A DNA stretch of 64,000 nucleotides from Agromyces subbeticus DSM 16689 (GTDB lineage: Bacteria; Actinomycetota; Actinomycetes; Actinomycetales; Microbacteriaceae), in assembly GCF_000421565.1 (NCBI RefSeq), contig NZ_ATXG01000018.1, forward strand, positions 1-64,000, read 5' to 3'. The translations under genes were made by a program, and so were the position numbers. The notes below the pieces were generated by a model, which was not told the DNA's origin, searched no databases, and saw only the letters and a list, made by a program, of their open reading frames with translations. Positions 1-64,000 of the stretch are shown here, in pieces; the stretch's first letter is position 1, and each line of letters starts with the position of its first letter.

Positions 1-174
1 GCAGCCGGTCTCGCGGTCGGCTTCTGGTCGAGCCTCGACGAGCTGCGCGCCAACTGGCAGGAGGATTCCCGCTGGGAGCCGAAGATGGACGGCGCCGAGC
101 GCGATCGCCAGATCCGCCTGTGGAAGAAGGCCGTCACGAAGACCTTCGACTGGGTCGACGACGACGTGAAGTGA
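1..174 (+). CDS. glpK: Glycerol kinase, C-terminal end (partial)
   Basis: This is the last 57 codons of a gene that begins before the window. The frame opens with AAGLAVGFW and ends with WKKAVTKTFDWVDDD, which matches the C-terminus of FGGY-family glycerol kinases (ATP + glycerol to glycerol 3-phosphate, cytosolic). The catalytic domains lie outside, so the identification rests on this tail only. It converges on trpD, and an inverted repeat lies between the two stops. Confidence 0.85.
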   Translation, partial: AAGLAVGFWSSLDELRANWQEDSRWEPKMDGAERDRQIRLWKKAVTKTFDWVDDDVK

Positions 175-179
175 GACGC

Positions 180-234
180 GGATCGCGTCGACGAGGGCCA
201 GAGGCCGTTGCTCAGACCTTCGTCGACGCGATCC
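180..234. terminator. Long inverted repeat between convergent glpK and trpD
   Basis: A perfect 15-bp inverted repeat (180-194 against 220-234) encloses a 25-nt loop that itself holds GGCC-AGA-GGCC. The right arm is the last codons of trpD. It could act as a terminator for both converging genes. There is no clear U-tract. Confidence 0.55.
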
Positions 235-1264
235 ACTGCTCGAGCTTGCGAGCAGCCGCGCCGCTGTCGATCGCTGCTTCGGCGACGGCGATCTTCTCGG
301 CGAAGCGGTCGAGGATCGCACGCTGCAACTGGCCCGGGTCCTTCGCCAGCTCGAACGCGACGAGCCCGGCAGCGGCGTTCAGCACGACGATGTCGCGAAC
401 GGGGCCGCGGGCACCTGCCAGCACCTCGTGCACGATTCCCGCGTTGTGGCTGGCGTCGCCGCCTTCGAGTTGGTCGATCGTGGCTCGCTTGATGCCGAGG
501 TCGCGCGGATCGAGGTCGTGCTCCTTGACCGTGCCCAGCGACACCTCCCACATGTGACTGTGCCCGGTCGTGGTGAGCTCGTCGAGCCCGTCGTCGCCGC
601 GGAACACGAGGGCCGTCGCACCGCGGGTCTGGAATACGCCGACGATGAGCGGAACCCGGTCGAGCTGCGCGACTCCGACCGCCGAGGCCTCAGGGCGCGC
701 CGGGTTCACGAGCGGCCCGAGGAAGTTGAACACCGTGGGCACACCCAGTTCGGCACGGACCCGGCCGGCATGCCGGAAACCGGGATGGAACGCCGCGGCG
801 TAGGCGAAGGTGATGCCCGCATCGCCGAGCACTGCGGCGACGCGCTCGGCGGGCAGGTCGAGGTCGAGTCCGAGTGCCGCCAGCACGTCCGACGATCCCG
901 ACGACGAGCTCGCGGCGCGGTTGCCGTGCTTGATGACCGGAACTCCGGATGCCGCAGCGACGATCGACGCCATCGTCGAGACGTTGACCGTGCCGAAGCG
1001 GTCGCCGCCGGTGCCGACGATGTCGAGTGCCATCGGATCGACCGGCAACGCCACGGCGTGCTCGAGGATCGCGTCTCGGAAGCCGACGATCTCGTCGACG
1101 GTCTCCCCTTTCACGCGCAATGCGATGAGGAAGGCGGCCAGCTGCGCCTCGCTGATCTCACCCGTCATGACCTGCTCCATGCACCACGCGGCATCCGAAA
1201 CGCTCAGATCGGTGCCCTCGAGGAGGGAATTCAGGATGTCGGGCCAGTTCTGTCGTGCAGGCAT
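212..1264 (-). CDS. trpD: Anthranilate phosphoribosyltransferase
   Basis: This 350-residue protein transfers phosphoribose from PRPP to anthranilate, the second step of tryptophan synthesis in the cytosol. It has the family's diagnostic motifs GTGGD (PRPP/Mg binding, about residue 85) and KHGNRA (about residue 111), followed by a GPLVNPARP segment. Length is typical for TrpD. No other trp gene lies nearby; trpD next to ctaE-qcrCAB is also the order I recall in M. tuberculosis. The start is ATG at 1264, placed 6 nt after a TAGGAT -10 element, so the mRNA is probably leaderless. Confidence 0.95.
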   Translation of the reverse strand: MPARQNWPDILNSLLEGTDLSVSDAAWCMEQVMTGEISEAQLAAFLIALRVKGETVDEIVGFRDAILEHAVALPVDPMALDIVGTGGDRFGTVNVSTMASIVAAASGVPVIKHGNRAASSSSGSSDVLAALGLDLDLPAERVAAVLGDAGITFAYAAAFHPGFRHAGRVRAELGVPTVFNFLGPLVNPARPEASAVGVAQLDRVPLIVGVFQTRGATALVFRGDDGLDELTTTGHSHMWEVSLGTVKEHDLDPRDLGIKRATIDQLEGGDASHNAGIVHEVLAGARGPVRDIVVLNAAAGLVAFELAKDPGQLQRAILDRFAEKIAVAEAAIDSGAAARKLEQWIASTKV

Positions 1265-1270
1265 GCGTTG

Positions 1271-1276
1271 ATCCTA
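1271..1276 (-). promoter_or_regulatory. -10 element of leaderless trpD
   Basis: TAGGAT on the minus strand, separated by six bases from the trpD ATG. This spacing puts the transcription start at the start codon. No Shine-Dalgarno sequence fits between them. Confidence 0.6.
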
Positions 1277-1390
1277 TCTGCGGCATTCACGGCGAATTGG
1301 CGGCCTTCCCACAGCGCGACTTAGGGTTGCCTTACCGCCGTGAGGGGACACGACTCCCCCGGATGACGAAAACTCAGGCCTCGTTTCAGC

Positions 1391-1396
1391 CATAAT
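1391..1396 (+). promoter_or_regulatory. -10 element of leaderless ctaE
   Basis: CATAAT lies 7 nt before the GTG at 1404. The element overlaps the in-frame ATG at 1395, which argues that the GTG is the real start. A -35 box is not evident. Confidence 0.55.
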
Positions 1397-1403
1397 GGGA
1401 TGC

Positions 1404-2033
1404 GTGACGAGCACCTCAATCACTTATCAGGCGAGCGCGCCCCTGATCAAACGACCGAACACCGTTGCGGTGGGCACGATCGTCTGGCTCGGCAGCGAGG
1501 TCATGTTCTTCGCGGGCCTCTTCGCGATCTACTTCACCCTGCGGTCGACATCGCCAGATCTCTGGGCGTTCGAGGCCGACCGGCTGAACTTCCCGTTCTC
1601 GCTGACGAACACGATCATCCTCGTGCTGTCGTCGTTCACCTGCCAGTTCGGCGTCTTCGCCGCCGAGCGCCTGCAGCCGTATGCGACCGGGTGGAAACCG
1701 ACCCAGTGGGGCATGGTCGAGTGGTTCTTCCTCACCTATGCCATGGGCGCGATCTTCGTCGCCGGCCAGGTGTGGGAATACGCCACGCTGGTCTCAGAGG
1801 GCATCGCGATCGACTCCAATGCCTACGGCTCGGCGTTCTACCTGACCACCGGGTTCCACGGCCTGCACGTCACCGGCGGCCTGCTCGCCTTCCTCTTCGT
1901 GATCGGCCGCGTCTTCGCGGTCAAGAACTTCGGTCACCGCGAAGCGACGAGCGCGATCGTCGTCTCGTACTACTGGCACTTCGTCGACGTCGTCTGGATC
2001 GGGCTGTTCCTCGTCATCTACGTCCTCAAGTAA
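1404..2033 (+). CDS. ctaE: Cytochrome c oxidase subunit III
   Basis: Subunit III of the aa3-type terminal oxidase, a helical membrane protein of about 209 residues. Recognisable family segments are [17 protein letters not shown] near the N-terminus, a [10 protein letters not shown] histidine motif, and a C-terminal [11 protein letters not shown]. It lies 49 bp upstream of qcrC and reads into qcrCAB, the usual actinobacterial order for the bcc:aa3 supercomplex; the other oxidase subunits are in the facing ctaCDF operon. I chose GTG 1404 (protein beginning VTSTS) because a -10 box overlaps the alternative ATG at 1395, which would add three residues. Confidence 0.93.
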
Positions 2034-2082
2034 GCCGCACCAGGAGCGTCAGCACAGCATGCCCGTGAACAGGAAGATACCC

Positions 2083-2877
2083 ATGACTCGCCAGAAGCGA
2101 CGCACCGGACGCCGGCACCCGCTCGCCACCGTCGCGCTCCTCGCGCTCGGCCTCGTCTTCACCGGTGGCGCCTACGCCGCGCTCAGCACCGGCACCGTCG
2201 CGCAGGCCGAGGCCGACCCCAGCTCGCAGCAGACGATCGAAGAGGGCAAGAAGCTCTTCGCCGCCAACTGCGCCACCTGCCACGGCCTCGCCGCGCAGGG
2301 CACCGACAACGGCCCGAGCCTCGTCGGCGTCGGCGCTGCAGCGGTCGACTTCCAGGTCGGCACCGGTCGCATGCCGATGCAGATGCAGGGGCCGCAGGCG
2401 CTCGAGAAGCCGGTGCAGTTCACCGATGAGCAGGTCAAGCAGCTGGCGTACTACGTCGCATCGCTCGGCCCCGGCCCCGACATCCCCTCCGACCACCTCA
2501 CCAACGGCGGCGGAGATGCCGCCAACGGTGCAGAGCTGTTCCGCATCAACTGCGCGATGTGCCACAACGTGGCCGGTGCGGGCGGCGCTCTCACCCAGGG
2601 CAAGTTCGCTCCTCCGCTGACGGATGTCTCGGGCGTGCACATCTACGAGGCGATGGTCACCGGACCGCAGAACATGCCGGTGTTCAACGACCTGAACATC
2701 TCGCCGGAAGACAAGCGCGACGTGATCACGTACCTCAAGTACGTGCAAGACAACCGCTCGCCCGGCGGTATCGAACTCGGCTCGCTCGGGCCGGTCGCAG
2801 AGGGCCTGTTCATCTGGATCTTCGGTCTCGGCGCGATCGTCGCGATCACCGTGTGGATCACGGCGAAGTCCAACTAG
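2083..2877 (+). CDS. qcrC: Cytochrome bc1 complex diheme cytochrome c subunit
   Basis: QcrC of the actinobacterial bc1 complex. A basic N-terminus is followed by one membrane helix (ALLALGLVFTGGAYAA), then two c-type heme domains with CATCH and CAMCH sites, and a C-terminal anchoring helix (LFIWIFGLGAIVAITVWI). The tandem hemes replace a soluble cytochrome c and pass electrons from the Rieske protein directly to the aa3 oxidase. ATG 2083 is preceded by AGGAAG at 6 nt spacing; an in-frame ATG at 2059 would add eight residues but has a poorer ribosome site. Operon order is ctaE-qcrC-qcrA-qcrB. Confidence 0.94.
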   Translation: MTRQKRRTGRRHPLATVALLALGLVFTGGAYAALSTGTVAQAEADPSSQQTIEEGKKLFAANCATCHGLAAQGTDNGPSLVGVGAAAVDFQVGTGRMPMQMQGPQALEKPVQFTDEQVKQLAYYVASLGPGPDIPSDHLTNGGGDAANGAELFRINCAMCHNVAGAGGALTQGKFAPPLTDVSGVHIYEAMVTGPQNMPVFNDLNISPEDKRDVITYLKYVQDNRSPGGIELGSLGPVAEGLFIWIFGLGAIVAITVWITAKSN

Positions 2878-2915
2878 CGCTCGCCCGGCATCGAAGTAGC
2901 TGAAGAAGGAGAACC

Positions 2916-3992
2916 ATGGCACAGGACGACCACAGCGGCGCCGAGCTCGCCGCTGCCGACTCGTCGCACGCCGCGCACGACATCGATGTCTCGCCCGGAA
3001 CTGCGGTCATCGTGGCCGATTCATTCGAGAATCCCGGCTTCCCGCCGCACCGTCCCCGCGTCACCGACGAGAATCCGAAGCGTGCGAACCGGGCCCAGCG
3101 CACCGTGTACACGCTCTTCTACCTCTCGATCGTCGGCAGCATCTGGGCCATCGCGGCGTACATGCTCTTCCCGATCGAGTCCAACGACGTCGGCGCGGTT
3201 CGCCTGAACAACATGTTCTTCGGACTCGGCTCTGCGCTCGCCCTGCTGGCCATCGGCTTCGGCGTGGTGCACTGGGGCAAGGCGATCATGGCCGACGTCG
3301 AACTGGTCGACGAGCGCCACCCGATCGGCGGCGCTCCCGAGACACAGGCGGCGGCCGTCAAGGTCTTCACCGACTCCGATCGCGAATCGGGCTTCACGCG
3401 CCGCACCGCGATCCGCAACAGCCTCATCGGCGCCCTGCTCGTCTTCCCGCTGCCCGCGGTCGTGCTCTTCCGCGGCTTCGCCCCGCAAGACCAGATTCCG
3501 GTCGAACAGCTCAGCCACACCATGTGGAAGAAGGGCACCCGCCTCGCACTCGACCCGTCGGGTGTGCCCATCAAGGCGTCCGACGTCACGATCGGCAGCG
3601 CCTTCCACGTCATTCCCGAGGGCCTCAGTGAACTCGAGCACGGCAAGCTCGAAGAGAAGGCGAAGGCCGCGGTGCTGCTCATGCGCCTCGAGCCCGACGA
3701 GCTCAACGAACTTCCCGACCGCAAGACGTGGTCGTACGACGGCATCGTCGCCTACTCGAAGATCTGCACGCACGTCGGATGCCCGGTGGCACTCTACGAG
3801 CAGCACACGCACCACCTGCTCTGCCCGTGCCACCAGTCGCAGTTCGACGTGGCGAACCACTGCGAGGTGATCTTCGGCCCGGCGAAGCGTCCGCTTCCGC
3901 AGCTCCCGATCGCCGTCGACGATGAGGGCTACCTCATCGCGCAGAGCGACTTCACCGAACCCGTCGGCCCGAGCTTCTGGGAGCGTCATTGA
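2916..3992 (+). CDS. qcrA: Cytochrome bc1 complex Rieske iron-sulfur subunit
   Basis: This 358-residue Rieske protein transfers electrons from menaquinol to QcrC. It has the three N-terminal membrane helices typical of actinobacterial QcrA (about residues 64-85, 100-120 and 168-187) rather than the single helix of mitochondria. The [2Fe-2S] ligands are visible as CTHVGC (C284, H286, disulfide C289) and CPCH (C303, C305, H306). A strong AAGGAG site precedes the ATG. Its TGA stop overlaps the qcrB start by four bases, implying translational coupling. Confidence 0.96.
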   Translation: MAQDDHSGAELAAADSSHAAHDIDVSPGTAVIVADSFENPGFPPHRPRVTDENPKRANRAQRTVYTLFYLSIVGSIWAIAAYMLFPIESNDVGAVRLNNMFFGLGSALALLAIGFGVVHWGKAIMADVELVDERHPIGGAPETQAAAVKVFTDSDRESGFTRRTAIRNSLIGALLVFPLPAVVLFRGFAPQDQIPVEQLSHTMWKKGTRLALDPSGVPIKASDVTIGSAFHVIPEGLSELEHGKLEEKAKAAVLLMRLEPDELNELPDRKTWSYDGIVAYSKICTHVGCPVALYEQHTHHLLCPCHQSQFDVANHCEVIFGPAKRPLPQLPIAVDDEGYLIAQSDFTEPVGPSFWERH

Positions 3993-5596
3993 GCACCGCA
4001 CCGTCCGCCACCGCGCCGCAGAAGCGGTCGTTCACCGCGGCTGCATCCGTCTACGTCAACGAGCGCACGAGCATCGCGGGCTTCGTCAAGGAGCTCGGTC
4101 GCAAGGCGTTCCCCGACCACTGGTCGTTCCTTCTCGGCGAGGTCGCGCTCTTCAGCTTCGTCGTCGTGCTGATCTCCGGCACGTTCCTGACGTTCTTCTT
4201 CCAGGCTTCGATGGCCGAGGTGCACTACGACGGCTCCTACGTGCCACTCAAGGGCGTCGAGATGTCGGTTGCGATGGCGTCGACCCTCGACATCTCCTTC
4301 GACATCCGCGGCGGCCTGTTCGTGCGCCAGATGCACCACTGGGCGGCGCTGCTGTTCGTGGCCGCCATCGGCCTGCACATGCTGCGCATCTTCTTCACCG
4401 GCGCATTCCGCAAGCCGCGTGAGTTGAACTGGGTGATCGGGTTCATCCTCTTCATCCTCGCGATGGCCGAGGGCTTCACCGGCTACTCGCTGCCCGACGA
4501 CCTGCTCTCGGGCAACGGTCTCCGCATCATCGACGGCATGGTCAAGGGCATCCCGCTGATCGGCACGTGGACCTCCTTCCTGATCTTCGGCGGCGAGTTC
4601 CCCGGCACGCAGATCGTCGGACGGCTCTACACACTGCACATCCTGCTGCTGCCGGCACTCGTGGTCGCGCTCGTCGCGCTGCACCTCGTCTTCGTCGTCG
4701 TGCACAAGCACACGCAGTACGCTGGCCCGGGCAAGACGCAGCAGAACGCAGTCGGCCCGCCCATCATGCCGATCTACGCGGCGAAGGCCGGTGGCTTCTT
4801 CTTCATCGTGTTCGGCGTGCTCGCGCTCATCGCCTCGATGTTCACGATCAACCCGATCTGGAACTACGGCCCGTACGACCCCTCCCCCGTCTCGGCCGGC
4901 ACCCAGCCCGACTGGTACATCGGTTTCGCCGACGGCGCCCTGCGGTTGATTCCGCCGGGCTGGGAGTTCGTCTGGCTCGACCGCACCTGGTCGTTCAACA
5001 TCATCGTTCCGCTGGTCGTGCTCGGTGGCTTCATCGTCACCGTGCTGATCTACCCGTTCATCGAGGCCTGGGTCAAGGGCGACAAGCGCGAGCACCACAT
5101 CGCCGACCGTCCGCGCAACGCTCCGACTCGCACGGCGATCGGTGCAGCGGGCGTCACGTTCTATGCCGGCCTCTGGGCGGCAGCGAGCTCCGACATCCTC
5201 GCCACGCACTTCTCGCTCACGATGGAAGGCGTGATCCACGCGCTCCAGGCGACCGTGATCGTCGGTCCGTTCATCGCGTACTTCATCACGAAGCGCGTGT
5301 GCATCGCACTGCAGAAGAAGGATCGCGAGATCGTGTTGCACGGCTACGAGTCGGGCCGCATCGTGAAGCTTCCCGGTGGCGAGTTCATCGAGGTGCACCA
5401 GCCTCTCGACGAGTACGACCGCTGGAGGCTCGTGAGCCAAGAGAGCTACGCGCCGCTCATGCTCCGCCCCAACGCCCGCGGCAAGATCACCGGCGGTGAG
5501 CGCACGCGCGCCGCGCTCTCGCGCTGGTTCTTCGAGGATCGCATCGCGCCGGTCACGAGGAGCGAGCTCGAGTCCGGCCACGACACCCACCACTGA
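3989..5596 (+). CDS. qcrB: Cytochrome bc1 complex cytochrome b subunit
   Basis: This 535-residue diheme cytochrome b holds the quinol oxidation and reduction sites of the bcc complex. It is longer than the roughly 400-residue mitochondrial form because of the cytosolic C-terminal extension usual in actinobacteria (rich in charged residues after about position 430). Family segments include QMHHWAALLFVAAIGLHM and PDWYIGFADGALRL. The start is an unusual TTG inside the TTGA overlap with the qcrA stop, which fixes it well. QcrB of this type is the target site of drugs such as Q203 in mycobacteria. Confidence 0.95.
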   Translation: MSTAPSATAPQKRSFTAAASVYVNERTSIAGFVKELGRKAFPDHWSFLLGEVALFSFVVVLISGTFLTFFFQASMAEVHYDGSYVPLKGVEMSVAMASTLDISFDIRGGLFVRQMHHWAALLFVAAIGLHMLRIFFTGAFRKPRELNWVIGFILFILAMAEGFTGYSLPDDLLSGNGLRIIDGMVKGIPLIGTWTSFLIFGGEFPGTQIVGRLYTLHILLLPALVVALVALHLVFVVVHKHTQYAGPGKTQQNAVGPPIMPIYAAKAGGFFFIVFGVLALIASMFTINPIWNYGPYDPSPVSAGTQPDWYIGFADGALRLIPPGWEFVWLDRTWSFNIIVPLVVLGGFIVTVLIYPFIEAWVKGDKREHHIADRPRNAPTRTAIGAAGVTFYAGLWAAASSDILATHFSLTMEGVIHALQATVIVGPFIAYFITKRVCIALQKKDREIVLHGYESGRIVKLPGGEFIEVHQPLDEYDRWRLVSQESYAPLMLRPNARGKITGGERTRAALSRWFFEDRIAPVTRSELESGHDTHH

Positions 5597-5628
5597 CGAT
5601 CCGCCAGACGGATTCGGGCACCGCACTC

Positions 5629-6546
5629 ATGTCGATCGATTCGACCTGGCTGCGGTGCCCGAACTGTTTTCACGATCTCGAGGCAATCACCGAGCGCGTG
5701 CTCGGCTGCGACTCCGGACACCGGTTCGACGTCGCGAAGCACGAGATCGTGACGCTGCTCCCCCCACGCGCTCCACGCACTGTCGGTGACGATCGCGCCA
5801 TGCTCGACGCCCGTGCCGCGCTCCTGGCGTCTGGGGCGTACGCGCCGATCGCCGCGGCGATCGTGGCGGCCGCACGTCAGCACGCCGTGCGGCGGCCCTC
5901 TCGCTCCGACGACGGCGGCGACGACGACAAGGTCGCCGGCTCGAGTGACGATTTGAGGATCGTCGACCTCGGCTGCGGCACCGGCTACTACGCGGGCGCG
6001 CTCGCAGCGGAGCTGACGGGTGCCTCGGTGCTGCTGGCCGATCGATCCCCCACTGCGGTACGCCTGGCCACACGTGCCGTGCCCCGTGCGACCGGCGTGG
6101 TGCTCGATCTGTGGCGCCCCCTCCCCGTTCGCGACGGCACAGCGGATGTCGCCATCAACGTCTTCGCACCGCGCAACGCGCCCGAGTTCGCTCGCATCGT
6201 ACGGGCCGCGGGCATTCTCATCGTCGTCGTGCCGAGCGCTGCGCACTTCACCGAGCTCCGGCGACTCGGTGCGACACTCGACGTCCCCGAGGGCAAGGCC
6301 GATCGTGTGACCGAGCAGTTCAGCGCGGCCGGCTTCGATCTGCGGCAGACGACGCGCGTCGAGTACCTTCTCGACACCGATGCCGAACTCAGGGTCCAAC
6401 TGGTCGATATGGGGCCAGCAGCCCACCACCGCGCGAACGCCGCTGACGACGCCGCTGACCCATCGCCCATCGATGCCCAGCTGACGGTGACCGTCTCGGT
6501 CGACGTCGTCGTCTTCGAACGGGGCTCGACTGCCGGTGCTGATTAG
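5629..6546 (+). CDS. RlmA-family 23S rRNA (guanine-N1) methyltransferase, putative
   Basis: The N-terminus carries a zinc site of the RlmA type (C10, C13, C27, H31), followed by a class I SAM-binding domain with motif I VDLGCGTGYY near residue 110 and FAPRNAPEFARI as a later motif. Proteins of this family methylate G745 or G748 in 23S rRNA, and some members (TlrB) confer macrolide resistance. I cannot separate the RlmA-I and RlmA-II subtypes from sequence. It follows qcrB by 32 bp on the same strand. An Asp-rich insertion at about residues 88-103 looks like a flexible loop. No Shine-Dalgarno is visible before the ATG. Confidence 0.8.
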   Translation: MSIDSTWLRCPNCFHDLEAITERVLGCDSGHRFDVAKHEIVTLLPPRAPRTVGDDRAMLDARAALLASGAYAPIAAAIVAAARQHAVRRPSRSDDGGDDDKVAGSSDDLRIVDLGCGTGYYAGALAAELTGASVLLADRSPTAVRLATRAVPRATGVVLDLWRPLPVRDGTADVAINVFAPRNAPEFARIVRAAGILIVVVPSAAHFTELRRLGATLDVPEGKADRVTEQFSAAGFDLRQTTRVEYLLDTDAELRVQLVDMGPAAHHRANAADDAADPSPIDAQLTVTVSVDVVVFERGSTAGAD

Positions 6547-6625
6547 CACCAGCAGTCGTTCGGTGAGCTCAGACCGCACCCACCAACCTGGTCATTCGGC
6601 CGTCGATCAGCGTCGGGAGGAACGC

Positions 6626-6663
6626 AGAACGGCCCCGGTGCGAGTTCGCACCGGGGCCGTTCT
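6626..6663. terminator. Bidirectional terminator, 18-bp perfect stem
   Basis: A perfect inverted repeat with arms 6626-6643 and 6646-6663, AGAACGGCCCCGGTGCG at its left end. It lies between the convergent rlmA-like gene and ctaF. The A-rich start and T-rich end suit termination in both directions. Confidence 0.8.
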
Positions 6664-6678
6664 GGAGATCGCCGATCG

Positions 6679-7110
6679 TCAGCGAGCGAAGTTTCCGCGG
6701 TAGTACTCGTAGACCCAGCCGACGAGGCTGATGACGCCCAGCCCGACGGCGATGAACGAGATCCAGAATCCGATCGCGAGTCCGAGGAACATCAGCGCTG
6801 CGGCGCCGGCGAGCATGATCGGCCACCAGCTCCACGGGCTGAAGAAGCCGAGCTCGGCGTCACCGTCGTCGATGTTCGCGTCGAGGCGGTCTTCGGGAAG
6901 CTCCGCGCCCTGCGCCTTGTGCACTCGACCGAGGTAGAACGCGATGAAGGCGCTCAGCACGGCCGTGAGTGTGATCGCGACCGAGCCGGCCCACTCGGGG
7001 TGGTCGAGCCCGTTGGCCGCGTTGTCGGCCCAGCTCCACATGACGTACGTTCCGGCGACCAGCAGCAGGAAGACCGTCAGGATCCAGAACAGGTTGACGT
7101 TGGCGCGCAT
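6679..7110 (-). CDS. ctaF: Cytochrome c oxidase subunit 4 (actinobacterial)
   Basis: A 143-residue membrane protein of the actinobacterial CtaF/subunit IV family. It has four predicted helices: an N-terminal one (LFWILTVFLLLVAGTYVMW), one around residues 42-60, and a C-terminal pair. It ends in a conserved YEYYRGNFAR tail. It stabilises the aa3 oxidase and has no counterpart in mitochondrial oxidase. Its ATG overlaps the ctaD stop by one base (TAATG), so the two are translationally coupled. It is the last gene of the ctaC-ctaD-ctaF operon. Confidence 0.93.
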   Translation of the reverse strand: MRANVNLFWILTVFLLLVAGTYVMWSWADNAANGLDHPEWAGSVAITLTAVLSAFIAFYLGRVHKAQGAELPEDRLDANIDDGDAELGFFSPWSWWPIMLAGAAALMFLGLAIGFWISFIAVGLGVISLVGWVYEYYRGNFAR

Positions 7111-8846
7111 TACTTGATCTCCTCCGTCGCGGCGTCATAGGTGGGCGCCTGCGGGGCATCCTTCGCCGGTCCGATGCCGACCGGGATGCCGGCCTCGGGG
7201 TGGTTCAGGTCGAAGGCCGGGCGCTCCGAACGGATGCGCGGGATCGACGTGAAGTTGTGGCGCGGCGGCGGGCAGCTGGTCGCCCACTCGAGCGAACCGC
7301 CGTAGCCCCACGGGTCGTTGACCGTGACCTTCGGAGCCCGACGAGCGGTGAGGTACACGTTCAGGAAGAACGGGATCATCGAGATCGCGAGGATGCCCGC
7401 GCCGATCGTCGACAGCTGGTTCATCCAGGTGATGTTGTCTTCGGGCAGGTACGAGTAGTACCGGCGGGGCATGGCGACGACTCCGAGCCAGTGCTGGATG
7501 AGGAACGTCGTGTGGAAGCCGATGAACAGCAACCAGAAGTGCCACTTGCCGAGCGTCTCGTTCAGCATCTTGCCGGTCCACTTCGGCCACCAGAAGTAGA
7601 AGCCGGCGAACATCGCGAACACCACGGTGCCGAACACGACGTAGTGGAAGTGCGCGACGACGAAGTAGGTGTCGGAGACGTGGAAGTCGAGCGGCGGCGA
7701 TGCGAGAATCACGCCGGTGAGGCCTCCGAAGACGAAGGTGATCAAGAAGCCGAGCGACCAGATCAACGGGGTCTCGAACGTAATGGAGCCTCGCCACATC
7801 GTGCCGATCCAGTTGAAGATCTTCACGCCGGTCGGCACGGCGATGAGCATTGTCATGAGCGCGAAGAACGGCAGCAGCACCGATCCCGTGACGTACATGT
7901 GGTGCGCCCATACGGTCACCGAGAGCGCGGCGATGGCGATGGTCGCGTAGATCAGCGTCTTGTATCCGAAGATCGGCTTGCGGCTGAAGACCGGGAAGAT
8001 CTCTGAGACGATGCCGAAGAACGGCAGCGCGATGATGTACACCTCGGGGTGTCCGAAGAACCAGAAGAGGTGCTGCCAGAGGATCACACCGCCATTGGCC
8101 GGATCGAACACATGCGCGCCGAAGATGCGGTCGGCGCCGGCGGCCAGGATCGCAGCGGCCAGCACCGGGAAGGCCATCAGCACGAGGATCGAGGTCACGA
8201 GCGTGTTCCACGTGAAGATCGGCATGCGGAACATCGTCATGCCCGGCGCGCGCATCGTGATGATCGTGGTGATGAAGTTCACCGCGCCGAGGATGGTGCC
8301 GAAGCCCGAGAGACCCAGGCCGAGCATCCAGAGATTGCCGCCCACTCCTGGCGAGAAGGTCGTCGACGCCAGTGGTTGATAGGCGAACCAGCCGAACGAT
8401 GCCGCACCCTGGGGGGTGAAGAAGCCGGCGACGGCCATCAGCGAGCCGAAGTTGAAGAGCCAGTAGGCGAACGCGTTCAGTCGCGGGAAGGCGACGTCGG
8501 GCGCACCGATCTGCAGCGGCATGAGCACGTTGGCGAAGCCCGCGAACAGCGGGGTCGCGAACATGAGCAGCATGATCGTGCCGTGCATCGTGAAGAGCTG
8601 GTTGTACTGCTCGCGCGTCTGGATGATCTCGAGGCCGGGCTCGAAGAGCTGCGCCCTGATGATCAGCGCCATCACGCCGCCGATGCAGAAGTAGATGAAC
8701 GCGGTGATCAGGTACATGTACCCGATGACCTTGTGGTCGGTGGACGTGATCCACTTGACGAGGATGTTGCCCTTGCGTTCGACCTTGGATGCGCCGAACG
8801 GAAGCGTGCTCGCTGAGGGGCGAGCCGGTGCGGTCGTGGTGCTCAT
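7110..8846 (-). CDS. ctaD: Cytochrome c oxidase subunit I
   Basis: This 578-residue catalytic subunit of the aa3 oxidase carries heme a, heme a3 and CuB. Signature segments include [36 protein letters not shown] (with the CuB histidine/tyrosine region), WAHHMYVTG, and [24 protein letters not shown] with heme ligands. About twelve membrane helices are expected. Only six bases separate its ATG from the ctaC stop, and its ribosome site (AGAGGAG) lies inside the end of ctaC. Confidence 0.97.
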
Positions 8847-8852
8847 CGCGGC

Positions 8853-9746
8853 TTAGTGCTCCTCTTTCAATTCGGGCGCGCCCGTGCCGGGCATGTTCTG
8901 GTTGCGGTCGTATTCGTTCGACAACTGGCCCTCTTGGCCGGCGTCGCGAAGCGACTCGATGTAGTCGTCGTATTCGCCCTGCGAGACGACCTCGACGTTG
9001 AAGAGCATCAGCGAGTGGTACTCGCCGCAGAGCTCGGCGCACTTGCCCGCGTAGGTGCCTTCACGCTCGGGCACGAACGACATGTAGTTGGTCTTGCCCG
9101 GGTACATGTCTTTCTTGTACAGGAAGTCGACCACCCAGAACGAGTGGATCACGTCGCGGGACTCGAGCTCGATCTCGACATTGGCGCCGACGGGCAGATA
9201 GAGGGTCGGCAGCTCGGACTGCACGAGCGAGCCCTTCGGGCCCTCGTCGGAGAGCTGGCCCTGGATGCCGGGAGAGTAGACGTCTTCGTTGACGTAGTTG
9301 AAGTCCCAGGCCCACTGCTTGGCGATGACCTCGACCTTGACGTCGATGTCTTCCTCGGCGAAGCGCTGCTCGATCGCCGCTTGATCACGTGCCGTGAAGG
9401 CGAAGAAGCCCAGCACGAGGATCAACGGGATGATCGTGTAGAAGACCTCGATCGGCATGTTGTACCGAAGCTGCACCGGCAGGCCGGTCTGGCCCTTGCG
9501 GCGCCGGTAGGCCACGATCGCCCAGATCGTCAGGCCCCACGTGATGACACCCACGATCAACAGGACGATCCACGACGTGACCCAGAGTCCGGAGACGCGC
9601 TCGGTGTGGTTCGTGACCGGCGCCTCCCCCTCGACGAATCCGGGGAGGAATCCGTTCAACTGAGCCTGCGTGCACCCTGCGAGTACGAGGCTGAGCGACG
9701 CTGCGATAGGAATAGCAGCCCATCGGAGACGGCGATTGTGGCGCAC
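8853..9746 (-). CDS. ctaC: Cytochrome c oxidase subunit II (lipoprotein)
   Basis: A 297-residue subunit II. The N-terminus is a lipoprotein signal with lipobox LAGC (about residues 22-25). Two membrane helices follow, then an external cupredoxin domain with the CuA site CAELCGEYHSLM. It accepts electrons from QcrC and passes them to subunit I. The start is GTG at 9746, 6 nt after GAAAGG. It is the first gene of ctaC-ctaD-ctaF and has a 5' leader with a perfect palindrome. Confidence 0.96.
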   Translation of the reverse strand: MRHNRRLRWAAIPIAASLSLVLAGCTQAQLNGFLPGFVEGEAPVTNHTERVSGLWVTSWIVLLIVGVITWGLTIWAIVAYRRRKGQTGLPVQLRYNMPIEVFYTIIPLILVLGFFAFTARDQAAIEQRFAEEDIDVKVEVIAKQWAWDFNYVNEDVYSPGIQGQLSDEGPKGSLVQSELPTLYLPVGANVEIELESRDVIHSFWVVDFLYKKDMYPGKTNYMSFVPEREGTYAGKCAELCGEYHSLMLFNVEVVSQGEYDDYIESLRDAGQEGQLSNEYDRNQNMPGTGAPELKEEH

Positions 9747-9771
9747 CGGTGACCTTTCGGGAGACTCGAAG

Positions 9772-9790
9772 GCGCTTCACAGTGAAGCGC
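9772..9790. promoter_or_regulatory. 19-bp perfect palindrome in the ctaC leader
   Basis: GCGCTTCAC-A-GTGAAGCGC is a perfect 9-1-9 palindrome located between the ctaC -10 box and its ribosome site. It could be a repressor operator or a leader hairpin. The one-base centre fits a protein-binding site better than an RNA loop. Confidence 0.55.
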
Positions 9791-9804
9791 GTTGATCGAT
9801 GTCT

Positions 9805-9810
9805 AGCCTA
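9805..9810 (-). promoter_or_regulatory. -10 element for ctaC
   Basis: TAGGCT on the minus strand about 58 bases before the ctaC start, immediately followed by a second candidate, TAGACA. This predicts a leader of about 50 nt containing the palindrome at 9772-9790. No clear -35 box was found. Confidence 0.45.
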
Positions 9811-9895
9811 CTCCGACTCGACCCCCGGGGCGTGCATCCGAACGCGGTGTCGGGCGCGGCGCACCGCCGAATTCACCCGCGATCGGCCGAAAACA

Positions 9896-9929
9896 CCGAA
9901 GGGAGGCCGCGATTGCGGCCTCCCTTCGG
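9896..9929 (-). terminator. Terminator downstream of the erpA-like gene
   Basis: A perfect 15-bp stem with a GATT tetraloop; the minus-strand RNA folds it 17 bases after the stop at 9947. A short T-rich stretch follows weakly. The 200-bp gap up to ctaC otherwise holds only the ctaC promoter and palindrome. Confidence 0.8.
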
Positions 9930-9946
9930 AGCAGTCGTGGGGTGGC

Positions 9947-10297
9947 TCAGTGGAACGAGTCACCACATGCGCAGCTGCCTTCGGCATTGGGGTTGTCGAT
10001 CGTGAACCCCTGCTTCTGGATGGTGTCTTCGAAGTCGATCGACGCCCCATCGAGATACGGCACGCTCATCTTGTCGACGACGACCTCGACGCCCTCGAAA
10101 TCGACGACGGCGTCACCGTCGAGGAGCCGCTCGTCGAAGTACAGCTGGTAGATCAGGCCCGAGCAGCCGCCCGGCTGCACGGCGACCCGCAGGCGGAGGT
10201 CGTCGCGACCCTCCTGCTCGAGGAGGCTGCGCACCTTGTCGGCGGCGGGGTCGCTCAGCTTGACGCCGTGCGCGGTCTCGATGATCGTGTCGCTCAT
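9947..10297 (-). CDS. erpA: A-type iron-sulfur cluster carrier (ErpA/IscA-like)
   Basis: This 116-residue protein belongs to the HesB/IscA/ErpA family, which holds and delivers Fe-S clusters. The three cysteines are present: one in GGCSG (about residue 37) and two in SCACGDSF near the C-terminus. Length and spacing match ErpA. Likely clients in this window are the Rieske protein and LipA. The start ATG 10297 has a clear GAGGAG site 5 nt upstream; longer frames running into the next gene lack family similarity. An IscA-like gene (Rv2204c) occupies a comparable place near ctaC in M. tuberculosis, as I recall it. Confidence 0.92.
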   Translation of the reverse strand: MSDTIIETAHGVKLSDPAADKVRSLLEQEGRDDLRLRVAVQPGGCSGLIYQLYFDERLLDGDAVVDFEGVEVVVDKMSVPYLDGASIDFEDTIQKQGFTIDNPNAEGSCACGDSFH

Positions 10298-10376
10298 GTC
10301 TCTCCTCGGTGCGTCAGGGAACGCGGAACCTTCTCCTATGGTAACCGCCGAAACGGAGACCGCGTCCGGCACGCGC

Positions 10377-11813
10377 TCAGGAATCTTCGCTTCGCGCGTC
10401 GAGACGCGCCAGAAACAGCGCTTCGGCGAGGAGCGCCCGCTGGAAGACGCCGAGGTGCAGCGACTCGTTCGGGCTGTGCGCGCGGGAATCAGGGTCTTCG
10501 ACACCCGTCACGAGGATCTGCGCCGAGGGGAACTCCGCGACGAGTTCGGCGATGAACGGGATCGAGCCGCCGACGCCGATCTCGACCGGGGCCTTTCCCC
10601 ATGCCTCCTCCATCGCGGCGTTCGACTCGGCGACCGCCCATCCCGAGGTGTCGACGAGGAAGGGCTGACCGAGTTCGAACGCGTCGAACTCGAGCTTGGC
10701 GCCGAACGGCACGTGCTGCTCGAGGTGCGATCGAATGGCAGCCAGCGCATCGACATCCGTCTGGCCTGGGGCGACACGCGCACTCAGCCGCACGGCGACA
10801 CTCGGCACGAGCGTGTTCGAGGCATTGGCCACGGTCGGCGCATCGATGCCCGTGATCGTGATCGACGGCTGGGCCCAGATCCGGGAGAGGATCGTGCCGG
10901 TGCCGATCGGCGTGACGCCGTCGAGCAGGCCGGTCTCGGCGCGCAGTTGCGCTTCGTCGTAGGCCGGCGTCTCGAGGTCGGCCGAGGTCAGCCCCTCGAC
11001 GGCGACGGATCCGTCGGCGTCGTGCAGCGTCGCGAGCAACTGGATGGCGGCGAGCATCGCGTCGGGCACCGCGCCGCCGAACATGCCCGAGTGCGAGGCG
11101 TGGGCGAGCGTCGACACGCGCAGCCGGAAGGCGACCGCACCGCGCAGGGCGACCGTGAGCGACGGCGTCTCGAGATCCCAGTTGCCCGAGTCGGCGACGA
11201 CGATCGCATCGGCTTCGAGCACGTCGCGGTTCTCGCGGAGGAAGTTCGCGAACGACAGGGAGCCCGACTCCTCTTCGCCCTCGATGAAGAGCGCGATGCC
11301 GAGGTCGAAGTCGGCACCGAGCACCTCGGTGATCGCCCGGATCGCGCCGATATGCGCCATCACGCCGGCCTTGTCGTCCGCCGCGCCGCGGCCGTACAGC
11401 CGGTCGCCGCGAAGCGTCGGCTCGAACGGCGTCGACTCCCAGTCGGTGTCGTCGCCGGGGGGCTGCACGTCGTGGTGGGCGTAGAGCAGCACGGTGGGTC
11501 GCCCGTTGCGCGCGGCTCGGCGAGCCACGACGGCCGGCTTGCCCATCGGGGCATCCGCTTCGTCGCCGATCGCGGCGCGCCGGATCTCGACGAGATCGAA
11601 GACACCGAGCCCGCGCACGAGCTCGGCGACGGCCTCGGCGCTCGCCTCCACGTGCGCCGCATCGAACGCCGCCCACGAGACGGACGGGATCTTCACGAGG
11701 CGCGTGAGATCGGCGATCGTGGCGGGAAAAGCGGCTTCGACGGCGCCGCGCAGGGCGTCGCTCGTCGTCGGGAGGTCGGTGGTCGCGCCGTCGGCGGGAA
11801 GAGACTCGGTCAT
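10377..11813 (-). CDS. M20-family dipeptidase
   Basis: A 478-residue zinc peptidase of the M20 family, probably acting on dipeptides in the cytosol. The di-zinc ligands are visible in LLYAHHDVQPPG (His), GRGAADDKAG (bridging Asp), and EGEEESGS (catalytic Glu plus metal Glu). A dimerisation lid domain follows at about residues 210-340. I cannot tell the exact substrate. Start ATG 11813 follows a TAAGAT -10 by 7 nt and seems leaderless. The gene is divergent from DUF3043 with only 37 bp between starts. Confidence 0.88.
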   Translation of the reverse strand: MTESLPADGATTDLPTTSDALRGAVEAAFPATIADLTRLVKIPSVSWAAFDAAHVEASAEAVAELVRGLGVFDLVEIRRAAIGDEADAPMGKPAVVARRAARNGRPTVLLYAHHDVQPPGDDTDWESTPFEPTLRGDRLYGRGAADDKAGVMAHIGAIRAITEVLGADFDLGIALFIEGEEESGSLSFANFLRENRDVLEADAIVVADSGNWDLETPSLTVALRGAVAFRLRVSTLAHASHSGMFGGAVPDAMLAAIQLLATLHDADGSVAVEGLTSADLETPAYDEAQLRAETGLLDGVTPIGTGTILSRIWAQPSITITGIDAPTVANASNTLVPSVAVRLSARVAPGQTDVDALAAIRSHLEQHVPFGAKLEFDAFELGQPFLVDTSGWAVAESNAAMEEAWGKAPVEIGVGGSIPFIAELVAEFPSAQILVTGVEDPDSRAHSPNESLHLGVFQRALLAEALFLARLDARSEDS

Positions 11814-11818
11814 GCCGG

Positions 11819-11826
11819 TAATCTTA
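11819..11826. promoter_or_regulatory. Overlapping divergent -10 elements
   Basis: TAATCTTA contains TAAGAT on the minus strand (7 nt before the dipeptidase ATG) and TAATCT on the plus strand (about 26 nt before the DUF3043 GTG). Polymerases could not occupy both at once, so the two genes probably compete for initiation. Confidence 0.45.
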
Positions 11827-11850
11827 AGGGGAACCGATTCGAGGACTCCC

Positions 11851-12435
11851 GTGGCCAAGCAGCCGAACAACACCGATGAACCGGGCGCAGAGACGCTCGA
11901 AGAGACCCAAGCCCGCCTGAAAGCCGGCAAGGGCACGCCGACGCCCAGTCGCGCCCAGCAAGAGGCCGCCCGCAAGCGACCGCTCGTGCCGAACGACCGC
12001 AAAGAGGCCGCGAAGCAGGCCCGTGCCAAGGCGAGCGAATCGAGAGAGCGCGCCCGGGTGGGCATGGCGCTCGGCGATGAGCGCTACCTGCCTGCCCGCG
12101 ACCGGGGCCCGCAGAAGAAGTACGTGCGCGACTACGTCGACGCCCGCTTCAGCATCGGCGAGGTCCTGATCCCGGTGATGTTCGCCGTGATCCTGTTGAC
12201 CTTCGTGCCGATGGCAGAGGTGCAGTCGATCGGCATCCTCGCCCTCTGGGCATTCTTCCTCGTGGCCGTCATCGACTCCGTCGTGCTCGGCTTCATCCTG
12301 ACGAAGAAGCTCGCCACGAAATTCGGCGCAGACAAGGTCGAACGTGTGCGCTGGTACGCGGCGATGCGTGCCCTGCAGCTGCGCCCGCTTCGCCTGCCGA
12401 AGCCGCAGGTCAAGCGCGGTCAGTACCCCGCGTGA
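11851..12435 (+). CDS. DUF3043 membrane protein
   Basis: A 194-residue actinobacterial protein of unknown function. The N-terminal 100 residues are hydrophilic, rich in Lys/Arg/Ala/Glu, and include GKGTPTPSR and RPLVPNDRKEA, which are typical of DUF3043. Two membrane helices follow (about residues 107-124 and 131-151), then a basic tail. Start GTG 11851 has GAGGA 5 nt upstream. Its place beside the dipeptidase is conserved in related actinobacteria (Rv2206-like, from memory). Confidence 0.85.
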   Translation: MAKQPNNTDEPGAETLEETQARLKAGKGTPTPSRAQQEAARKRPLVPNDRKEAAKQARAKASESRERARVGMALGDERYLPARDRGPQKKYVRDYVDARFSIGEVLIPVMFAVILLTFVPMAEVQSIGILALWAFFLVAVIDSVVLGFILTKKLATKFGADKVERVRWYAAMRALQLRPLRLPKPQVKRGQYPA

Positions 12436-12442
12436 TCGGATG

Positions 12443-12481
12443 CCGCGGCGGCGTCAGTTCCGAGCGAACACGCCGCCGCGG
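12443..12481. terminator. Convergent terminator hairpin
   Basis: A 12-bp perfect stem (12443-12454 with 12470-12481) and a 15-nt loop. The right arm lies in the last codons of the phosphodiesterase gene, so it could stop both converging transcripts. Confidence 0.6.
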
Positions 12482-13605
12482 ATGAGCGGCACCCGCGTCT
12501 CGTCGTCGCTGAGCGAACCGTGCTGGCCGATCATGGCCTCCGCCTGACGGTTGGCCTCACGGCGGTCGTAGTAGGCGATGCCGGCACGTGCCGCGACGAC
12601 GATGTCGCCGATGCGCGAACGAACGGCATCATCGACGACCGGCCCGTAGAGCCCGGCGTCGATCGCCTCCTGCCGGCTCAGCACCCACGACCTCCGCCCC
12701 TCGGCGACCCTCCAACGGTCGACGACGACGGAGCGCCCCGCCTCGGGCAGCCCGGGCTCGAAGTAGAGCGAGAGGCATCGCGGTTCTCCCCCGACATGAC
12801 GCACGCCGTCGAGCAGCTCGGGCTGCGCATCGATGAAGACGTGACGGTGCTCCGGCACGTCGATGACCCCGTGGTCGGCCGTGACGAGCAGGCCGGTGCC
12901 ACGGGGCATCCGTCGTTCGAAGTCGGCGAGTTCGGCGTCGAGGGTCTCGAGGTGCGTCAGCCACCGATCGGACTGCCAGCCGTGGGCGTGCGCCGCCTGG
13001 TCGAGCTCGGGCACGTAAAGGTACACGAGCGCGGGCCCTCCGGTCGACACGAGACGCTCGGCCTCGGCGAAGCGATCGGCGATGGACGCCGCGGAGCGAT
13101 ACTCCGCACCGCGGAGCACCGCTTGCGTGAAGCCCGAGTCCGAGTATCGCGCTGCACCGACGGCATAGCTCGGGATGCCCTCCTCGCGCATGGACTCGAA
13201 CAGGGTCGGCACCCGCTGCCACGTCTCGGGGCGCATGCCGTCGTCCCACCCGCTCAGCTGGTTGACGAGGCGATCGTGTTCGGCGTCGAGCACCCGGTAG
13301 CCGACCAGGCCGTGCTCGCCCGGTCGTCGCCCGGTGGCGAACGTCGCGATTGCGGCGGCGGTCGTCGATGGGAAGACGGTGCGGATCACGTCGCGCTTGG
13401 CCATGCGTGCAGCGAGGAAGCGCGCGTGCCCGGAGCGAGCCTGGATGTTCGCGGCTCCCAGCCCGTCGACGAGCACGACGACCGCGCTCGACGCGAGCGG
13501 AAGGTCGAAGTCGTTCGGAAGGCCCCGCAGGCTCGCGAACGAGCTGCCGAGCACCCCGGCAAGGCGCGGGGCGGTGTCGGCGGGCAGCGGTAGCATGGCA
13601 GACAT
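12454..13605 (-). CDS. Alkaline phosphatase superfamily nucleotide pyrophosphatase/phosphodiesterase
   Basis: A 383-residue member of the type I phosphodiesterase/nucleotide pyrophosphatase branch of the alkaline phosphatase superfamily. Metal ligands can be seen in VVVLVDGLG (Asp), FPSTTAAAIATFATG (nucleophile Thr/Ser region), and TADHGVID (Asp-His). The substrate is unknown; related enzymes cleave nucleotide or lipid phosphodiesters. No signal peptide is evident. Start ATG 13605 (MSAMLPLP) is chosen because GGAAGA precedes it; an in-frame ATG at 13596 is possible. Divergent from parC. Confidence 0.85.
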   Translation of the reverse strand: MSAMLPLPADTAPRLAGVLGSSFASLRGLPNDFDLPLASSAVVVLVDGLGAANIQARSGHARFLAARMAKRDVIRTVFPSTTAAAIATFATGRRPGEHGLVGYRVLDAEHDRLVNQLSGWDDGMRPETWQRVPTLFESMREEGIPSYAVGAARYSDSGFTQAVLRGAEYRSAASIADRFAEAERLVSTGGPALVYLYVPELDQAAHAHGWQSDRWLTHLETLDAELADFERRMPRGTGLLVTADHGVIDVPEHRHVFIDAQPELLDGVRHVGGEPRCLSLYFEPGLPEAGRSVVVDRWRVAEGRRSWVLSRQEAIDAGLYGPVVDDAVRSRIGDIVVAARAGIAYYDRREANRQAEAMIGQHGSLSDDETRVPLIRGGVFARN

Positions 13606-13678
13606 CGCGCCCAGTCTTCCATAGGCAGGGCGCGCCCCTGTTCCCTGCGTGCCCGCACGCCCGCCCCAGAGACGACGG

Positions 13679-16153
13679 ATGACCCGAGCCAAGAATCAGC
13701 CCGCGCAAGACCCGATCGTCGAGCGCATCGAAGATGTCGACGTCGCCACCGAGATGCAGGGCTCGTTCCTCGAATACGCGTACTCCGTCATCTATTCGCG
13801 CGCGCTGCCAGACGCACGCGACGGGCTGAAGCCCGTGCAGCGCCGCATCCTCTACCAGATGACTGAAATGGGGCTGCGGCCAGACCGCGGTCACGTGAAG
13901 TCGGCTCGCGTCGTCGGCGAGGTCATGGGCAAGCTGCACCCGCACGGCGACACGGCGATCTACGACGCGCTCGTGCGCATGGCCCAGGCTTTCACCCTGC
14001 GGGTGCCGCTCATCGATGGCCACGGCAACTTCGGCTCGCTCGACGACGGCCCCGCGGCACCGCGCTACACCGAGGCTCGCCTCGCCTCGCCGGCGCTCGC
14101 GATGACCGAGGGGCTCGACGAGAACGTCGTCGACTTCGTGCCGAACTACGACAACCAGCTCACGCAGCCAGAGGTGCTTCCCGCCGCCTACCCCAACCTG
14201 CTCGTCAACGGCGCGAGCGGCATCGCCGTGGGCATGGCGACCAACATGGCGCCGCACAACCTGATCGAGGTCATCGGGGCCGCGCGCCACCTGATCGCGC
14301 ACCCGAACGCGACGCTCGACGATCTCATGGAGTACGTTCCCGGCCCCGATCTGCCCACCGGCGGCATGATCGTCGGCCTGTCCGGCATCAAAGACGCCTA
14401 CGCCACCGGTCGCGGCAGCTTCAAGACGCGCGCCAAGGTCAGCGTCGAGTCGATCACGGCGCGCAAGACGGGCCTCGTCGTCACCGAGCTGCCGTACCTC
14501 GTCGGCCCTGAGAAGGTCATCGAGAAGATCAAAGACGGCGTCAATGCGAAGAAGATCAGCGGCATCTCCGATGTCACCGACCTCACCGACCGCACCCACG
14601 GCCTGCGTCTCGTCATCGGCATCAAGACGGGCTTCAGCCCCGAGGCCGTGCTCGAGCAGCTCTACCGCCTGACCCCGCTCGAAGACTCGTTCAACATCAA
14701 CAATGTCGCGCTTGTCGACGGCGGCCCGCAGACGCTCGGCCTGCGCGAGCTGCTGCAGGTCTACGTCGCCCACCGCATCTCGGTCGTGACGCGCCGCTCC
14801 GAGTACCGCCTCGCCCGCAAGCGGGAGCGCCTGCATCTCGTCGACGGCCTCCTCATCGCGATCCTCGACATCGACGAGGTCATCCAGCTCATCCGCGGCA
14901 GCGACGACACCGCCGCGGCCCGCGCCCGCCTCATCGAGGTCTTCGACCTCAGCCAGGTTCAGGCCGACTACATCCTCGAGCTGCAGCTGCGCCGGCTCAC
15001 GAAGTTCTCGCGCATCGAGCTCGAGGCCGAACGCGACAAGCTCCGCGCCGAGATCGCCGAGCTCGAGGCCCTGCTCTCGAGCCGGCACCGCATCGAGGCC
15101 CTGGTCTCCGACGAACTGGCCGAGATCTCCGAACGCTTCGGCACCCCGCGCCGCACTCTTCTGACCGACGCCCGACCGAGCATCGCCGGCGCGGCGGCCA
15201 AGCGAGCAGCGGCCGTGCTCGAGGTCGCGGATGTCCCGTGCCGGGTCTTCCTCTCGGCCACCGGGCGCATCGCCCGGGTCGACCTGCCCATCGGCGACGA
15301 CGGTGCCCCCACCATCACGGCGCCGGCGCGTCGCAGCAAGCACGACGCCATTCGCTCGGTGCTCGACACGACGAGTCGGGCCGAGATCGGCGCGGTCACG
15401 AGCCTCGGCCGGCTCATCCGCTTCACACCGGTCGATCTGCCGATGCTGCCACCGACCTCGGTGCAGCTCGGCGCCGGCGTCAAGATCGGTGACTACCTCG
15501 CACTGCCGAATCGCGACGAGAAGGTGCTCGCGATCGTGTCGCTCGATGCCGATCGCTCGATCGCGCTCGGCACGAAACAGGGCATCGTGAAGCGCGTCGC
15601 CACCGGCGCGTATCCCGGAAAGCCCGAGTTCGAGGTCATCGGCCTCAAGGCGGGCGACGAGGTCGTCGGCGCGGTGCAGGGCGACGAGAGCGACGAGCTC
15701 GTCTTCGTCGCCTCTGACGCCCAGTTGCTGCGATTCGCCGCCTCGGCGGTGCGACCGCAGGGCTGCCCGGCGGGCGGCATGGCCGGAATCAACCTCGGCG
15801 CCGGAGCGCACGTGATCCATTTCACGAGCCTCCCCGCCGATGCCGCTGCGGACTCGGTCGTCGTGACGATCGCCGCCAGCACCGACACCCTGCTCGGCAC
15901 CGACCCCGGCAGCGCGAAGGTGAGCGAACTCGCGGAGTTCCCCGCGAAGGGCCGCGCGACCGGCGGCGTGCGCGCACAGCGTTTCCTGAAGGGTGAAGAC
16001 GCGTTGCACCTCGCGTGGGTCGGCCGCTCCCCCGCACTCGCCGTGGGCCCCGACGGCTCGGCTCGAACCCTGCCCGATCCCGGCGCCAAACGCGATGCAT
16101 CGGGCCAGCCGCTCGAGGCAGTGGTCGGTGCGATCGGCACGCGCATCGGCTGA
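13679..16153 (+). CDS. parC: DNA topoisomerase IV subunit A
   Basis: This 824-residue type IIA topoisomerase A subunit has the winged-helix domain with catalytic tyrosine in APRYTEARL (about residue 126), a quinolone-region helix [17 protein letters not shown], a tower domain, a coiled coil near residues 400-480, and a C-terminal beta-pinwheel. The pinwheel has no GyrA box (QRRGGKG), which favours ParC (decatenation) over GyrA. A matching B subunit, parE, lies 1.5 kb away on the other strand, separate from any dnaA-gyrBA region. ATG 13679 is preceded by only a weak purine stretch. Confidence 0.9.
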
Positions 16154-16180
16154 CACCTCGACCGGCTCGCGATGCGATGC

Positions 16181-16209
16181 TTGACGGCCGAGCTGGTGAG
16201 GAGCATATT
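16181..16209 (+). promoter_or_regulatory. Sigma-A-type promoter of the flavin oxidase gene
   Basis: TTGACG (16181-16186), a 17-bp spacer, and CATATT (16204-16209). This is the best consensus-like -35/-10 pair in the first third of the window. It predicts a leader of about 60 nt before the ATG at 16279. Confidence 0.65.
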
Positions 16210-16278
16210 CAGCCGTGGCTGCATCCCTCGCCCGCGGCTGTCGGCAGTGGGCGCGCCACTGCCTGAACGGAGTGCTGA

Positions 16279-17613
16279 ATGAGCTCGACGATCCTGCGCG
16301 ACGCGATTCGAGGGCGCGTTCTCGAACCCGGCGACATCGACTACGACGAGGCGCGAACGGTCTGGAACGGCATGATCGATCGCCGGCCGCGGTACATCGT
16401 GCAGTGCCTCGATGCCGACGACGTCGCCGAGGCGGTGCGATTCGCTGCGAACGAGCATCTCGACATCAGCGTTCGCTGCGGTGGTCACGGCATCGTGGGG
16501 CACGCGGTCGCTCATGACGGGCTCATGATCGACCTGCAGCCGATGGGCGCGGTCACGGTGGATCCCGCTGGTCGCCGCGCACGCGTGCAGGGCGGCGCGC
16601 TGCTCGGCGAACTCGATCGCGCCGCGCAGCGCTTCGGACTCGCGACGACGGCGGGCAATGTGTCGCACACGGGCGTCGGCGGGCTCACGCTCGGGGGCGG
16701 CATGGGGTGGCTGGCGCGCCAGTACGGCCTGGCCTGCGACAACGTCGTCTCGTTCGAGGTCGTCGTGGCCAGTGGCGAGCGGCTCCGGGCCGACGCCGAC
16801 TCGCATCCTGAACTGTTCTGGGCCCTTCGCGGCGGCGGGGGCAACTTCGGGGTCGTCACCGAGTTCGAGTTCGCGCTGCATCCTCAGCCGGGTCATGTGG
16901 TCGTCGTCGAGCTCCAGTACCCGCTTGCCGAGGCCGGCCCGCCGATGCGCCTCTGGAGGGATCTGAGCCGTTCTGCGCCGCGCGAAGCGACGTACACGGC
17001 AACCATCGGCGGCGCCACCGTGAACCTGGGCTTCGTCTGGGTCGGCGAGCCCGGCGAAGGCAGCGCGCTCGCAGCGATCTTCGATGATGCGCTGACCGCC
17101 GTCGGCTCCCCCGAGCGCCGTTCGGTCGAGCCGATGTCGTATCTGCAGCTGCAGTCGCGCGAAGACGAGGTGAAGGGCCACGCCTGGCGCAGGTACTGGA
17201 AGGGCCACTACTTCAACGAGCTGAGCGATCAGCTCATCGACACACTGCTCGCCCGCGACGCCGACGGCCTTCCCGACGTGAGCCTGCAGGCGTACGGAGG
17301 AGCGATCGCCGATGCGGCCGATGGCGAGAGCGCATTCTCGAGGCGCGATGCGGCTTTCGAGTTCGTCGCCGCTTCACGCTGGCGCGATCCCACCGACGAC
17401 GAGCTGCGCATGAACGCAGCCCGAGCGTACGCCGCGACAATGGACGGGTTCGCGAGTGGCGCCTACGTGAACGTGCTCGGCGACGACGGCGAGCACGGAC
17501 TCCGGCGGGCGTATCCCGAAGCGAAGCTCGCCCGTTTGACCGAGGTGAAGACGACCTACGATCCCGAGAATGTCTTCCATCTCAACCAGAACATCCGGCC
17601 CGCGGCATCCTGA
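16279..17613 (+). CDS. FAD-binding oxidoreductase of the berberine-bridge (BBE) type
   Basis: A 444-residue flavoprotein with an FAD_binding_4 domain and a C-terminal BBE motif (YDPENVFHLNQNI). The histidine for covalent flavin attachment is in VRCGGHGIVGHAV (about residue 65). In the second loop, GNVSHTGVGG has Val where bicovalent members have Cys, so attachment is probably by the histidine only. The substrate is unknown; relatives oxidise sugars, alkaloids or tetrahydrocannabinol-type compounds. It has its own promoter and a GGAG site. Its TGA stop directly abuts the parE stop on the other strand. Confidence 0.88.
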   Translation: MSSTILRDAIRGRVLEPGDIDYDEARTVWNGMIDRRPRYIVQCLDADDVAEAVRFAANEHLDISVRCGGHGIVGHAVAHDGLMIDLQPMGAVTVDPAGRRARVQGGALLGELDRAAQRFGLATTAGNVSHTGVGGLTLGGGMGWLARQYGLACDNVVSFEVVVASGERLRADADSHPELFWALRGGGGNFGVVTEFEFALHPQPGHVVVVELQYPLAEAGPPMRLWRDLSRSAPREATYTATIGGATVNLGFVWVGEPGEGSALAAIFDDALTAVGSPERRSVEPMSYLQLQSREDEVKGHAWRRYWKGHYFNELSDQLIDTLLARDADGLPDVSLQAYGGAIADAADGESAFSRRDAAFEFVAASRWRDPTDDELRMNAARAYAATMDGFASGAYVNVLGDDGEHGLRRAYPEAKLARLTEVKTTYDPENVFHLNQNIRPAAS

Positions 17614-19692
17614 TCACGCGTCGATGCGGTCGCGCTCCAGCGCATCCGCGCTGTCGATGATGAACTCCTTGCGCGGCGCCACGTCGGTGCCCATGAGGAG
17701 TTCGAAGACGCGCCCGGCATTCTCGACGTCGCCGATGCCGACCTTGCGGAGGGTGCGCTGACGACGATCCATCGTGGTGGTCGCGAGCTGGTCGGCATCC
17801 ATCTCGCCGAGGCCCTTGTATCGCTGGATCGGGTCTTGGTAGCGCTTCTTCTGGCGGTCGAGCGTCGCGAGCACGCCCTTCAGCTCGGCTTCGGAATAGG
17901 TGTAGATCGTCTCGTTCGGCTTCGATCCGGGATTCATGACGACGACCCGGTGCAGCGGCGGCACGGCCGCGAAGACGCGACCGTGCTCGATCATCGGGCG
18001 CATGTAGCGGAAGAAGAGCGTGAGCAGCAGCGTGCGGATGTGCGCACCGTCGACGTCGGCGTCGGCCATCAGGATGACCTTGCCGTATCGAGCGGTCTCG
18101 AGGTCGAAGCTGCGGCCGGAACCCGCACCGATCACCTGGATGATCGACGCGCACTCGGCATTGCCGAGCATGTCGGCGACGCTCGCCTTCTGCACGTTCA
18201 GGATCTTGCCGCGGATCGGCAACAGCGCCTGGTGTTCGCTGTCACGGGCGAGCTTCGCGGTGCCCAGTGCCGAGTCACCCTCGACGATGAACAGTTCACT
18301 CTGCGCGACGTCGTTCGAACGGCAGTCGACGAGCTTGGCCGGCAGCGACGAGCTCTCGAGCGCGTTCTTGCGGCGCTGGGTCTCTTTGTGCGCCCGCGCC
18401 GAGATGCGCGACTTCATCTCGGCCACGACCTTGTCGAGCAGCAGCGACGACTGCGCCTTGTCGTCGCGCTTCGTCGAGGAGAAGCGAGCGCCGAGCTCTT
18501 TCGTCAGCACGTTGGCGACGATCGCACGTACGGCAGGTGTGCCGAGCACCTCTTTCGTCTGGCCCTCGAACTGCGGCTCGGGCAGTCGAACCGTGACGAC
18601 CGCGGTGAGACCGGCGAGCACGTCGTCTTTCTCGAGCTTGTCGTTGCCCGCCTTCAGGCGCCGGGCGTTCTGTTCGACCTGCTGGCGGAGGAACTTCAGC
18701 AGCCCCTGATCGAAGCCCGCCTGGTGCGTGCCGCCCTTCGGTGTCGCGATGATGTTCACGAACGACCGCATGACGGTCTCGTAGCCGGTGCCCCAGCGCA
18801 GCGCGATGTCGACGGTGCACTCGCGTCGCAGCTCGGTGGGCACCATCGCTCCCCCGTCGGTGAGCACCGGCACGGTCTCGGTGAACTCCCCGGTGCCCGT
18901 CAGGCGCCACACATCGGTGATCGGGGCATCCGTCGCCAGGTGCTCGACGAACTCCGAGATGCCGCCCTCGAACTGGAACGACGTCGTGTGCGGTGTCTCG
19001 CCGCGCTCGTCGGTGACGTCGAGCGCGATGCCCGGCACGAGGAACGCGGTCTGGCGTGCGCGTGAGAGCAGTTCTTCGGTCTGGAACTCGGCGCCCTTGG
19101 TGAAGATCTGCCGGTCGGCCCAGTACCGGATGCGGGTTCCGGTGACGCCCTTGGCAACCTTGCCGACGACGCGAAGCTCGCTTCGCTTCTCGAAGGGGGT
19201 GAACGGTGCGTCGGGCGAGGGAGCGCCGGAGTCGGCGAAGTTGCCCGGCTCGCCTCGGTGGAACGACATCGCCCAGGTCTTGCCGTCGCGATCGACCTCG
19301 ACGTCGAGCCGCTCCGAGAGCGCATTCACGACGGATGCCCCGACGCCGTGCAGCCCGCCGGAGGCCGCGTAGGAGCCTGAGCCGAACTTGCCACCGGCGT
19401 GCAGCTTCGTGAACACGACCTCGACACCCGAGAGCCCGGTCTTCGGCTCGATGTCGACGGGGATGCCCCTGGCCTGGTCGCGCACCTCGACGCTGCCGTC
19501 AGGGTGCAGCGTCACGCCGATCTCGTTGCCGTGACCCGCGAGCGCCTCGTCGACGGAGTTGTCGATGATCTCCCAGAGGCAGTGCATGAGGCCTCGGGAA
19601 TCGGTCGAACCGATGTACATGCCTGGCCGCTTGCGCACGGCCTCGAGGCCCTCGAGCACGGAGAGATGGCGGGCGGAATAGTCGGAGCTCAC
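17614..19692 (-). CDS. parE: DNA topoisomerase IV subunit B
   Basis: This 692-residue GHKL ATPase subunit pairs with ParC. It shows RKRPGMYIGSTD (N-terminal arm), EIIDNSVDEALAG (ATP-Mg), GGLHGVGASVVNALS (lid), EGDSALGTAKLARD and DADVDGAHIRTLLL (TOPRIM metal sites). Length is slightly above that of ParE/GyrB of this type. Start GTG 19692 gives a protein beginning VSSDYSARHLSVLEGL, which fits homologs; a TTG at 19701 would add three residues. TAGGCT lies 8 nt before the GTG, so a leaderless message is possible. Confidence 0.93.
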   Translation of the reverse strand: MSSDYSARHLSVLEGLEAVRKRPGMYIGSTDSRGLMHCLWEIIDNSVDEALAGHGNEIGVTLHPDGSVEVRDQARGIPVDIEPKTGLSGVEVVFTKLHAGGKFGSGSYAASGGLHGVGASVVNALSERLDVEVDRDGKTWAMSFHRGEPGNFADSGAPSPDAPFTPFEKRSELRVVGKVAKGVTGTRIRYWADRQIFTKGAEFQTEELLSRARQTAFLVPGIALDVTDERGETPHTTSFQFEGGISEFVEHLATDAPITDVWRLTGTGEFTETVPVLTDGGAMVPTELRRECTVDIALRWGTGYETVMRSFVNIIATPKGGTHQAGFDQGLLKFLRQQVEQNARRLKAGNDKLEKDDVLAGLTAVVTVRLPEPQFEGQTKEVLGTPAVRAIVANVLTKELGARFSSTKRDDKAQSSLLLDKVVAEMKSRISARAHKETQRRKNALESSSLPAKLVDCRSNDVAQSELFIVEGDSALGTAKLARDSEHQALLPIRGKILNVQKASVADMLGNAECASIIQVIGAGSGRSFDLETARYGKVILMADADVDGAHIRTLLLTLFFRYMRPMIEHGRVFAAVPPLHRVVVMNPGSKPNETIYTYSEAELKGVLATLDRQKKRYQDPIQRYKGLGEMDADQLATTTMDRRQRTLRKVGIGDVENAGRVFELLMGTDVAPRKEFIIDSADALERDRIDA

Positions 19693-19837
19693 GTCGGTCA
19701 AGCCTACTGAGGCATACCGACACTTCGGTTCAGGCGCTACGCGCTGAGCGAAATGCCCGGCCCAACGGAAGGAACCTGCCCTCCCGCGTGTTTTCATTGA
19801 TGAACGGAACACCGAGCATGAGCACGAAGGAGGAGCC

Positions 19838-20074
19838 ATGACCCAATACACCGAGACCACCGGTGCGGTCGATGAACTCGAGACCCCTTACGAGCTCACC
19901 GCGCTCGATCGATGCGACGCGTGCGGCGCCCAGGCGTACATCCGCGTCGTCGTCGCAAGTGGCGAACTGCTGTTCTGCGCCCACCACGGTCGCAAGCACC
20001 AGGAGAAGCTCTCGCAGATCGCGCACAGCTGGCACGACGAGTCGAGCAAGCTGCTGACCGACGACCGTCACTGA
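19838..20074 (+). CDS. DUF7455 small zinc-finger-like protein
   Basis: A 78-residue actinobacterial protein of unknown function. The core reads CDACGAQAYIRV then LLFCAHHGRKH, giving a CxxC plus CxHH set that could bind one zinc ion. It has an excellent AAGGAGG site 5 nt before the ATG, suggesting high expression, and its own terminator. The 145-bp gap to parE must hold divergent promoters, but I see only weak boxes there. In related genomes this small gene also often lies near sigma factor and topoisomerase genes. Confidence 0.85.
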   Translation: MTQYTETTGAVDELETPYELTALDRCDACGAQAYIRVVVASGELLFCAHHGRKHQEKLSQIAHSWHDESSKLLTDDRH

Positions 20075-20090
20075 CCCACACCGACTTCAG

Positions 20091-20116
20091 AACGCCCCGG
20101 CTTCGGCCGGGGCGTT
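20091..20116 (+). terminator. Intrinsic terminator of the DUF7455 gene
   Basis: An 11-bp GC-rich stem closed by a stable TTCG tetraloop, followed by GTTCGTCGTTT, 16 bases after the stop. Confidence 0.85.
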
Positions 20117-20176
20117 CGTCGTTTCACGGGCATGTCTGCGTCGGCATCGGCGCCGACATGCCCGGAACGCGTGAAC

Positions 20177-20914
20177 TCAGGAAACCGGAACGCTCACGCC
20201 GGCAACGGCGAGTTGTGCGGCCCGCGCGGCCGCGGCATACCCGTCGACGGTTCGCGCCTGTTCGCCGGGCGTGTACTCCTGACCGGAGCGCGCCGCGATG
20301 GTCGAGAGCAGGTGGTCGGCGAACACCGGGTTCTTCGCGAGGATGGGCCCGTGCATATGCGTGCCGTAGACGCTGCCCATGACGGCGCCCTCCTGCCCGG
20401 AATCGCGCCCGTTGCCGTGGCCGGCGCGCACGCGCCCCAGTGGCGAGCCCTCGGCTCCCACGTAGTCGCGCGCGTGGTTCTCGAAGCCCACGAGGGCGCC
20501 CAATCGCGGTGCCGCGATGACGAGATCGCCGGTGACCCTGCCAGCGCGGGGCACGGCGCGCCCCGGAAGGATGCCGAGCCCTTCGATCGAACGGCCGTCG
20601 TGCAACTCGACGCCCCAGCTGAGCAGTTCCCAGCCGGTGCCGATCGACAGGATCGGCACGCCTTCGGTGCCCCAGCGGCGCAATTCGTCGTGCATCGTGA
20701 GCAGGGCAGCACGGCTCGGCTCGAGCGCCGAGTCACTGCCGGAGCCGAGCACGACCGCATCGACCCGTGAGGGAAGGGCCTGCGCCGACTCGACGTCGAC
20801 CACGGTCGCCTCGAGCCCGGCCCAGCGGGCACGGGCAGCGAGCACGTGAGCGTTCTGAGCGTCGCCATTGGTGTTCTGGAGGCGAGGCAGCAGCGACACG
20901 ATCGTGAGGGTCAT
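20177..20914 (-). CDS. GatD-like amidotransferase lacking the catalytic cysteine
   Basis: This 245-residue protein is full-length homologous to GatD, the glutaminase half of the MurT-GatD complex that amidates the D-Glu alpha-carboxyl of lipid II. Shared segments are EGLGIL, VGFENH and GTHMHGPILAKNP; the last keeps the catalytic His (H188). The nucleophile elbow, ICGGYQFLG in S. aureus GatD as I recall it, reads IGTGWELLS here, with Gly92 in place of Cys. The GGGSDREQ loop is also altered, to GSGSDSALE. The protein has no cysteine at all, so it cannot form the glutamyl thioester. Its ATG overlaps the murT-like stop (ATGA). It may be a structural partner or channel rather than a glutaminase. 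Confidence 0.82.
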   Translation of the reverse strand: MTLTIVSLLPRLQNTNGDAQNAHVLAARARWAGLEATVVDVESAQALPSRVDAVVLGSGSDSALEPSRAALLTMHDELRRWGTEGVPILSIGTGWELLSWGVELHDGRSIEGLGILPGRAVPRAGRVTGDLVIAAPRLGALVGFENHARDYVGAEGSPLGRVRAGHGNGRDSGQEGAVMGSVYGTHMHGPILAKNPVFADHLLSTIAARSGQEYTPGEQARTVDGYAAAARAAQLAVAGVSVPVS

Positions 20915-22176
20915 TCTGCTCCTGCGAGTCCGAGATGGGCGCGGGTGCGGCGCATGGAGTCCGCGGTGAAGACGATCGTCTTCACCCCGTTCGCCGGCGT
21001 CGGCATGGCGAGGAAGTCATCGAGTGCGCGGTCGAGATCCGGCTCGACGCGATCGATCGCGACGCCGTCGTAGGCGAGCATCAGCGCCGCCTCGGCGGCC
21101 TTCGACCCGCTGACCACGCTGACCCGGCCGAGGGATGCGGCATTCGTCGGCCAGAAGTACGAGGGGTCGCGCACGTCGGACCCGACCGCGAAGAGGATCT
21201 GCTCGGTGCCGGGCGCGATGCTGTCGACGTTGAGCTGGTAGCTCGCGGGGTTCTGGACGAGCACGAAATCGACCTCGTGGCCGCGCACCGTCGCCCGCTC
21301 ACCGCGGCCGAAGACCGCGGGGATCGAGCTGAGCGCCTCGGTGGTGAGCTTCGCCGAGAATCGATCGCCGAGCACGGCATGGGCCGTCGCATACGCGGCC
21401 GCGGCGTCGACGGCGTAGTGCACACCGCGTGCCGGAAGGGACGTGGTGACGCGGTCTCGGCCGTCGTCGAGGGTTGCCGACCGACCGTCGACCGATTCGA
21501 CTCTGACGCCCGGCCGCTGTTCGTCGATCTCGAGGCGCGACTCGGATGTCTCGGTGTACCCGAGGCCGCGAGGCGCAGTGGCCAGCACCGCCTGCGCCAC
21601 GCCGAACCGGTGCACCGCGACGCCCGGTCGTACGCGCGCCGCGAGCCGTTCGAGGTAGGCGTCGTCGGCATTGACGACGACGGCCTCACCGGCCCGTGCT
21701 GCGATGCGTGCGAGCATGCCCGCGACCATCTCGGAGTCGTGGAATCGGTCGATCTGGTCGACCATCACGTTCATGAGGGTGACGACGCGCGCGTCGACGC
21801 CCTGCATCACGAGCGCGCCGTGGCCCTCGTCCATTTCGAGCACCGCGACGTCACCGGGCACTCGGCCACGCCAGTCGGCCTGCTCGAGCAGCGCCGAGGT
21901 CAGGCCCTGGCTGATGTTCGCGGTCGACGGATTGGTGAACACGTCGACCCCGTGGGCGCGCAGGATGGCGACGAGCATCTTCGTCGTGGTCGACTTGCCG
22001 CTCGAGCCCGAGACGACGACGAGCCCCTGCGGGAAGCCCGACAGCGTGCGCTTCAGGTAGCCGGGGGCGATGCGATTGACGACCAGCCCCGGAACGGCCG
22101 ATCCGCCGCCGGGCTTGCGCAGCCGGGCGGCGAATCGGGTGAGCCTGCCGACGAGGATCGCCGGCGCGTAGCGCAC
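20911..22176 (-). CDS. MurT-like Mur ligase family protein without zinc ribbon
   Basis: A 421-residue Mur-ligase-fold ATPase of the MurT type. It has a P-loop at residues 56-64 (GSSGKSTTT; canonical MurT has GTNGKTT), NPSTANISQG, NADD (169-172) and the GRGE turn (290-293). Canonical MurT carries a Cys4 zinc ribbon in the central domain; here the matching stretch (about residues 190-225) has no cysteine, nor does the rest of the protein. The segment that normally supplies the catalytic Asp to GatD (a WDVDF-like stretch) reads FWPTNA. GTG 22176 starts 7 bases after the sigA stop, so it is probably co-transcribed with sigA. Activation of a carboxylate by ATP remains plausible; the nucleophile is unknown. 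Confidence 0.82.
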   Translation of the reverse strand: MRYAPAILVGRLTRFAARLRKPGGGSAVPGLVVNRIAPGYLKRTLSGFPQGLVVVSGSSGKSTTTKMLVAILRAHGVDVFTNPSTANISQGLTSALLEQADWRGRVPGDVAVLEMDEGHGALVMQGVDARVVTLMNVMVDQIDRFHDSEMVAGMLARIAARAGEAVVVNADDAYLERLAARVRPGVAVHRFGVAQAVLATAPRGLGYTETSESRLEIDEQRPGVRVESVDGRSATLDDGRDRVTTSLPARGVHYAVDAAAAYATAHAVLGDRFSAKLTTEALSSIPAVFGRGERATVRGHEVDFVLVQNPASYQLNVDSIAPGTEQILFAVGSDVRDPSYFWPTNAASLGRVSVVSGSKAAEAALMLAYDGVAIDRVEPDLDRALDDFLAMPTPANGVKTIVFTADSMRRTRAHLGLAGAE

Positions 22177-22183
22177 TCGCGGC

Positions 22184-23494
<1,311 letters not shown>

Positions 23495-23654
23495 TCGTTG
23501 AACCTCTCCTACCGTCATGCCCGTGTGCTCTTCTGAGTACTCGGCTCATGCACTCGGTCCGGGTCGTTTTCGGACACTATGAGGACCCATGTCAAGTCCG
23601 CGGGATCGGCGTGAGCAACGTCACGCCCTGCGGACCAGAACGGGTCCTGCCTCC

Positions 23655-23660
23655 ATTATA
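23655..23660 (-). promoter_or_regulatory. Extended -10 promoter of sigA
   Basis: TATAAT with an upstream TG (TGTATAAT) on the minus strand, the only perfect consensus -10 I found in the window. It implies a 5' leader of about 150 nt for sigA. The rest of the 254-bp gap between sigA and the PAC2 gene shows no gene. Confidence 0.6.
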
Positions 23661-23748
23661 CAGCTCCGCGCCGGTGCAAACGCCGATCGACGGGCCACGC
23701 CCTCATTGACCTCAACAACGGGGCCGGAAACGGAATTCCCCTCGGCGG

Positions 23749-24669
23749 TCAGATGCTGTAGGGCGTATCGTCGCCCCGCCGGAAAGCGAGGAACTTCTCG
23801 AGTTCTGCCGCGATCTCGTCGGCCGACGGCAGCTCACCGTCTTCATCGGTCAACGGCGACCGAAGGGTCGTGCCCTCCATGTAGGCGTCGTGACGCTCTT
23901 CGAGCGTGCCGACGAGCTTGGCCAGGTCGGTGTTCTCCGACACCTGCTCATCGATGCGGGCGGTGAACTCGCGGCCCTGTTCGCGCAGTGCGTCGGTCGG
24001 GAAGATACGACCGGTCGATGCGCTGATCGCCTCGAGAGCGGCGATCGCCGCAGAGGGGTACTCCGCATCGGAGAGGTAGTGCGGGATGAGAAGCACGAAG
24101 CCGGTGGTCGGGTGCTCGAGCTCTTGAAGGCGGTACTCGACGAGATGCAGCGCATTGGCGGGCACCTGGGTCGTCGGTCGCCAGATCGACATCGCGTCGA
24201 TCAGCTCGGAGCGGTTGCCACTCACGGTCACGCCGATCGGGCGGGTGTGCGGAACGGGCATCGGGATCGAGTTGATCCACGTGGTCGACGACACTCCGAA
24301 CTGCTCGATCAGGCCGAGCACGGCCGAGCTGAACCGCTGCCACTGGAAGTCGGGTTCGAACCCGGTGAGCAGCAGGAACTGCTGCCCCAGCTCGTCGACT
24401 GCCAGGTCGAGGCTCAGCCGCGGCGGCGTGTAGTCGGTGAGATGGTCGGCCTCGAAGAGGATGATCGGCCGTCGTGCCCGGTAGTCGAGCAGCTCGTCGG
24501 CATCGAACGAGGCGACCACCGTGCTGTCGAGCGTGTCGAGCAGGTATTCCGTGGTCTGGGCGACGGCCGCGCCGGCATCGGCGAATCCCGTGAGGCCGGC
24601 GACGAGCGGGAGTCCGACGGGTACCGTCACGTCGGGGTTCAGCTCGTAGAGGGAGCGGGGATCGCGCAT
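23749..24669 (-). CDS. PAC2 family protein
   Basis: A 306-residue protein of the PAC2 (proteasome assembly chaperone 2-like) family, widespread in actinobacteria. The family is recognised by GLTGFADAGAAVAQ near the start, LLLTGFEPDFQWQRF, and PHTRPIGVTVSGN in the middle; the C-terminal quarter is acidic and helical. The role in bacteria is not settled, and I see no proteasome genes nearby. ATG 24669 lies 6 nt after TAGGCT (leaderless). It is divergent from pepA with 86 bp between starts. Confidence 0.88.
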   Translation of the reverse strand: MRDPRSLYELNPDVTVPVGLPLVAGLTGFADAGAAVAQTTEYLLDTLDSTVVASFDADELLDYRARRPIILFEADHLTDYTPPRLSLDLAVDELGQQFLLLTGFEPDFQWQRFSSAVLGLIEQFGVSSTTWINSIPMPVPHTRPIGVTVSGNRSELIDAMSIWRPTTQVPANALHLVEYRLQELEHPTTGFVLLIPHYLSDAEYPSAAIAALEAISASTGRIFPTDALREQGREFTARIDEQVSENTDLAKLVGTLEERHDAYMEGTTLRSPLTDEDGELPSADEIAAELEKFLAFRRGDDTPYSI

Positions 24670-24675
24670 GCATCC

Positions 24676-24681
24676 AGCCTA
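24676..24681 (-). promoter_or_regulatory. -10 element of leaderless PAC2 gene
   Basis: TAGGCT on the minus strand, 6 nt before the ATG at 24669. No ribosome site fits in the interval. Confidence 0.6.
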
Positions 24682-24743
24682 CCGACGTCGACGGAGACGG
24701 CCTCCGGATCGATGTCGGCCGCGTGATGCCCAGAGCGAACACG

Positions 24744-24749
24744 TACGAT
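24744..24749 (+). promoter_or_regulatory. -10 element of leaderless pepA
   Basis: TACGAT, 6 nt before the ATG at 24756. It supports that ATG over the in-frame upstream ATGs at 24723 and 24726. Confidence 0.55.
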
Positions 24750-24755
24750 CGCAGC

Positions 24756-26228
24756 ATGGCCGTACCCATCCTCTCCGTGACCGACTCCCCCGCATCCGAC
24801 GCCGACGCCGATGTCGTCGTGATCGCCGCACGAACGGGCGCTGCGGGGCCCGAGCTCCTCGCCGAGGGCGGGTTCGAGTGGGTGGCGCCGCTTCTCGAGT
24901 TGCTCGATATCACCGGTGCCGCCGAGGAGTTCGTACGCATCCCGGCACCCGAGGGCGGGCCACGCGTCGTGGTCGTCGCGGGCATCGGCGAGCGAGCGGA
25001 TGCCGCGAGCCTCCGCCTCGCGGCCGGCAGCGCACTGCGCCAGGTGAAGGGCGCCATCACCGTGGCGCTCGCCGTACCGACCGATGACGCCGATCAGGCC
25101 GCTGCGCTCCTTGAGGGCGCGGCGCTCGGCGCGTACGGCTACGACGAGTACCGCTCCGAGGCGAAACCGCGACCGACCGGCATCATCCTGCACAGCTCCT
25201 TCGACGAGGCCGCCGTCAATCTCGATCGCGTGCGCTCGGTCGTCGCAGCCGTCGCCCGCACGAAGGACCTCGTCAACATGCCGCCCCTCGACCTGTTCCC
25301 GGCACGTCTCGCCGACCTGGCCGTCGAGGCCGCCGCCGGCGTCGGCATCACCTCACGGGTGTGGAACGAGGCCGAGCTCGCCGCCGACGGCTTCGGCGGC
25401 ATCCTCGCGGTGGGCCAGGGTTCCAGCCGAGGGCCACGACTCGTGCGCCTCGAGTACGCTCCGGCCGGGGCATCCGTGCACCTCGCCCTCGTCGGCAAGG
25501 GCATCACCTACGACTCGGGCGGCCTCTCGCTGAAGCCGATGAACTCGCTCGTCGGCATGAAGACCGACATGGCCGGCGCGGCGACCGTGCTCTCCGCGAT
25601 GGTCGCGCTCGCCGAGCTCGACGTGCCGATTCGCGTCACGGGGTGGCTCTGCATCGCCGAGAACCTTCCTTCATCGACCGCCGTACGGCCCAACGACGTG
25701 CTGCGCATCCGCGGCGGCAAGACCGTCGAGGTGCTGAACACCGATGCCGAGGGCCGGCTGGTGCTGGCCGACGGCCTGGTCGCCGCGAGCGAGGAACAGC
25801 CCGATGCCATCGTCGACGTCGCGACCCTCACCGGCGCGCAGGTCGTTGCGCTCGGGCATCGCATCGCCGGTCTCATGGGTGACGACGCACTCGTGGCGAG
25901 TGTGCGCGACGCCGCCGAGGCGGTCGACGAACGCACCTGGCCGATGCCGCTCCCCCGTGATCTCATGCCGTACCTGAAGTCGAACGTCGCCGACCTCACG
26001 AACACGAAGCTCGGCATGACGGTGCCCGGCATGCTCCTGGCCGGCGTCTTCCTGCAGGAGTTCGTGGGCAAGCGAGACGGCAGCGACGAGCGGATCCCCT
26101 GGGCACACCTCGACATCGCGGGACCATCGGACAACACGGGTGGCGGCTTCGGATTCACCGGCACGGGGGCCACCGGCGTCGCCGTGCGCACGCTCGTTCG
26201 GCTGGGCGAGCAGCTCGCCGCCAAGTAG
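24756..26228 (+). CDS. pepA: Leucyl aminopeptidase (M17)
   Basis: A 490-residue cytosolic aminopeptidase with two bound metals. The C-terminal catalytic domain shows KGITYDSGGLSLKP (metal Lys/Asp), MKTDMAGAA, and NTDAEGRLVLADGL (the M17 signature). The N-terminal domain (1-170) is variable. It removes N-terminal residues from peptides and may help with glutathione-like or general peptide turnover. The start is fixed by the leaderless -10. A hairpin follows the stop, and lpdA lies 98 bp further on. Confidence 0.95.
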   Translation: MAVPILSVTDSPASDADADVVVIAARTGAAGPELLAEGGFEWVAPLLELLDITGAAEEFVRIPAPEGGPRVVVVAGIGERADAASLRLAAGSALRQVKGAITVALAVPTDDADQAAALLEGAALGAYGYDEYRSEAKPRPTGIILHSSFDEAAVNLDRVRSVVAAVARTKDLVNMPPLDLFPARLADLAVEAAAGVGITSRVWNEAELAADGFGGILAVGQGSSRGPRLVRLEYAPAGASVHLALVGKGITYDSGGLSLKPMNSLVGMKTDMAGAATVLSAMVALAELDVPIRVTGWLCIAENLPSSTAVRPNDVLRIRGGKTVEVLNTDAEGRLVLADGLVAASEEQPDAIVDVATLTGAQVVALGHRIAGLMGDDALVASVRDAAEAVDERTWPMPLPRDLMPYLKSNVADLTNTKLGMTVPGMLLAGVFLQEFVGKRDGSDERIPWAHLDIAGPSDNTGGGFGFTGTGATGVAVRTLVRLGEQLAAK

Positions 26229-26235
26229 TAAGGTC

Positions 26236-26260
26236 GTATGGGCGAGAACGTCGCCCATAC
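26236..26260 (+). terminator. Hairpin after pepA
   Basis: GTATGGGCG and CGCCCATAC form a 9-bp stem around a 7-nt loop. There is no U-tract, so it is either a weak terminator or an mRNA stabiliser. Confidence 0.5.
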
Positions 26261-26326
26261 AGCCTGTCCCGGCAACGAACCGGAGACAGTCCATGTCGCA
26301 GATTTGATGCGCGAGGGAGAGTGCGG

Positions 26327-27700
26327 TTGTCCGAGCAGAACTTTGACATTGTCGTCCTGGGCGGAGGCAGCGCCGGTTACGCCGCCGCGATCCGTGCCGT
26401 CGAACTCGGCCTGACGGCCGTCGTGATCGAGAAGGACAAGCTCGGCGGCACGTGTCTTCACCGCGGCTGCATCCCGACCAAGGCGCTGCTGCACTCGGCC
26501 GAGGTCGCTGAAGTCGCACGCGAGTCGTCGAAGTACGGCGTCAAGACCTCGTTCGAGGGCATCGACATCGCCGGCGTCTCCGCCTACCGCGAGGGCATCG
26601 TGGCGAGCAAGTTCAAGGGCCTGCAGGGCCTGTTGAAGGCTCGCGGCATTCCAGTGGTGGCCGGTGAGGGCCGCCTCGTCGGCGCGAACACCGTCGCCGT
26701 CGGCGACGATCGGTACACCGGCAAGAACGTCGTGCTCGCGACCGGCTCCTACTCGCGGTCGCTTCCCGGCCTCGAGATCGGCGGCCGCGTGATCACGAGC
26801 GAGCAGGCGCTCGAGCTCGACTTCATCCCCAAGAAGGTCGCCGTGCTCGGTGGCGGCGTCATCGGCGTCGAGTTCGCGAGCGTCTGGAACTCGTTCGGAG
26901 CCGAGGTGACCATCATCGAGGCGCTGCCGCACCTCGTGCCGAACGAAGAGGAGTCGATCTCCAAGCAGCTCGAGCGCGCGTTCCGCAAGCGCGGCATCGA
27001 CTACTCGCTCGGAGTTCGCTTCCAGGGAGTTACTCAGAACGACGACGGCGTCGTCGTGACGCTCGAGAACGGCACGACCTACGAGGCCGAGCTGCTGCTC
27101 GTCGCCGTCGGCCGCGGACCGGTCACCCAGAACCTCGGCTACGAAGAGGCCGGCATCACGATCGACCGGGGCTTCGTGATCACCAACGATCGCCTCGAGA
27201 CGAGCGTGCCCGGCATCTACGCGGCCGGCGACATCGTTCCCGGCCTGCAGCTCGCGCACCGCAGCTACCAGCAGGGCATCTTCATCGCCGAAGAGATCGC
27301 GGGCCTCGCCCCGATCGTCGTCGAAGACGTCAACATCCCGAAGATCACCTACTGCGAGCCCGAGGTCGCCTCGGTCGGCTACACCGAGGCGAAGGCGGCC
27401 GAGAAGTTCGGCGCCGACCAGGTGTCGTCGTTCGAGTACAACCTCGCCGGCAACGGCAAGAGCTCGATCCTCGGCACCTCCGGCTCGATCAAGGTCGTGC
27501 GGGTCAACGATGGTCCGATCATCGGCGTGCACATGATCGGCGGCCGCGTCGGCGAGCTGATCGCCGAGGCCCAGCTCGCGGTGAACTGGGAGGCCTACCC
27601 CGAAGACATCGCCCCGTTCATCCACGCCCACCCGACCCAGGGTGAGGCATTCGGCGAAGCCATGCAGAAGCTGGCCGGCAAGCCATTGCACGCCATCTGA
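26327..27700 (+). CDS. lpdA: Dihydrolipoyl dehydrogenase (E3)
   Basis: A 457-residue flavoprotein disulfide reductase that reoxidises dihydrolipoyl groups of 2-oxoacid dehydrogenase complexes with NAD+. It has the FAD motif GGGSAGYAAA at the N-terminus, the redox pair in GGTCLHRGCIPTK (about residues 40-52), the NAD motif GGGVIGVEFA, and the C-terminal HAHPTQGE with the catalytic His-Glu. The start is TTG 26327 (MSEQNFD), with GAGGGAGAG at suitable spacing; GTG 26321 would sit too close to it. It lies directly upstream of the E2 gene. Confidence 0.95.
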   Translation: MSEQNFDIVVLGGGSAGYAAAIRAVELGLTAVVIEKDKLGGTCLHRGCIPTKALLHSAEVAEVARESSKYGVKTSFEGIDIAGVSAYREGIVASKFKGLQGLLKARGIPVVAGEGRLVGANTVAVGDDRYTGKNVVLATGSYSRSLPGLEIGGRVITSEQALELDFIPKKVAVLGGGVIGVEFASVWNSFGAEVTIIEALPHLVPNEEESISKQLERAFRKRGIDYSLGVRFQGVTQNDDGVVVTLENGTTYEAELLLVAVGRGPVTQNLGYEEAGITIDRGFVITNDRLETSVPGIYAAGDIVPGLQLAHRSYQQGIFIAEEIAGLAPIVVEDVNIPKITYCEPEVASVGYTEAKAAEKFGADQVSSFEYNLAGNGKSSILGTSGSIKVVRVNDGPIIGVHMIGGRVGELIAEAQLAVNWEAYPEDIAPFIHAHPTQGEAFGEAMQKLAGKPLHAI

Positions 27701-27768
27701 ACCGGCCGACCCAATGATCGACTGCAATAAGCTAGAAAGCGTTCCCACGCTGTGAAGGAGACAAGCGA

Positions 27769-29301
27769 ATGAGCGAATCCGTCAGCCTCCCGGCACTCGG
27801 AGAGAGTGTCACTGAGGGCACGGTCACCCGCTGGCTGAAGAATGTCGGCGACCGTGTCGAGGTCGACGAGCCGCTGCTCGAGGTCTCGACCGACAAGGTC
27901 GACACCGAGATCCCGTCGCCCGTCGCCGGTGTCATCGAGGCGATCCTGGTGCAAGAAGACGAGACCGTCGAGGTCGGCACCGCACTCGTGACCATCGGTG
28001 ATGGTTCGGCCGCGGGCGCGGCGCCAGCTGCACCTGAGGCAGCGGTCCCTGCCGCCCCTGAGGCGGCTCCCGCTGGTCCGGTCGCTGAGGCCCCCGCTGC
28101 TCCGGCTCCTGCTGCGCCAGTTGCGGAGGCCCCTGCTGCTGAGGCACCTGCGGCGCCTGCTCCCGCGGCACCCGCTGCAGAGGCACCGGCTGCGCCCGCT
28201 CCTGCTCCTGCGGCACCTGCTGCCGAGGCAGCTCCTGCGCCTGCGGCACCTGCTGCCGAGGCAGCTCCTGCACCTGCGGCACCTGCTGCCGAGGCAGCTC
28301 CCGCACCCGCAGCCGCTCCCGTCGCCGAGGCGCCCGCCGCGCCTGCTGCCGCACCGGCTGCTCCGGCCGCACCTGCTGCTCCGAGCGGAGGCTCGCACGC
28401 CGGCCCCGCCGGATACGTGACTCCGATCGTGCGCAAGCTCGCGAACGAGCAGGGCGTCGACCTCGCGAGCGTCACCGGCACGGGCGTCGGCGGACGAATC
28501 CGCAAGCAGGACGTCATCTCGGCCAACGCGGCACCCGCCGCAGCGGCCGCTCCGGCGGCAACTCGCCAGCCGCTCGAGATCTCGCCGCTGCGCGGAACCA
28601 CGGTGCCGATGACGCGTCTTCGCAAGGTCGTCGCCGAGCGCGCCGTCGTCTCGATGACGTCGACCGCGCAGCTCACGACGGTGGTCGAGGTCGATGTCAC
28701 CCGTGTCGCGCGCCTGCGCGACACGGTGAAGGGCGACTTCCTCGCCAAGACGGGCAACAAGCTCTCGTTCCTGCCGTTCTTCGCTATGGCGGCCGCCGAG
28801 GCGCTGCGCGCGTACCCGATCATCAACTCCACGGTCGACGGCGACAGCATCGTCTACCCGGCTCAAGAGAACATGAGCATCGCGGTCGACACCGAACGTG
28901 GCCTGCTCACGCCGGTGATCCGGGATTCCGCTGAGCTCGACCTGGCCGGCCTCGCCGCACAGATCGCCGATCTCGCCGAGCGCACCCGAAACAATCAGTT
29001 GAAGCCCGATGAGCTGTCGGGTGGCACGTTCACGCTGACGAACACCGGTTCGCGCGGCGCGCTCTTCGATACCCCGGTCGTGTTCCTGCCGCAGTCGGCG
29101 ATTCTCGGCACCGGCACCGTCGTCAAGCGCCCCGTGGTCGTCTCGACCGACGGTGCCGACGCGATCGCCGTGCGCTCGATGGTGTACCTGGCCCTCTCGT
29201 ACGACCACCGCATCATCGACGGCGCCGACGCTGCCCGCTTCCTGACCGCGGTCAAGGAACGGCTCGAAGAAGGCGCGTTCGAGAACGACCTCGGCATCTA
29301 G
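27769..29301 (+). CDS. sucB: 2-oxoacid dehydrogenase E2 component (dihydrolipoamide acyltransferase)
   Basis: A 510-residue E2 with one lipoyl domain (1-80, lipoyl Lys in STDKVDTE), a long Ala/Pro/Glu swinging linker (about 82-208), a peripheral-subunit binding domain (PIVRKLANEQGVDL, about 218-250), and a catalytic core ending in DHRIIDG. In actinobacteria this protein (called SucB or DlaT) serves the pyruvate complex and can also serve 2-oxoglutarate dehydrogenase. The E1 partner aceE, the E3 lpdA and the lipoylation genes lipB/lipA are all in this window. AAGGAGA precedes the ATG. The linker DNA contains 33-bp tandem repeats. The TAG stop shares the palindrome CTAG with the next gene's stop. 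Confidence 0.93.
   Translation: MSESVSLPALGESVTEGTVTRWLKNVGDRVEVDEPLLEVSTDKVDTEIPSPVAGVIEAILVQEDETVEVGTALVTIGDGSAAGAAPAAPEAAVPAAPEAAPAGPVAEAPAAPAPAAPVAEAPAAEAPAAPAPAAPAAEAPAAPAPAPAAPAAEAAPAPAAPAAEAAPAPAAPAAEAAPAPAAAPVAEAPAAPAAAPAAPAAPAAPSGGSHAGPAGYVTPIVRKLANEQGVDLASVTGTGVGGRIRKQDVISANAAPAAAAAPAATRQPLEISPLRGTTVPMTRLRKVVAERAVVSMTSTAQLTTVVEVDVTRVARLRDTVKGDFLAKTGNKLSFLPFFAMAAAEALRAYPIINSTVDGDSIVYPAQENMSIAVDTERGLLTPVIRDSAELDLAGLAAQIADLAERTRNNQLKPDELSGGTFTLTNTGSRGALFDTPVVFLPQSAILGTGTVVKRPVVVSTDGADAIAVRSMVYLALSYDHRIIDGADAARFLTAVKERLEEGAFENDLGI
28225..28323 (+). repeat. 33-bp tandem repeats in the sucB linker
   Basis: Three units start at 28225, 28258 and 28291, each encoding EAAPAPAAPAA-like 11-mers. 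The first two are almost identical and the third decays at its end. They encode a flexible Ala/Pro linker and are prone to copy-number change. Confidence 0.85.
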
Positions 29302-30863
29302 TCGAAGATCTCGCGCAGTCGCCAACCGGCCTCGCCCCTCATCACGAGGAGCGAGGCCGGTTGTCGTTCAGCTCCTGCATCTGCTGCATAGTTCACGGTC
29401 AACAACACGGCGGAGCCCATCTCGGCGGCCACGGTGATCGCTTTGGTGTCGAATGCCGGGGGAAGCTCCCCTCCCTCGCGAGCAGCCGTCATGGCACCGA
29501 CGTCGTCGGACTCGCTCGTCGAACCCGGCTGCAGCACTTCTGACAGGCACTCGAGGTCGAGTGCGTCGAAGCACTCCGCCCGCCGCTGCAGCAGTGCCGC
29601 GGTCGCCGGCACCACGTCAGCGACATTCGCGGCTTCGACTGCCTCCGTCGTACGCTCGATGCCGCCCGACGGGTCCACCGCGGAATCGTCGTCGGAGTCC
29701 ACGGCATCGACGACACCAGTCCGAGCGGGCGACGTGGAGCTTCCGGCGTCGGGCCGAGTCCCACTGCCGGCAGTTGCCGGTGGCACCAGCGTGAGCAGCA
29801 GGGCCAGCGCTCCCCCGCCGACGAGTCCGCCGACGACGAGCACCGGCCGGCGCCGGCGTACCGCTGCACGCAGCCTGCGGCCGATGTTCGAGTCGTCGTC
29901 GACTGCCGCGCGCGCCGCCGCCGTTCGCCCTGCGAGCGCGGCAGGCCACTGGGCGAGGTCGAGGAGTGTGCGTACGATCGGGCGAGACCGCTGCTCGGGC
30001 GGCCCGATCTCCCCGTGATCCGCGTGTCGGGCCTCGACCGGGAGGTCGAGCGGTGCCGTCACCCGCGTCGGCAGTGGCGTGCGGCGCGGCCGCACTGCGA
30101 CGCCGCTCACCGCCTCGGGCGCGGCGGCGGCGAACAGTCGCCGCTCGATCTCCGCCTCGCACGGCGTGAACGGCCGAGCCGCCAGGCGGTCGCGCAGAAG
30201 TTCGGCGACCGGAACGAGCAGCTCGGCCGGCCTCGTCGCGGCGATCACGTCGTCGAAGAGGTCTGCCAGGGCGGCATGTCCGGCCTGGAGCAAGCGGGTA
30301 CGGGCATGCGCCGCCGCCGGCAGACGCTCGAGGCCACCCAGCCCGATGAGCCTCGGCCGGCCACGATCATCGAGCAGGACGTCGCCCGGCGAGAGCCTGG
30401 AGTGCACGAAGCCGAGCCGCGCGAGTTCGGCCACGGCGACGACGATGGGTGCGAGGATCGTCACCGCCTCACCGGGCGTCAGCGTGCGCTCTGCGAGGAT
30501 TCGCGCGATCGACGGTCCGGGAAGCCGTTCCACCGCGAGTGCGCAACGCCCGTCGTCGAGTGTCGCGATGTCGAAGAGCTCGGGCAGCGAGCCCGATGCA
30601 TCCGTCGACATCGCCTCGATCTCGGCGGCGATGGCTGCACCATCGGCCGCGGCGTCGTAGACACGCACCGTCACCACCGCCGATTCGTCGGCACCGGGTT
30701 CCCCTCTCTCAGCGCGGGCATCGAGGGCCGCAAGGAAGATGTCGGCGCGCTCACCGGTCGCGATCCGTCGGAGCAAGCGGTATCCCGCGAGCGTCGACTC
30801 GGTCGGCGTGTGCCGCTCGGGGATCGCCGCTTCGGCGGCGACGCGTCTGCCATGTCGAACCAT
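29298..30863 (-). CDS. Membrane protein with degenerate protein-kinase domain (pseudokinase)
   Basis: This 521-residue protein has an N-terminal Hanks-kinase-like domain (about 25-180), a loop region, one membrane helix (about 340-361), and an extracellular Thr/Ser/Asp-rich domain of about 160 residues. Catalytic residues are lost: the ATP lysine region is VTVRVY, the HRDLKPxN loop reads HSRLSPGD (residues 154-161), and DFG reads GLG (174-176). Topology resembles PknB-type sensors or MviN/FhaA-partner pseudokinases that act as scaffolds. The start is uncertain; I chose ATG 30863, but an upstream in-frame GTG exists and no ribosome site is clear. The stop overlaps the sucB stop in CTAG. Confidence 0.75.
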   Translation of the reverse strand: MVRHGRRVAAEAAIPERHTPTESTLAGYRLLRRIATGERADIFLAALDARAERGEPGADESAVVTVRVYDAAADGAAIAAEIEAMSTDASGSLPELFDIATLDDGRCALAVERLPGPSIARILAERTLTPGEAVTILAPIVVAVAELARLGFVHSRLSPGDVLLDDRGRPRLIGLGGLERLPAAAHARTRLLQAGHAALADLFDDVIAATRPAELLVPVAELLRDRLAARPFTPCEAEIERRLFAAAAPEAVSGVAVRPRRTPLPTRVTAPLDLPVEARHADHGEIGPPEQRSRPIVRTLLDLAQWPAALAGRTAAARAAVDDDSNIGRRLRAAVRRRRPVLVVGGLVGGGALALLLTLVPPATAGSGTRPDAGSSTSPARTGVVDAVDSDDDSAVDPSGGIERTTEAVEAANVADVVPATAALLQRRAECFDALDLECLSEVLQPGSTSESDDVGAMTAAREGGELPPAFDTKAITVAAEMGSAVLLTVNYAADAGAERQPASLLVMRGEAGWRLREIFD

Positions 30864-30959
30864 ACCGAGCAGCGTGCCGTGCGGGCCGGCGCGCACGGCC
30901 GGATCGGCGATCGTTGTGGAACGACACCGACCACCGTCGGTTGTCGAGGAGGAGTGACC

Positions 30960-30965
30960 TAAGCT
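30960..30965 (+). promoter_or_regulatory. -10 element of lipB
   Basis: TAAGCT, 7 nt before the lipB ATG. GAAGGA also lies in the interval, so both leaderless and leadered initiation can be argued. Confidence 0.55.
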
Positions 30966-30972
30966 GAAGGAC

Positions 30973-31608
30973 ATGCTCGACTTCGTCGTCGCGGGGCTAA
31001 GCGCCAACTCCGTGCCGTACATCGAGGGTCTCGACCTTCAGCGCGCCGTCCATCGCGCGGTCGTCAGGGGCGAACGCCCCGACACCGTCCTCCTTCTGGA
31101 GCACCCCTCCGTCTACACCGCCGGAAAGCGCACCTCGCCCGACGAACGGCCGACCGACGGCACCCCCGTCATCGACGTCGATCGCGGCGGCAAGATCACC
31201 TGGCACGGCCCCGGCCAGCTCGTGGGCTATCCGATTCTGCGGCTGCCGGAGCCGATCGATGTCGTCGGCTACGTGCGACGGCTCGAGGGCATCCTGATCG
31301 ATGTCCTCGCCGGCGTCGGCGTGGACTCGCGCCGCGTCGAGGGCCGGTCGGGCGTCTGGGTCGGTCCGAAGGGTGCCGAGAACAAGATCGCGGCCATCGG
31401 CATCAGGGTCGAGAGCGGTGTCACGATGCACGGCTTCGCCCTGAACGCCAGCAACGCGCTCGACGCCTACGAGCGGATCGTCGCGTGCGGCATCCGCGAC
31501 GCCGGAGTGACCACCATCAGCCGCGAACTCGGCCGTACGGTGACCCCGACCGATCTCATCGAGTCGGTACGCGAACGATTCCTCGCCGAGGAGGCGGTCG
31601 CAGCGTGA
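30973..31608 (+). CDS. lipB: Octanoyltransferase (lipoyl pathway)
   Basis: A 211-residue enzyme that moves the octanoyl group from acyl carrier protein to lipoyl domains, the first step of lipoate assembly on E2 proteins. Family motifs are [17 protein letters not shown], the catalytic lysine in ENKIAAIG (about residue 138), and the acyl-thioester cysteine in VACGI (about residue 173). Its substrate donor can be the ACP encoded at 54694, and its acceptor is the sucB product just upstream. The TGA stop overlaps the lipA GTG by four bases. Confidence 0.95.
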
Positions 31609-32594
31609 GCACCGCACCAGATGGGCGCAGGATGCTGCGCCTCGAGATCCGCAATGCCGAGACCCCGATCGAACGCAAGCCCGAGTGGATCAAGACGCGA
31701 GCGAAGATGGGCCCCGAGTACCGCGCCCTCCAGGCGCTCGTGAAGAGCGAAGACCTGCACACCGTCTGCCAGGAGGCAGGCTGCCCGAACATCTACGAGT
31801 GCTGGGAGGACCGAGAGGCGACCTTCCTGATCGGCGGCTCGCAGTGCACCCGTCGCTGCGACTTCTGCCAGATCGACACCGGCAAGCCCGCCGACTTCGA
31901 CGCCGATGAACCGCGGCGCGTCGGCGAGTCCGTGGTGCGCATGCAGCTGCGCTACTCGACCGTCACGGGTGTCGCCCGCGACGATCTGCCCGACGGCGGC
32001 GCCTGGCTGTACGCCGAGACGATCCGCGAGATCCACAGCCAGTCGTCCGGCACCGGGGTGGAGATCCTCGTGCCCGACTTCAACGGAGTGCCCGAGCTGC
32101 TGCAGCAGGTGTTCGACGCTCAGCCCGAGGTGTTCGCGCACAACGTCGAGACGGTGCCGCGCATCTTCAAGCGGATCCGCCCGGCGTTCCGCTACGAGCG
32201 ATCGCTCGACGTGATCACGCAGGGGCGCGACGCCGGGCTCATCACGAAATCCAACCTGATCCTCGGCATGGGCGAGGAACGGGAGGAGATCTCGCAGGCT
32301 CTCCGCGACCTGCACGATGCCGGCACCGACATCATCACCGTGACCCAGTATCTGCGGCCGAGTCCGCGCCACCTTCCCGTGGCCCGCTGGGTGCGGCCCG
32401 AGGAGTTCGTCGAGATCAAGCAGGAGGCCGAGGAGATCGGATTCCTCGGCGTGCTCGCCGGCCCTCTCGTGCGGTCGTCCTATCGGGCGGGCCGGCTCTG
32501 GGCGCAATCCATGCAGGCGAAGGGCCTTCCGCTGCCCGCTGAGCTCGCCCACCTCGCCGACGCATCGCTCGGCTTCGCGCAAGCGGTCGGGTAG
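31605..32594 (+). CDS. lipA: Lipoyl synthase
   Basis: A 329-residue radical-SAM enzyme that inserts two sulfurs into octanoyl-E2. The auxiliary cluster ligands ([12 protein letters not shown]) and the radical-SAM motif (CTRRCDFC) are both intact. It ends shortly after the conserved [11 protein letters not shown] segment that carries the serine ligand. The start is GTG 31605 inside the GTGA overlap with lipB, so the pair is translationally coupled. The auxiliary Fe-S cluster is consumed in each turnover and so depends on carriers such as the ErpA-like protein. A terminator follows. Confidence 0.96.
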
Positions 32595-32600
32595 CGGCAA

Positions 32601-32641
32601 AGCCGTCTCGGACCGCTCGCAGATCGCGGTCCGAGACGGCT
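32601..32641 (+). terminator. Terminator of lipB-lipA
   Basis: A perfect 16-bp stem (32601-32616 with 32626-32641) and 9-nt loop, starting 6 bases after the lipA stop and ending before the next -10 element. Confidence 0.8.
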
Positions 32642-32652
32642 CTCCGCGCCGG

Positions 32653-32658
32653 TATCCT
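32653..32658 (+). promoter_or_regulatory. -10 element of leaderless DUF4191 gene
   Basis: TATCCT, 7 nt before the ATG at 32666, directly downstream of the lipA terminator. Confidence 0.6.
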
Positions 32659-32665
32659 TGAGACC

Positions 32666-33379
32666 ATGGCACGCACCAAGGACGCATCGAAGGCTCAGAA
32701 GGAGCCCGGCCGCATGAAGCAGATGTGGCAGGTCTTCCAGATGACCCGCCGCTACGACTCCACTGCACAGTGGCTCATGCTCCTCGGCTTCCTCGCCCCA
32801 GTGCTCGTGGGCCTCGGCCTCGCGCTGTGGCTCAGCGAGGGCAACGGCTTCACCATCGCCCTCTGGGTGGTCGCCGGCGTGCTCGCGGGCCTCTTGATCG
32901 CGCTCCTCATCCTCGGCCGTCGTGCCGAACGTGCCGCCTACTCGCAGATCGAGGGCCAGCCCGGCGCCGTGGGCGCGGTGCTCCGCAGCGGCCTCCGCGG
33001 CGGCTGGGTCGGCAACGAGATGCCCGTCGCCGTCAACGGCAAGACGCAAGACGCGGTCTACCGTGCCGTCGGCCGCGGCGGTGTCGCGCTCATCAGCGAG
33101 GGGCCGACGAGCCGCACGCAGCGCATGCTCGACGACGAGCAGCGCAAGGTCACCCGCATCCTGCCGAACGTGCCTGTCACGCTCGTCTCCGTCGGTCTCG
33201 ACGAAGATTCGATCCGGCTGCACCAGCTTCCGGCGACGCTGCGCAAGTCGAAGAAGGCCCTCACCAAGCCCGAGGTGCTCGCGGTCTCGAACCGTCTGAA
33301 CTCGCTGCAGAGTTCGCTGCCGATCCCGAAGGGCATCGACCCGATGAAGGCTCGTGCGCAGCGCGGCAAGATGCGCTGA
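32666..33379 (+). CDS. DUF4191 membrane protein
   Basis: A 237-residue protein of unknown function conserved in actinobacteria (Rv2219-like, from memory). A basic N-terminus is followed by two membrane helices (about residues 36-57 and 62-83), then a cytosolic alpha/beta domain with the segment [18 protein letters not shown] and a basic C-terminus. The gene order lipB-lipA-DUF4191-RDD-glnA is strongly conserved, but I know of no demonstrated function. It is probably leaderless. Confidence 0.88.
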
Positions 33380-33395
33380 GATCGAGCTCGAGAAC

Positions 33396-33422
33396 GCGGC
33401 ATCCGTCATCGACGGATGCCGC
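33396..33422. terminator. Convergent terminator between DUF4191 and RDD genes
   Basis: A perfect 12-bp stem with an ATC loop followed by TTTC on the plus strand. It is 16 bases after one stop and 7 bases from the other. Confidence 0.75.
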
Positions 33423-33429
33423 TTTCAGG

Positions 33430-33864
33430 TCAGTACCGGATCAGCACGGTGCCGGCGACCTTGTCGTGGAAACCGCGCTGGTCGGAATCCCAGACGAGCG
33501 CCGGCACGACGACGACGAGCAGTGCCGTGCGCAGGATCGGCCGCCACACGCCGATCCAACCGCCGACGAGCGGCACGACGCGCATGCCCAGCAGGCGGTG
33601 GCCGAGACTGCCGCCGAGCGTGGGGATGAAGACGATCTGCAGCACTGCGAACACGAGCGGCGTCACCCAGGTGTAGGCGACCGACTCGTATGGAGTGAAC
33701 AGCAGCGCGATGAGCATGGCGCTCGCCCAATCGACGAGGAGCGCGGCGAGACGACGACCGACCCGCGCGACCGAGCCCCGGCCTTCGCTCGGGAGCCCGA
33801 GTCGCTCGCCGGGCCACTGGCTCGGCTCGAGGTCTCCGAAGGTCTGGGGTTTCGCGTCAGGCAC
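33430..33864 (-). CDS. RDD family membrane protein
   Basis: A 144-residue protein with the RDD domain. The first helix carries the signature Arg and Asp ([15 protein letters not shown], about residues 37-51); two more helices follow (about 65-80 and 108-125). RDD proteins may be transporters or assembly factors; function here is unknown. The start is GTG 33864 with TAGACT 6 nt upstream, and CGGGAG in that gap could also act as a ribosome site. It is divergent from glnA, with the GlnR-type box in the gap. Confidence 0.85.
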
Positions 33865-33870
33865 CTCCCG

Positions 33871-33876
33871 AGTCTA
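33871..33876 (-). promoter_or_regulatory. -10 element of the RDD gene
   Basis: TAGACT on the minus strand, 6 nt before the GTG start. It lies 17 bp from the GlnR-type operator, which could therefore influence both genes. Confidence 0.5.
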
Positions 33877-33892
33877 CCGAGGGGTGCGGCAC

Positions 33893-33930
33893 GTAACATG
33901 CTCGAAACATTCCGGTCATGGCAGGGAAAC
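33893..33930 (+). promoter_or_regulatory. GlnR-type operator (two boxes) upstream of glnA
   Basis: Four half-sites lie in exact register: GTAAC (33893), GAAAC (33904), GTCAT (33915) and GAAAC (33926), each separated by 6 nt. This is the gTnAC-n6-GaAAC repeat described for the actinobacterial nitrogen regulator GlnR; only GTCAT deviates (GTnAC expected). It predicts nitrogen control of glnA, whose start lies 73 bp downstream. Confidence 0.8.
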
Positions 33931-34002
33931 CGCACCCGGCTATCGTCGCTACCGGCTGTGCACGTCCGTTCGGCCCACCCGCCCCCTTGGAGATTTCGTC
34001 AC

Positions 34003-35427
34003 ATGTTCAGTGATTCGTCTGAAGTGCTCAAGTTCATCAAAGAGACGGATGTCAAGTTCCTCGACATCCGCTTCACCGATCTCCCGGGCGTGCAGCAGCA
34101 CTTCAACATCCCGGCCTCGACGGTCGACGAGGAGTTCTTCACCGTCGGCCAGCTCTTCGACGGCTCCTCGATCCGCGGCTTCGCGAACATCCACGAGTCC
34201 GACATGCAGCTGATCCCCGACGTGACGACGGCGTACATCGACGCATTCCGCGCCGAGCGCACGCTCATCATGGTGTTCGACATCTACAACCCGCGCAACG
34301 GCGAGATCTACGCGAAGGACCCGCGTCAGGTTGCCAAGAAGGCCGAGAAGTACCTCGCCTCCACCGGCATCGCCGACACCGCCTTCTTCGCCCCCGAGGC
34401 GGAGTTCTACATCTTCGACGACGTTCGCTACGAAGTGAACCAGCACTCGAGCTTCTACTCGGTCGACTCCGAAGAGGGCGCCTGGAACTCGGGCCGGGTC
34501 GAAGAGGGCGGCAACCTCGCCAACAAGACCCCCTACAAGGGCGGCTACTTCCCGGTCTCCCCCGTCGACAAGCAGGCAGACCTGCGTGACGACATCTGCC
34601 TCAAGCTCATCGACGCCGGCCTCATCCTCGAGCGCAGCCACCACGAGGTGGGCACGGGCGGCCAGGCCGAGATCAACTACCGCTTCGACACGATGGTGCA
34701 CGCGGCCGACGACATCCTGAAGTTCAAGTACATCGTCAAGAACACCGCCGAGCAGTGGGGCAAGACGGCGACGTTCATGCCGAAGCCGCTCTTCGGCGAC
34801 AACGGCTCGGGCATGCACACCCACCAGTCGCTCTGGAACGACGGCACGCCGCTGTTCTACGACGAGGCCGGCTACGGCGGACTCTCGGACCTCGCCCGCT
34901 GGTACATCGGCGGCTTGCTGAAGCATGCCCCCGCCGTGCTCGCCTTCACGAACCCGACGGTGAACTCGTATCACCGCCTGGTGCCCGGCTTCGAGGCTCC
35001 CGTGAACCTGGTCTACTCGGCCGGCAACCGCTCGGCGTCGATCCGCATCCCGATCACCGGCACGAACCCCAAGGCCAAGCGCATCGAGTTCCGCGCTCCG
35101 GATGCCTCGGGCAACCCGTACCTCGCCTTCGCTGCGCAGCTCATGGCCGGCCTCGACGGCATCAAGAACCGCATCGAGCCGCACGAGCCCGTCGACAAGG
35201 ACCTCTACGAGCTGCCGCCCGAAGAGGCCAAGTCGATCCCGCAGGTTCCCGGCTCGCTCGGCGAGGCACTCCTGGCCCTCGAGGCCGACCACGACTTCCT
35301 CCTCGAAGGCGGCGTGTTCACCAAGGAACTCATCGAGACCTGGATCGACTACAAGCGCGAGAAGGAGCTGAAGCCGCTGGCTCAGCGCCCGCACCCGTTC
35401 GAGTTCGAGCTCTACTACGGCGTCTGA
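34003..35427 (+). CDS. glnA: Glutamine synthetase type I
   Basis: A 474-residue dodecameric GSI-beta enzyme making glutamine from glutamate, ammonia and ATP. Signature segments include [29 protein letters not shown], and the ATP site [17 protein letters not shown]. The adenylylation tyrosine is present in [11 protein letters not shown] (about residue 401), matching the GlnE gene on the facing strand. GGAG lies 10 nt before ATG 34003. A GlnR-type operator controls the promoter region. A stable terminator follows. Confidence 0.97.
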
Positions 35428-35494
35428 TCACTGCAGCCCCCTCTGCAGTTCCGGGTCCGAACCCTGCATCCCCCCTGCACTCGGATCCGACCGG

Positions 35495-35527
35495 ATGGGC
35501 CCGCACCGCTTCGGCGGGCGGGCCCAT
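35495..35527 (+). terminator. Terminator of glnA
   Basis: A two-part hairpin: outer 10-bp stem ATGGGCCCGC with GCGGGCCCAT, and an inner 4-bp stem closed by a TTCG loop. It lies 68 bases after the glnA stop. Confidence 0.7.
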
Positions 35528-35556
35528 TCGCGTGTCAGCACGTTCTGCGCAAGCGC

Positions 35557-35596
35557 GACTCAGCCCGAGGTCGGCTGACTCAGCCCGAGGTCGGCT
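35557..35596. repeat. 20-bp perfect tandem duplication at the glnE 3' end
   Basis: The 20-bp unit beginning GACTCAGCCCGAGG occurs twice head to tail (35557-35576 and 35577-35596). The second copy spans the glnE stop codon; the first lies just after it. It looks like a recent duplication without coding effect. Confidence 0.85.
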
Positions 35597-38500
35597 CGCG
35601 GCGCGGCTCCACGCCGTAGAAGCCGCGATCGAACACAGCGCGCGCTCGGCGCGTGAGGTGCAGGTAGTCCTGCTCGAGCTGGGTCGCCGATCCCGGCGGA
35701 TAGCCCATGATGCGGGCGACGCCTTCGAGCTGCGAACGTTCGACGGGCAGCACGTCGGTCGTGCGCTCGAGCCAGAGTGTCAGTGCCGAGCGGGCGCGCG
35801 AGGCGAACACCCACGCGGCGCGCAGCACTTCGGCGTCGGATGCCTCGACGAGACCGTGTTCGACGGCGGCGGCCAGGGCATCGAGCGTCGAGGTCGTGCG
35901 CAACGCCGGCACCTCGGCCGCGTGCTGGAGCTGCGCGAGCTGCACGAACCACTCGACGTCGGAGAGCGAGCCGCGCCCGAGCTTGAGGTGCCGGTTCGGG
36001 TCGGCGCCCTGGGGCAGCCGTTCATTCTCGACTCGCGCCTTGATGCGCTTCACCTCGCGCACGTCGCGCTCGCTGATCGACTCGGGGTACCGCACCGAGT
36101 CGGCGAGCCCGGTGAACTCGTCGACGAGCCCTCGATCGCCCGCGACTCCCCTGGCGCGGAGCAGTGCCTGCGCCTCCCAGGTCAGCGACCACCTCGCGTA
36201 GTACGCGCGGTAGGCGTCGAGTGAGCGGGCGACGACGCCGTTGCGCCCCTCGGGGCGCAGATCGGCGTCGAGCTCGAACGGCAGGCGTGCGTCTTCGCTG
36301 AGACGCACGAGCTCGGCCACGATGCGCAGCGCTCGCGAGTGCGCGGCGTCGGCCGCGGCATCCGTGGCACGGTACACGTAGATGATGTCGGCGTCGGAGC
36401 CGAGGCCGAGCTCGCGGCCCCCGAACCTGCCCATGCCGATGACCGCGAACTCGATGCCGTCGGGCTCGCCACCGCGAATGGCGGCGACGAGGGCGGCGAT
36501 GTGGTTCTCGGTGACGTCGCTCAACGCATGCCCCAGCTCTTCGACGGTGCAGACGTCGAGCATCGCCGAGAGCGCGAGGCGCAGCACCTCACGCCGCCGG
36601 ATCGCGCGGAAGATCTTCGCCGCGGCGTCGGGCTGCTCGTGCCGCGCGAGCACCGCCCGGGTCTCGTCTTCGAGCGCCGCGAGGGAACGCGGGCGGAGCT
36701 CGTCGACATCTTCGAGCCAGACGACCGCCTCGGGACTCCGCTCGAGCAGTGCTGCGGCGAAGCGCGACCCCGAGAGCACGCGCGTGAGCCGCAGCGCGGC
36801 GTCGGAGGAGTCGCGCAGGAGTCGGAGGTACCAGTGCGTCGTGCCGAGGGTGTCGCTCAGTCGACGGAACGAGAGCAGCCCGAAGTCGGGGTCGGTGCCG
36901 TCGGCGAACCACGAGATCAGCACCGGCATCAGATGTCGCTGGATCTGCGCGCGCCGCGAGACCCCTGCGGTGAGGGCCGCGATGTGAGCGAGCGCGCCAC
37001 GCGGATCGCGGAACCCGATGGCGGCGAGGCGGGCCTCGGCTTGCGCGCTCGTCAGTTCGAGGCCCGATGCCGGCAATGCGGCCACCGCGGACAGCAGCGG
37101 ACGGTAGAAGAGCCGCTCGTGCAGGCCGCGCACACGCTGCCTGGTGGCCTGCCAGACGCTCATCAGCTCAGCGGCCGTGCGCCCGAGACCCGAGGCCCGG
37201 GCGAGCACCCGCAAGCGGTGCTCGTCTCGCGGCATCAGGTGCGTGCGGCGCAGGCGTTCGAGTTGCATGCGGTGCTCGAGCACGCGCAGCACCCGGTAGT
37301 CGCGGGCGAACTCCGCCGCCTCGTCGCGGCCCACGTAGCCGAGTTCGGCGAGTGCAGCGAGGGCGGGCAGCGTGCCGCCCTGCCGGATTCCTTCGTCGGT
37401 GGCGCCGTGCACGAGCTGCAGCAACTGCACCGTGAACTCGATGTCGCGGATGCCGCCGGGGCCGAGCTTGATCTGCACGTCGACCTCGTCGGCCGGGATG
37501 TGCTGCGTGACCCGTTCGCGCATGGCCTGCACGGATTCCACGAAGCCCTCGCGACTGGAGCTCGTCCAGACCTTCGGCGAGACGCCGTCGAAGTAGCGAC
37601 CGCCGAGTTCGAGGTCGCCCGCGAGCGGCCGAGCCTTGAGCAGCGCCTGGAACTCCCAGCTCTTCGCCCAGCGCTCGTAGTACTGCAGGTGCGATTCGAG
37701 GGTGCGAACGAGGGCGCCGTCTTTGCCCTCGGGCCGCAGGTTGGGGTCGACCTCCCAGAGTGGGGGTTCGATGCCGGGCTCGCCGATGATGCGCATCGTG
37801 AGCATCGCGAGCCGGGTTGCGATGTCGAGTGCTCGTGCGGTCGAGACGACCGACTCATCGGCCGACTCGGCGACGAAGATCACGTCGACGTCGCTGACGT
37901 AGTTCAGCTCGCGCGCGCCGGCCTTGCCCATGCCGATGACGGCCAGCCGAGTCGCCGCGACCTCGACGGCGGGGTACCGTCCGGGCGCGGCCGGGTCGCC
38001 CGCTTCGCGGGAGACCGCTCGGCGTGCCGCCTCGAGGGCGGCGTCGAGCGTCGCGCCGGCGAGGTCGGCGAGACCCGCGGCGACGACATCGACGACATCG
38101 ACGGCGTCGCCCCGGGTGAGATCGAAGACGGCGATCTCGGCGAGCAGTCGCCGGTACCTGATGCGGATGGCCCTCGCGGCCTGCTCGGGAACATCGACCG
38201 GGGCCGCAGCGACTTGGTCGAGCGCAGCGAGCATCGAGGATCGAGCCTCGCTGACGCTCGGCGGCGCGGCCGGAAGCTGACGGAAGATCGCGAGCTCCGA
38301 CGGATGCCGCAACAGGAACTCGGCGAACCCGCGCGATGTCCCGATGAGTCGAACCATGCGGACGGCTGCGCTCTCGTGAGCGAGCACCACGCCCAGCTCC
38401 GCCGGCTCCTGCTCGTGGAGTCGGTGCACGACCGACAACGCCTCGTCGGGGTCGGCGGCCTCGGCGAAGACATCGAGCAGCGACTCCACGTCGACCCCGG

Positions 38501-38597
38501 CCTCGGCCGCGAGGTGCGCGAGCGATGCGGACGCGCCGTCGAGGTCGGCGAAGCCCGCACGCGCGACTCTTCCGAGAGTTGGGGCCTTCCGAGACAT
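35580..38597 (-). CDS. glnE: Bifunctional glutamine synthetase adenylyltransferase/deadenylase
   Basis: A 1005-residue enzyme that adenylylates and deadenylylates GlnA in response to nitrogen status. It has two nucleotidyltransferase domains: the N-terminal one with GKAGARELNYVSDVDVIFV (about residue 225) and the C-terminal one with GRFGGRELGLGSDADIIYVY (about residue 735), separated by helical regulatory regions. Length is usual for actinobacterial GlnE. ATG 38597 lies 8 bp downstream of the glnA2 stop, so it is co-transcribed with it. Its target tyrosine is present in GlnA and not obvious in GlnA2. Confidence 0.96.
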   Translation of the reverse strand: MSRKAPTLGRVARAGFADLDGASASLAHLAAEAGVDVESLLDVFAEAADPDEALSVVHRLHEQEPAELGVVLAHESAAVRMVRLIGTSRGFAEFLLRHPSELAIFRQLPAAPPSVSEARSSMLAALDQVAAAPVDVPEQAARAIRIRYRRLLAEIAVFDLTRGDAVDVVDVVAAGLADLAGATLDAALEAARRAVSREAGDPAAPGRYPAVEVAATRLAVIGMGKAGARELNYVSDVDVIFVAESADESVVSTARALDIATRLAMLTMRIIGEPGIEPPLWEVDPNLRPEGKDGALVRTLESHLQYYERWAKSWEFQALLKARPLAGDLELGGRYFDGVSPKVWTSSSREGFVESVQAMRERVTQHIPADEVDVQIKLGPGGIRDIEFTVQLLQLVHGATDEGIRQGGTLPALAALAELGYVGRDEAAEFARDYRVLRVLEHRMQLERLRRTHLMPRDEHRLRVLARASGLGRTAAELMSVWQATRQRVRGLHERLFYRPLLSAVAALPASGLELTSAQAEARLAAIGFRDPRGALAHIAALTAGVSRRAQIQRHLMPVLISWFADGTDPDFGLLSFRRLSDTLGTTHWYLRLLRDSSDAALRLTRVLSGSRFAAALLERSPEAVVWLEDVDELRPRSLAALEDETRAVLARHEQPDAAAKIFRAIRRREVLRLALSAMLDVCTVEELGHALSDVTENHIAALVAAIRGGEPDGIEFAVIGMGRFGGRELGLGSDADIIYVYRATDAAADAAHSRALRIVAELVRLSEDARLPFELDADLRPEGRNGVVARSLDAYRAYYARWSLTWEAQALLRARGVAGDRGLVDEFTGLADSVRYPESISERDVREVKRIKARVENERLPQGADPNRHLKLGRGSLSDVEWFVQLAQLQHAAEVPALRTTSTLDALAAAVEHGLVEASDAEVLRAAWVFASRARSALTLWLERTTDVLPVERSQLEGVARIMGYPPGSATQLEQDYLHLTRRARAVFDRGFYGVEPRREPTSG

Positions 38598-38605
38598 CCG
38601 CTGGG

Positions 38606-39961
38606 TCAGAGGATCTCGAGGTTGCGCTGCAACTCGAACGGAGTGACCTGCGAACGGTAGTCGCGCCACTCGGCGCGCTTGTTCGCGAGCACGTAGTTGA
38701 AGACCTGCTCGCCCAGCGTCTCCGCGACGAGTTCAGACTCCTCCATCTGCTGGATCGCGTGATCGAGGCTCGCCGGCAGCGGGTCGTAGCCGAGCGCGCG
38801 CCGCTCGCGATCGGTGAGCGCCCACACGTCGTCTTCGGCCTCTGGAGGCAGTTCGTAGCCCTCTTCGATGCCCTTCATGCCGGCGGCGAGCAGCAACGAG
38901 AAGGCCAGGTAGGGGTTCGCCGCGGAATCGATGGCGCGATACTCGACGCGCGCGCTCTGGCCCTTGTTGGGCTTGTAGAGCGGCACTCGCACGAGCGCGG
39001 AGCGGTTGTTGTGACCCCAGCAGATGAAGCTCGGTGCCTCTGCGAGCTTGTCGGGTCCTACCCCGCCCCACAGCCGCTTGTACGAGTTCACGAACTGGTT
39101 GGTGACCGCGGAGATCTCCGACGCATGGCGCAGGAGTCCCGCGATGAACTGACGGCCGATCTTCGAGAGCTGGTATTGCGCACCGGGCTCGTAGAAGGCA
39201 TTCGCATCGCCCTCGAACAAGGACAAGTGGGTGTGCATGCCGCTTCCGGGCTGCAATGAGAACGGCTTCGGCATGAACGTGGCGTAGACGCCCTGCTCGA
39301 TCGCGACCTCTTTGATGACGGTGCGGAACGTCATGATGTTGTCGGCCGTCGTGAGCGCGTCGGCGTAGCGGAGGTCGATCTCGTTCTGGCCGGGGCCGGC
39401 CTCGTGGTGGCTGAACTCGACGGAGATGCCGAGGTCTTCGAGCATGCGCACCGAACGGCGACGGAAGTCGTGGGCGGTGCCGCCGGGAACGTTGTCGAAG
39501 TAGCCGGCCGAGTCGACCGGTTCGGGCCCCGTCTCGCCGTACTTCGACGACTTGAGCAGGTAGAACTCGATCTCGGGGTGCGTGTAGAACGTGAACCCGC
39601 GATCGGCCGCACGAGCCAGGGTGCGCTTCAGCACGTTGCGGGGGTCTGAGACCGCCGGCTCGCCGTCGGGCGTCGTGATGTCGCAGAACATGCGTGCGGT
39701 CGGGTCGATGTCGCCCCGCCACGGCAGCGTCTGGAACGTCGTGGGATCGGGGTAGGCGAGCAGGTCGGACTCGAAGGTGCGACTCAGCCCCTCGATCGCC
39801 GAGCCGTCGAAGCCGATGCCCTCGGTGAACGCACCCTCGACCTCGGCGGGCGCAATGGCCACCGATTTCAAGGTGCCGACGACGTCGGTGAACCAGAGCC
39901 TGACGAACTTGACCCCTCGCTCCTCGATCGTGCGAAGAACGAAGTCGCGCTGCTTATCCAT
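38606..39961 (-). CDS. glnA2: Glutamine synthetase family protein (GlnA2-type)
   Basis: A 451-residue GSI homolog with the fold motifs FDGSAIEGLSR, HPEIEFYLL, GQNEIDLRYADALT and MPKPFSLQPGSGMHTHLS. It matches the second glutamine synthetase that sits next to glnE in actinobacteria. The region of the adenylylation tyrosine reads EGYELPPEAEDD, so regulation by GlnE is doubtful. It may be a low-affinity GS or act on related gamma-glutamyl substrates. ATG 39961 follows GAGAGGG. Confidence 0.9.
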   Translation of the reverse strand: MDKQRDFVLRTIEERGVKFVRLWFTDVVGTLKSVAIAPAEVEGAFTEGIGFDGSAIEGLSRTFESDLLAYPDPTTFQTLPWRGDIDPTARMFCDITTPDGEPAVSDPRNVLKRTLARAADRGFTFYTHPEIEFYLLKSSKYGETGPEPVDSAGYFDNVPGGTAHDFRRRSVRMLEDLGISVEFSHHEAGPGQNEIDLRYADALTTADNIMTFRTVIKEVAIEQGVYATFMPKPFSLQPGSGMHTHLSLFEGDANAFYEPGAQYQLSKIGRQFIAGLLRHASEISAVTNQFVNSYKRLWGGVGPDKLAEAPSFICWGHNNRSALVRVPLYKPNKGQSARVEYRAIDSAANPYLAFSLLLAAGMKGIEEGYELPPEAEDDVWALTDRERRALGYDPLPASLDHAIQQMEESELVAETLGEQVFNYVLANKRAEWRDYRSQVTPFELQRNLEIL

Positions 39962-40036
39962 CCACACCCTCTCTCGCACCTCTCAGCGTACTGGCTCGGG
40001 CGGGCTCGTGAGGCCGGGCGCGGATGCCGCGTGTGC

Positions 40037-40042
40037 CAGACT
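40037..40042 (+). promoter_or_regulatory. Possible -10 element of panB
   Basis: CAGACT, 7 nt before the panB ATG. The first base deviates from the TAnnnT consensus. Confidence 0.4.
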
Positions 40043-40049
40043 TGGCCTC

Positions 40050-40934
40050 ATGTCAGGCGAGCCCCAGTCCGCAGCATCCGACACCTCGGCCGGCGCCGAG
40101 CAGAACCCGTATGGCGGTGCCGCCGCATCCGGAGGGCCGAAGCGCGTGCGCACTCGGCACTTCCAGAATGCGAAGCGCGACGGCATCAAGATCACGGGGC
40201 TGACGAGCTACGACCAGCTCACGGCGCGCATCTTCGACGAAGCCGGCATCGACTTCCTGCTCGTCGGCGACTCGGCGGGCAACAACGTCTTCGGCTACGA
40301 GACGACCCTGCCCGTCACGGTCGATGAGCTCATCCCGTTGACGCGGGCGGTCGCTGGTGCGGTCAAGCGTGCCTTCGTGGTGGCCGACATGCCGTTCGGC
40401 TCCTACGAGAACGGCCCTGAAGACGCACTGCACACCGCGGTGCGGTTCATGAAGGAGGCCGGCGCGCACGCCGTGAAGCTCGAGGGCGGCGAACGCAGCC
40501 ACAAGCAGATCCGCCGCATCGTCGGTGCCGGCATCCCTGTGATGGGCCACATCGGCTACACGCCGCAGAGCGAGCACGGCCTCGGCGGCCATGTGATCCA
40601 GGGTCGCGGCGACGGCGTGAAGCAGCTGCTCGCCGATGCGAAGGCGGTGCAGGAGGCGGGCGCATTCGCCGTCGTGCTCGAGATGGTGCCGGCCGATGCC
40701 GCGCGACAGGTGACCGAGTTGCTCGAGATTCCCACGCTCAGCGTTGGCGGCGGCCCCCACACCGACGGGCAACTGCTCGTCTGGACCGACTGGGCCGGCC
40801 TCACGATCGGGCGCGTGCCGAAGTTCGTCAAGCAGTACGCCGATCTCTCGGGCATTCTCAGTGCTGCGGCGAAGGAGTGGCGCGCCGACGTGGAGTCGGG
40901 CGTCTACCCGAACGCCGAGCACTCGTACGAGTAG
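40050..40934 (+). CDS. panB: 3-methyl-2-oxobutanoate hydroxymethyltransferase
   Basis: A 294-residue enzyme for the first committed step of pantothenate (CoA) synthesis, using methylene-tetrahydrofolate. Metal and substrate motifs are DFLLVGDSAGN (Asp), VVADMPFGSY (Asp), AVKLEGG (Lys/Glu) and MGHIGYTPQS. The N-terminal 30 residues (Ser/Ala/Gly-rich) precede the TIM barrel and are not conserved. CoA and ACP phosphopantetheine both depend on this pathway. ATG 40050 has no ribosome site. Confidence 0.95.
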   Translation: MSGEPQSAASDTSAGAEQNPYGGAAASGGPKRVRTRHFQNAKRDGIKITGLTSYDQLTARIFDEAGIDFLLVGDSAGNNVFGYETTLPVTVDELIPLTRAVAGAVKRAFVVADMPFGSYENGPEDALHTAVRFMKEAGAHAVKLEGGERSHKQIRRIVGAGIPVMGHIGYTPQSEHGLGGHVIQGRGDGVKQLLADAKAVQEAGAFAVVLEMVPADAARQVTELLEIPTLSVGGGPHTDGQLLVWTDWAGLTIGRVPKFVKQYADLSGILSAAAKEWRADVESGVYPNAEHSYE

Positions 40935-40944
40935 CCCCGGGCCG

Positions 40945-41130
40945 TCAGTCTTCGGCGGCCTCTTCTTCAGCCCACTTCGCGCTGTTCGCACGCAGGATAT
41001 CGAGCGCGCGCTCGGCTTCGGCGCGGGTCTCGAACGGACCCACCCGGTCAGTCGACGGCGACTCGAATCCCTGCTCCACCTCTCCGGTGCGCAGGTTGTA
41101 CCAGAACATGTGTTCGACGTCCTCGGCCAT
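40945..41130 (-). CDS. Small SPOR-like domain protein
   Basis: A 61-residue protein of a family common in actinobacteria. It begins MAEDVEHMFWYNLRTGEVE and contains VGPFETRAEAERALD, which resembles the core of a SPOR repeat (peptidoglycan-binding fold), and ends in a Trp/Glu-rich tail. There is no signal peptide or membrane helix, so binding to cell wall is not established. It is divergent from map with only 11 bp between the two start codons. Confidence 0.8.
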   Translation of the reverse strand: MAEDVEHMFWYNLRTGEVEQGFESPSTDRVGPFETRAEAERALDILRANSAKWAEEEAAED

Positions 41131-41144
41131 AGGCTGATCCTATG
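41128..41144. promoter_or_regulatory. Bidirectional leaderless promoter, 17-bp near-palindrome
   Basis: CATAGGCTGATCCTATG contains the start codons of both divergent genes at its ends. Plus strand: TAGGCT (41130-41135), 6 nt, ATG 41142. Minus strand: TAGGAT (41137-41142), 6 nt, ATG 41130. Each -10 box uses a base of the opposite start codon. Any -35 element must lie inside the other gene. Confidence 0.7.
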
Positions 41145-42005
41145 CCCAAAGACGCCTCCGGCCACCTGATCCCGGGTCGCCTGTCGCCGCAGCGATCGGT
41201 GCGCGCCGACATCCCCCGGCCTGAATACGTCGGCCGACGGGCGCCGGCGGCCTACACCGGCGACGACCGGTACTCGCCTGTTGAGGTCGAACGCATCCGG
41301 GCCGCCGGCCGCGTCGCCGCCGGCGCCATCGACGCGGCAGCCGCCCTGATCCGGCCCGGAGTGACGACCGACGAGCTCGATCGAATCGTGCACGACTACG
41401 TCGTGGGGCACAGCGCCTACCCGTCGACGCTCGGCTATCGCGGCTACCCGAAGTCGTCGTGCACCTCGGTCAACGAGGTCATCTGCCACGGCATCCCCGA
41501 CGACACCGTGCTCGTCGACGGCGACCTCGTGAACATCGACGTCACGGCGTATCTCGACGGCTACCACGGCGACCTCAACCACACCTTCCTCGTCGGCGAG
41601 GCGAGCGAGGCGGCGACGCTGCTCGTCGAGCGCACACGAGAGGCGCTGCGCCGCGGCATCCGTGCCGTCGCCCCCGGCCGCCAGGTCAACGTGATCGGTC
41701 GTGCGATCGAGGCGTACGCGAAGCGGTTCGGTTACGGCGTCGTGCGCGAGTACACGGGTCACGGGGTCGGCCGCGCGTTCCACTCGGGGCTCATCATCCC
41801 CCACTACGACGCGCCCGAGCACGACACGGTGATCGAAGAGGGCATGGTGTTCACGATCGAGCCGATGCTGACCCTCGGCGGACGCGAGTGGGAGGTGTGG
41901 GACGACGACTGGACGGTCGTGACCCGCGACCGCTCGCTGACGGCCCAATTCGAGCACACCCTCGTGGTCACCGAGCGCGGGGCGGAGATCCTGACGCTTC
42001 CCTGA
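41142..42005 (+). CDS. map: Methionine aminopeptidase type I
   Basis: A 287-residue enzyme that removes the initiator methionine. The five metal ligands are visible in [16 protein letters not shown] (two Asp), GHGVGRAFH (His), FTIEPML (Glu) and QFEHTLVV (Glu). An N-terminal extension of about 40 residues carries a PxxP-like stretch, as in other actinobacterial MetAP-c forms. It is probably leaderless. ppgK follows on the same strand. Confidence 0.96.
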
Positions 42006-42027
42006 ACGCCGCCCGAATGACCCGCGA

Positions 42028-42033
42028 TAGTCT
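42028..42033 (+). promoter_or_regulatory. -10 element of leaderless ppgK
   Basis: TAGTCT, 7 nt before ATG 42041. It overlaps the region downstream of another in-frame ATG at 42017 and favours the later start. Confidence 0.55.
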
Positions 42034-42040
42034 GGCGACC

Positions 42041-42793
42041 ATGGCGACAGAGCACGCGATCGGCATCGATATCGGCGGTACGGGCATCAAGGGCGCGGTC
42101 GTCGACCTCCGCTCCGGCGAGCTCGTCTCGGAGCGGCGAAAGGTGTCGACCCCTGAGGGCGGCCGGCCGGCCGACATCTTGCGGGCCACCGGCGAACTGC
42201 TCGACGGACTCTCGAACGAGTTCGGCGATGCCCTGCCGCTCGGCGTCTGCTTTCCTGCGGTCGTGAAGCACGGGCACACGCTCTCGGCAGCGAACATCTC
42301 GAGCGAGTGGATCGGCCTGCCCGCCGAGCAGCTCTTCGAAGACACCTTCGGCCGCGAGATCCACTTCATCAACGACGCGGATGCCGCGGGCTACGCGGAA
42401 TCCCGCTACGGCGCCGCCGTGGGAGCTGAGGGACTCGTCATCCTCACGACGCTCGGCACGGGCATCGGGTCGGCCTTCCTCTACGACGGCGTGCTCCTGC
42501 CGAACACCGAACTCGGTCACATGGAGGTCGACGGCGTGCAGGCCGAGAAGCGCGCCGCATACTCGGCGATGGAACGGGAGTCGCTCGATTGGCCCGACTG
42601 GGCGGCGCGGCTGCAGCGCTTCTACGCAGCGGTGGAGTTCCTGTTCTCCCCCGACCTGTTCGTCGTGGGCGGCGGCGTCTCGAAGCACCACGCGCAGTTC
42701 CTGCCGTTGCTCGAGCTCAACACCCCCATCGTGCCGGCGGTGCATCGCAACAACGCGGGAATCCTCGGGGCGGCATCGCTCGCTGCGGGGTGA
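42041..42793 (+). CDS. ppgK: Polyphosphate glucokinase
   Basis: A 250-residue ROK-family kinase that phosphorylates glucose using polyphosphate or ATP, typical of actinobacteria. It has the phosphate loop AIGIDIGGTGIKGAVVDL at the start, the GLVILTTLGTGIGSAF loop, NTELGHMEVDG (glucose-binding Glu-His), and a C-terminal GGGVSKHHAQFLP segment that marks PPGK rather than ordinary ROK glucokinase. The ROK zinc-binding cysteines are absent, as is normal for PPGK. Confidence 0.94.
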   Translation: MATEHAIGIDIGGTGIKGAVVDLRSGELVSERRKVSTPEGGRPADILRATGELLDGLSNEFGDALPLGVCFPAVVKHGHTLSAANISSEWIGLPAEQLFEDTFGREIHFINDADAAGYAESRYGAAVGAEGLVILTTLGTGIGSAFLYDGVLLPNTELGHMEVDGVQAEKRAAYSAMERESLDWPDWAARLQRFYAAVEFLFSPDLFVVGGGVSKHHAQFLPLLELNTPIVPAVHRNNAGILGAASLAAG

Positions 42794-42803
42794 CCCGCAG
42801 AAA

Positions 42804-43192
<389 letters not shown>

Positions 43193-43197
43193 CGACC

Positions 43198-43203
43198 AGT
43201 CTA
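43198..43203 (-). promoter_or_regulatory. -10 element of rnpB
   Basis: TAGACT on the minus strand, about 6 nt before the predicted 5' end of RNase P RNA. Confidence 0.6.
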
Positions 43204-43215
43204 TCGTGTGGGCGC

Positions 43216-43953
43216 TCAGAGCCCCGACTCGTCGGTGCGCACGAGGATCCGGTCGCACTCCGGGCATTGCACGACCTCATCGGGTGCAGCTCGGCGAACC
43301 GACTCGAGGTCGGAGCCGGTGAGCGTCATGCCGCAGCCACCGCACGTGCGCGCCTGCAGCAGTGCAGCTCCGACTCCCCCACCGCGCACGCGAGCCCGCT
43401 CGTAGTACGCGAGCAGCGGCTCGGCGACGTCGCCGGCGAGCACGGCGCGATCGCGCTCGGTCTGCTCGCGCTCGATACCGAGACCGCCTGCTGCCTGATC
43501 GCGCTCGGCTTCGAGCGCGGCGACCTCGTCGACGATCGCCGCTCGCTGCATGTCGATACTCGAGACGGCGACCTCGGCCTCTTCGACGCGCTCCATGACG
43601 ACGAGTTCCTGCTCCTCGAGGTCGTTCAGGCGGCGGCGAAGCGACACGAGTTCGGCTTCGAGGGCCGAGACGTCCTTGACCGATGAGGTGTGCTGCAGTC
43701 GCTCGCTGTCACGGGCGATGCGCGCCTCGACGACCTTCACGTCGGATTCGAGGCGATGCAGCTCGAGACGGGCGTCTTCGAGCGTGCCGAACGCCTCGGC
43801 GCGCGTGCCGCGCACAGCCTGGTCGCGGCTGGCGAGCTCGGCGAGCGGCTTGGCCTGCGGAAGCGAGCCGAGTCGGTGCGCGAGCTGCGCGAGTCGCGTG
43901 TCGAGCGACTGGAGTCGCAGCAGGTGTTCCTGTTCGGCGGGACTGGCCTTCAC
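43216..43953 (-). CDS. Coiled-coil zinc-ribbon protein
   Basis: A 245-residue protein: residues 1-170 form a long coiled coil (heptads rich in Leu, Glu, Arg) and the C-terminus is a C4 zinc ribbon (CGGCG then CPECD). The family (Rv2229c-like) is widespread; a role in nucleic-acid binding or secretion has been suggested for relatives, but none is proven here. GTG 43953 has GAGGAG upstream. It follows the Nif3-like gene by 51 bp, the usual pairing. Confidence 0.88.
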   Translation of the reverse strand: MKASPAEQEHLLRLQSLDTRLAQLAHRLGSLPQAKPLAELASRDQAVRGTRAEAFGTLEDARLELHRLESDVKVVEARIARDSERLQHTSSVKDVSALEAELVSLRRRLNDLEEQELVVMERVEEAEVAVSSIDMQRAAIVDEVAALEAERDQAAGGLGIEREQTERDRAVLAGDVAEPLLAYYERARVRGGGVGAALLQARTCGGCGMTLTGSDLESVRRAAPDEVVQCPECDRILVRTDESGL

Positions 43954-44004
43954 GTGGTACTCCTCGAGGTTCGGGTTGTCGGTGACGACGTGGTCGGTGC
44001 GGGT

Positions 44005-44823
44005 TCACTGCACGATCTGGAAGTCCCAGGGATCGGTGCGGAGTTCGGAGACGACGACGGTGAGCTCGGGGTGCGCGGCGCGCAGCTCGGCGGCTGCCGT
44101 CTCGAGCCAGAGCCATTCGCTCGCCCAGTGCGACACGTCGATCAGCGCAGGGCCGCCCGAGAGCTTCGACTGCTCGCGCGACTCCGACGCCGGGTGATGG
44201 CGAAGATCGGCCGTGATGTAGGCGTCGGCCGTGCGCACGACAGGCTCGGAGAGCAGCGAGTCGCCCGCTCCGCCGCACAGGGCGACCGTGTTCACGACGT
44301 CGTCGAAGCTACCGGCGACGCGCACCCCGGTCGCGGTCGGCGGGAGGATCGCGGCGAGACGACGCGCGAGACGGCCGACAGTGGTGGGTTCGGCGAGTCG
44401 TCCGACGCGCCCGAGACCGAGGGCCATGTCGTTCGACGGTACGATCGGACGGATGTCGCTGAGACCGAGCCGTTCTGCGAGCACCGCCGAGGTGCCGGAG
44501 GCGACGACATCCGCGTTGGTGTGCGCGGCGACGAGCGCGCAGTCGGCACGGATCAGGCGAGCGAGCAGCGAGCCCTTGTACCGGTCTTCGGCGACCGAGG
44601 TCACTCCCCGGAGCAGTAGCGGATGGTGCGCGATCACGAGATCGGCGCGCTCGGCGATGGCTTCGTCGATGGTCTCGGCCACCGCGTCGACGGTGAAGAG
44701 CACGCGATGAACCGCGGCATCGGGGTCGCCGGTCACGAGGCCGGCCGCGTCCCACGATTCGGCGCCGGCGAACGGCCACAGACGATCGATCGTCGTCAGG
44801 AGTTCGGCGAGGCTCGGGGTCAC
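44005..44823 (-). CDS. Nif3-like dinuclear metal centre protein
   Basis: A 272-residue member of the NIF3/YbgI family, which forms toroidal hexamers with two metals per subunit. It shows SWDAAGLVTGD, VIAHHPLLLRG (two metal His), and a C-terminal HWASEWLWLE with a His-Glu pair. The biochemical function is unsettled; some members are annotated as GTP cyclohydrolase 1 type 2 homologs. GTG 44823 follows TAGGCT by 6 nt, consistent with leaderless expression. Confidence 0.9.
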   Translation of the reverse strand: MTPSLAELLTTIDRLWPFAGAESWDAAGLVTGDPDAAVHRVLFTVDAVAETIDEAIAERADLVIAHHPLLLRGVTSVAEDRYKGSLLARLIRADCALVAAHTNADVVASGTSAVLAERLGLSDIRPIVPSNDMALGLGRVGRLAEPTTVGRLARRLAAILPPTATGVRVAGSFDDVVNTVALCGGAGDSLLSEPVVRTADAYITADLRHHPASESREQSKLSGGPALIDVSHWASEWLWLETAAAELRAAHPELTVVVSELRTDPWDFQIVQ

Positions 44824-44829
44824 CCGCTC

Positions 44830-44835
44830 AGCCTA
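44830..44835 (-). promoter_or_regulatory. -10 element of leaderless Nif3-like gene
   Basis: TAGGCT on the minus strand, 6 nt before the GTG at 44823. Confidence 0.6.
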
Positions 44836-44995
44836 CCCGCGCGACCGACGCTGCCCCGTGCCATCCGCTCAGCACGAACCTGCGCGAGGTTCATCGCGCC
44901 GGTGTCCGCGATGAACTCGCGCCGCTCGCGATCGCCCCGAAAGACCACCTCGGGCACTGCGGGTGAGCCGACAGTACGAGCGTGCATTTCTTACG

Positions 44996-45055
44996 TTAAG
45001 ACTTGCTGTTTTAGATTCGCTCTTTTGTTGAGAACTGCTTTTTTAGAGTTAGGAT
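44996..45055 (+). promoter_or_regulatory. AT-rich promoter with direct repeats upstream of HTH regulator
   Basis: TAGGAT (45050-45055) lies 6 nt before the ATG, and TTGAGA (45028) about 16 bp upstream can be its -35. Two imperfect direct repeats (TTAAGACTTGCTGTTTTAGA at 44996 and TTGAGAACTGCTTTTTTAGA at 45028) are about 32 bp apart. The second covers the promoter, so they may be autoregulatory operators. The remainder of the 238-bp gap back to 44823 holds no gene. Confidence 0.6.
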
Positions 45056-45061
45056 CTGCAC

Positions 45062-45733
45062 ATGGACGACTCCGCGCGGCACGACGATCTGGTCGCCGTC
45101 GCTGCGATCGCAGACCCGCAACGGCGGTCGCTGTTCGACTTCGTGGCGCGTCAGTCGGCGCCCGTCGGTCGCGACGAAGCGGCCGCCGAGCTTCGGATGA
45201 CCCGCGGCACCGCGGCCTTCCACCTCGACCGGCTCGTCGAAGCGGGGCTGCTGGCCACGGAGTTCCGCCGACGCAGCGGGCGCTCCGGCCCAGGTGCGGG
45301 CCGGCCGGCGAAGCTCTACCGCGCGATCGCCGGCGAGCTCGTGGTCTCGGTGCCCGAGCGTCACTACGACCTCGCCGCAGAACTCCTCAGCCGTGCCGTC
45401 GACGAATGCGACCGCACGGGCGCTCCCATCCGGCCGACGCTCGAACGGGTCTCGGCGAGCCTCGGCCGAGAGCTCGGAGCGGCATCCGATTCCATGACCG
45501 AAGTGCTCGAGCGACTCGGATACGAGCCTGTCAACGACGGTCACGACGGAACCCGGCTGACGAACTGCCCGTTCCATCGAGTGGCGCAGCGTCATTCATC
45601 GACGATCTGCGCCGCGAACGCGGCCTTGCTGCGCGGCGCGGCGGAGACCGTCGATGAACAGGGCCGAACGGTCGTGCTCGATCCCCGCGACGGATACTGC
45701 TGCGTGCGACTCGCTCCAGCCGCACCGGCGTGA
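45062..45733 (+). CDS. HTH transcriptional regulator with C-terminal Cys/His motif
   Basis: A 223-residue COG2345-type (DeoR/ArsR-like) regulator. The N-terminal winged helix (about 12-80) includes ELRMTRGTAAFHLDRLVEAGLL. The C-terminal half has NCPFHRVAQRH, then a Cys about 6 residues on (TICAAN), and a CC pair near the end (YCCVRL). This arrangement resembles SufR-type regulators that sense Fe-S clusters, but no suf genes are nearby. Targets are unknown. It has its own AT-rich promoter with direct repeats and converges on the MerR gene. Confidence 0.8.
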   Translation: MDDSARHDDLVAVAAIADPQRRSLFDFVARQSAPVGRDEAAAELRMTRGTAAFHLDRLVEAGLLATEFRRRSGRSGPGAGRPAKLYRAIAGELVVSVPERHYDLAAELLSRAVDECDRTGAPIRPTLERVSASLGRELGAASDSMTEVLERLGYEPVNDGHDGTRLTNCPFHRVAQRHSSTICAANAALLRGAAETVDEQGRTVVLDPRDGYCCVRLAPAAPA

Positions 45734-45737
45734 CTCG

Positions 45738-46187
45738 TCAGACGACGGCCCGCGCCTCCGCGGGCGCGTGCTTCGATGCCGTGCTGGCTTCGTCGGCGTC
45801 GTAGGGCGCCCAGGCTGGCTCACGGAGCGCGGGGCAGTGCTCGGGGGTCGGATGATTCGCGATGTCGATGACCCGGTCGAGGGCATCGCGTGCAGCCGAG
45901 AGGCCGGCCATGGCGGCGGTGATGCGTTCGCGCTCGGCGGCCATCAGTTCGAAGACCTCGGGGGAAGCCTGCCCGGCTTCGATGCAGGGCATGAGTTGCA
46001 GAATCGTGCGGCTGGGCAAGCCCGCACTGAACAGCTGCTGGATCAACCCGACGCGTTCGACCGCCGATTCGGCGTAGATGCGCTGGCCGCTGTGGGTGCG
46101 TTCCGAGGTGAGCAGACCGTGTTCTTCGTAGTACCGGAGCGCTCTGGTGCTGACCCCTGCCCGGTGTGCGACTTCTCCGATTCGCAT
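45738..46187 (-). CDS. MerR family transcriptional regulator
   Basis: A 149-residue regulator with an N-terminal winged helix of the MerR type (MRIGEVAHRAGVSTRALRYYEEHGLL) and a coiled-coil dimer helix (about 80-115). The effector tail has Cys in HCPALRE plus one in PCIEAG, which is too few for a known metal site. AAGGGGG precedes ATG 46187. It is divergent from the SDR gene; the gap holds an elongated-spacer promoter with a palindrome, the classic MerR target, so it probably controls the SDR gene and itself. Confidence 0.9.
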   Translation of the reverse strand: MRIGEVAHRAGVSTRALRYYEEHGLLTSERTHSGQRIYAESAVERVGLIQQLFSAGLPSRTILQLMPCIEAGQASPEVFELMAAERERITAAMAGLSAARDALDRVIDIANHPTPEHCPALREPAWAPYDADEASTASKHAPAEARAVV

Positions 46188-46224
46188 CTGCGCCCCCTTC
46201 TGGTCGGGCTCTATGGCGTTCGAC

Positions 46225-46256
46225 TTGACGTTGACGCCAACGTCAGGTTCTAGCGT
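46225..46256 (+). promoter_or_regulatory. MerR-type promoter with 20-bp spacer and dyad
   Basis: -35 TTGACG (46225-46230), 20-bp spacer, -10 TAGCGT (46251-46256). The spacer region contains TGACGTTG-acgc-CAACGTCA (46226-46245), a perfect 8-4-8 dyad. Long spacers of 19-20 bp with a dyad between -35 and -10 are the hallmark of promoters activated by MerR proteins through DNA distortion. The SDR gene start is 60 bp downstream. Confidence 0.8.
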
Positions 46257-46316
46257 AGTCGACGCCGGGCCCGACGTGGCCGGAGCACCATCGCCGCTGC
46301 AGAGAGCAAGGAACCC

Positions 46317-47042
46317 ATGAACGTCACTGATCAGATCGCCCTCGTCACCGGAGCCAACCGCGGTATCGGCCGTCAGTTCGTGCTCGAGCTGCTGGAGCGC
46401 GGGGCGAGCACGGTCTATGCGACGGCCCGACGGCCCGAGAGCCTTGCATTCGCCGACAGTCGAGTGGTGCCGCTGCGGCTCGACCTGCTCGATCACGAGT
46501 CGGTCGTCGCTGCAGCATCCGCAGCCCGCGATGTCACGCTCGTGGTGAACAACGCCGGCATCTCCACCGGCGCCGCACTCGTCACGGGCGACCTCGCCGA
46601 CCTCCATCGCGAGATGGACACCCACTTCTGGGGCTCACTCGACGTGATCCGCGAGTTCAGCCCGGTGCTCGCCCGCAACGGCGGAGGCGCGATCGTGAAC
46701 ATCCTGTCGGCGCTGTCGTGGTTCGCCGCCCCCGGTTCGGGCGCGTATTCTGCCGCCAAGGCCGCGGAATGGAACATGACGAACGGCGTACGTCTCGAGC
46801 TCGCTGCTCAGGGCACGCGCGTTCAGGGGGTCCTCCTCGGCGCCGCCGACACCGACATCGCGGCCGGATACGAGGGGCCCAAGATCGACCCGCGCGAGGT
46901 GCCGCGCCGATCGCTCGACGGCCTCGCAGCAGGCTCGATCGAGGTGATCGTCGATGACTGGACCACGATGGTGAAGGCGTCGCTCGCCGGCGACCCCGCC
47001 GCATTCTACGCACAGATCACCGAGCTGCTGGGCGCGAGCTGA
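46317..47042 (+). CDS. Short-chain dehydrogenase/reductase
   Basis: A 241-residue classical SDR with TGANRGIG cofactor loop (NADP-preferring arginine in TARRPES), NNAG, the catalytic serine region ILSALSW and YSAAK (Tyr/Lys). The substrate is unknown. It is transcribed from the MerR-type promoter at 46225, suggesting induction by a chemical signal such as an electrophile or drug. tRNA-Val lies on the other strand just downstream. Confidence 0.9.
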   Translation: MNVTDQIALVTGANRGIGRQFVLELLERGASTVYATARRPESLAFADSRVVPLRLDLLDHESVVAAASAARDVTLVVNNAGISTGAALVTGDLADLHREMDTHFWGSLDVIREFSPVLARNGGGAIVNILSALSWFAAPGSGAYSAAKAAEWNMTNGVRLELAAQGTRVQGVLLGAADTDIAAGYEGPKIDPREVPRRSLDGLAAGSIEVIVDDWTTMVKASLAGDPAAFYAQITELLGAS

Positions 47043-47111
47043 GCGGCGCACGCCGGCGGAGGGTCCATCCGGACGTGAGGAGCGGCTGCGTTGCATTGGT
47101 CGTCGCGTGGG

Positions 47112-47184
47112 TGGGCCCTGCCGGGCTCGAACCGACGACATCCACGGTGTAAACGTGGCGCTCTACCAACTGAGCTAAAGGCCC
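47112..47184 (-). tRNA. tRNA-Val (anticodon TAC)
   Basis: A 73-nt tRNA on the minus strand starting GGGCCTTTAGCTCAG. Acceptor 7 bp (one G-U), D arm GCTC/GAGC, anticodon stem CCACG/CGTGG with loop TTTACAC (anticodon TAC, reads GTA and GTG valine codons), variable loop 5 nt, T arm GTCGG-TTCGAGC-CCGGC. The CCA end is not fully encoded. Confidence 0.96.
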
Positions 47185-47226
47185 TCGCGCCGCGCGCGGC
47201 GCACGCCAATGGTACCGCGCGATGCC

Positions 47227-47232
47227 TAGACT
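47227..47232 (+). promoter_or_regulatory. -10 element of leaderless membrane-protein gene
   Basis: TAGACT, 7 nt before ATG 47240; it overlaps a possible upstream ATG at 47222 and favours the later start. Confidence 0.55.
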
Positions 47233-47239
47233 CACGGCC

Positions 47240-47941
47240 ATGGAGCCGATGCCGCAGCATCCGAGTCGAACCACGCCGTCGGAGCACCGCTGGCCCTCCG
47301 TCGTCGCGCTCGTCATCGCGCTGGCGCTCTACGCGGCGCTGCCCAACGACTTCCTCGGTCCGCAGCGGTTCATCGTGGTGGTCTTCGGACTTGCACTGCT
47401 GGTGCCGCTCGTCATCGCCAACCCGCACCGACTGACGAAACGGTCGACGTTCACGAAATGGGCGTCGATCGCGCTCGCCGCCGGCCTCGTCGTCGCGAAC
47501 CAGCTCACCCTCGTGCTGCTGCTCGCGTCGCTCGTGAGCGAGCGCGCCGATGACGCCCCCGGCCTGCTCGTGGCCGCGGCCCAGATCTGGGTGGCGAACG
47601 TCATCGGGTTCACGGTGCTCTACTGGGAACTCGACCGCGGCGGCCCGGTGATGCGCACGATGGCCGCCCGGTCCGAACTCCCCCCGGCCGACCTGCGCTT
47701 CCCGCAAGACGAAGATCACGACGCGGTCGCCGAGGTGGCCGCACGCTCATCCGTCGTGCGGGACTGGATGCCCAGATTCGTCGACTACTTCTACTCGACC
47801 GTCTCGAACTCGATGGCCTTCAGCGCGACCGATGCCATGCCGCTGTCGGGCCGGTTCAAGCTGCTGATGGCACTGCAGGCGTTCGGCGGTTTCCTGATCC
47901 TCGCGCTCGTGATCGCACGCTCGGTCAACATCCTCGCCTGA
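47240..47941 (+). CDS. Integral membrane protein, unknown function
   Basis: A 233-residue protein with five likely membrane helices (about residues 17-34, 40-57, 71-92, 105-124 and 207-230). Between helices 4 and 5 lies FVDYFYSTVSNSMAFSATD, which resembles the pore-helix region of two-helix ion channels (position of the selectivity filter), but no TVGYG-type filter is present. I would call it a channel-like protein of unknown substrate. The start is ATG 47240, leaderless. Confidence 0.75.
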   Translation: MEPMPQHPSRTTPSEHRWPSVVALVIALALYAALPNDFLGPQRFIVVVFGLALLVPLVIANPHRLTKRSTFTKWASIALAAGLVVANQLTLVLLLASLVSERADDAPGLLVAAAQIWVANVIGFTVLYWELDRGGPVMRTMAARSELPPADLRFPQDEDHDAVAEVAARSSVVRDWMPRFVDYFYSTVSNSMAFSATDAMPLSGRFKLLMALQAFGGFLILALVIARSVNILA

Positions 47942-48001
47942 GCGGGCAGTACCGCCACTGGCAGCATTCACCGAGCACCGAGCGGATGTCTCAGGCCCGC
48001 G

Positions 48002-48475
48002 TCAGAGCGTCGCGAGCGCGTTGCGGTACTGGTCGAGCGACCGGGCCTCACCGCGGTCCGTCGCGAAGCTCGCGGCCACACGTCCGTCTGCGTCGATCAC
48101 GAAGGTCGCCCGTCGCGCCACGCCGGCGGAGTCGTCGAAGGCGCCGAACGCGCTCGCTACCGCCCCGTGGGGCCAGAAGTCGGCCAGCAACGAAAATTCG
48201 TAGCCTTCGCGCTCGGACCAGGCGCGAAGGGTGTGCTTCGAATCGACCGACACCGCCAGCAACTCCACGCCGAGCTCCTCGAACATGCCGAGGTTGTCGC
48301 GGAGCGCACTGAGTTCGCTCTGGCAGACGCCCGAGAACGCGAGCGGGAAGAACACGACGGTGACCTGCCGACCCAGGAAATCAGCGTTGCGCACGGGCTG
48401 GCCGAACTGGTTCACGAGGGTGAAGTCGGGTGCGGCGGCTCCGGCGGGAAGGATCACGGAACGGGTTCCCTTCAC
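48002..48475 (-). CDS. ahpE: Peroxiredoxin, AhpE type
   Basis: A 157-residue one-cysteine-type peroxiredoxin. The peroxidatic Cys lies in PLAFSGVCQSEL (about residue 51), with the Pro and the Thr/Ser of the active site. LADFWPHGAVASAFG is a strong AhpE signature shared with the M. tuberculosis protein. It reduces peroxides and peroxynitrite in the cytosol. The start is GTG 48475. It is divergent from aceE, a neighbourhood also seen in mycobacteria. Confidence 0.92.
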   Translation of the reverse strand: MKGTRSVILPAGAAAPDFTLVNQFGQPVRNADFLGRQVTVVFFPLAFSGVCQSELSALRDNLGMFEELGVELLAVSVDSKHTLRAWSEREGYEFSLLADFWPHGAVASAFGAFDDSAGVARRATFVIDADGRVAASFATDRGEARSLDQYRNALATL

Positions 48476-48501
48476 AGGATGTGCGGTCGCGTCGAGGCCT
48501 C

Positions 48502-48540
48502 AGCCTAGCCGTCACCTCGCAGGCATAGAATCACTAGGAT
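48502..48540. promoter_or_regulatory. Divergent promoters of ahpE and aceE
   Basis: Minus strand TAGGCT (48502-48507) lies about 26 nt before ahpE. Plus strand candidates are TAGAAT (48526-48531) and TAGGAT (48535-48540), predicting an aceE leader of about 85-100 nt. No -35 boxes are convincing. Confidence 0.4.
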
Positions 48541-48630
48541 GGCGTGGTGCCACCCGGCCGCGAACCGGCCCATTCGGCGTGCGCACGTCCCACACCCGCA
48601 GGCATGATCTGCTGAAGAGAGAGGTCGAGT

Positions 48631-51357
<2,727 letters not shown>

Positions 51358-51368
51358 CAGGCGACGAG

Positions 51369-52583
51369 GTGGCGACGAGGCCCAAAACGAAGGCGGAGAC
51401 GCTCGCATGGTTGCGCACCATCGCGGGCGAGCTCGCCACCGCGACGCTCAAACGTCTCGAAGACACGTTGCCGTGGTACGGCGACATGCCGCCGAGCCGT
51501 CGCTCAGCGGTGGGCCTCGTCGCCCAAGCCGGCATCTCCTCGTTCATCGCCTGGTTCGAGGATCCGCGCTCCACGCCGTGGATCGCCGCCGACGTCTTCG
51601 GCGCCGCACCGCGTGAGCTGCTGCGCTCGGTGAGCCTGCAGCAGACGCTGCAGCTCATCAGGGTAACGGTCGAGGTCGTCGAAGACCGCATCAAAGACGG
51701 TGGTGAGCCGCTTCGCGAGGCGATCCTGCTCTATTCGCGCGAGATCGCCTTCGCCGCGGCCGATGTCTACGCTCGGGCCGCAGAAGCGCGCGGACTGTGG
51801 GACGCGCGGCTCGAGGCTCTCGTCGTCGACTCGATCCTCTCGGGCGAGGCCGACGATGAGCTGCCGAGCCGCATCGCGGCGCTCGGCTGGCACGGGCACG
51901 GCGAGGTGTCGGTGCTCGTCGGCACCGCGCCGAAGCAGCTCGACGTCGACCACGTGCGCCGTGCCGCACGGCACATGCACGCCGATGTCCTGATCGGCGT
52001 GCAGGGCAATCGGCTCGTGCTCGTCATCGGCCGGGCCGACCCGCTCGCGCGCGAAGCCGATGATTCGATCGGCACCGCCCCGGCACTGACCTTCATGGAG
52101 ATCGCCGATCAGCTCGAGCCGCATTTCGGAGCCGGGCACCTCGTGCTCGGGCACGCCGTGCCGAACCTGGTCGACGCGTCGAAGAGCGCGAAGGCCGCGC
52201 TCGCTGGTTTCGCGGTGGCGCGCTCGTGGCGCCACGCACCACGGCCCGTGCACGCCGACGACCTGCTGCCAGAGCGAGCGCTCGCGGGCGATCCGCTCGC
52301 GCGAGCGACCCTCGTGCACCGCATCTACCGGCCGCTGCAGGCGCATTCGACCGAACTGCTGACGACGCTCTGGAGCTATCTCGACAATGGTCGTTCGCTC
52401 GAGGCGACGGCCCGCGAGCTGTTCGTGCACCCGAACACGGTTCGCTATCGCCTGAAGCGCGTCTCCGACGTCATCGGATGGGACGCGACCGGCGCACGCG
52501 AGGCCCTCATCCTGCAATCGGCCCTCATCATCGGCTCGATGAGCGACCACGAGCTTCCTCCGCGGCGCCGTCCCTCTAGCTGA
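51369..52583 (+). CDS. fasR: PucR-family regulator, FasR-like
   Basis: A 404-residue PucR/CdaR-type regulator with a C-terminal HTH_30 helix-turn-helix (LEATARELFVHPNTVRYRLKR, about residues 350-375) and an N-terminal effector domain. By position (between aceE and fabD) it corresponds to FasR of Streptomyces and Rv2242 of M. tuberculosis, activators of the FAS-II operon. The start is GTG 51369. A TGTAC direct repeat in the 90-bp gap before fabD may be its site. Confidence 0.85.
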   Translation: MATRPKTKAETLAWLRTIAGELATATLKRLEDTLPWYGDMPPSRRSAVGLVAQAGISSFIAWFEDPRSTPWIAADVFGAAPRELLRSVSLQQTLQLIRVTVEVVEDRIKDGGEPLREAILLYSREIAFAAADVYARAAEARGLWDARLEALVVDSILSGEADDELPSRIAALGWHGHGEVSVLVGTAPKQLDVDHVRRAARHMHADVLIGVQGNRLVLVIGRADPLAREADDSIGTAPALTFMEIADQLEPHFGAGHLVLGHAVPNLVDASKSAKAALAGFAVARSWRHAPRPVHADDLLPERALAGDPLARATLVHRIYRPLQAHSTELLTTLWSYLDNGRSLEATARELFVHPNTVRYRLKRVSDVIGWDATGAREALILQSALIIGSMSDHELPPRRRPSS

Positions 52584-52591
52584 CGACTCGC

Positions 52592-52606
52592 TGTACCGTC
52601 TGTACA
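52592..52606 (+). promoter_or_regulatory. TGTAC direct repeat upstream of fabD, candidate regulator site
   Basis: TGTACCGTCTGTACA contains two TGTAC half-sites 4 nt apart (9-bp period), and the whole can also be read as an imperfect palindrome. It lies 56 bp before the fabD -10 box. Confidence 0.35.
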
Positions 52607-52661
52607 AGGCTTTCCCGAAGAGCTTGTGGTGTGTGCACACCCAGGCCCGCCACTCGATTGG

Positions 52662-52667
52662 CAGACT
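52662..52667 (+). promoter_or_regulatory. Possible -10 element of fabD
   Basis: CAGACT, 6 nt before GTG 52674. It suggests a leaderless fabD transcript in addition to read-through from aceE-fasR. Confidence 0.4.
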
Positions 52668-52673
52668 GGTGTG

Positions 52674-53594
52674 GTGATCGTCGTCGTCTGCCCTGGACAG
52701 GGCTCTCAGACCCCTGGATTCCTCTCTCCCTGGCTCGCCGAGCCGGCCTATGCCGAACGGCTGTCGGTGATGTCCGAGGCCTCGGGGCTCGACCTCGCGC
52801 ACTACGGCACCGAAGCCGATGCCGACACGATCCGCGATACCGCGATCGCGCAGCCGCTCATCGTCGCAGCCGGCATCCTCACGCTCGGCACCCTCCTGGC
52901 CGATGGGCGGGCCGACCGCATCGGCGGCATCGCCGGACACTCCGTGGGCGAGATCACGGCCGCAGCGGCATCCGGAGTGCTGAGCGAGACTGACGCGATC
53001 CGGTTCGTCGCCGAACGCGGGCGGGCCATGGCGGATGCCGCGGCGCTCGTGCCGACGGCCATGAGCGCCGTGATCGGCGCCGACGAGCACGCACTGCTCG
53101 CTCGCCTCGACGAGCTCGACCTCGAGCCGGCGAACTTCAACGGCGGCGGGCAGATCGTCGTCGCCGGTGCGCTCGACGCGCTCGACGCACTCAAGGCCGA
53201 GCCGCCGGCCGGGTCGCGGGTGATCCCGCTGCAGGTGGCCGGCGCCTTCCACACGCGCTTCATGCGCCCCGCCGTCGAACGCCTCGCCGAGGTCGCTGCG
53301 GGTCTCGCGCCCGCCGATCCGACGTTGCCGCTCTGGACGAACCGCGACGGCAGCACCGTGACGTCGGGCGCCGCGTTCCTCGAGCTCCTCGTCGGGCAGG
53401 TCTCCTCCCCCGTACGCTGGGACCGCTGCATGGAGTCGTTCCAGGCGGCCGGCGTGACCGGCATCATCGAGGTCGCCCCGGCCGGCGCGCTCGTCGGTCT
53501 CGCAAAGCGCGCCCTCAAGGGCGTGCCGACCGTCGCCGTCAAGACTCCCGACGACCTGCCTGCGGCGATCGAGCTCATCGAGCAGCACGCCTGA
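52674..53594 (+). CDS. fabD: Malonyl-CoA:ACP transacylase
   Basis: A 306-residue enzyme that loads malonate on ACP for fatty acid elongation. It has CPGQGSQ near the start, the nucleophilic serine in GHSVGE (about residue 88), the catalytic histidine in AGAFHTRFM (about residue 197), and the NFNGGGQIVVAG loop. Alternative starts are GTG 52671 and the longer GTG 52626; 52674 suits the -10 spacing and homolog length. First gene of fabD-fabH-acpP-fabF. Confidence 0.95.
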   Translation: MIVVVCPGQGSQTPGFLSPWLAEPAYAERLSVMSEASGLDLAHYGTEADADTIRDTAIAQPLIVAAGILTLGTLLADGRADRIGGIAGHSVGEITAAAASGVLSETDAIRFVAERGRAMADAAALVPTAMSAVIGADEHALLARLDELDLEPANFNGGGQIVVAGALDALDALKAEPPAGSRVIPLQVAGAFHTRFMRPAVERLAEVAAGLAPADPTLPLWTNRDGSTVTSGAAFLELLVGQVSSPVRWDRCMESFQAAGVTGIIEVAPAGALVGLAKRALKGVPTVAVKTPDDLPAAIELIEQHA

Positions 53595-53622
53595 GCCGAC
53601 GAACGACACGAGAAAGCCGAAC

Positions 53623-54627
53623 ATGACGCGACCGACCCTGCAGCAGTCCCACGGGCCCGCCTACACCCGCATCTACTCGATCGGGGCGGCTCGGGGCGCC
53701 AACGCGGTGCCGAACGACGATCTCGTCGGCCCGATCAACTCCTCCGACGAGTGGATCCAGCAGCGCACGGGCATCGTGACTCGGGCACGCGCGGGCGCCG
53801 ATGTGCTCGCGATCGACCTCGCGACGGATGCCGCGCGCGAGGCGATCGAGCGATCGGGCATCGCGCCCGAGCAGATCGACCTCGTCATCATCGCCACGAT
53901 CTCGAACGTGCAGCAGACGCCCTCGATGGCCGCCGTGGTCGCCGACAGGGTCGGTGCGAACCCCGCCGCCGCCTACGACACGAACGCCGCGTGCGCCGGC
54001 TACGCCTACGCCGTCGCCCAGGCCGACGCCCTCATCCGCACCGGTGCGGCGAACTACGCCCTCGTCATCGGTGCCGAGAAGCTCTCCGACGTCGTCGACC
54101 CCACCGACCGCAGCATCTCGTTCCTGCTGGGCGACGGCGCCGGCGCGGTCGTCATCGGCCCGAGCGACACGCCCGGCATCGCACGAACCGTCTGGGGCTC
54201 CGACGGCTCGAAGGCCGGCGCGGTCGGCATGAACCACACGCTCACCGAGTTCCGTGACGGCGAGGCCGAGTGGCCCACTTTGCGCCAAGAGGGCCAGACG
54301 GTCTTCCGCTGGGCGGTGTGGGACATGGCGAAGGTCGCGAAGCAGGCGCTGGATGCCGCTGGCGTGACGTCGGACGACCTCGCCGCATTCATCCCCCACC
54401 AGGCGAACATGCGCATCATCGACGAGTTCGCCAAGCAGCTCAAGCTCCCCGAGACGGTCGTCATCGCCCGCGATATCGAGACCACCGGCAACACGTCGGC
54501 CGCGTCCATCCCGCTCGCGACGCATCGCCTGCTCGAGGAGCACCCTGAACTCTCCGGAGGGCTCGCCCTCCAGATCGGCTTCGGCGCCGGACTCGTGTTC
54601 GGCGCCCAAGTGGTGGTTCTGCCCTGA
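53623..54627 (+). CDS. fabH: Beta-ketoacyl-ACP synthase III
   Basis: A 334-residue KAS III that starts chains by condensing acyl-CoA with malonyl-ACP. The catalytic triad is intact: Cys in NAACAGYAY (about residue 126), His in IPHQANMRI and Asn in TGNTSAAS. In branched-chain producers such as Microbacteriaceae it normally prefers isobutyryl or anteiso primers; this cannot be read from sequence. The spacing to fabD is 28 bp and to acpP 66 bp. Confidence 0.96.
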   Translation: MTRPTLQQSHGPAYTRIYSIGAARGANAVPNDDLVGPINSSDEWIQQRTGIVTRARAGADVLAIDLATDAAREAIERSGIAPEQIDLVIIATISNVQQTPSMAAVVADRVGANPAAAYDTNAACAGYAYAVAQADALIRTGAANYALVIGAEKLSDVVDPTDRSISFLLGDGAGAVVIGPSDTPGIARTVWGSDGSKAGAVGMNHTLTEFRDGEAEWPTLRQEGQTVFRWAVWDMAKVAKQALDAAGVTSDDLAAFIPHQANMRIIDEFAKQLKLPETVVIARDIETTGNTSAASIPLATHRLLEEHPELSGGLALQIGFGAGLVFGAQVVVLP

Positions 54628-54693
54628 ACCACCTGCCCCTGTCCATCTAGACTGTCTCTCGGTCAAACGAGACACCCCCAAGGAGAAGAACCA

Positions 54694-54942
54694 ATGGCAT
54701 TGTCCACCGAAGAAGTGCTTGCCGGCCTGGCCGAGCTCATCAACGACGAGACCGGCATTGCGACCGACACGGTTGAGCTGGACAAGTCGTTCACCGACGA
54801 CCTCGACATCGACTCGATCTCCATGATGACGATCGTCGTCAACGCCGAAGAGAAGTTCGACGTGAAGATCCCCGACGAAGAGGTCAAGAACCTGAAGACC
54901 GTCGGCAACGCCGTCGACTTCATCGTCAAGGCCCAGGCCTAA
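54694..54942 (+). CDS. acpP: Acyl carrier protein
   Basis: An 82-residue four-helix acidic carrier. The phosphopantetheine serine lies in DLDIDSISM (about residue 41). AAGGAG 8 nt upstream gives a strong ribosome site, fitting a highly expressed carrier. It serves the fab enzymes here and supplies octanoate to LipB. Confidence 0.97.
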   Translation: MALSTEEVLAGLAELINDETGIATDTVELDKSFTDDLDIDSISMMTIVVNAEEKFDVKIPDEEVKNLKTVGNAVDFIVKAQA

Positions 54943-55020
54943 CAACTGCGTGGAGCGGGCCGGCGCCTCAGCCCGGCCCGCTCGATCAGTACGACCGTTC
55001 TCCATCGGAGTGTTTCTCGA

Positions 55021-56256
55021 ATGACCAAGAAGATCGTCATCACCGGCATCGGTGCGTCCTCGCCGCTCGGCGGCACCGCACCCGAGAGCTGGAACGCCCT
55101 GCTCGCCGGCGAGTCCGGCACGCGCACGCTCGAGCACGAGTGGGTCGCCGAACTCGAACTGCCCGTCACATTCGCCGCCGAAGCCAAGGTGCGCCCCGAA
55201 GCGGTGCTCGAGCGCCCGGTCGCCAAGCGACTCGACCCCTCGAGCCAGTTCGCGCTGATCTCGGCGAAAGAGGCGTGGGCTGACGCCGGCTCGCCCGAGG
55301 TCGCGCCCGAGCGGCTCGGCGTCGACTACGCCACCGGCATCGGCGGCATCTGGACCCTGCTCGACGCATGGGACACCCTGCGCGAGCGTGGCCCGCGCCG
55401 CGTGCTGCCCATGACCGTGCCCATGCTCATGCCGAATGCGGCCGCAGCGGCCATCTCGATGCACTTCGAGGCTCGTGCGTTCGCCCGCACCGTCGCCTCG
55501 GCATGCGCCTCGAGCACCGAATCGCTCGCGAACGCCTACGAGCACCTCCAGCTCGGCCTCGCCGATGTCGTCATCGCCGGCGGCTCCGAATCCGCGATCC
55601 ACCCGATCACCCTCGCTTCGTTCTCCTCGATGCAGGCCCTCTCGCGTCGCAACGACGACCCTTCGCATGCATCGCGCCCGTACAGCGTCGACCGCGACGG
55701 CTTCGTCATGGGCGAAGGCGCGGCGAGCCTCGTGCTCGAGACCGAAGAGCACGCCCTCGCTCGCGGCGCCCGCATCTACGCCGAGCTCGCGGGCGGCGCC
55801 GTGAGCGCCGACTCGTACCACATCACGGCGAACGACCCCGAGGGTCGCGGCGCGAGCCGGGCCGTGAACGACGCGCTCGCACAGGCCGGCGCCACGCATG
55901 AGCAGGTCACGCACATCAACGCCCACGCCACGAGCACCCCGGTCGGCGACATCGCCGAGTACACGGCGCTCGCGAGCGTCTTCGGAGATCGCGTGCACGA
56001 GATCCCGGTTTCGGCCACGAAGGCTTCGACGGGTCACCTGCTGGGTGGCACCGGTGCGCTCGAAGCCGTCTTCACGGTGCTCGCCCTCGTGAATCGCGTC
56101 GCGCCGCCGACCATCAACATCAGCACCCAAGACCCGGCGATCCCGCTGCTCGTCTCGGGCGCACCGCAGCCGCTCGGCGACGGGCCGCAGCTCGCCATCA
56201 GCAACTCGTTCGGGTTCGGCGGCCACAACGCGGTCGTCGCGATCCGCACCCCGTAG
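55021..56256 (+). CDS. fabF: Beta-ketoacyl-ACP synthase II
   Basis: A 411-residue KAS II elongating enzyme. Catalytic residues are Cys in ASACASSTE (about residue 162), His in NAHATSTPVGD and His in TGHLLGGTGALEA. It closes the FAS-II operon; reductase and dehydratase genes are elsewhere. A hairpin terminator follows 42 bp after the stop. Confidence 0.96.
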   Translation: MTKKIVITGIGASSPLGGTAPESWNALLAGESGTRTLEHEWVAELELPVTFAAEAKVRPEAVLERPVAKRLDPSSQFALISAKEAWADAGSPEVAPERLGVDYATGIGGIWTLLDAWDTLRERGPRRVLPMTVPMLMPNAAAAAISMHFEARAFARTVASACASSTESLANAYEHLQLGLADVVIAGGSESAIHPITLASFSSMQALSRRNDDPSHASRPYSVDRDGFVMGEGAASLVLETEEHALARGARIYAELAGGAVSADSYHITANDPEGRGASRAVNDALAQAGATHEQVTHINAHATSTPVGDIAEYTALASVFGDRVHEIPVSATKASTGHLLGGTGALEAVFTVLALVNRVAPPTINISTQDPAIPLLVSGAPQPLGDGPQLAISNSFGFGGHNAVVAIRTP

Positions 56257-56297
56257 CTCGAACGGGTCGCACCCGGCCACGGGTCGCTCCCGGCATG

Positions 56298-56335
56298 AGA
56301 AGACCCCGGTCGCAGTCACTGCGCCGGGGTCTTCT
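56298..56335 (+). terminator. Terminator of the fab operon
   Basis: A 12-bp outer stem (AGAAGACCCCGG with its complement) and an inner CGCAG/CTGCG stem closed by TCA. A bidirectional use toward DUF3145 is possible. Confidence 0.8.
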
Positions 56336-56421
56336 GGTGCACGGTCCGAGGGTTTCGCTCGTGCGCTGCCGGGAATGCGTCATCCAACCTCGCGTCACGC
56401 CGCCGGCGGACCGAGGCTCGC

Positions 56422-56943
56422 TCAGCCCACCTGGTGCAACCAGACGACCGGAGCGAAGTCGCTCGCATGGCGGAAGGGTTCGAGCTCGTCGTCCCATGCC
56501 TGGCCGAGGGCGAGTCGCAGTTCTCGGTGCAGCTCGATCGGATCGGTTCCGCCGACCTCCATCGCGTAGCGGATGCGGTCTTCGGGCACCACGGTGTTGC
56601 CGGCCGTATCGGTCTGCGCGAAGAAGACGCCGAGCTCGGGGGTGTGCATCCAACGGGCGCCGTCTGAGCCCGGAGTCGGGTCTTCACTCACCTCGAAGCG
56701 CAGCTGCTCCCAGCCGCGCAAAGCCGACGCGAGCTTCGCACCGCTGCCGGCCTCGCCCTCCCAGTAGAACTCCGCGCGCATGGCACCGCGAAGCACCGGT
56801 TGCTCGCTCCAGTCGAAATTCACCGCCGAACCGAGCGCGCCGCCGGCCGCCCATTCGACATGGGGGCACAACGCCCTCGGCGAGGAGTGCACGAACAGCA
56901 CGCCTCGCGCGGTGCGCACTGCCCGCGTGGCATTCTTCGTCAT
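56422..56943 (-). CDS. DUF3145 protein
   Basis: A 173-residue actinobacterial protein of unknown function, often linked to FAS genes. It starts MTKNATRAVRTARGVLFVHS and contains CPHVEWA, a FDWSEQP motif, and a C-terminal LGQAWDDELEPFRHASD segment. No membrane helix is present. ATG 56943 has GGAGATCGAG. Its conserved place after the fab operon suggests a link to lipid metabolism, but I cannot support a reaction. Confidence 0.88.
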   Translation of the reverse strand: MTKNATRAVRTARGVLFVHSSPRALCPHVEWAAGGALGSAVNFDWSEQPVLRGAMRAEFYWEGEAGSGAKLASALRGWEQLRFEVSEDPTPGSDGARWMHTPELGVFFAQTDTAGNTVVPEDRIRYAMEVGGTDPIELHRELRLALGQAWDDELEPFRHASDFAPVVWLHQVG

Positions 56944-57077
56944 CTCGATCTCCGTTCTTGAGGTGCGTCTTCCCCAACGACCTCTGACGGACGGATGACC
57001 GGTATTCGATTGTTCGACGAGCGAGCCGTCACGCCGATTATCCCCCGCATCAGGCTCATTGACAAGACTCGGAACCA

Positions 57078-57083
57078 TATACT
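57078..57083 (+). promoter_or_regulatory. -10 element of the PadR-like gene
   Basis: TATACT, 31 bp before ATG 57115. TTGACA is present at 57059 but only 13 bp away, too close for normal use; the pair may be a regulated or extended promoter. Confidence 0.45.
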
Positions 57084-57114
57084 CGGTGAGACGTTCATTT
57101 CGATCGGAGGCGGC

Positions 57115-57759
57115 ATGGCGGTGCGCGATGGCCTGCTCGCTCTGCTGAGCGCCGGCCCGGGGTACGGCTTTCAATTGCACGGCGATCTCGCCGTGCGCAC
57201 GGGAGGCCGGCGCAACGTGAACGTCGGGCAGAGCTATGCCACGCTCGAGCGTCTCGGCAAGCAGGGGCTCATCGAGTCCGCGGGCGCCACCGATGACGGG
57301 TTGCCGCTCCACCGCGCCACCGCCGCAGGCGCCACCGCCACCGCCGCTTGGCTGAACGGCACGGATGCCTCGGGCAGCGACCCGTGGGACGAGACGGTCG
57401 ATCGCGTGCTGCTTGCGGCGTCCTTGCCCGGCGTCGATGCCGGTGTCATCATCACCGCGGAACGACGGCGTTGGAACGAACGCCTCGCCGCGGCATCCGC
57501 TCGCTCGCTGACGGGCGACGGCGCGGCGCCGAGCAGTTCGACGGAAGTCGATCCGCCAGCGGAACTCGCGGCCCTCGCCGCCGCTGCCGATTCGGCACGA
57601 GCACGAGCTGCGCTCGAGTGGCTCGCCGAGGTCGGCGTGGCGATCGAGGCACGAGACCTCGCGTTTGCTCCGAGGTTGGATCGGCCTCGTCGGGGTCGCC
57701 CGTCTACCCGCCCGATGCCGCCCGACGGTGACGACGGTCAGGCGTCGGCCAGCGCGTAG
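57115..57759 (+). CDS. PadR-like transcriptional regulator
   Basis: A 214-residue protein with a PadR-type winged helix at the N-terminus (AVRDGLLALLSAGPGYGFQLH, then NVGQSYATLERLGKQGLI), a helical dimerisation middle, and a basic Pro/Arg C-terminal tail. GGAGG precedes ATG 57115. The target is unknown; there is no obvious transporter partner beside it. Its 3' end overlaps the polymerase gene on the other strand by 22 bp. Confidence 0.82.
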   Translation: MAVRDGLLALLSAGPGYGFQLHGDLAVRTGGRRNVNVGQSYATLERLGKQGLIESAGATDDGLPLHRATAAGATATAAWLNGTDASGSDPWDETVDRVLLAASLPGVDAGVIITAERRRWNERLAAASARSLTGDGAAPSSSTEVDPPAELAALAAAADSARARAALEWLAEVGVAIEARDLAFAPRLDRPRRGRPSTRPMPPDGDDGQASASA

Positions 57760-59543
57760 CTGTCGACGATCGCGAGGTCGAGCGGGAACTCGACCGGGAA
57801 CTCGCCGAAGAGCAGCCTGCCGGCTTCGGCCGCCGCAGCTGCCACGGCCACGGCGACGTCGTCGGCCCGCTCACGAGGCGTGTGCACGATGATCTCGTCG
57901 TGCAGGTAGTACACGAGGTGCGGCACCCGATCGAAGGCCGCTCCGGAACGATGCGCGCGCTGATCGGGGTCGGGGGCAGCTGCGGCGATCGCGACGAGCT
58001 TCGGCCGCAGCACCGCCATCCAGCAGAGCGCCCACTCGGCAGCGGTGCCCTGCACCACGAAGTTGCGGGTGAAGCGCCCCCAGTCGCGAGCGCGTGAACG
58101 CGCGCGGCGCTCGTCGGCCGGTGTCGCCTCGGGCTGGCTCGCGCGCGACTGCACGGAGCGCCACTCCTCACCGGGCGGCGGCGACGAGCGCCCGAGCAGC
58201 GTGGTGACACTCGCGCCGCGCTCGCCATCGGCGGCGGCGCGGTCGACCAGGGCCATCGCCTTGGGATAGGCGCGGGCGAGCCGCGGCACGAGCCGGCCGC
58301 TCTCGCCGGTCGTGGCGCCGTACATCGCCCCGAGGATCGCGACCTTCGCCTGGTCGCGCGTCTCGACGACCCCGGCGCCGACGATGCCGCTGTAGAAGTC
58401 GCGGCCGCGGCCGGCTTCGGCCATCGACTCGTCGTGCGCCAGCCCCGCGAGCACCCGCGGCTCGAGTTGTGCGGCATCGGCGACGACGAGCGCCCACCCG
58501 GGATCGGCGACGACCGCGCTGCGCACGTTCTTCGGGAGTTGCAGCGCACCGCCGCCAGAGGTCGCCCAGCGGCCCGTCGCCGTGCCGCCGGGAACGTAGT
58601 CGGGCCGGAAGCGCCCGTCGACGACCCACTCGTCGAGCCACGACCAGGCGTTCGCGCTGTACAGGCGGGAGAGCTTCTTGTAGGCCACGAGCGGTTCGAT
58701 CGCGGGATGCTCGTGCTCGCGCAGTTGCCACTTGCTCGTCGACTCGACGTCGATGCCCGCTCGGCGCAGCGCCTTCAGCAGGTCGACCTGGGAGTCGAGG
58801 TTCACGGCAGGCGCGGCGAGCAGTGATCGCACCTCTGCCGCGAGCTCCTCCATGCGGGCCGGCTTGCGGCCGGGAGCGGGTTTCGGTCCGAGCTCGCCCT
58901 CGAGCACGCGTTCATGCACGCCGCGGTGCCATGGCAGGCCTGCGGCGTGCAACTCGACGCCGATGAGCGCCCCTGCAGACTCGGCGGCGAGCAGCAGGCG
59001 GAGTGCTCCCGGCTGATTCGATGATGCCACGAGCGCGAGTTGCCTGGCGTGCTCGGCGAGCACCGCCGCGACCGGCACGCCGATCAGGTCGGAGGATTCG
59101 TGGAGCCCGGGTGCGGAGGCATCCGCTGCGCCGCCGGCCTCGCCGGCCCCGCCGAAATCATCGAACTCGAACAGCGAGGCATGCGACGCGGATGACGCGG
59201 CCGGCACGCCGGTGCCCTGCACCGCCTCGACCGGACCACTCGGCAGCCACTGCGGTCGCGCATGCGAACCCTCACCGCGGAGTGATGCGGTCGCCGTCGA
59301 CTGATCGAGGATCGCGGCGGCGAGCAGCAGGTCATGGGCTCGCTCGACTCGGACGCCGTCGGCCAGCAGCCGCGGATACCAGCGCCGGGTGTCGGACCAG
59401 ACCCAGCGGGGGCGACGCGCTTCGAGGGTGCGCACGATCGCAGGGAGTTCGTCGACTCGCACCGTCTCGAACGGGTCGGCGGAGACCGACGGGTCGACGA
59501 GACCGACCCGGCCTGCGCCGGCGGCACCGACGACGATCCGCAT
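57738..59543 (-). CDS. PolA-like 3'-5' exonuclease/DNA polymerase
   Basis: A 601-residue family A polymerase lacking the N-terminal 5' nuclease of Pol I. The first 190 residues are a degenerate 3'-5' exonuclease-like domain. Polymerase motifs: motif A reads ADAAQLEPR (canonical DYSQIELR keeps D, Q, E and R), motif B RDQAKVAILGAMYG with the O-helix Arg/Lys/Tyr, and motif C LHDEIIVH with the metal Asp. The enzyme is plausibly active. Such short PolA paralogs are common in actinobacteria, with unclear roles in repair. The divergent neighbour is a nuclease-like gene. Confidence 0.85.
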   Translation of the reverse strand: MRIVVGAAGAGRVGLVDPSVSADPFETVRVDELPAIVRTLEARRPRWVWSDTRRWYPRLLADGVRVERAHDLLLAAAILDQSTATASLRGEGSHARPQWLPSGPVEAVQGTGVPAASSASHASLFEFDDFGGAGEAGGAADASAPGLHESSDLIGVPVAAVLAEHARQLALVASSNQPGALRLLLAAESAGALIGVELHAAGLPWHRGVHERVLEGELGPKPAPGRKPARMEELAAEVRSLLAAPAVNLDSQVDLLKALRRAGIDVESTSKWQLREHEHPAIEPLVAYKKLSRLYSANAWSWLDEWVVDGRFRPDYVPGGTATGRWATSGGGALQLPKNVRSAVVADPGWALVVADAAQLEPRVLAGLAHDESMAEAGRGRDFYSGIVGAGVVETRDQAKVAILGAMYGATTGESGRLVPRLARAYPKAMALVDRAAADGERGASVTTLLGRSSPPPGEEWRSVQSRASQPEATPADERRARSRARDWGRFTRNFVVQGTAAEWALCWMAVLRPKLVAIAAAAPDPDQRAHRSGAAFDRVPHLVYYLHDEIIVHTPRERADDVAVAVAAAAAEAGRLLFGEFPVEFPLDLAIVDSYALADA

Positions 59544-59635
59544 GTCACCATTCTCGCGGGAGCCTCGGACATCGGCTGCCGCATGTCGGTGGCCGCCGGG
59601 AGGATCGACGGCATGGATGACATCGACGGGCGCCC

Positions 59636-60397
59636 ATGGTCGCTGTGAGCTTTCGCTGCGGTCACGGCGCCGAGGCAAGCGCACCCGGCTCAGTCGCGCT
59701 CTCACGCGCGTGCCCGCTCTGCATGCTCGTGCACGAGACGCAGCGCTCCCGCAGCGAACTGCTGGCACGCGTCGCCCCGCCCCAGCGAGCCGCACTGGCG
59801 CGTGAGACCCGCGTCGGAGCGGTCTACGAGTGGCGATGCCGTCGCGGGCACGACCGCTACCCGGCGACGGTCGCCGAGGTGCTCACCGGCCCGAGCTGCG
59901 CGAAGTGCCGGGCCAATGCCGTTGCGCCGGCCGCGCTGCGAGAGGCGGGTCTCGCATTCATGAAACCCGGCCTCAAGGTCGGCACCTCGCGGGTCGAGCA
60001 ACGGCTGCGCCTGCTGCTGGGCGAGCGCATTCGCTTGCACCATCGCGTCAACGCCGTACGCATCGCCCGCATGTTCTACGGCAAGCAGGAGGTCTGGCCC
60101 GACATCCTCGTACCGCAGTTGCGCATCGCCGTCGAGTACGACGATCCCGGTCGGTCCGGGCGCGCCCATCGAGGGCTGAAAGAAGGCTCCGACGTCGAGA
60201 AAGACGACGCGCTCCGCGAGGTCGGCTGGGAGGTGATCCGCATTCGCGCCGGTGGGCTCGACGAGCTCGGCCCGCACAGCGTGGTCTGCGCTCGCCTGAC
60301 CGTCGCCGCAGTCGACGAGGTCGTGGCGCTCATGCGACGCATCCGCGGCGATGCGGCGCTCGATGCACTCGCCATCGAGCGGCAGCAGGCGGTCTGA
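59636..60397 (+). CDS. Zinc-ribbon protein with PDDEXK nuclease-like domain
   Basis: A 253-residue protein of two parts. Residues 1-110 hold two treble-clef zinc modules: a CGHG...CPLC pair and a CRRGHD...CAKC pair. Residues 115-240 form a restriction-endonuclease-like domain: VWPDILVPQLRIAVEYDDPG gives the D...E-x-D core, then KEGSDVEKDDALREVGWEVIRIR, similar to Vsr/DUF559 folds. It probably cuts or binds DNA. ATG 59636 has no clear ribosome site; GTG 59645 is an alternative. It is divergent from the PolA-like gene, 92 bp away. Confidence 0.7.
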   Translation: MVAVSFRCGHGAEASAPGSVALSRACPLCMLVHETQRSRSELLARVAPPQRAALARETRVGAVYEWRCRRGHDRYPATVAEVLTGPSCAKCRANAVAPAALREAGLAFMKPGLKVGTSRVEQRLRLLLGERIRLHHRVNAVRIARMFYGKQEVWPDILVPQLRIAVEYDDPGRSGRAHRGLKEGSDVEKDDALREVGWEVIRIRAGGLDELGPHSVVCARLTVAAVDEVVALMRRIRGDAALDALAIERQQAV

Positions 60398-60472
60398 GCA
60401 CTCGATTCCCTCCGAGGCATACTCGCGAAGCGGCCGGTGCCACCGACCGCTGCGCAGCCGTCCAGCGCCCGA

Positions 60473-60478
60473 TAAGGT
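60473..60478 (+). promoter_or_regulatory. -10 element upstream of the NfeD-like gene
   Basis: TAAGGT (within GATAAGGTAAG), about 55 bp before ATG 60534. There is no clear -35. Confidence 0.45.
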
Positions 60479-60533
60479 AAGTGCACCCGAGCAAGTCCCT
60501 GCCCGGAGTCTTGCGCGCGCAGAGAGGCAGTCG

Positions 60534-61004
60534 ATGCTCCTTCCGTTCCTCATCGTCGGAGGCATCGGCCTCGTACTGCTGCTCATCTCCCTCGTGCTCG
60601 GCGACGTCTTCGATCACTTCGAGATCGGCGACGGCGCCCTCTCTGGAACGGCTCTCTCGGTCGGCCTGGTGGTGTTCGGGGCATCCGGTGCACTGGTCGC
60701 CAGCATGGGCCTCGACCTTGTGTGGGTCTATGTGCTGTCGATCGTGCTCGCCGCCGTGGCGTACGTGCTGTGCGTGCTCGCGATCCGCAACCTGAGCCGC
60801 AGCTCAGACGGGGTGCCTGCCTCGGCGGTCGGCCTCACGGGCGTCGCGACTTCGGATGTCTCGGCCTCGGGCGGTGAGGTCAGCCTCGACGGCCCCGGCG
60901 AACTCGAGCGCCGGCTCGCCTACTCCGACGAGGCGATCGCCTCCGGCGCCCGCGTGCGCGTCATCGAACAGGCCGGCAGCCGGGTCAAGATCATCGCCGA
61001 CTGA
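60534..61004 (+). CDS. NfeD-like membrane protein
   Basis: A 156-residue protein with an N-terminal pair or trio of membrane helices (about residues 1-22, 37-55 and 62-80) and a C-terminal OB-fold domain (about 95-156, GLTGVATSDVSASGGEVSL and VRVIEQAGSRVKI), the NfeD arrangement. These proteins act with SPFH/flotillin partners in membrane microdomains. GAGAGG precedes ATG 60534. The flotillin gene follows by 70 bp. Confidence 0.82.
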   Translation: MLLPFLIVGGIGLVLLLISLVLGDVFDHFEIGDGALSGTALSVGLVVFGASGALVASMGLDLVWVYVLSIVLAAVAYVLCVLAIRNLSRSSDGVPASAVGLTGVATSDVSASGGEVSLDGPGELERRLAYSDEAIASGARVRVIEQAGSRVKIIAD

Positions 61005-61074
61005 CCATCGGCGGGCACATCGCTCTTCCGGTCCGTCGACCGGCCGCTCTCCCCCGCCCCCGAAAGGAAACCCG

Positions 61075-62532
61075 ATGCTCTCCCCTGTAGTGATCCAGAT
61101 CATCTCCGTGGTCGCGATCGTCGTCGCCCTGCTCGCGCTGCTCACGTTCATCGCGCGCCGAATCCGCCGCGTGCCGCCGAACGAGGCGCTCGTGATCGTC
61201 GGGCGCGGCGCAGGTCGCGCGTCGCCCGAGCAGTCCTCGGGCCAGCGCGTCGTGATCGGTGGCCGCACCTTCGTCTGGCCGATCCTGCAGCAGGGCTTCG
61301 CGATCTCGCTCGAGCAGCGGCAGATCGGCATCACCGTCGAAGGCGTCGACAAGAACCGCATCAAGATCGCGATCAAGGCCTCGATCAACTTCAAGGTCAA
61401 CGGCACCGAAGACGGCGTGCGCCGAGCGGCCCAGCGCTTCCTCTCGCAGCAGGAGCTGCTGACCGAGATCATCAAGGAATCGCTCGAGGGCTCGCTGCGT
61501 TCCATCGTCGGCGACATGACGATCGAGCAGATCATCTCCGACCGCAAGAGCCTCTCCGACCGTGTCGTCTCCGAGACGAAGACCGACCTCGTCGAGCAGG
61601 GCCTGCAGGTCGACCTGCTGAACATCTCCGACATCTCGACGCCTGGCAGCGAGTACCTCGCGAACCTCGGGCGTGCAGAAGCCGCCCGTGCACGCCAAGT
61701 CGCCGAGGTGAGCGAGGCCGAGGCTGCGCGGGTCAGCGAGTTCGCGCGCATCGAGGCTGCAGAGCAGGTCGCCGAACGACAGAAGGCACTGAGTCTGAAG
61801 CAGGCCACGATCAAGGCCGAGACCGACCGGGCGAACGCCGAGGCCGAGGCATCCGGCCAGCTGGCGAAGGCCGAGCAAGACAAGCTGGTCGCCGTGCAGG
61901 AACGTGACGCGCTCTCGGAGCAGGCACTCGTGACGCAGGAGCGCCTCGACATCGAAATCCGCAAGCCCGCAGAGGCCGAGGCCTACGCCGAGGTGCAGCG
62001 AGCGACCGCCCAGCGCGATGCGGCGAACGCCGCAACCGAGGCCGACGCCTACAAGCGCACCAAGATCGCCGAGGCGAACAAGGTCGCAGCCGTGCAAGAC
62101 GCCGAGGCATCCGCAACGGCTGTGCGCTTCTCGGGCGAGGCGGAGCGCGACCGACAGGTGGCGCTCGCCGCGGGTATCCGTGCCGACGGTGAGGCGCGCG
62201 CCGCGGCCGTGCAGGCCGAGGGTCTCGCGTCGGCCGCGGCGACCGATGCGAAGGCCGAGGCCTTGAAGAAGTACGGCGAGGCGGCACTCGCTCAGGAGAT
62301 CATCTCGCGTCTGCCCGAGATCGTTCGTGCGGCCGCCGAGCCGATCTCGAACATCAAGACGCTCACCGTCGTCTCGACCGACGGCGCGAGCGCCATCACC
62401 AAGACCGTCGGCCAGGTGCTCGGTGAGGGCACCGAGGTCGTCAAGTCGCTGACCGGGCTCGACGTCGGTTCGATCCTCGCCGGCCTCGCCGGTGCTCAGC
62501 TCTCGAAGGCAGCAGACGCCAAGGTCGAATAG
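61075..62532 (+). CDS. Flotillin-like SPFH protein
   Basis: A 485-residue protein: an N-terminal membrane hairpin (about residues 5-27), an SPFH/Band 7 domain (about 35-200), a long Ala/Glu-rich coiled coil (200-400) with AEAxA repeats, and a C-terminal tail. It matches bacterial flotillins (FloA/FloT, YuaG) that organise membrane microdomains. GAAAGGAAA precedes ATG 61075. It forms an operon with the NfeD-like gene. Confidence 0.9.
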   Translation: MLSPVVIQIISVVAIVVALLALLTFIARRIRRVPPNEALVIVGRGAGRASPEQSSGQRVVIGGRTFVWPILQQGFAISLEQRQIGITVEGVDKNRIKIAIKASINFKVNGTEDGVRRAAQRFLSQQELLTEIIKESLEGSLRSIVGDMTIEQIISDRKSLSDRVVSETKTDLVEQGLQVDLLNISDISTPGSEYLANLGRAEAARARQVAEVSEAEAARVSEFARIEAAEQVAERQKALSLKQATIKAETDRANAEAEASGQLAKAEQDKLVAVQERDALSEQALVTQERLDIEIRKPAEAEAYAEVQRATAQRDAANAATEADAYKRTKIAEANKVAAVQDAEASATAVRFSGEAERDRQVALAAGIRADGEARAAAVQAEGLASAAATDAKAEALKKYGEAALAQEIISRLPEIVRAAAEPISNIKTLTVVSTDGASAITKTVGQVLGEGTEVVKSLTGLDVGSILAGLAGAQLSKAADAKVE

Positions 62533-62545
62533 GGCCATGCAGGGC

Positions 62546-62583
62546 GGGCGGTGCGCGGGTTGATCAACGACCTCGCACCGCCC
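62546..62583 (+). terminator. Terminator of the flotillin operon
   Basis: A 10-bp stem GGGCGGTGCG with CGCACCGCCC around an 18-nt loop containing the palindrome GTTGATCAAC. The following 170 bp up to 62755 hold no gene that I can see. Confidence 0.7.
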
Positions 62584-62754
62584 GCACCGTCCCGGGCGGC
62601 AGCGAAACCGGCGGCCTCGAAGATGTCGACACGACGCCACCGGTCGTCGTCGGCAACGCTCCGACTCCTGCCGCAGATCGTACGTTTCGGGTGATGGCGC
62701 CGCCGAGCGCCTCTGGCACACTCGCGAGGGTTACGACCAACCAGGGGGCTGAGC

Positions 62755-64000
62755 ATGACGATCGAACGCACCATCGAAACGAATCCGGCAGACCAGAAGC
62801 TGGCCGAGGAGGTGTCCCACGTCTCGACACCCGATCGGCTCTCGACACCGTTCGGCGAGTTCGAGTTCTTCGACGGCGTGCCCAAGCCCGAATCGGTCCA
62901 GTCGATCTTCGACGGTCTCGACCTCGTTCGCGGAATCACCGCGTTCCTTGACACGGTTCCCGGCGCATCGCTCGTCGCCATGCGGCGTGGTCTCCGCACC
63001 GCGGGCGTCGACTCCCCCGGCAAGATCGGCTTCACCGACCCGAGGTGCACCTCGACTCCCATCTTCCTCACGCCGAACACCGAGACGACGTACGGGGTCA
63101 CGTTCCTCGACCTGAAGGCATGGGGGCCGACGGTCATCGAGGTGCCGTCGCAGTCGCTCTGCGTCGTCGACGACTTCTGGTTCCGCTACGTCGCCGACAT
63201 GGGCATCGCGGGCCCCGATCGCGGCGCCGGCGGCAAGTACCTGTTCCTGCCCCCGGGCTACGACGGAGAGCGGCCCGACGGCTACTACACGTACGAGAGC
63301 CCGACGTTCACGAACTTCCTCGTGATCCGGGCTCTGGGCGGCGTGCCTGCCATCAAGCAATCGCGCATCTACCGGCTGAGCGATGCCGGCACCGCGCCCG
63401 AGAACACGTTCGTGAACATCGGCGAGCAGGCGTTCAACACCGTGCACTCGAACGACTTCTCCTTCTTCGAGGAGATCGCCGAGATCGTCACGGAGGAACC
63501 GACCGCCGCGCTCGACCCCGAGCGCGCAGGCGCACTCGCCTCGCTCGGCATCGCGCATGCGAAGCCCTTCGCACCAGACGCGCGCCTTCGCGGCATCCTC
63601 GACGATGCCGCTCGTATCGGCGCGGCCATGGCGCGTGCCAATCTCTACGCTGCCCGGAACCCCGATTCGTTCCGCTGGGAGGGATCGTCGTGGAAGAACG
63701 GCTTCGTCGGCGGCAGCTACGAGTTCCTGAACGACGGCGCACGCAATCTCGACGCGCGCACGCTCTTCCACTATGCCGCGACGGTGATCCACGCCGGCGA
63801 TGGCGCACGCGCAGGTGGGCGCCGGCTCCGCCTACCTCTACACGGCGGAGGATGCCGACGGTGCCCTGCTCGACGGGGGCGAGACGTACTCGCTGACGAT
63901 CCCCGCGAATCCGCCGGCGAAGAACTTCTGGGCCGTCGACATCTACGACACGCAGACCCGATCGCTGCTGCAATCGGTGCCGTTCCCTGCGCTGTCGAGC
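62755..64000 (+). pseudogene. DUF1254 family protein, frameshifted, partial at window end
   Basis: The frame from ATG 62755 (AGGGGG upstream) encodes a DUF1254/DUF1214 protein: a DUF1254 domain (TPNTETTYGVTFLDLKAW), then a DUF1214 domain up to LFHYAATVI. At 63790 the frame is lost; dropping one C there restores TPAMAHAQVGAGSAYLY and then PAKNFWAVDIYDTQTRS in the +1 frame, the normal end of the family, up to the window edge. So either a real frameshift or an assembly error is present. The function of the family is poorly known. Confidence 0.78.

Follow-up and report, generated by a model that had tools for sequence, protein, structure and literature searches.

The window, by which we mean the whole 64,000-nucleotide stretch of DNA analyzed, comes from a soil-dwelling Agromyces bacterium and carries two minus-strand genes, encoding a MurT-like and a GatD-like protein, in a slot between rpoD and a parE/gyrB-like gene. 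A MurT-GatD pair normally adds ammonia to the cell wall. The two open reading frames overlap through ATGA, and the slot is laid out as follows:

17614 to 19653, minus strand: parE/gyrB-like topoisomerase subunit, bordering the slot downstream (approximate start; name recognized from the sequence)
20177 to 20914, minus strand: GatD-like protein, 245 amino acids, CobQ/GATase_3 fold without the glutaminase Cys
20911 to 22176, minus strand: MurT-like ligase, 421 amino acids from the GTG at 22176, with a Mur_ligase_M domain and a weak MurT_C match
22184 to 23518, minus strand: rpoD, encoding the principal sigma factor and bordering the slot upstream (name recognized from the sequence)

GatD scores 64.6 bits against Pfam GATase_3 (PF07685; cutoff, 27), and MurT matches Mur_ligase_M together with MurT_C, the latter at 21.6 bits in one search and 25.2 bits in another (cutoff, 25). 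The NCBIfam equivalog cutoffs are missed by far, with best scores of 114 against 450 bits for GatD and 76 against 800 bits for MurT. The closest named relatives of the pair are found in Agromyces spp. (up to 87% identity for MurT and 80% for GatD), and the closest solved sequences are MurT-GatD chains of S. aureus, S. pneumoniae, and the S. pyogenes type (9sq9). An AlphaFold2 model of GatD (pLDDT, 96.2) has S. aureus GatD as its top PDB match (6gs2_A; TM score, 0.89). The MurT model (pLDDT, 92.0) has S. aureus MurT as its top match by E value (6h5e_B) at a TM score of only 0.50, below the scores of up to 0.67 obtained against MurF structures, a pattern expected from a different domain closure. 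A search of the window's own genome recovered one MurT_C match and one strong MurT match.

Ligase and glutaminase residues of the pair

Three segments of MurT bear on its chemistry:

21988 to 22008, minus strand: P-loop GSSGKST (from the sequence)
21400 to 21420, minus strand: HYAVDAA, a frequent motif of the main Cys-less clade (from alignment)
21166 to 21168, minus strand: Asp337 in RDPSYFW, matching S. aureus D349 and S. pneumoniae D355 (from alignment)

The ATP site GSSGKST, the acidic pair in LEMDE, and the acceptor Asn in NPSTAN are all present; their roles are described in PMC6085368. Also kept is the Trp whose S. pneumoniae counterpart is needed to hold GatD (PMC6085368). An earlier note on this DNA had held that MurT lacks the segment supplying the catalytic Asp, but RDPSYFW aligns with S. 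pneumoniae GIDTSWIWD and, by motif, with S. aureus GRDTSWIYD; the Asp column shows conservation of at least 90% among 59 aligned MurTs, and the claim was rejected. The region of HYAVDAA reads YNxFNAA in the Cys-bearing Micrococcales MurTs among those listed. The same note was correct that the Cys4 zinc ribbon is absent from the window's MurT, but its use of this absence as a sign of new function was abandoned, because 19 of the 30 Cys-bearing pairs read outside the family likewise have a MurT without CxxC.

In GatD, the positions of interest are those of the glutaminase site and its surroundings, the first lying in the elbow IGTGWELL:

20639 to 20641, minus strand: Gly92, replacing the nucleophile Cys (S. 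aureus C94)
20867 to 20869, minus strand: Asn16 in NTNGD, replacing the gate Tyr (S. pneumoniae Y30, S. aureus Y17)
20537 to 20539, minus strand: Arg126, the retained substrate-capturing Arg (S. aureus R128, of R128/R142)
20477 to 20479, minus strand: Asn146 in GFENH, which is Asp in a Curtobacterium/Frigoribacterium subgroup
20351 to 20353, minus strand: His188 in MHGP, retained (S. aureus H189)

Alignment bore out what had been noticed of GatD, namely, Gly92 in place of Cys and a retained His188, and the translations of both open reading frames contain no cysteine anywhere. The gate Tyr, Y30 in S. pneumoniae, plugs the ammonia path (PMC6085368; see also PMC5871853), and S. aureus R128 captures the substrate, its loss stopping glutamine use (PMC5871853). 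S. aureus MurT combined with GatD C94G loses glutamine use and still uses ammonia, at pH 8.5, to amidate lipid II (PMC3266927); by analogy, a Gly elbow would leave a working amine ligase.

This experiment is one argument for the main rival to the function proposed below, an amidase that still makes D-iso-glutamine from free ammonia and so needs neither Cys nor gate. The retained ligase residues of MurT also fit such an enzyme, but it leaves the retained substrate Arg and the subgroup-specific pocket residues unexplained, and with the distribution described below we judge it unlikely. A variant in which the complex takes ammonia in trans from another glutaminase could draw on the same tolerance of the Gly elbow (PMC3266927) and on three further GATase_3 matches in the window's genome; all three sit on other contigs, however, and we regard it as very improbable.

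Pocket residues were counted in 257 GatDs, 47 Cys-bearing and 210 Cys-less. Tyr16, Gly58, Asp61, Gln96, Tyr186, and His188 are invariant in the 47 Cys-bearing proteins. Among the Cys-less ones, the gate Tyr16 is lost in 209 of 210 (kept in 1), Gly58 in 203 of the 209 that have a residue at this position (kept in 6), and Tyr186 in 203 of 206 (kept in 3), while losses at other positions are partial (Asp61 kept in 67/210, Gln96 in 52/210, and His188 in 129/210). Arg126 is retained in 194 of 210, and Asn21 also stays. With this concerted loss of glutaminase residues around a retained Arg126, the Cys-less pocket looks as though it was rebuilt rather than decayed.

Distribution and origins of Cys loss

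In a sample of 150 genomes of the window's family, Microbacteriaceae (f1), 115 gave a GatD match, and MurT was counted in 121 and missing from 29; this split was read from the match table, where the 29 had best matches of 1.5e-17 to 4.9e-9, taken as other Mur ligases, and where G005 (2.8e-40) and G099 (6.4e-22, a fragment) were counted as MurT bearing. Among 118 family pairs read, which include three from the order sample, 101 are Cys-less (99 genomes, 63 genus codes) and 17 are Cys-bearing. Loci L001 to L005 and L155 to L157 stand outside the pair tables, L085 (a MurT fragment) stands outside the 118, and GatD was unread in ten MurT-bearing family genomes (G031, G035, G038, G086, G090, G095, G107, G108, G114, and G144). 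The earlier note had counted a second, intact pair in the same genome against its idea; the single strong MurT match in the window's own genome is in its favor, but three family genomes (G054, G066, and G124) have a Cys-bearing pair alongside the Cys-less one.

No Cys-less pair was found in the 50 genomes read outside the family (53 loci; 30/30 and 23/23 with Cys, three genomes being in both sets), the class-level loci among them being best matches to a Cys-less query; a wider search gave a GatD match in 191 of 345 genomes, and outside the family the Cys was read in those 50. For the genomes read, this is in keeping with the earlier note's idea of a tie between Cys loss and B-type peptidoglycan. 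A MurT signature pattern, which matches 51 of the 101 Cys-less pairs and none of the 47 Cys-bearing ones, was then used in an exact-pattern scan of named genomes and recovered at least 120 loci, and 113 of the 120 listed titles are Microbacteriaceae or its genera. GatD could be read at 108 of these 120 loci, and none has the Cys. The other seven titles ("Acidobacteria" twice, "Actinomycetes" twice, "Planococcus," "Micrococcales," and "Corynebacterium-like") seem to be loose or wrong, at least in part; the MurT of one of them, L195, is 84% identical to that of family genome G312.

Two losses of Cys are required by each of two trees, a FastTree phylogeny of 148 MurTs and an IQ-TREE phylogeny of 62 of these 148, from which very long branches were left out by choice after the FastTree result had been seen, and a single Cys-less clade is rejected (AU test, P = 0.00284). 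As the trees have it, Cys loss arose at least twice, in both cases inside Microbacteriaceae. In the second lineage (10 rows), MurT still has its zinc ribbon and the GatD His is lost as well: His188 is present in 0 of these 10 proteins, against 129 of 200 in the main Cys-less set. An ammonia-dependent amidase would leave unexplained both why the loss is seen only in a family with B-type peptidoglycan and why some genomes retain a Cys-bearing pair as well.

That the pair is a decaying or regulatory pseudoenzyme without catalysis could be argued from the lost Cys, the often lost His, and the 29 of 150 genomes without MurT. Against this stand the spread of Cys-less pairs over 63 genus codes, the intact ATP site, the high-confidence predicted folds, the strong conservation of genomic position, and the concerted change of the pocket, and we think that such a fate is highly improbable.

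The slot between rpoD and parE

The Cys-less pairs share a genomic position. Either rpoD or parE lies in the flank of 93 of the 101 Cys-less pairs, of both lineages, versus 0 of the 17 Cys-bearing family pairs (P = 7.7e-15), and in 0 of the 30 pairs outside the family. The first idea, that MurT-less genomes have no ligase at all, was revised once this slot was found to hold a CofE-like gene in such genomes. Of the first seven MurT-less family slots read, six carry an F420_ligase protein of about 240 amino acids, one of them in a genome of the genus Agromyces (G284), and the seventh (G119) carries an apparent amino acid ABC transporter. Two of the CofE-like proteins were tested against Pfam F420_ligase (PF01996) and scored 42.6 and 56.2 bits (cutoff, 25); searched by sequence against solved structures, the CofE-like protein had no match at an E value of 0.01.

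A strong CofE-like gene, meaning a match at an E value of 1.6e-99 or better in a search limited at 1e-20, is present in 21 of the 29 MurT-less family genomes versus 0 of the 121 MurT-bearing ones (Fisher test, P = 1.9e-19), and 19 of the 21 adjoin rpoD or parE. The mutual exclusion also holds inside single genera: in g85, a large genus that is probably Microbacterium, six genomes have only the CofE-like gene and three only the pair. A second exclusivity test gave a P value of 0.003 for 11 genomes, among which G106 is also one of the 150. The pair's absence in G634 was read from the GatD search only. The rpoD-parE slot is thus held alternatively by the main Cys-less pair, by a CofE-like gene, or by an independent Cys-less MurT-GatD with a zinc ribbon. 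This exchange of genes within one slot is a further observation that an amidase working on ammonia leaves unexplained.

About 22 of the 150 family genomes have no ligase in the slot, 8 of them with neither gene and 14 with a Cys-bearing pair only. We inspected 17 of these slots (12 of the 14 and five of the 8; G119, one of the 8, was read separately), and in 16 the gap between rpoD and parE is 43 to 742 bp, which leaves no room for the module, parE and gatD alone being about 520 bp apart in the window; in G049 the gap is about 3 kb. Unless these genomes have another type of peptidoglycan or rely on a fourth enzyme, the link to B-type peptidoglycan breaks.

An alanine-racemase-like gene lies in the flank of 29 of the 101 Cys-less pairs and in 7 of 21 short CofE-like loci, a link counted in favor of the function proposed below. 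The window's slot has none, one being present elsewhere in its genome. Diverged CofE-like copies occur together with MurT in three genomes, two of the genus of Gryllotalpicola, where they adjoin MurT, and G147; among 27 genomes of the order outside the family, only G160 has a diverged copy. The racemase-less slot of the window and the three genomes with both genes were counted against that function.

Peptidoglycan type and pocket residues

B2 peptidoglycan has a D-diamino acid as its first bridge residue. Named carriers of the Cys-less pair include genera documented as B2, namely, Agromyces, Clavibacter, Cryobacterium, Subtercola, Frondihabitans, and Frigoribacterium, although peptidoglycan type was compared with the pair for a few genera only. 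B2gamma peptidoglycan is described for Agromyces aureus (PMC5217419), and in Clavibacter the bridge diamino acid on D-Glu is D-Dab (PMC9603630). Muropeptide mass spectrometry of Clavibacter was also assigned some D-Glu amidation (PMC9603630), which favors ammonia as the substrate.

Two positions of the GatD pocket vary with the documented diamino acid. In the five genera for which Dab is documented (Agromyces, PMC5217419; Clavibacter, PMC9603630; Cryobacterium and Glaciihabitans, PMC7033078; Subtercola, PMC5945732), Asn16 is found in all named loci and Asn146 wherever it is readable. Frigoribacterium has D-Lys, Frondihabitans has Orn, and Salinibacterium (PMC7033078) has Lys and Orn. The GatDs of these three have Ser or Ala at position 16 with Asp146 (five loci, one locus, and one locus, respectively). 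Curtobacterium, with D-Orn as its diamino acid, has Ser16 and Asp146 in 18 of 18 GatDs, and the Asn gate is found in Rathayibacter, Leifsonia, Plantibacter, and Herbiconiux, whose diamino acid is Dab. Genome G080, which has the genus code of Salinibacterium sedimenticola, carries Asn16 and Asn146 and is a counterexample to this correlation if it is of the Lys/Orn type. Moreover, the Ser/Thr/Ala16 group forms one clade in the IQ-TREE phylogeny, so that the correlation amounts to a single event and is only suggestive.

None of the slot, racemase, and pocket evidence names the substrate, and the diamino acid differs between members of the family (PMC7033078, PMC10757982), with Lys, Orn, and Dab types all occurring in Microbacterium (PMC10757982). 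A ligase of the same kind might join another residue or act at another position, adding glycine to D-Glu (B1), a bridge-extending residue, or an amino acid on some other cytoplasmic carboxylate. The documented B2 genera among the named carriers, with the D-Dab of Clavibacter (PMC9603630), speak for a D-diamino acid as the first residue joined, and we consider these options distinctly unlikely.

A proposed function for the pair

We think it fairly likely that the pair is an amide ligase derived from MurT-GatD, in which the glutaminase has turned into a docking subunit for an amino acid that is joined to the D-Glu alpha-carboxyl; this amino acid is probably the diamino acid of the bridge. Judged by its retained residues, MurT would use ATP to activate a carboxyl as an acyl phosphate, most likely the D-Glu alpha-carboxyl of a peptidoglycan precursor. 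GatD, with nucleophile and gate gone and Arg kept, would no longer hydrolyze glutamine; its open pocket may instead present an amino acid for attack, through the amino group, on the acyl phosphate. In B2 peptidoglycan, as in Agromyces and, with D-Dab, in Clavibacter, the diamino acid of the bridge would be the one docked. An amino acid is favored over ammonia by the restriction to one family, by the swapping of the pair for another ligase gene at one locus, and by the kept Arg.

If all three occupants of the slot do the same job, the slot would be the site of a group B bridge ligase in at least three separately evolved forms, with pocket residues 16, 146, and 188 setting which diamino acid is joined; we advance this extension tentatively, as plausible but not as the expected outcome. 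The proposed specificity set comprises a gate of Asn or Ser/Thr/Ala, Asn or Asp at 146, and His or Gln/Lys/Gly at 188, selecting Dab, or Orn/Lys. The earlier suggestion that the pair is the missing B-type bridge ligase survives in part, in that exchange within the slot fits amino acid ligation better than it fits a dead amidase. A single, universal B-type ligase is ruled out by the 29 of 150 family genomes without the pair (21 with the CofE-like gene and 8 with neither), assuming that those are B-type, and 14 more have only a Cys-bearing pair.

Group B peptidoglycan has been used for decades in bacterial classification, and Erysipelothrix and others are B-type Firmicutes. We know of no enzyme shown to attach the bridge residue to D-Glu and of no described family of B-type bridge ligases. 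Among the literature matches listed, in a search that most subscription journals lay outside, no title or abstract connected group B bridges with MurT-GatD or with a CofE-like protein. The family-wide pattern suggests that the pair attaches an amino acid instead of ammonia, as far as sequences can tell, and that it perhaps performs the missing bridge-building step of the family. If so, a former glutaminase now serves as a carrier subunit for amino acids, candidate bridge ligases can be predicted from a single genomic slot across much of Microbacteriaceae, plant pathogens included, and the long-open bridge question becomes directly testable.

Comparison with known systems

A member of the family of CofE, the F420-0:gamma-glutamyl ligase (PF01996), fills the same slot in MurT-less relatives, but the searches run found no homology between CofE and the window's proteins, and the slot's CofE-like proteins score 30 to 35 bits against TIGR01916, for which the cutoff is 181. 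The ligases MurC to MurF and the pseudomurein peptide ligases are linked to the window's MurT by structural matches and by the Mur ligase mechanism, the attack of an amino acid on an acyl phosphate; MurT differs from them in lacking their N-terminal domain (PMC6113224) and in requiring a GatD partner. Compared with the lipid II isoglutaminyl synthase MurT-GatD of S. aureus and S. pneumoniae, the window's pair has no Cys nucleophile, no gate Tyr, a remodeled pocket, HYAVDAA and no zinc ribbon in MurT, and scores below the equivalog cutoffs, but it shares with that enzyme the two-gene operon, the folds, the MurT ATP site and acceptor Asn, the interface Trp and Asp, the GatD Arg, and the best PDB matches by E value.

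Distribution of the pairs and of CofE-like genes

Cys-bearing and Cys-less MurT-GatD pairs, that is, pairs with and without the glutaminase nucleophile cysteine in GatD, occur together in three Microbacteriaceae genomes: G054 (loci L049/L072), G124 (L056/L077), and G066 (L048/L082). In two further genomes, Gryllotalpicola protaetiae (G123) and a second genome with the same genus code (G053), the zinc-ribbon Cys-less MurT-GatD, a second and independently Cys-less lineage within the family, is directly adjoined by a diverged gene for a CofE-like (F420-ligase-like) protein (L345 and L346, with L151 and L152). The species name of G123 comes from a plasmid match of 100% identity.

Separately, a strongly diverged Cys-less MurT-GatD was observed in the Microbacteriaceae sample at L102 of G015, a 0.93-Mb genome (contig of 927303 bp). 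Another diverged CofE-like gene lies outside this family, within an 894-codon open frame in a genome of family f12 (L380, G160). Microbacteriaceae-type genes were also found in public records titled Acidobacteria and Planococcus (L162, L236, and L195), which are probably mislabelled.

Other contents of the rpoD-parE interval

The interval between rpoD and parE, which in Microbacteriaceae can hold the Cys-less pair or a CofE-like gene, has other occupants. In G119 (L320) it contains no ligase, and its genes look, by sequence alone, like an amino acid ABC transporter. At three loci it carries tandem alanine-racemase-like genes:

L316, 1772-3804, tandem alanine-racemase-like genes
L319, 1369-2463, tandem alanine-racemase-like genes
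L318, 4042-5828, tandem alanine-racemase-like genes

One gene of the tandem, AlrA, encodes the barrel with the VVKxxAYGHG lysine motif; the other, AlrB, matches Pfam in the C-terminal domain only and has the VSYG tyrosine motif. Judged from these motifs and domains, AlrA and AlrB appear as if they were the two parts of a split heterodimeric racemase.
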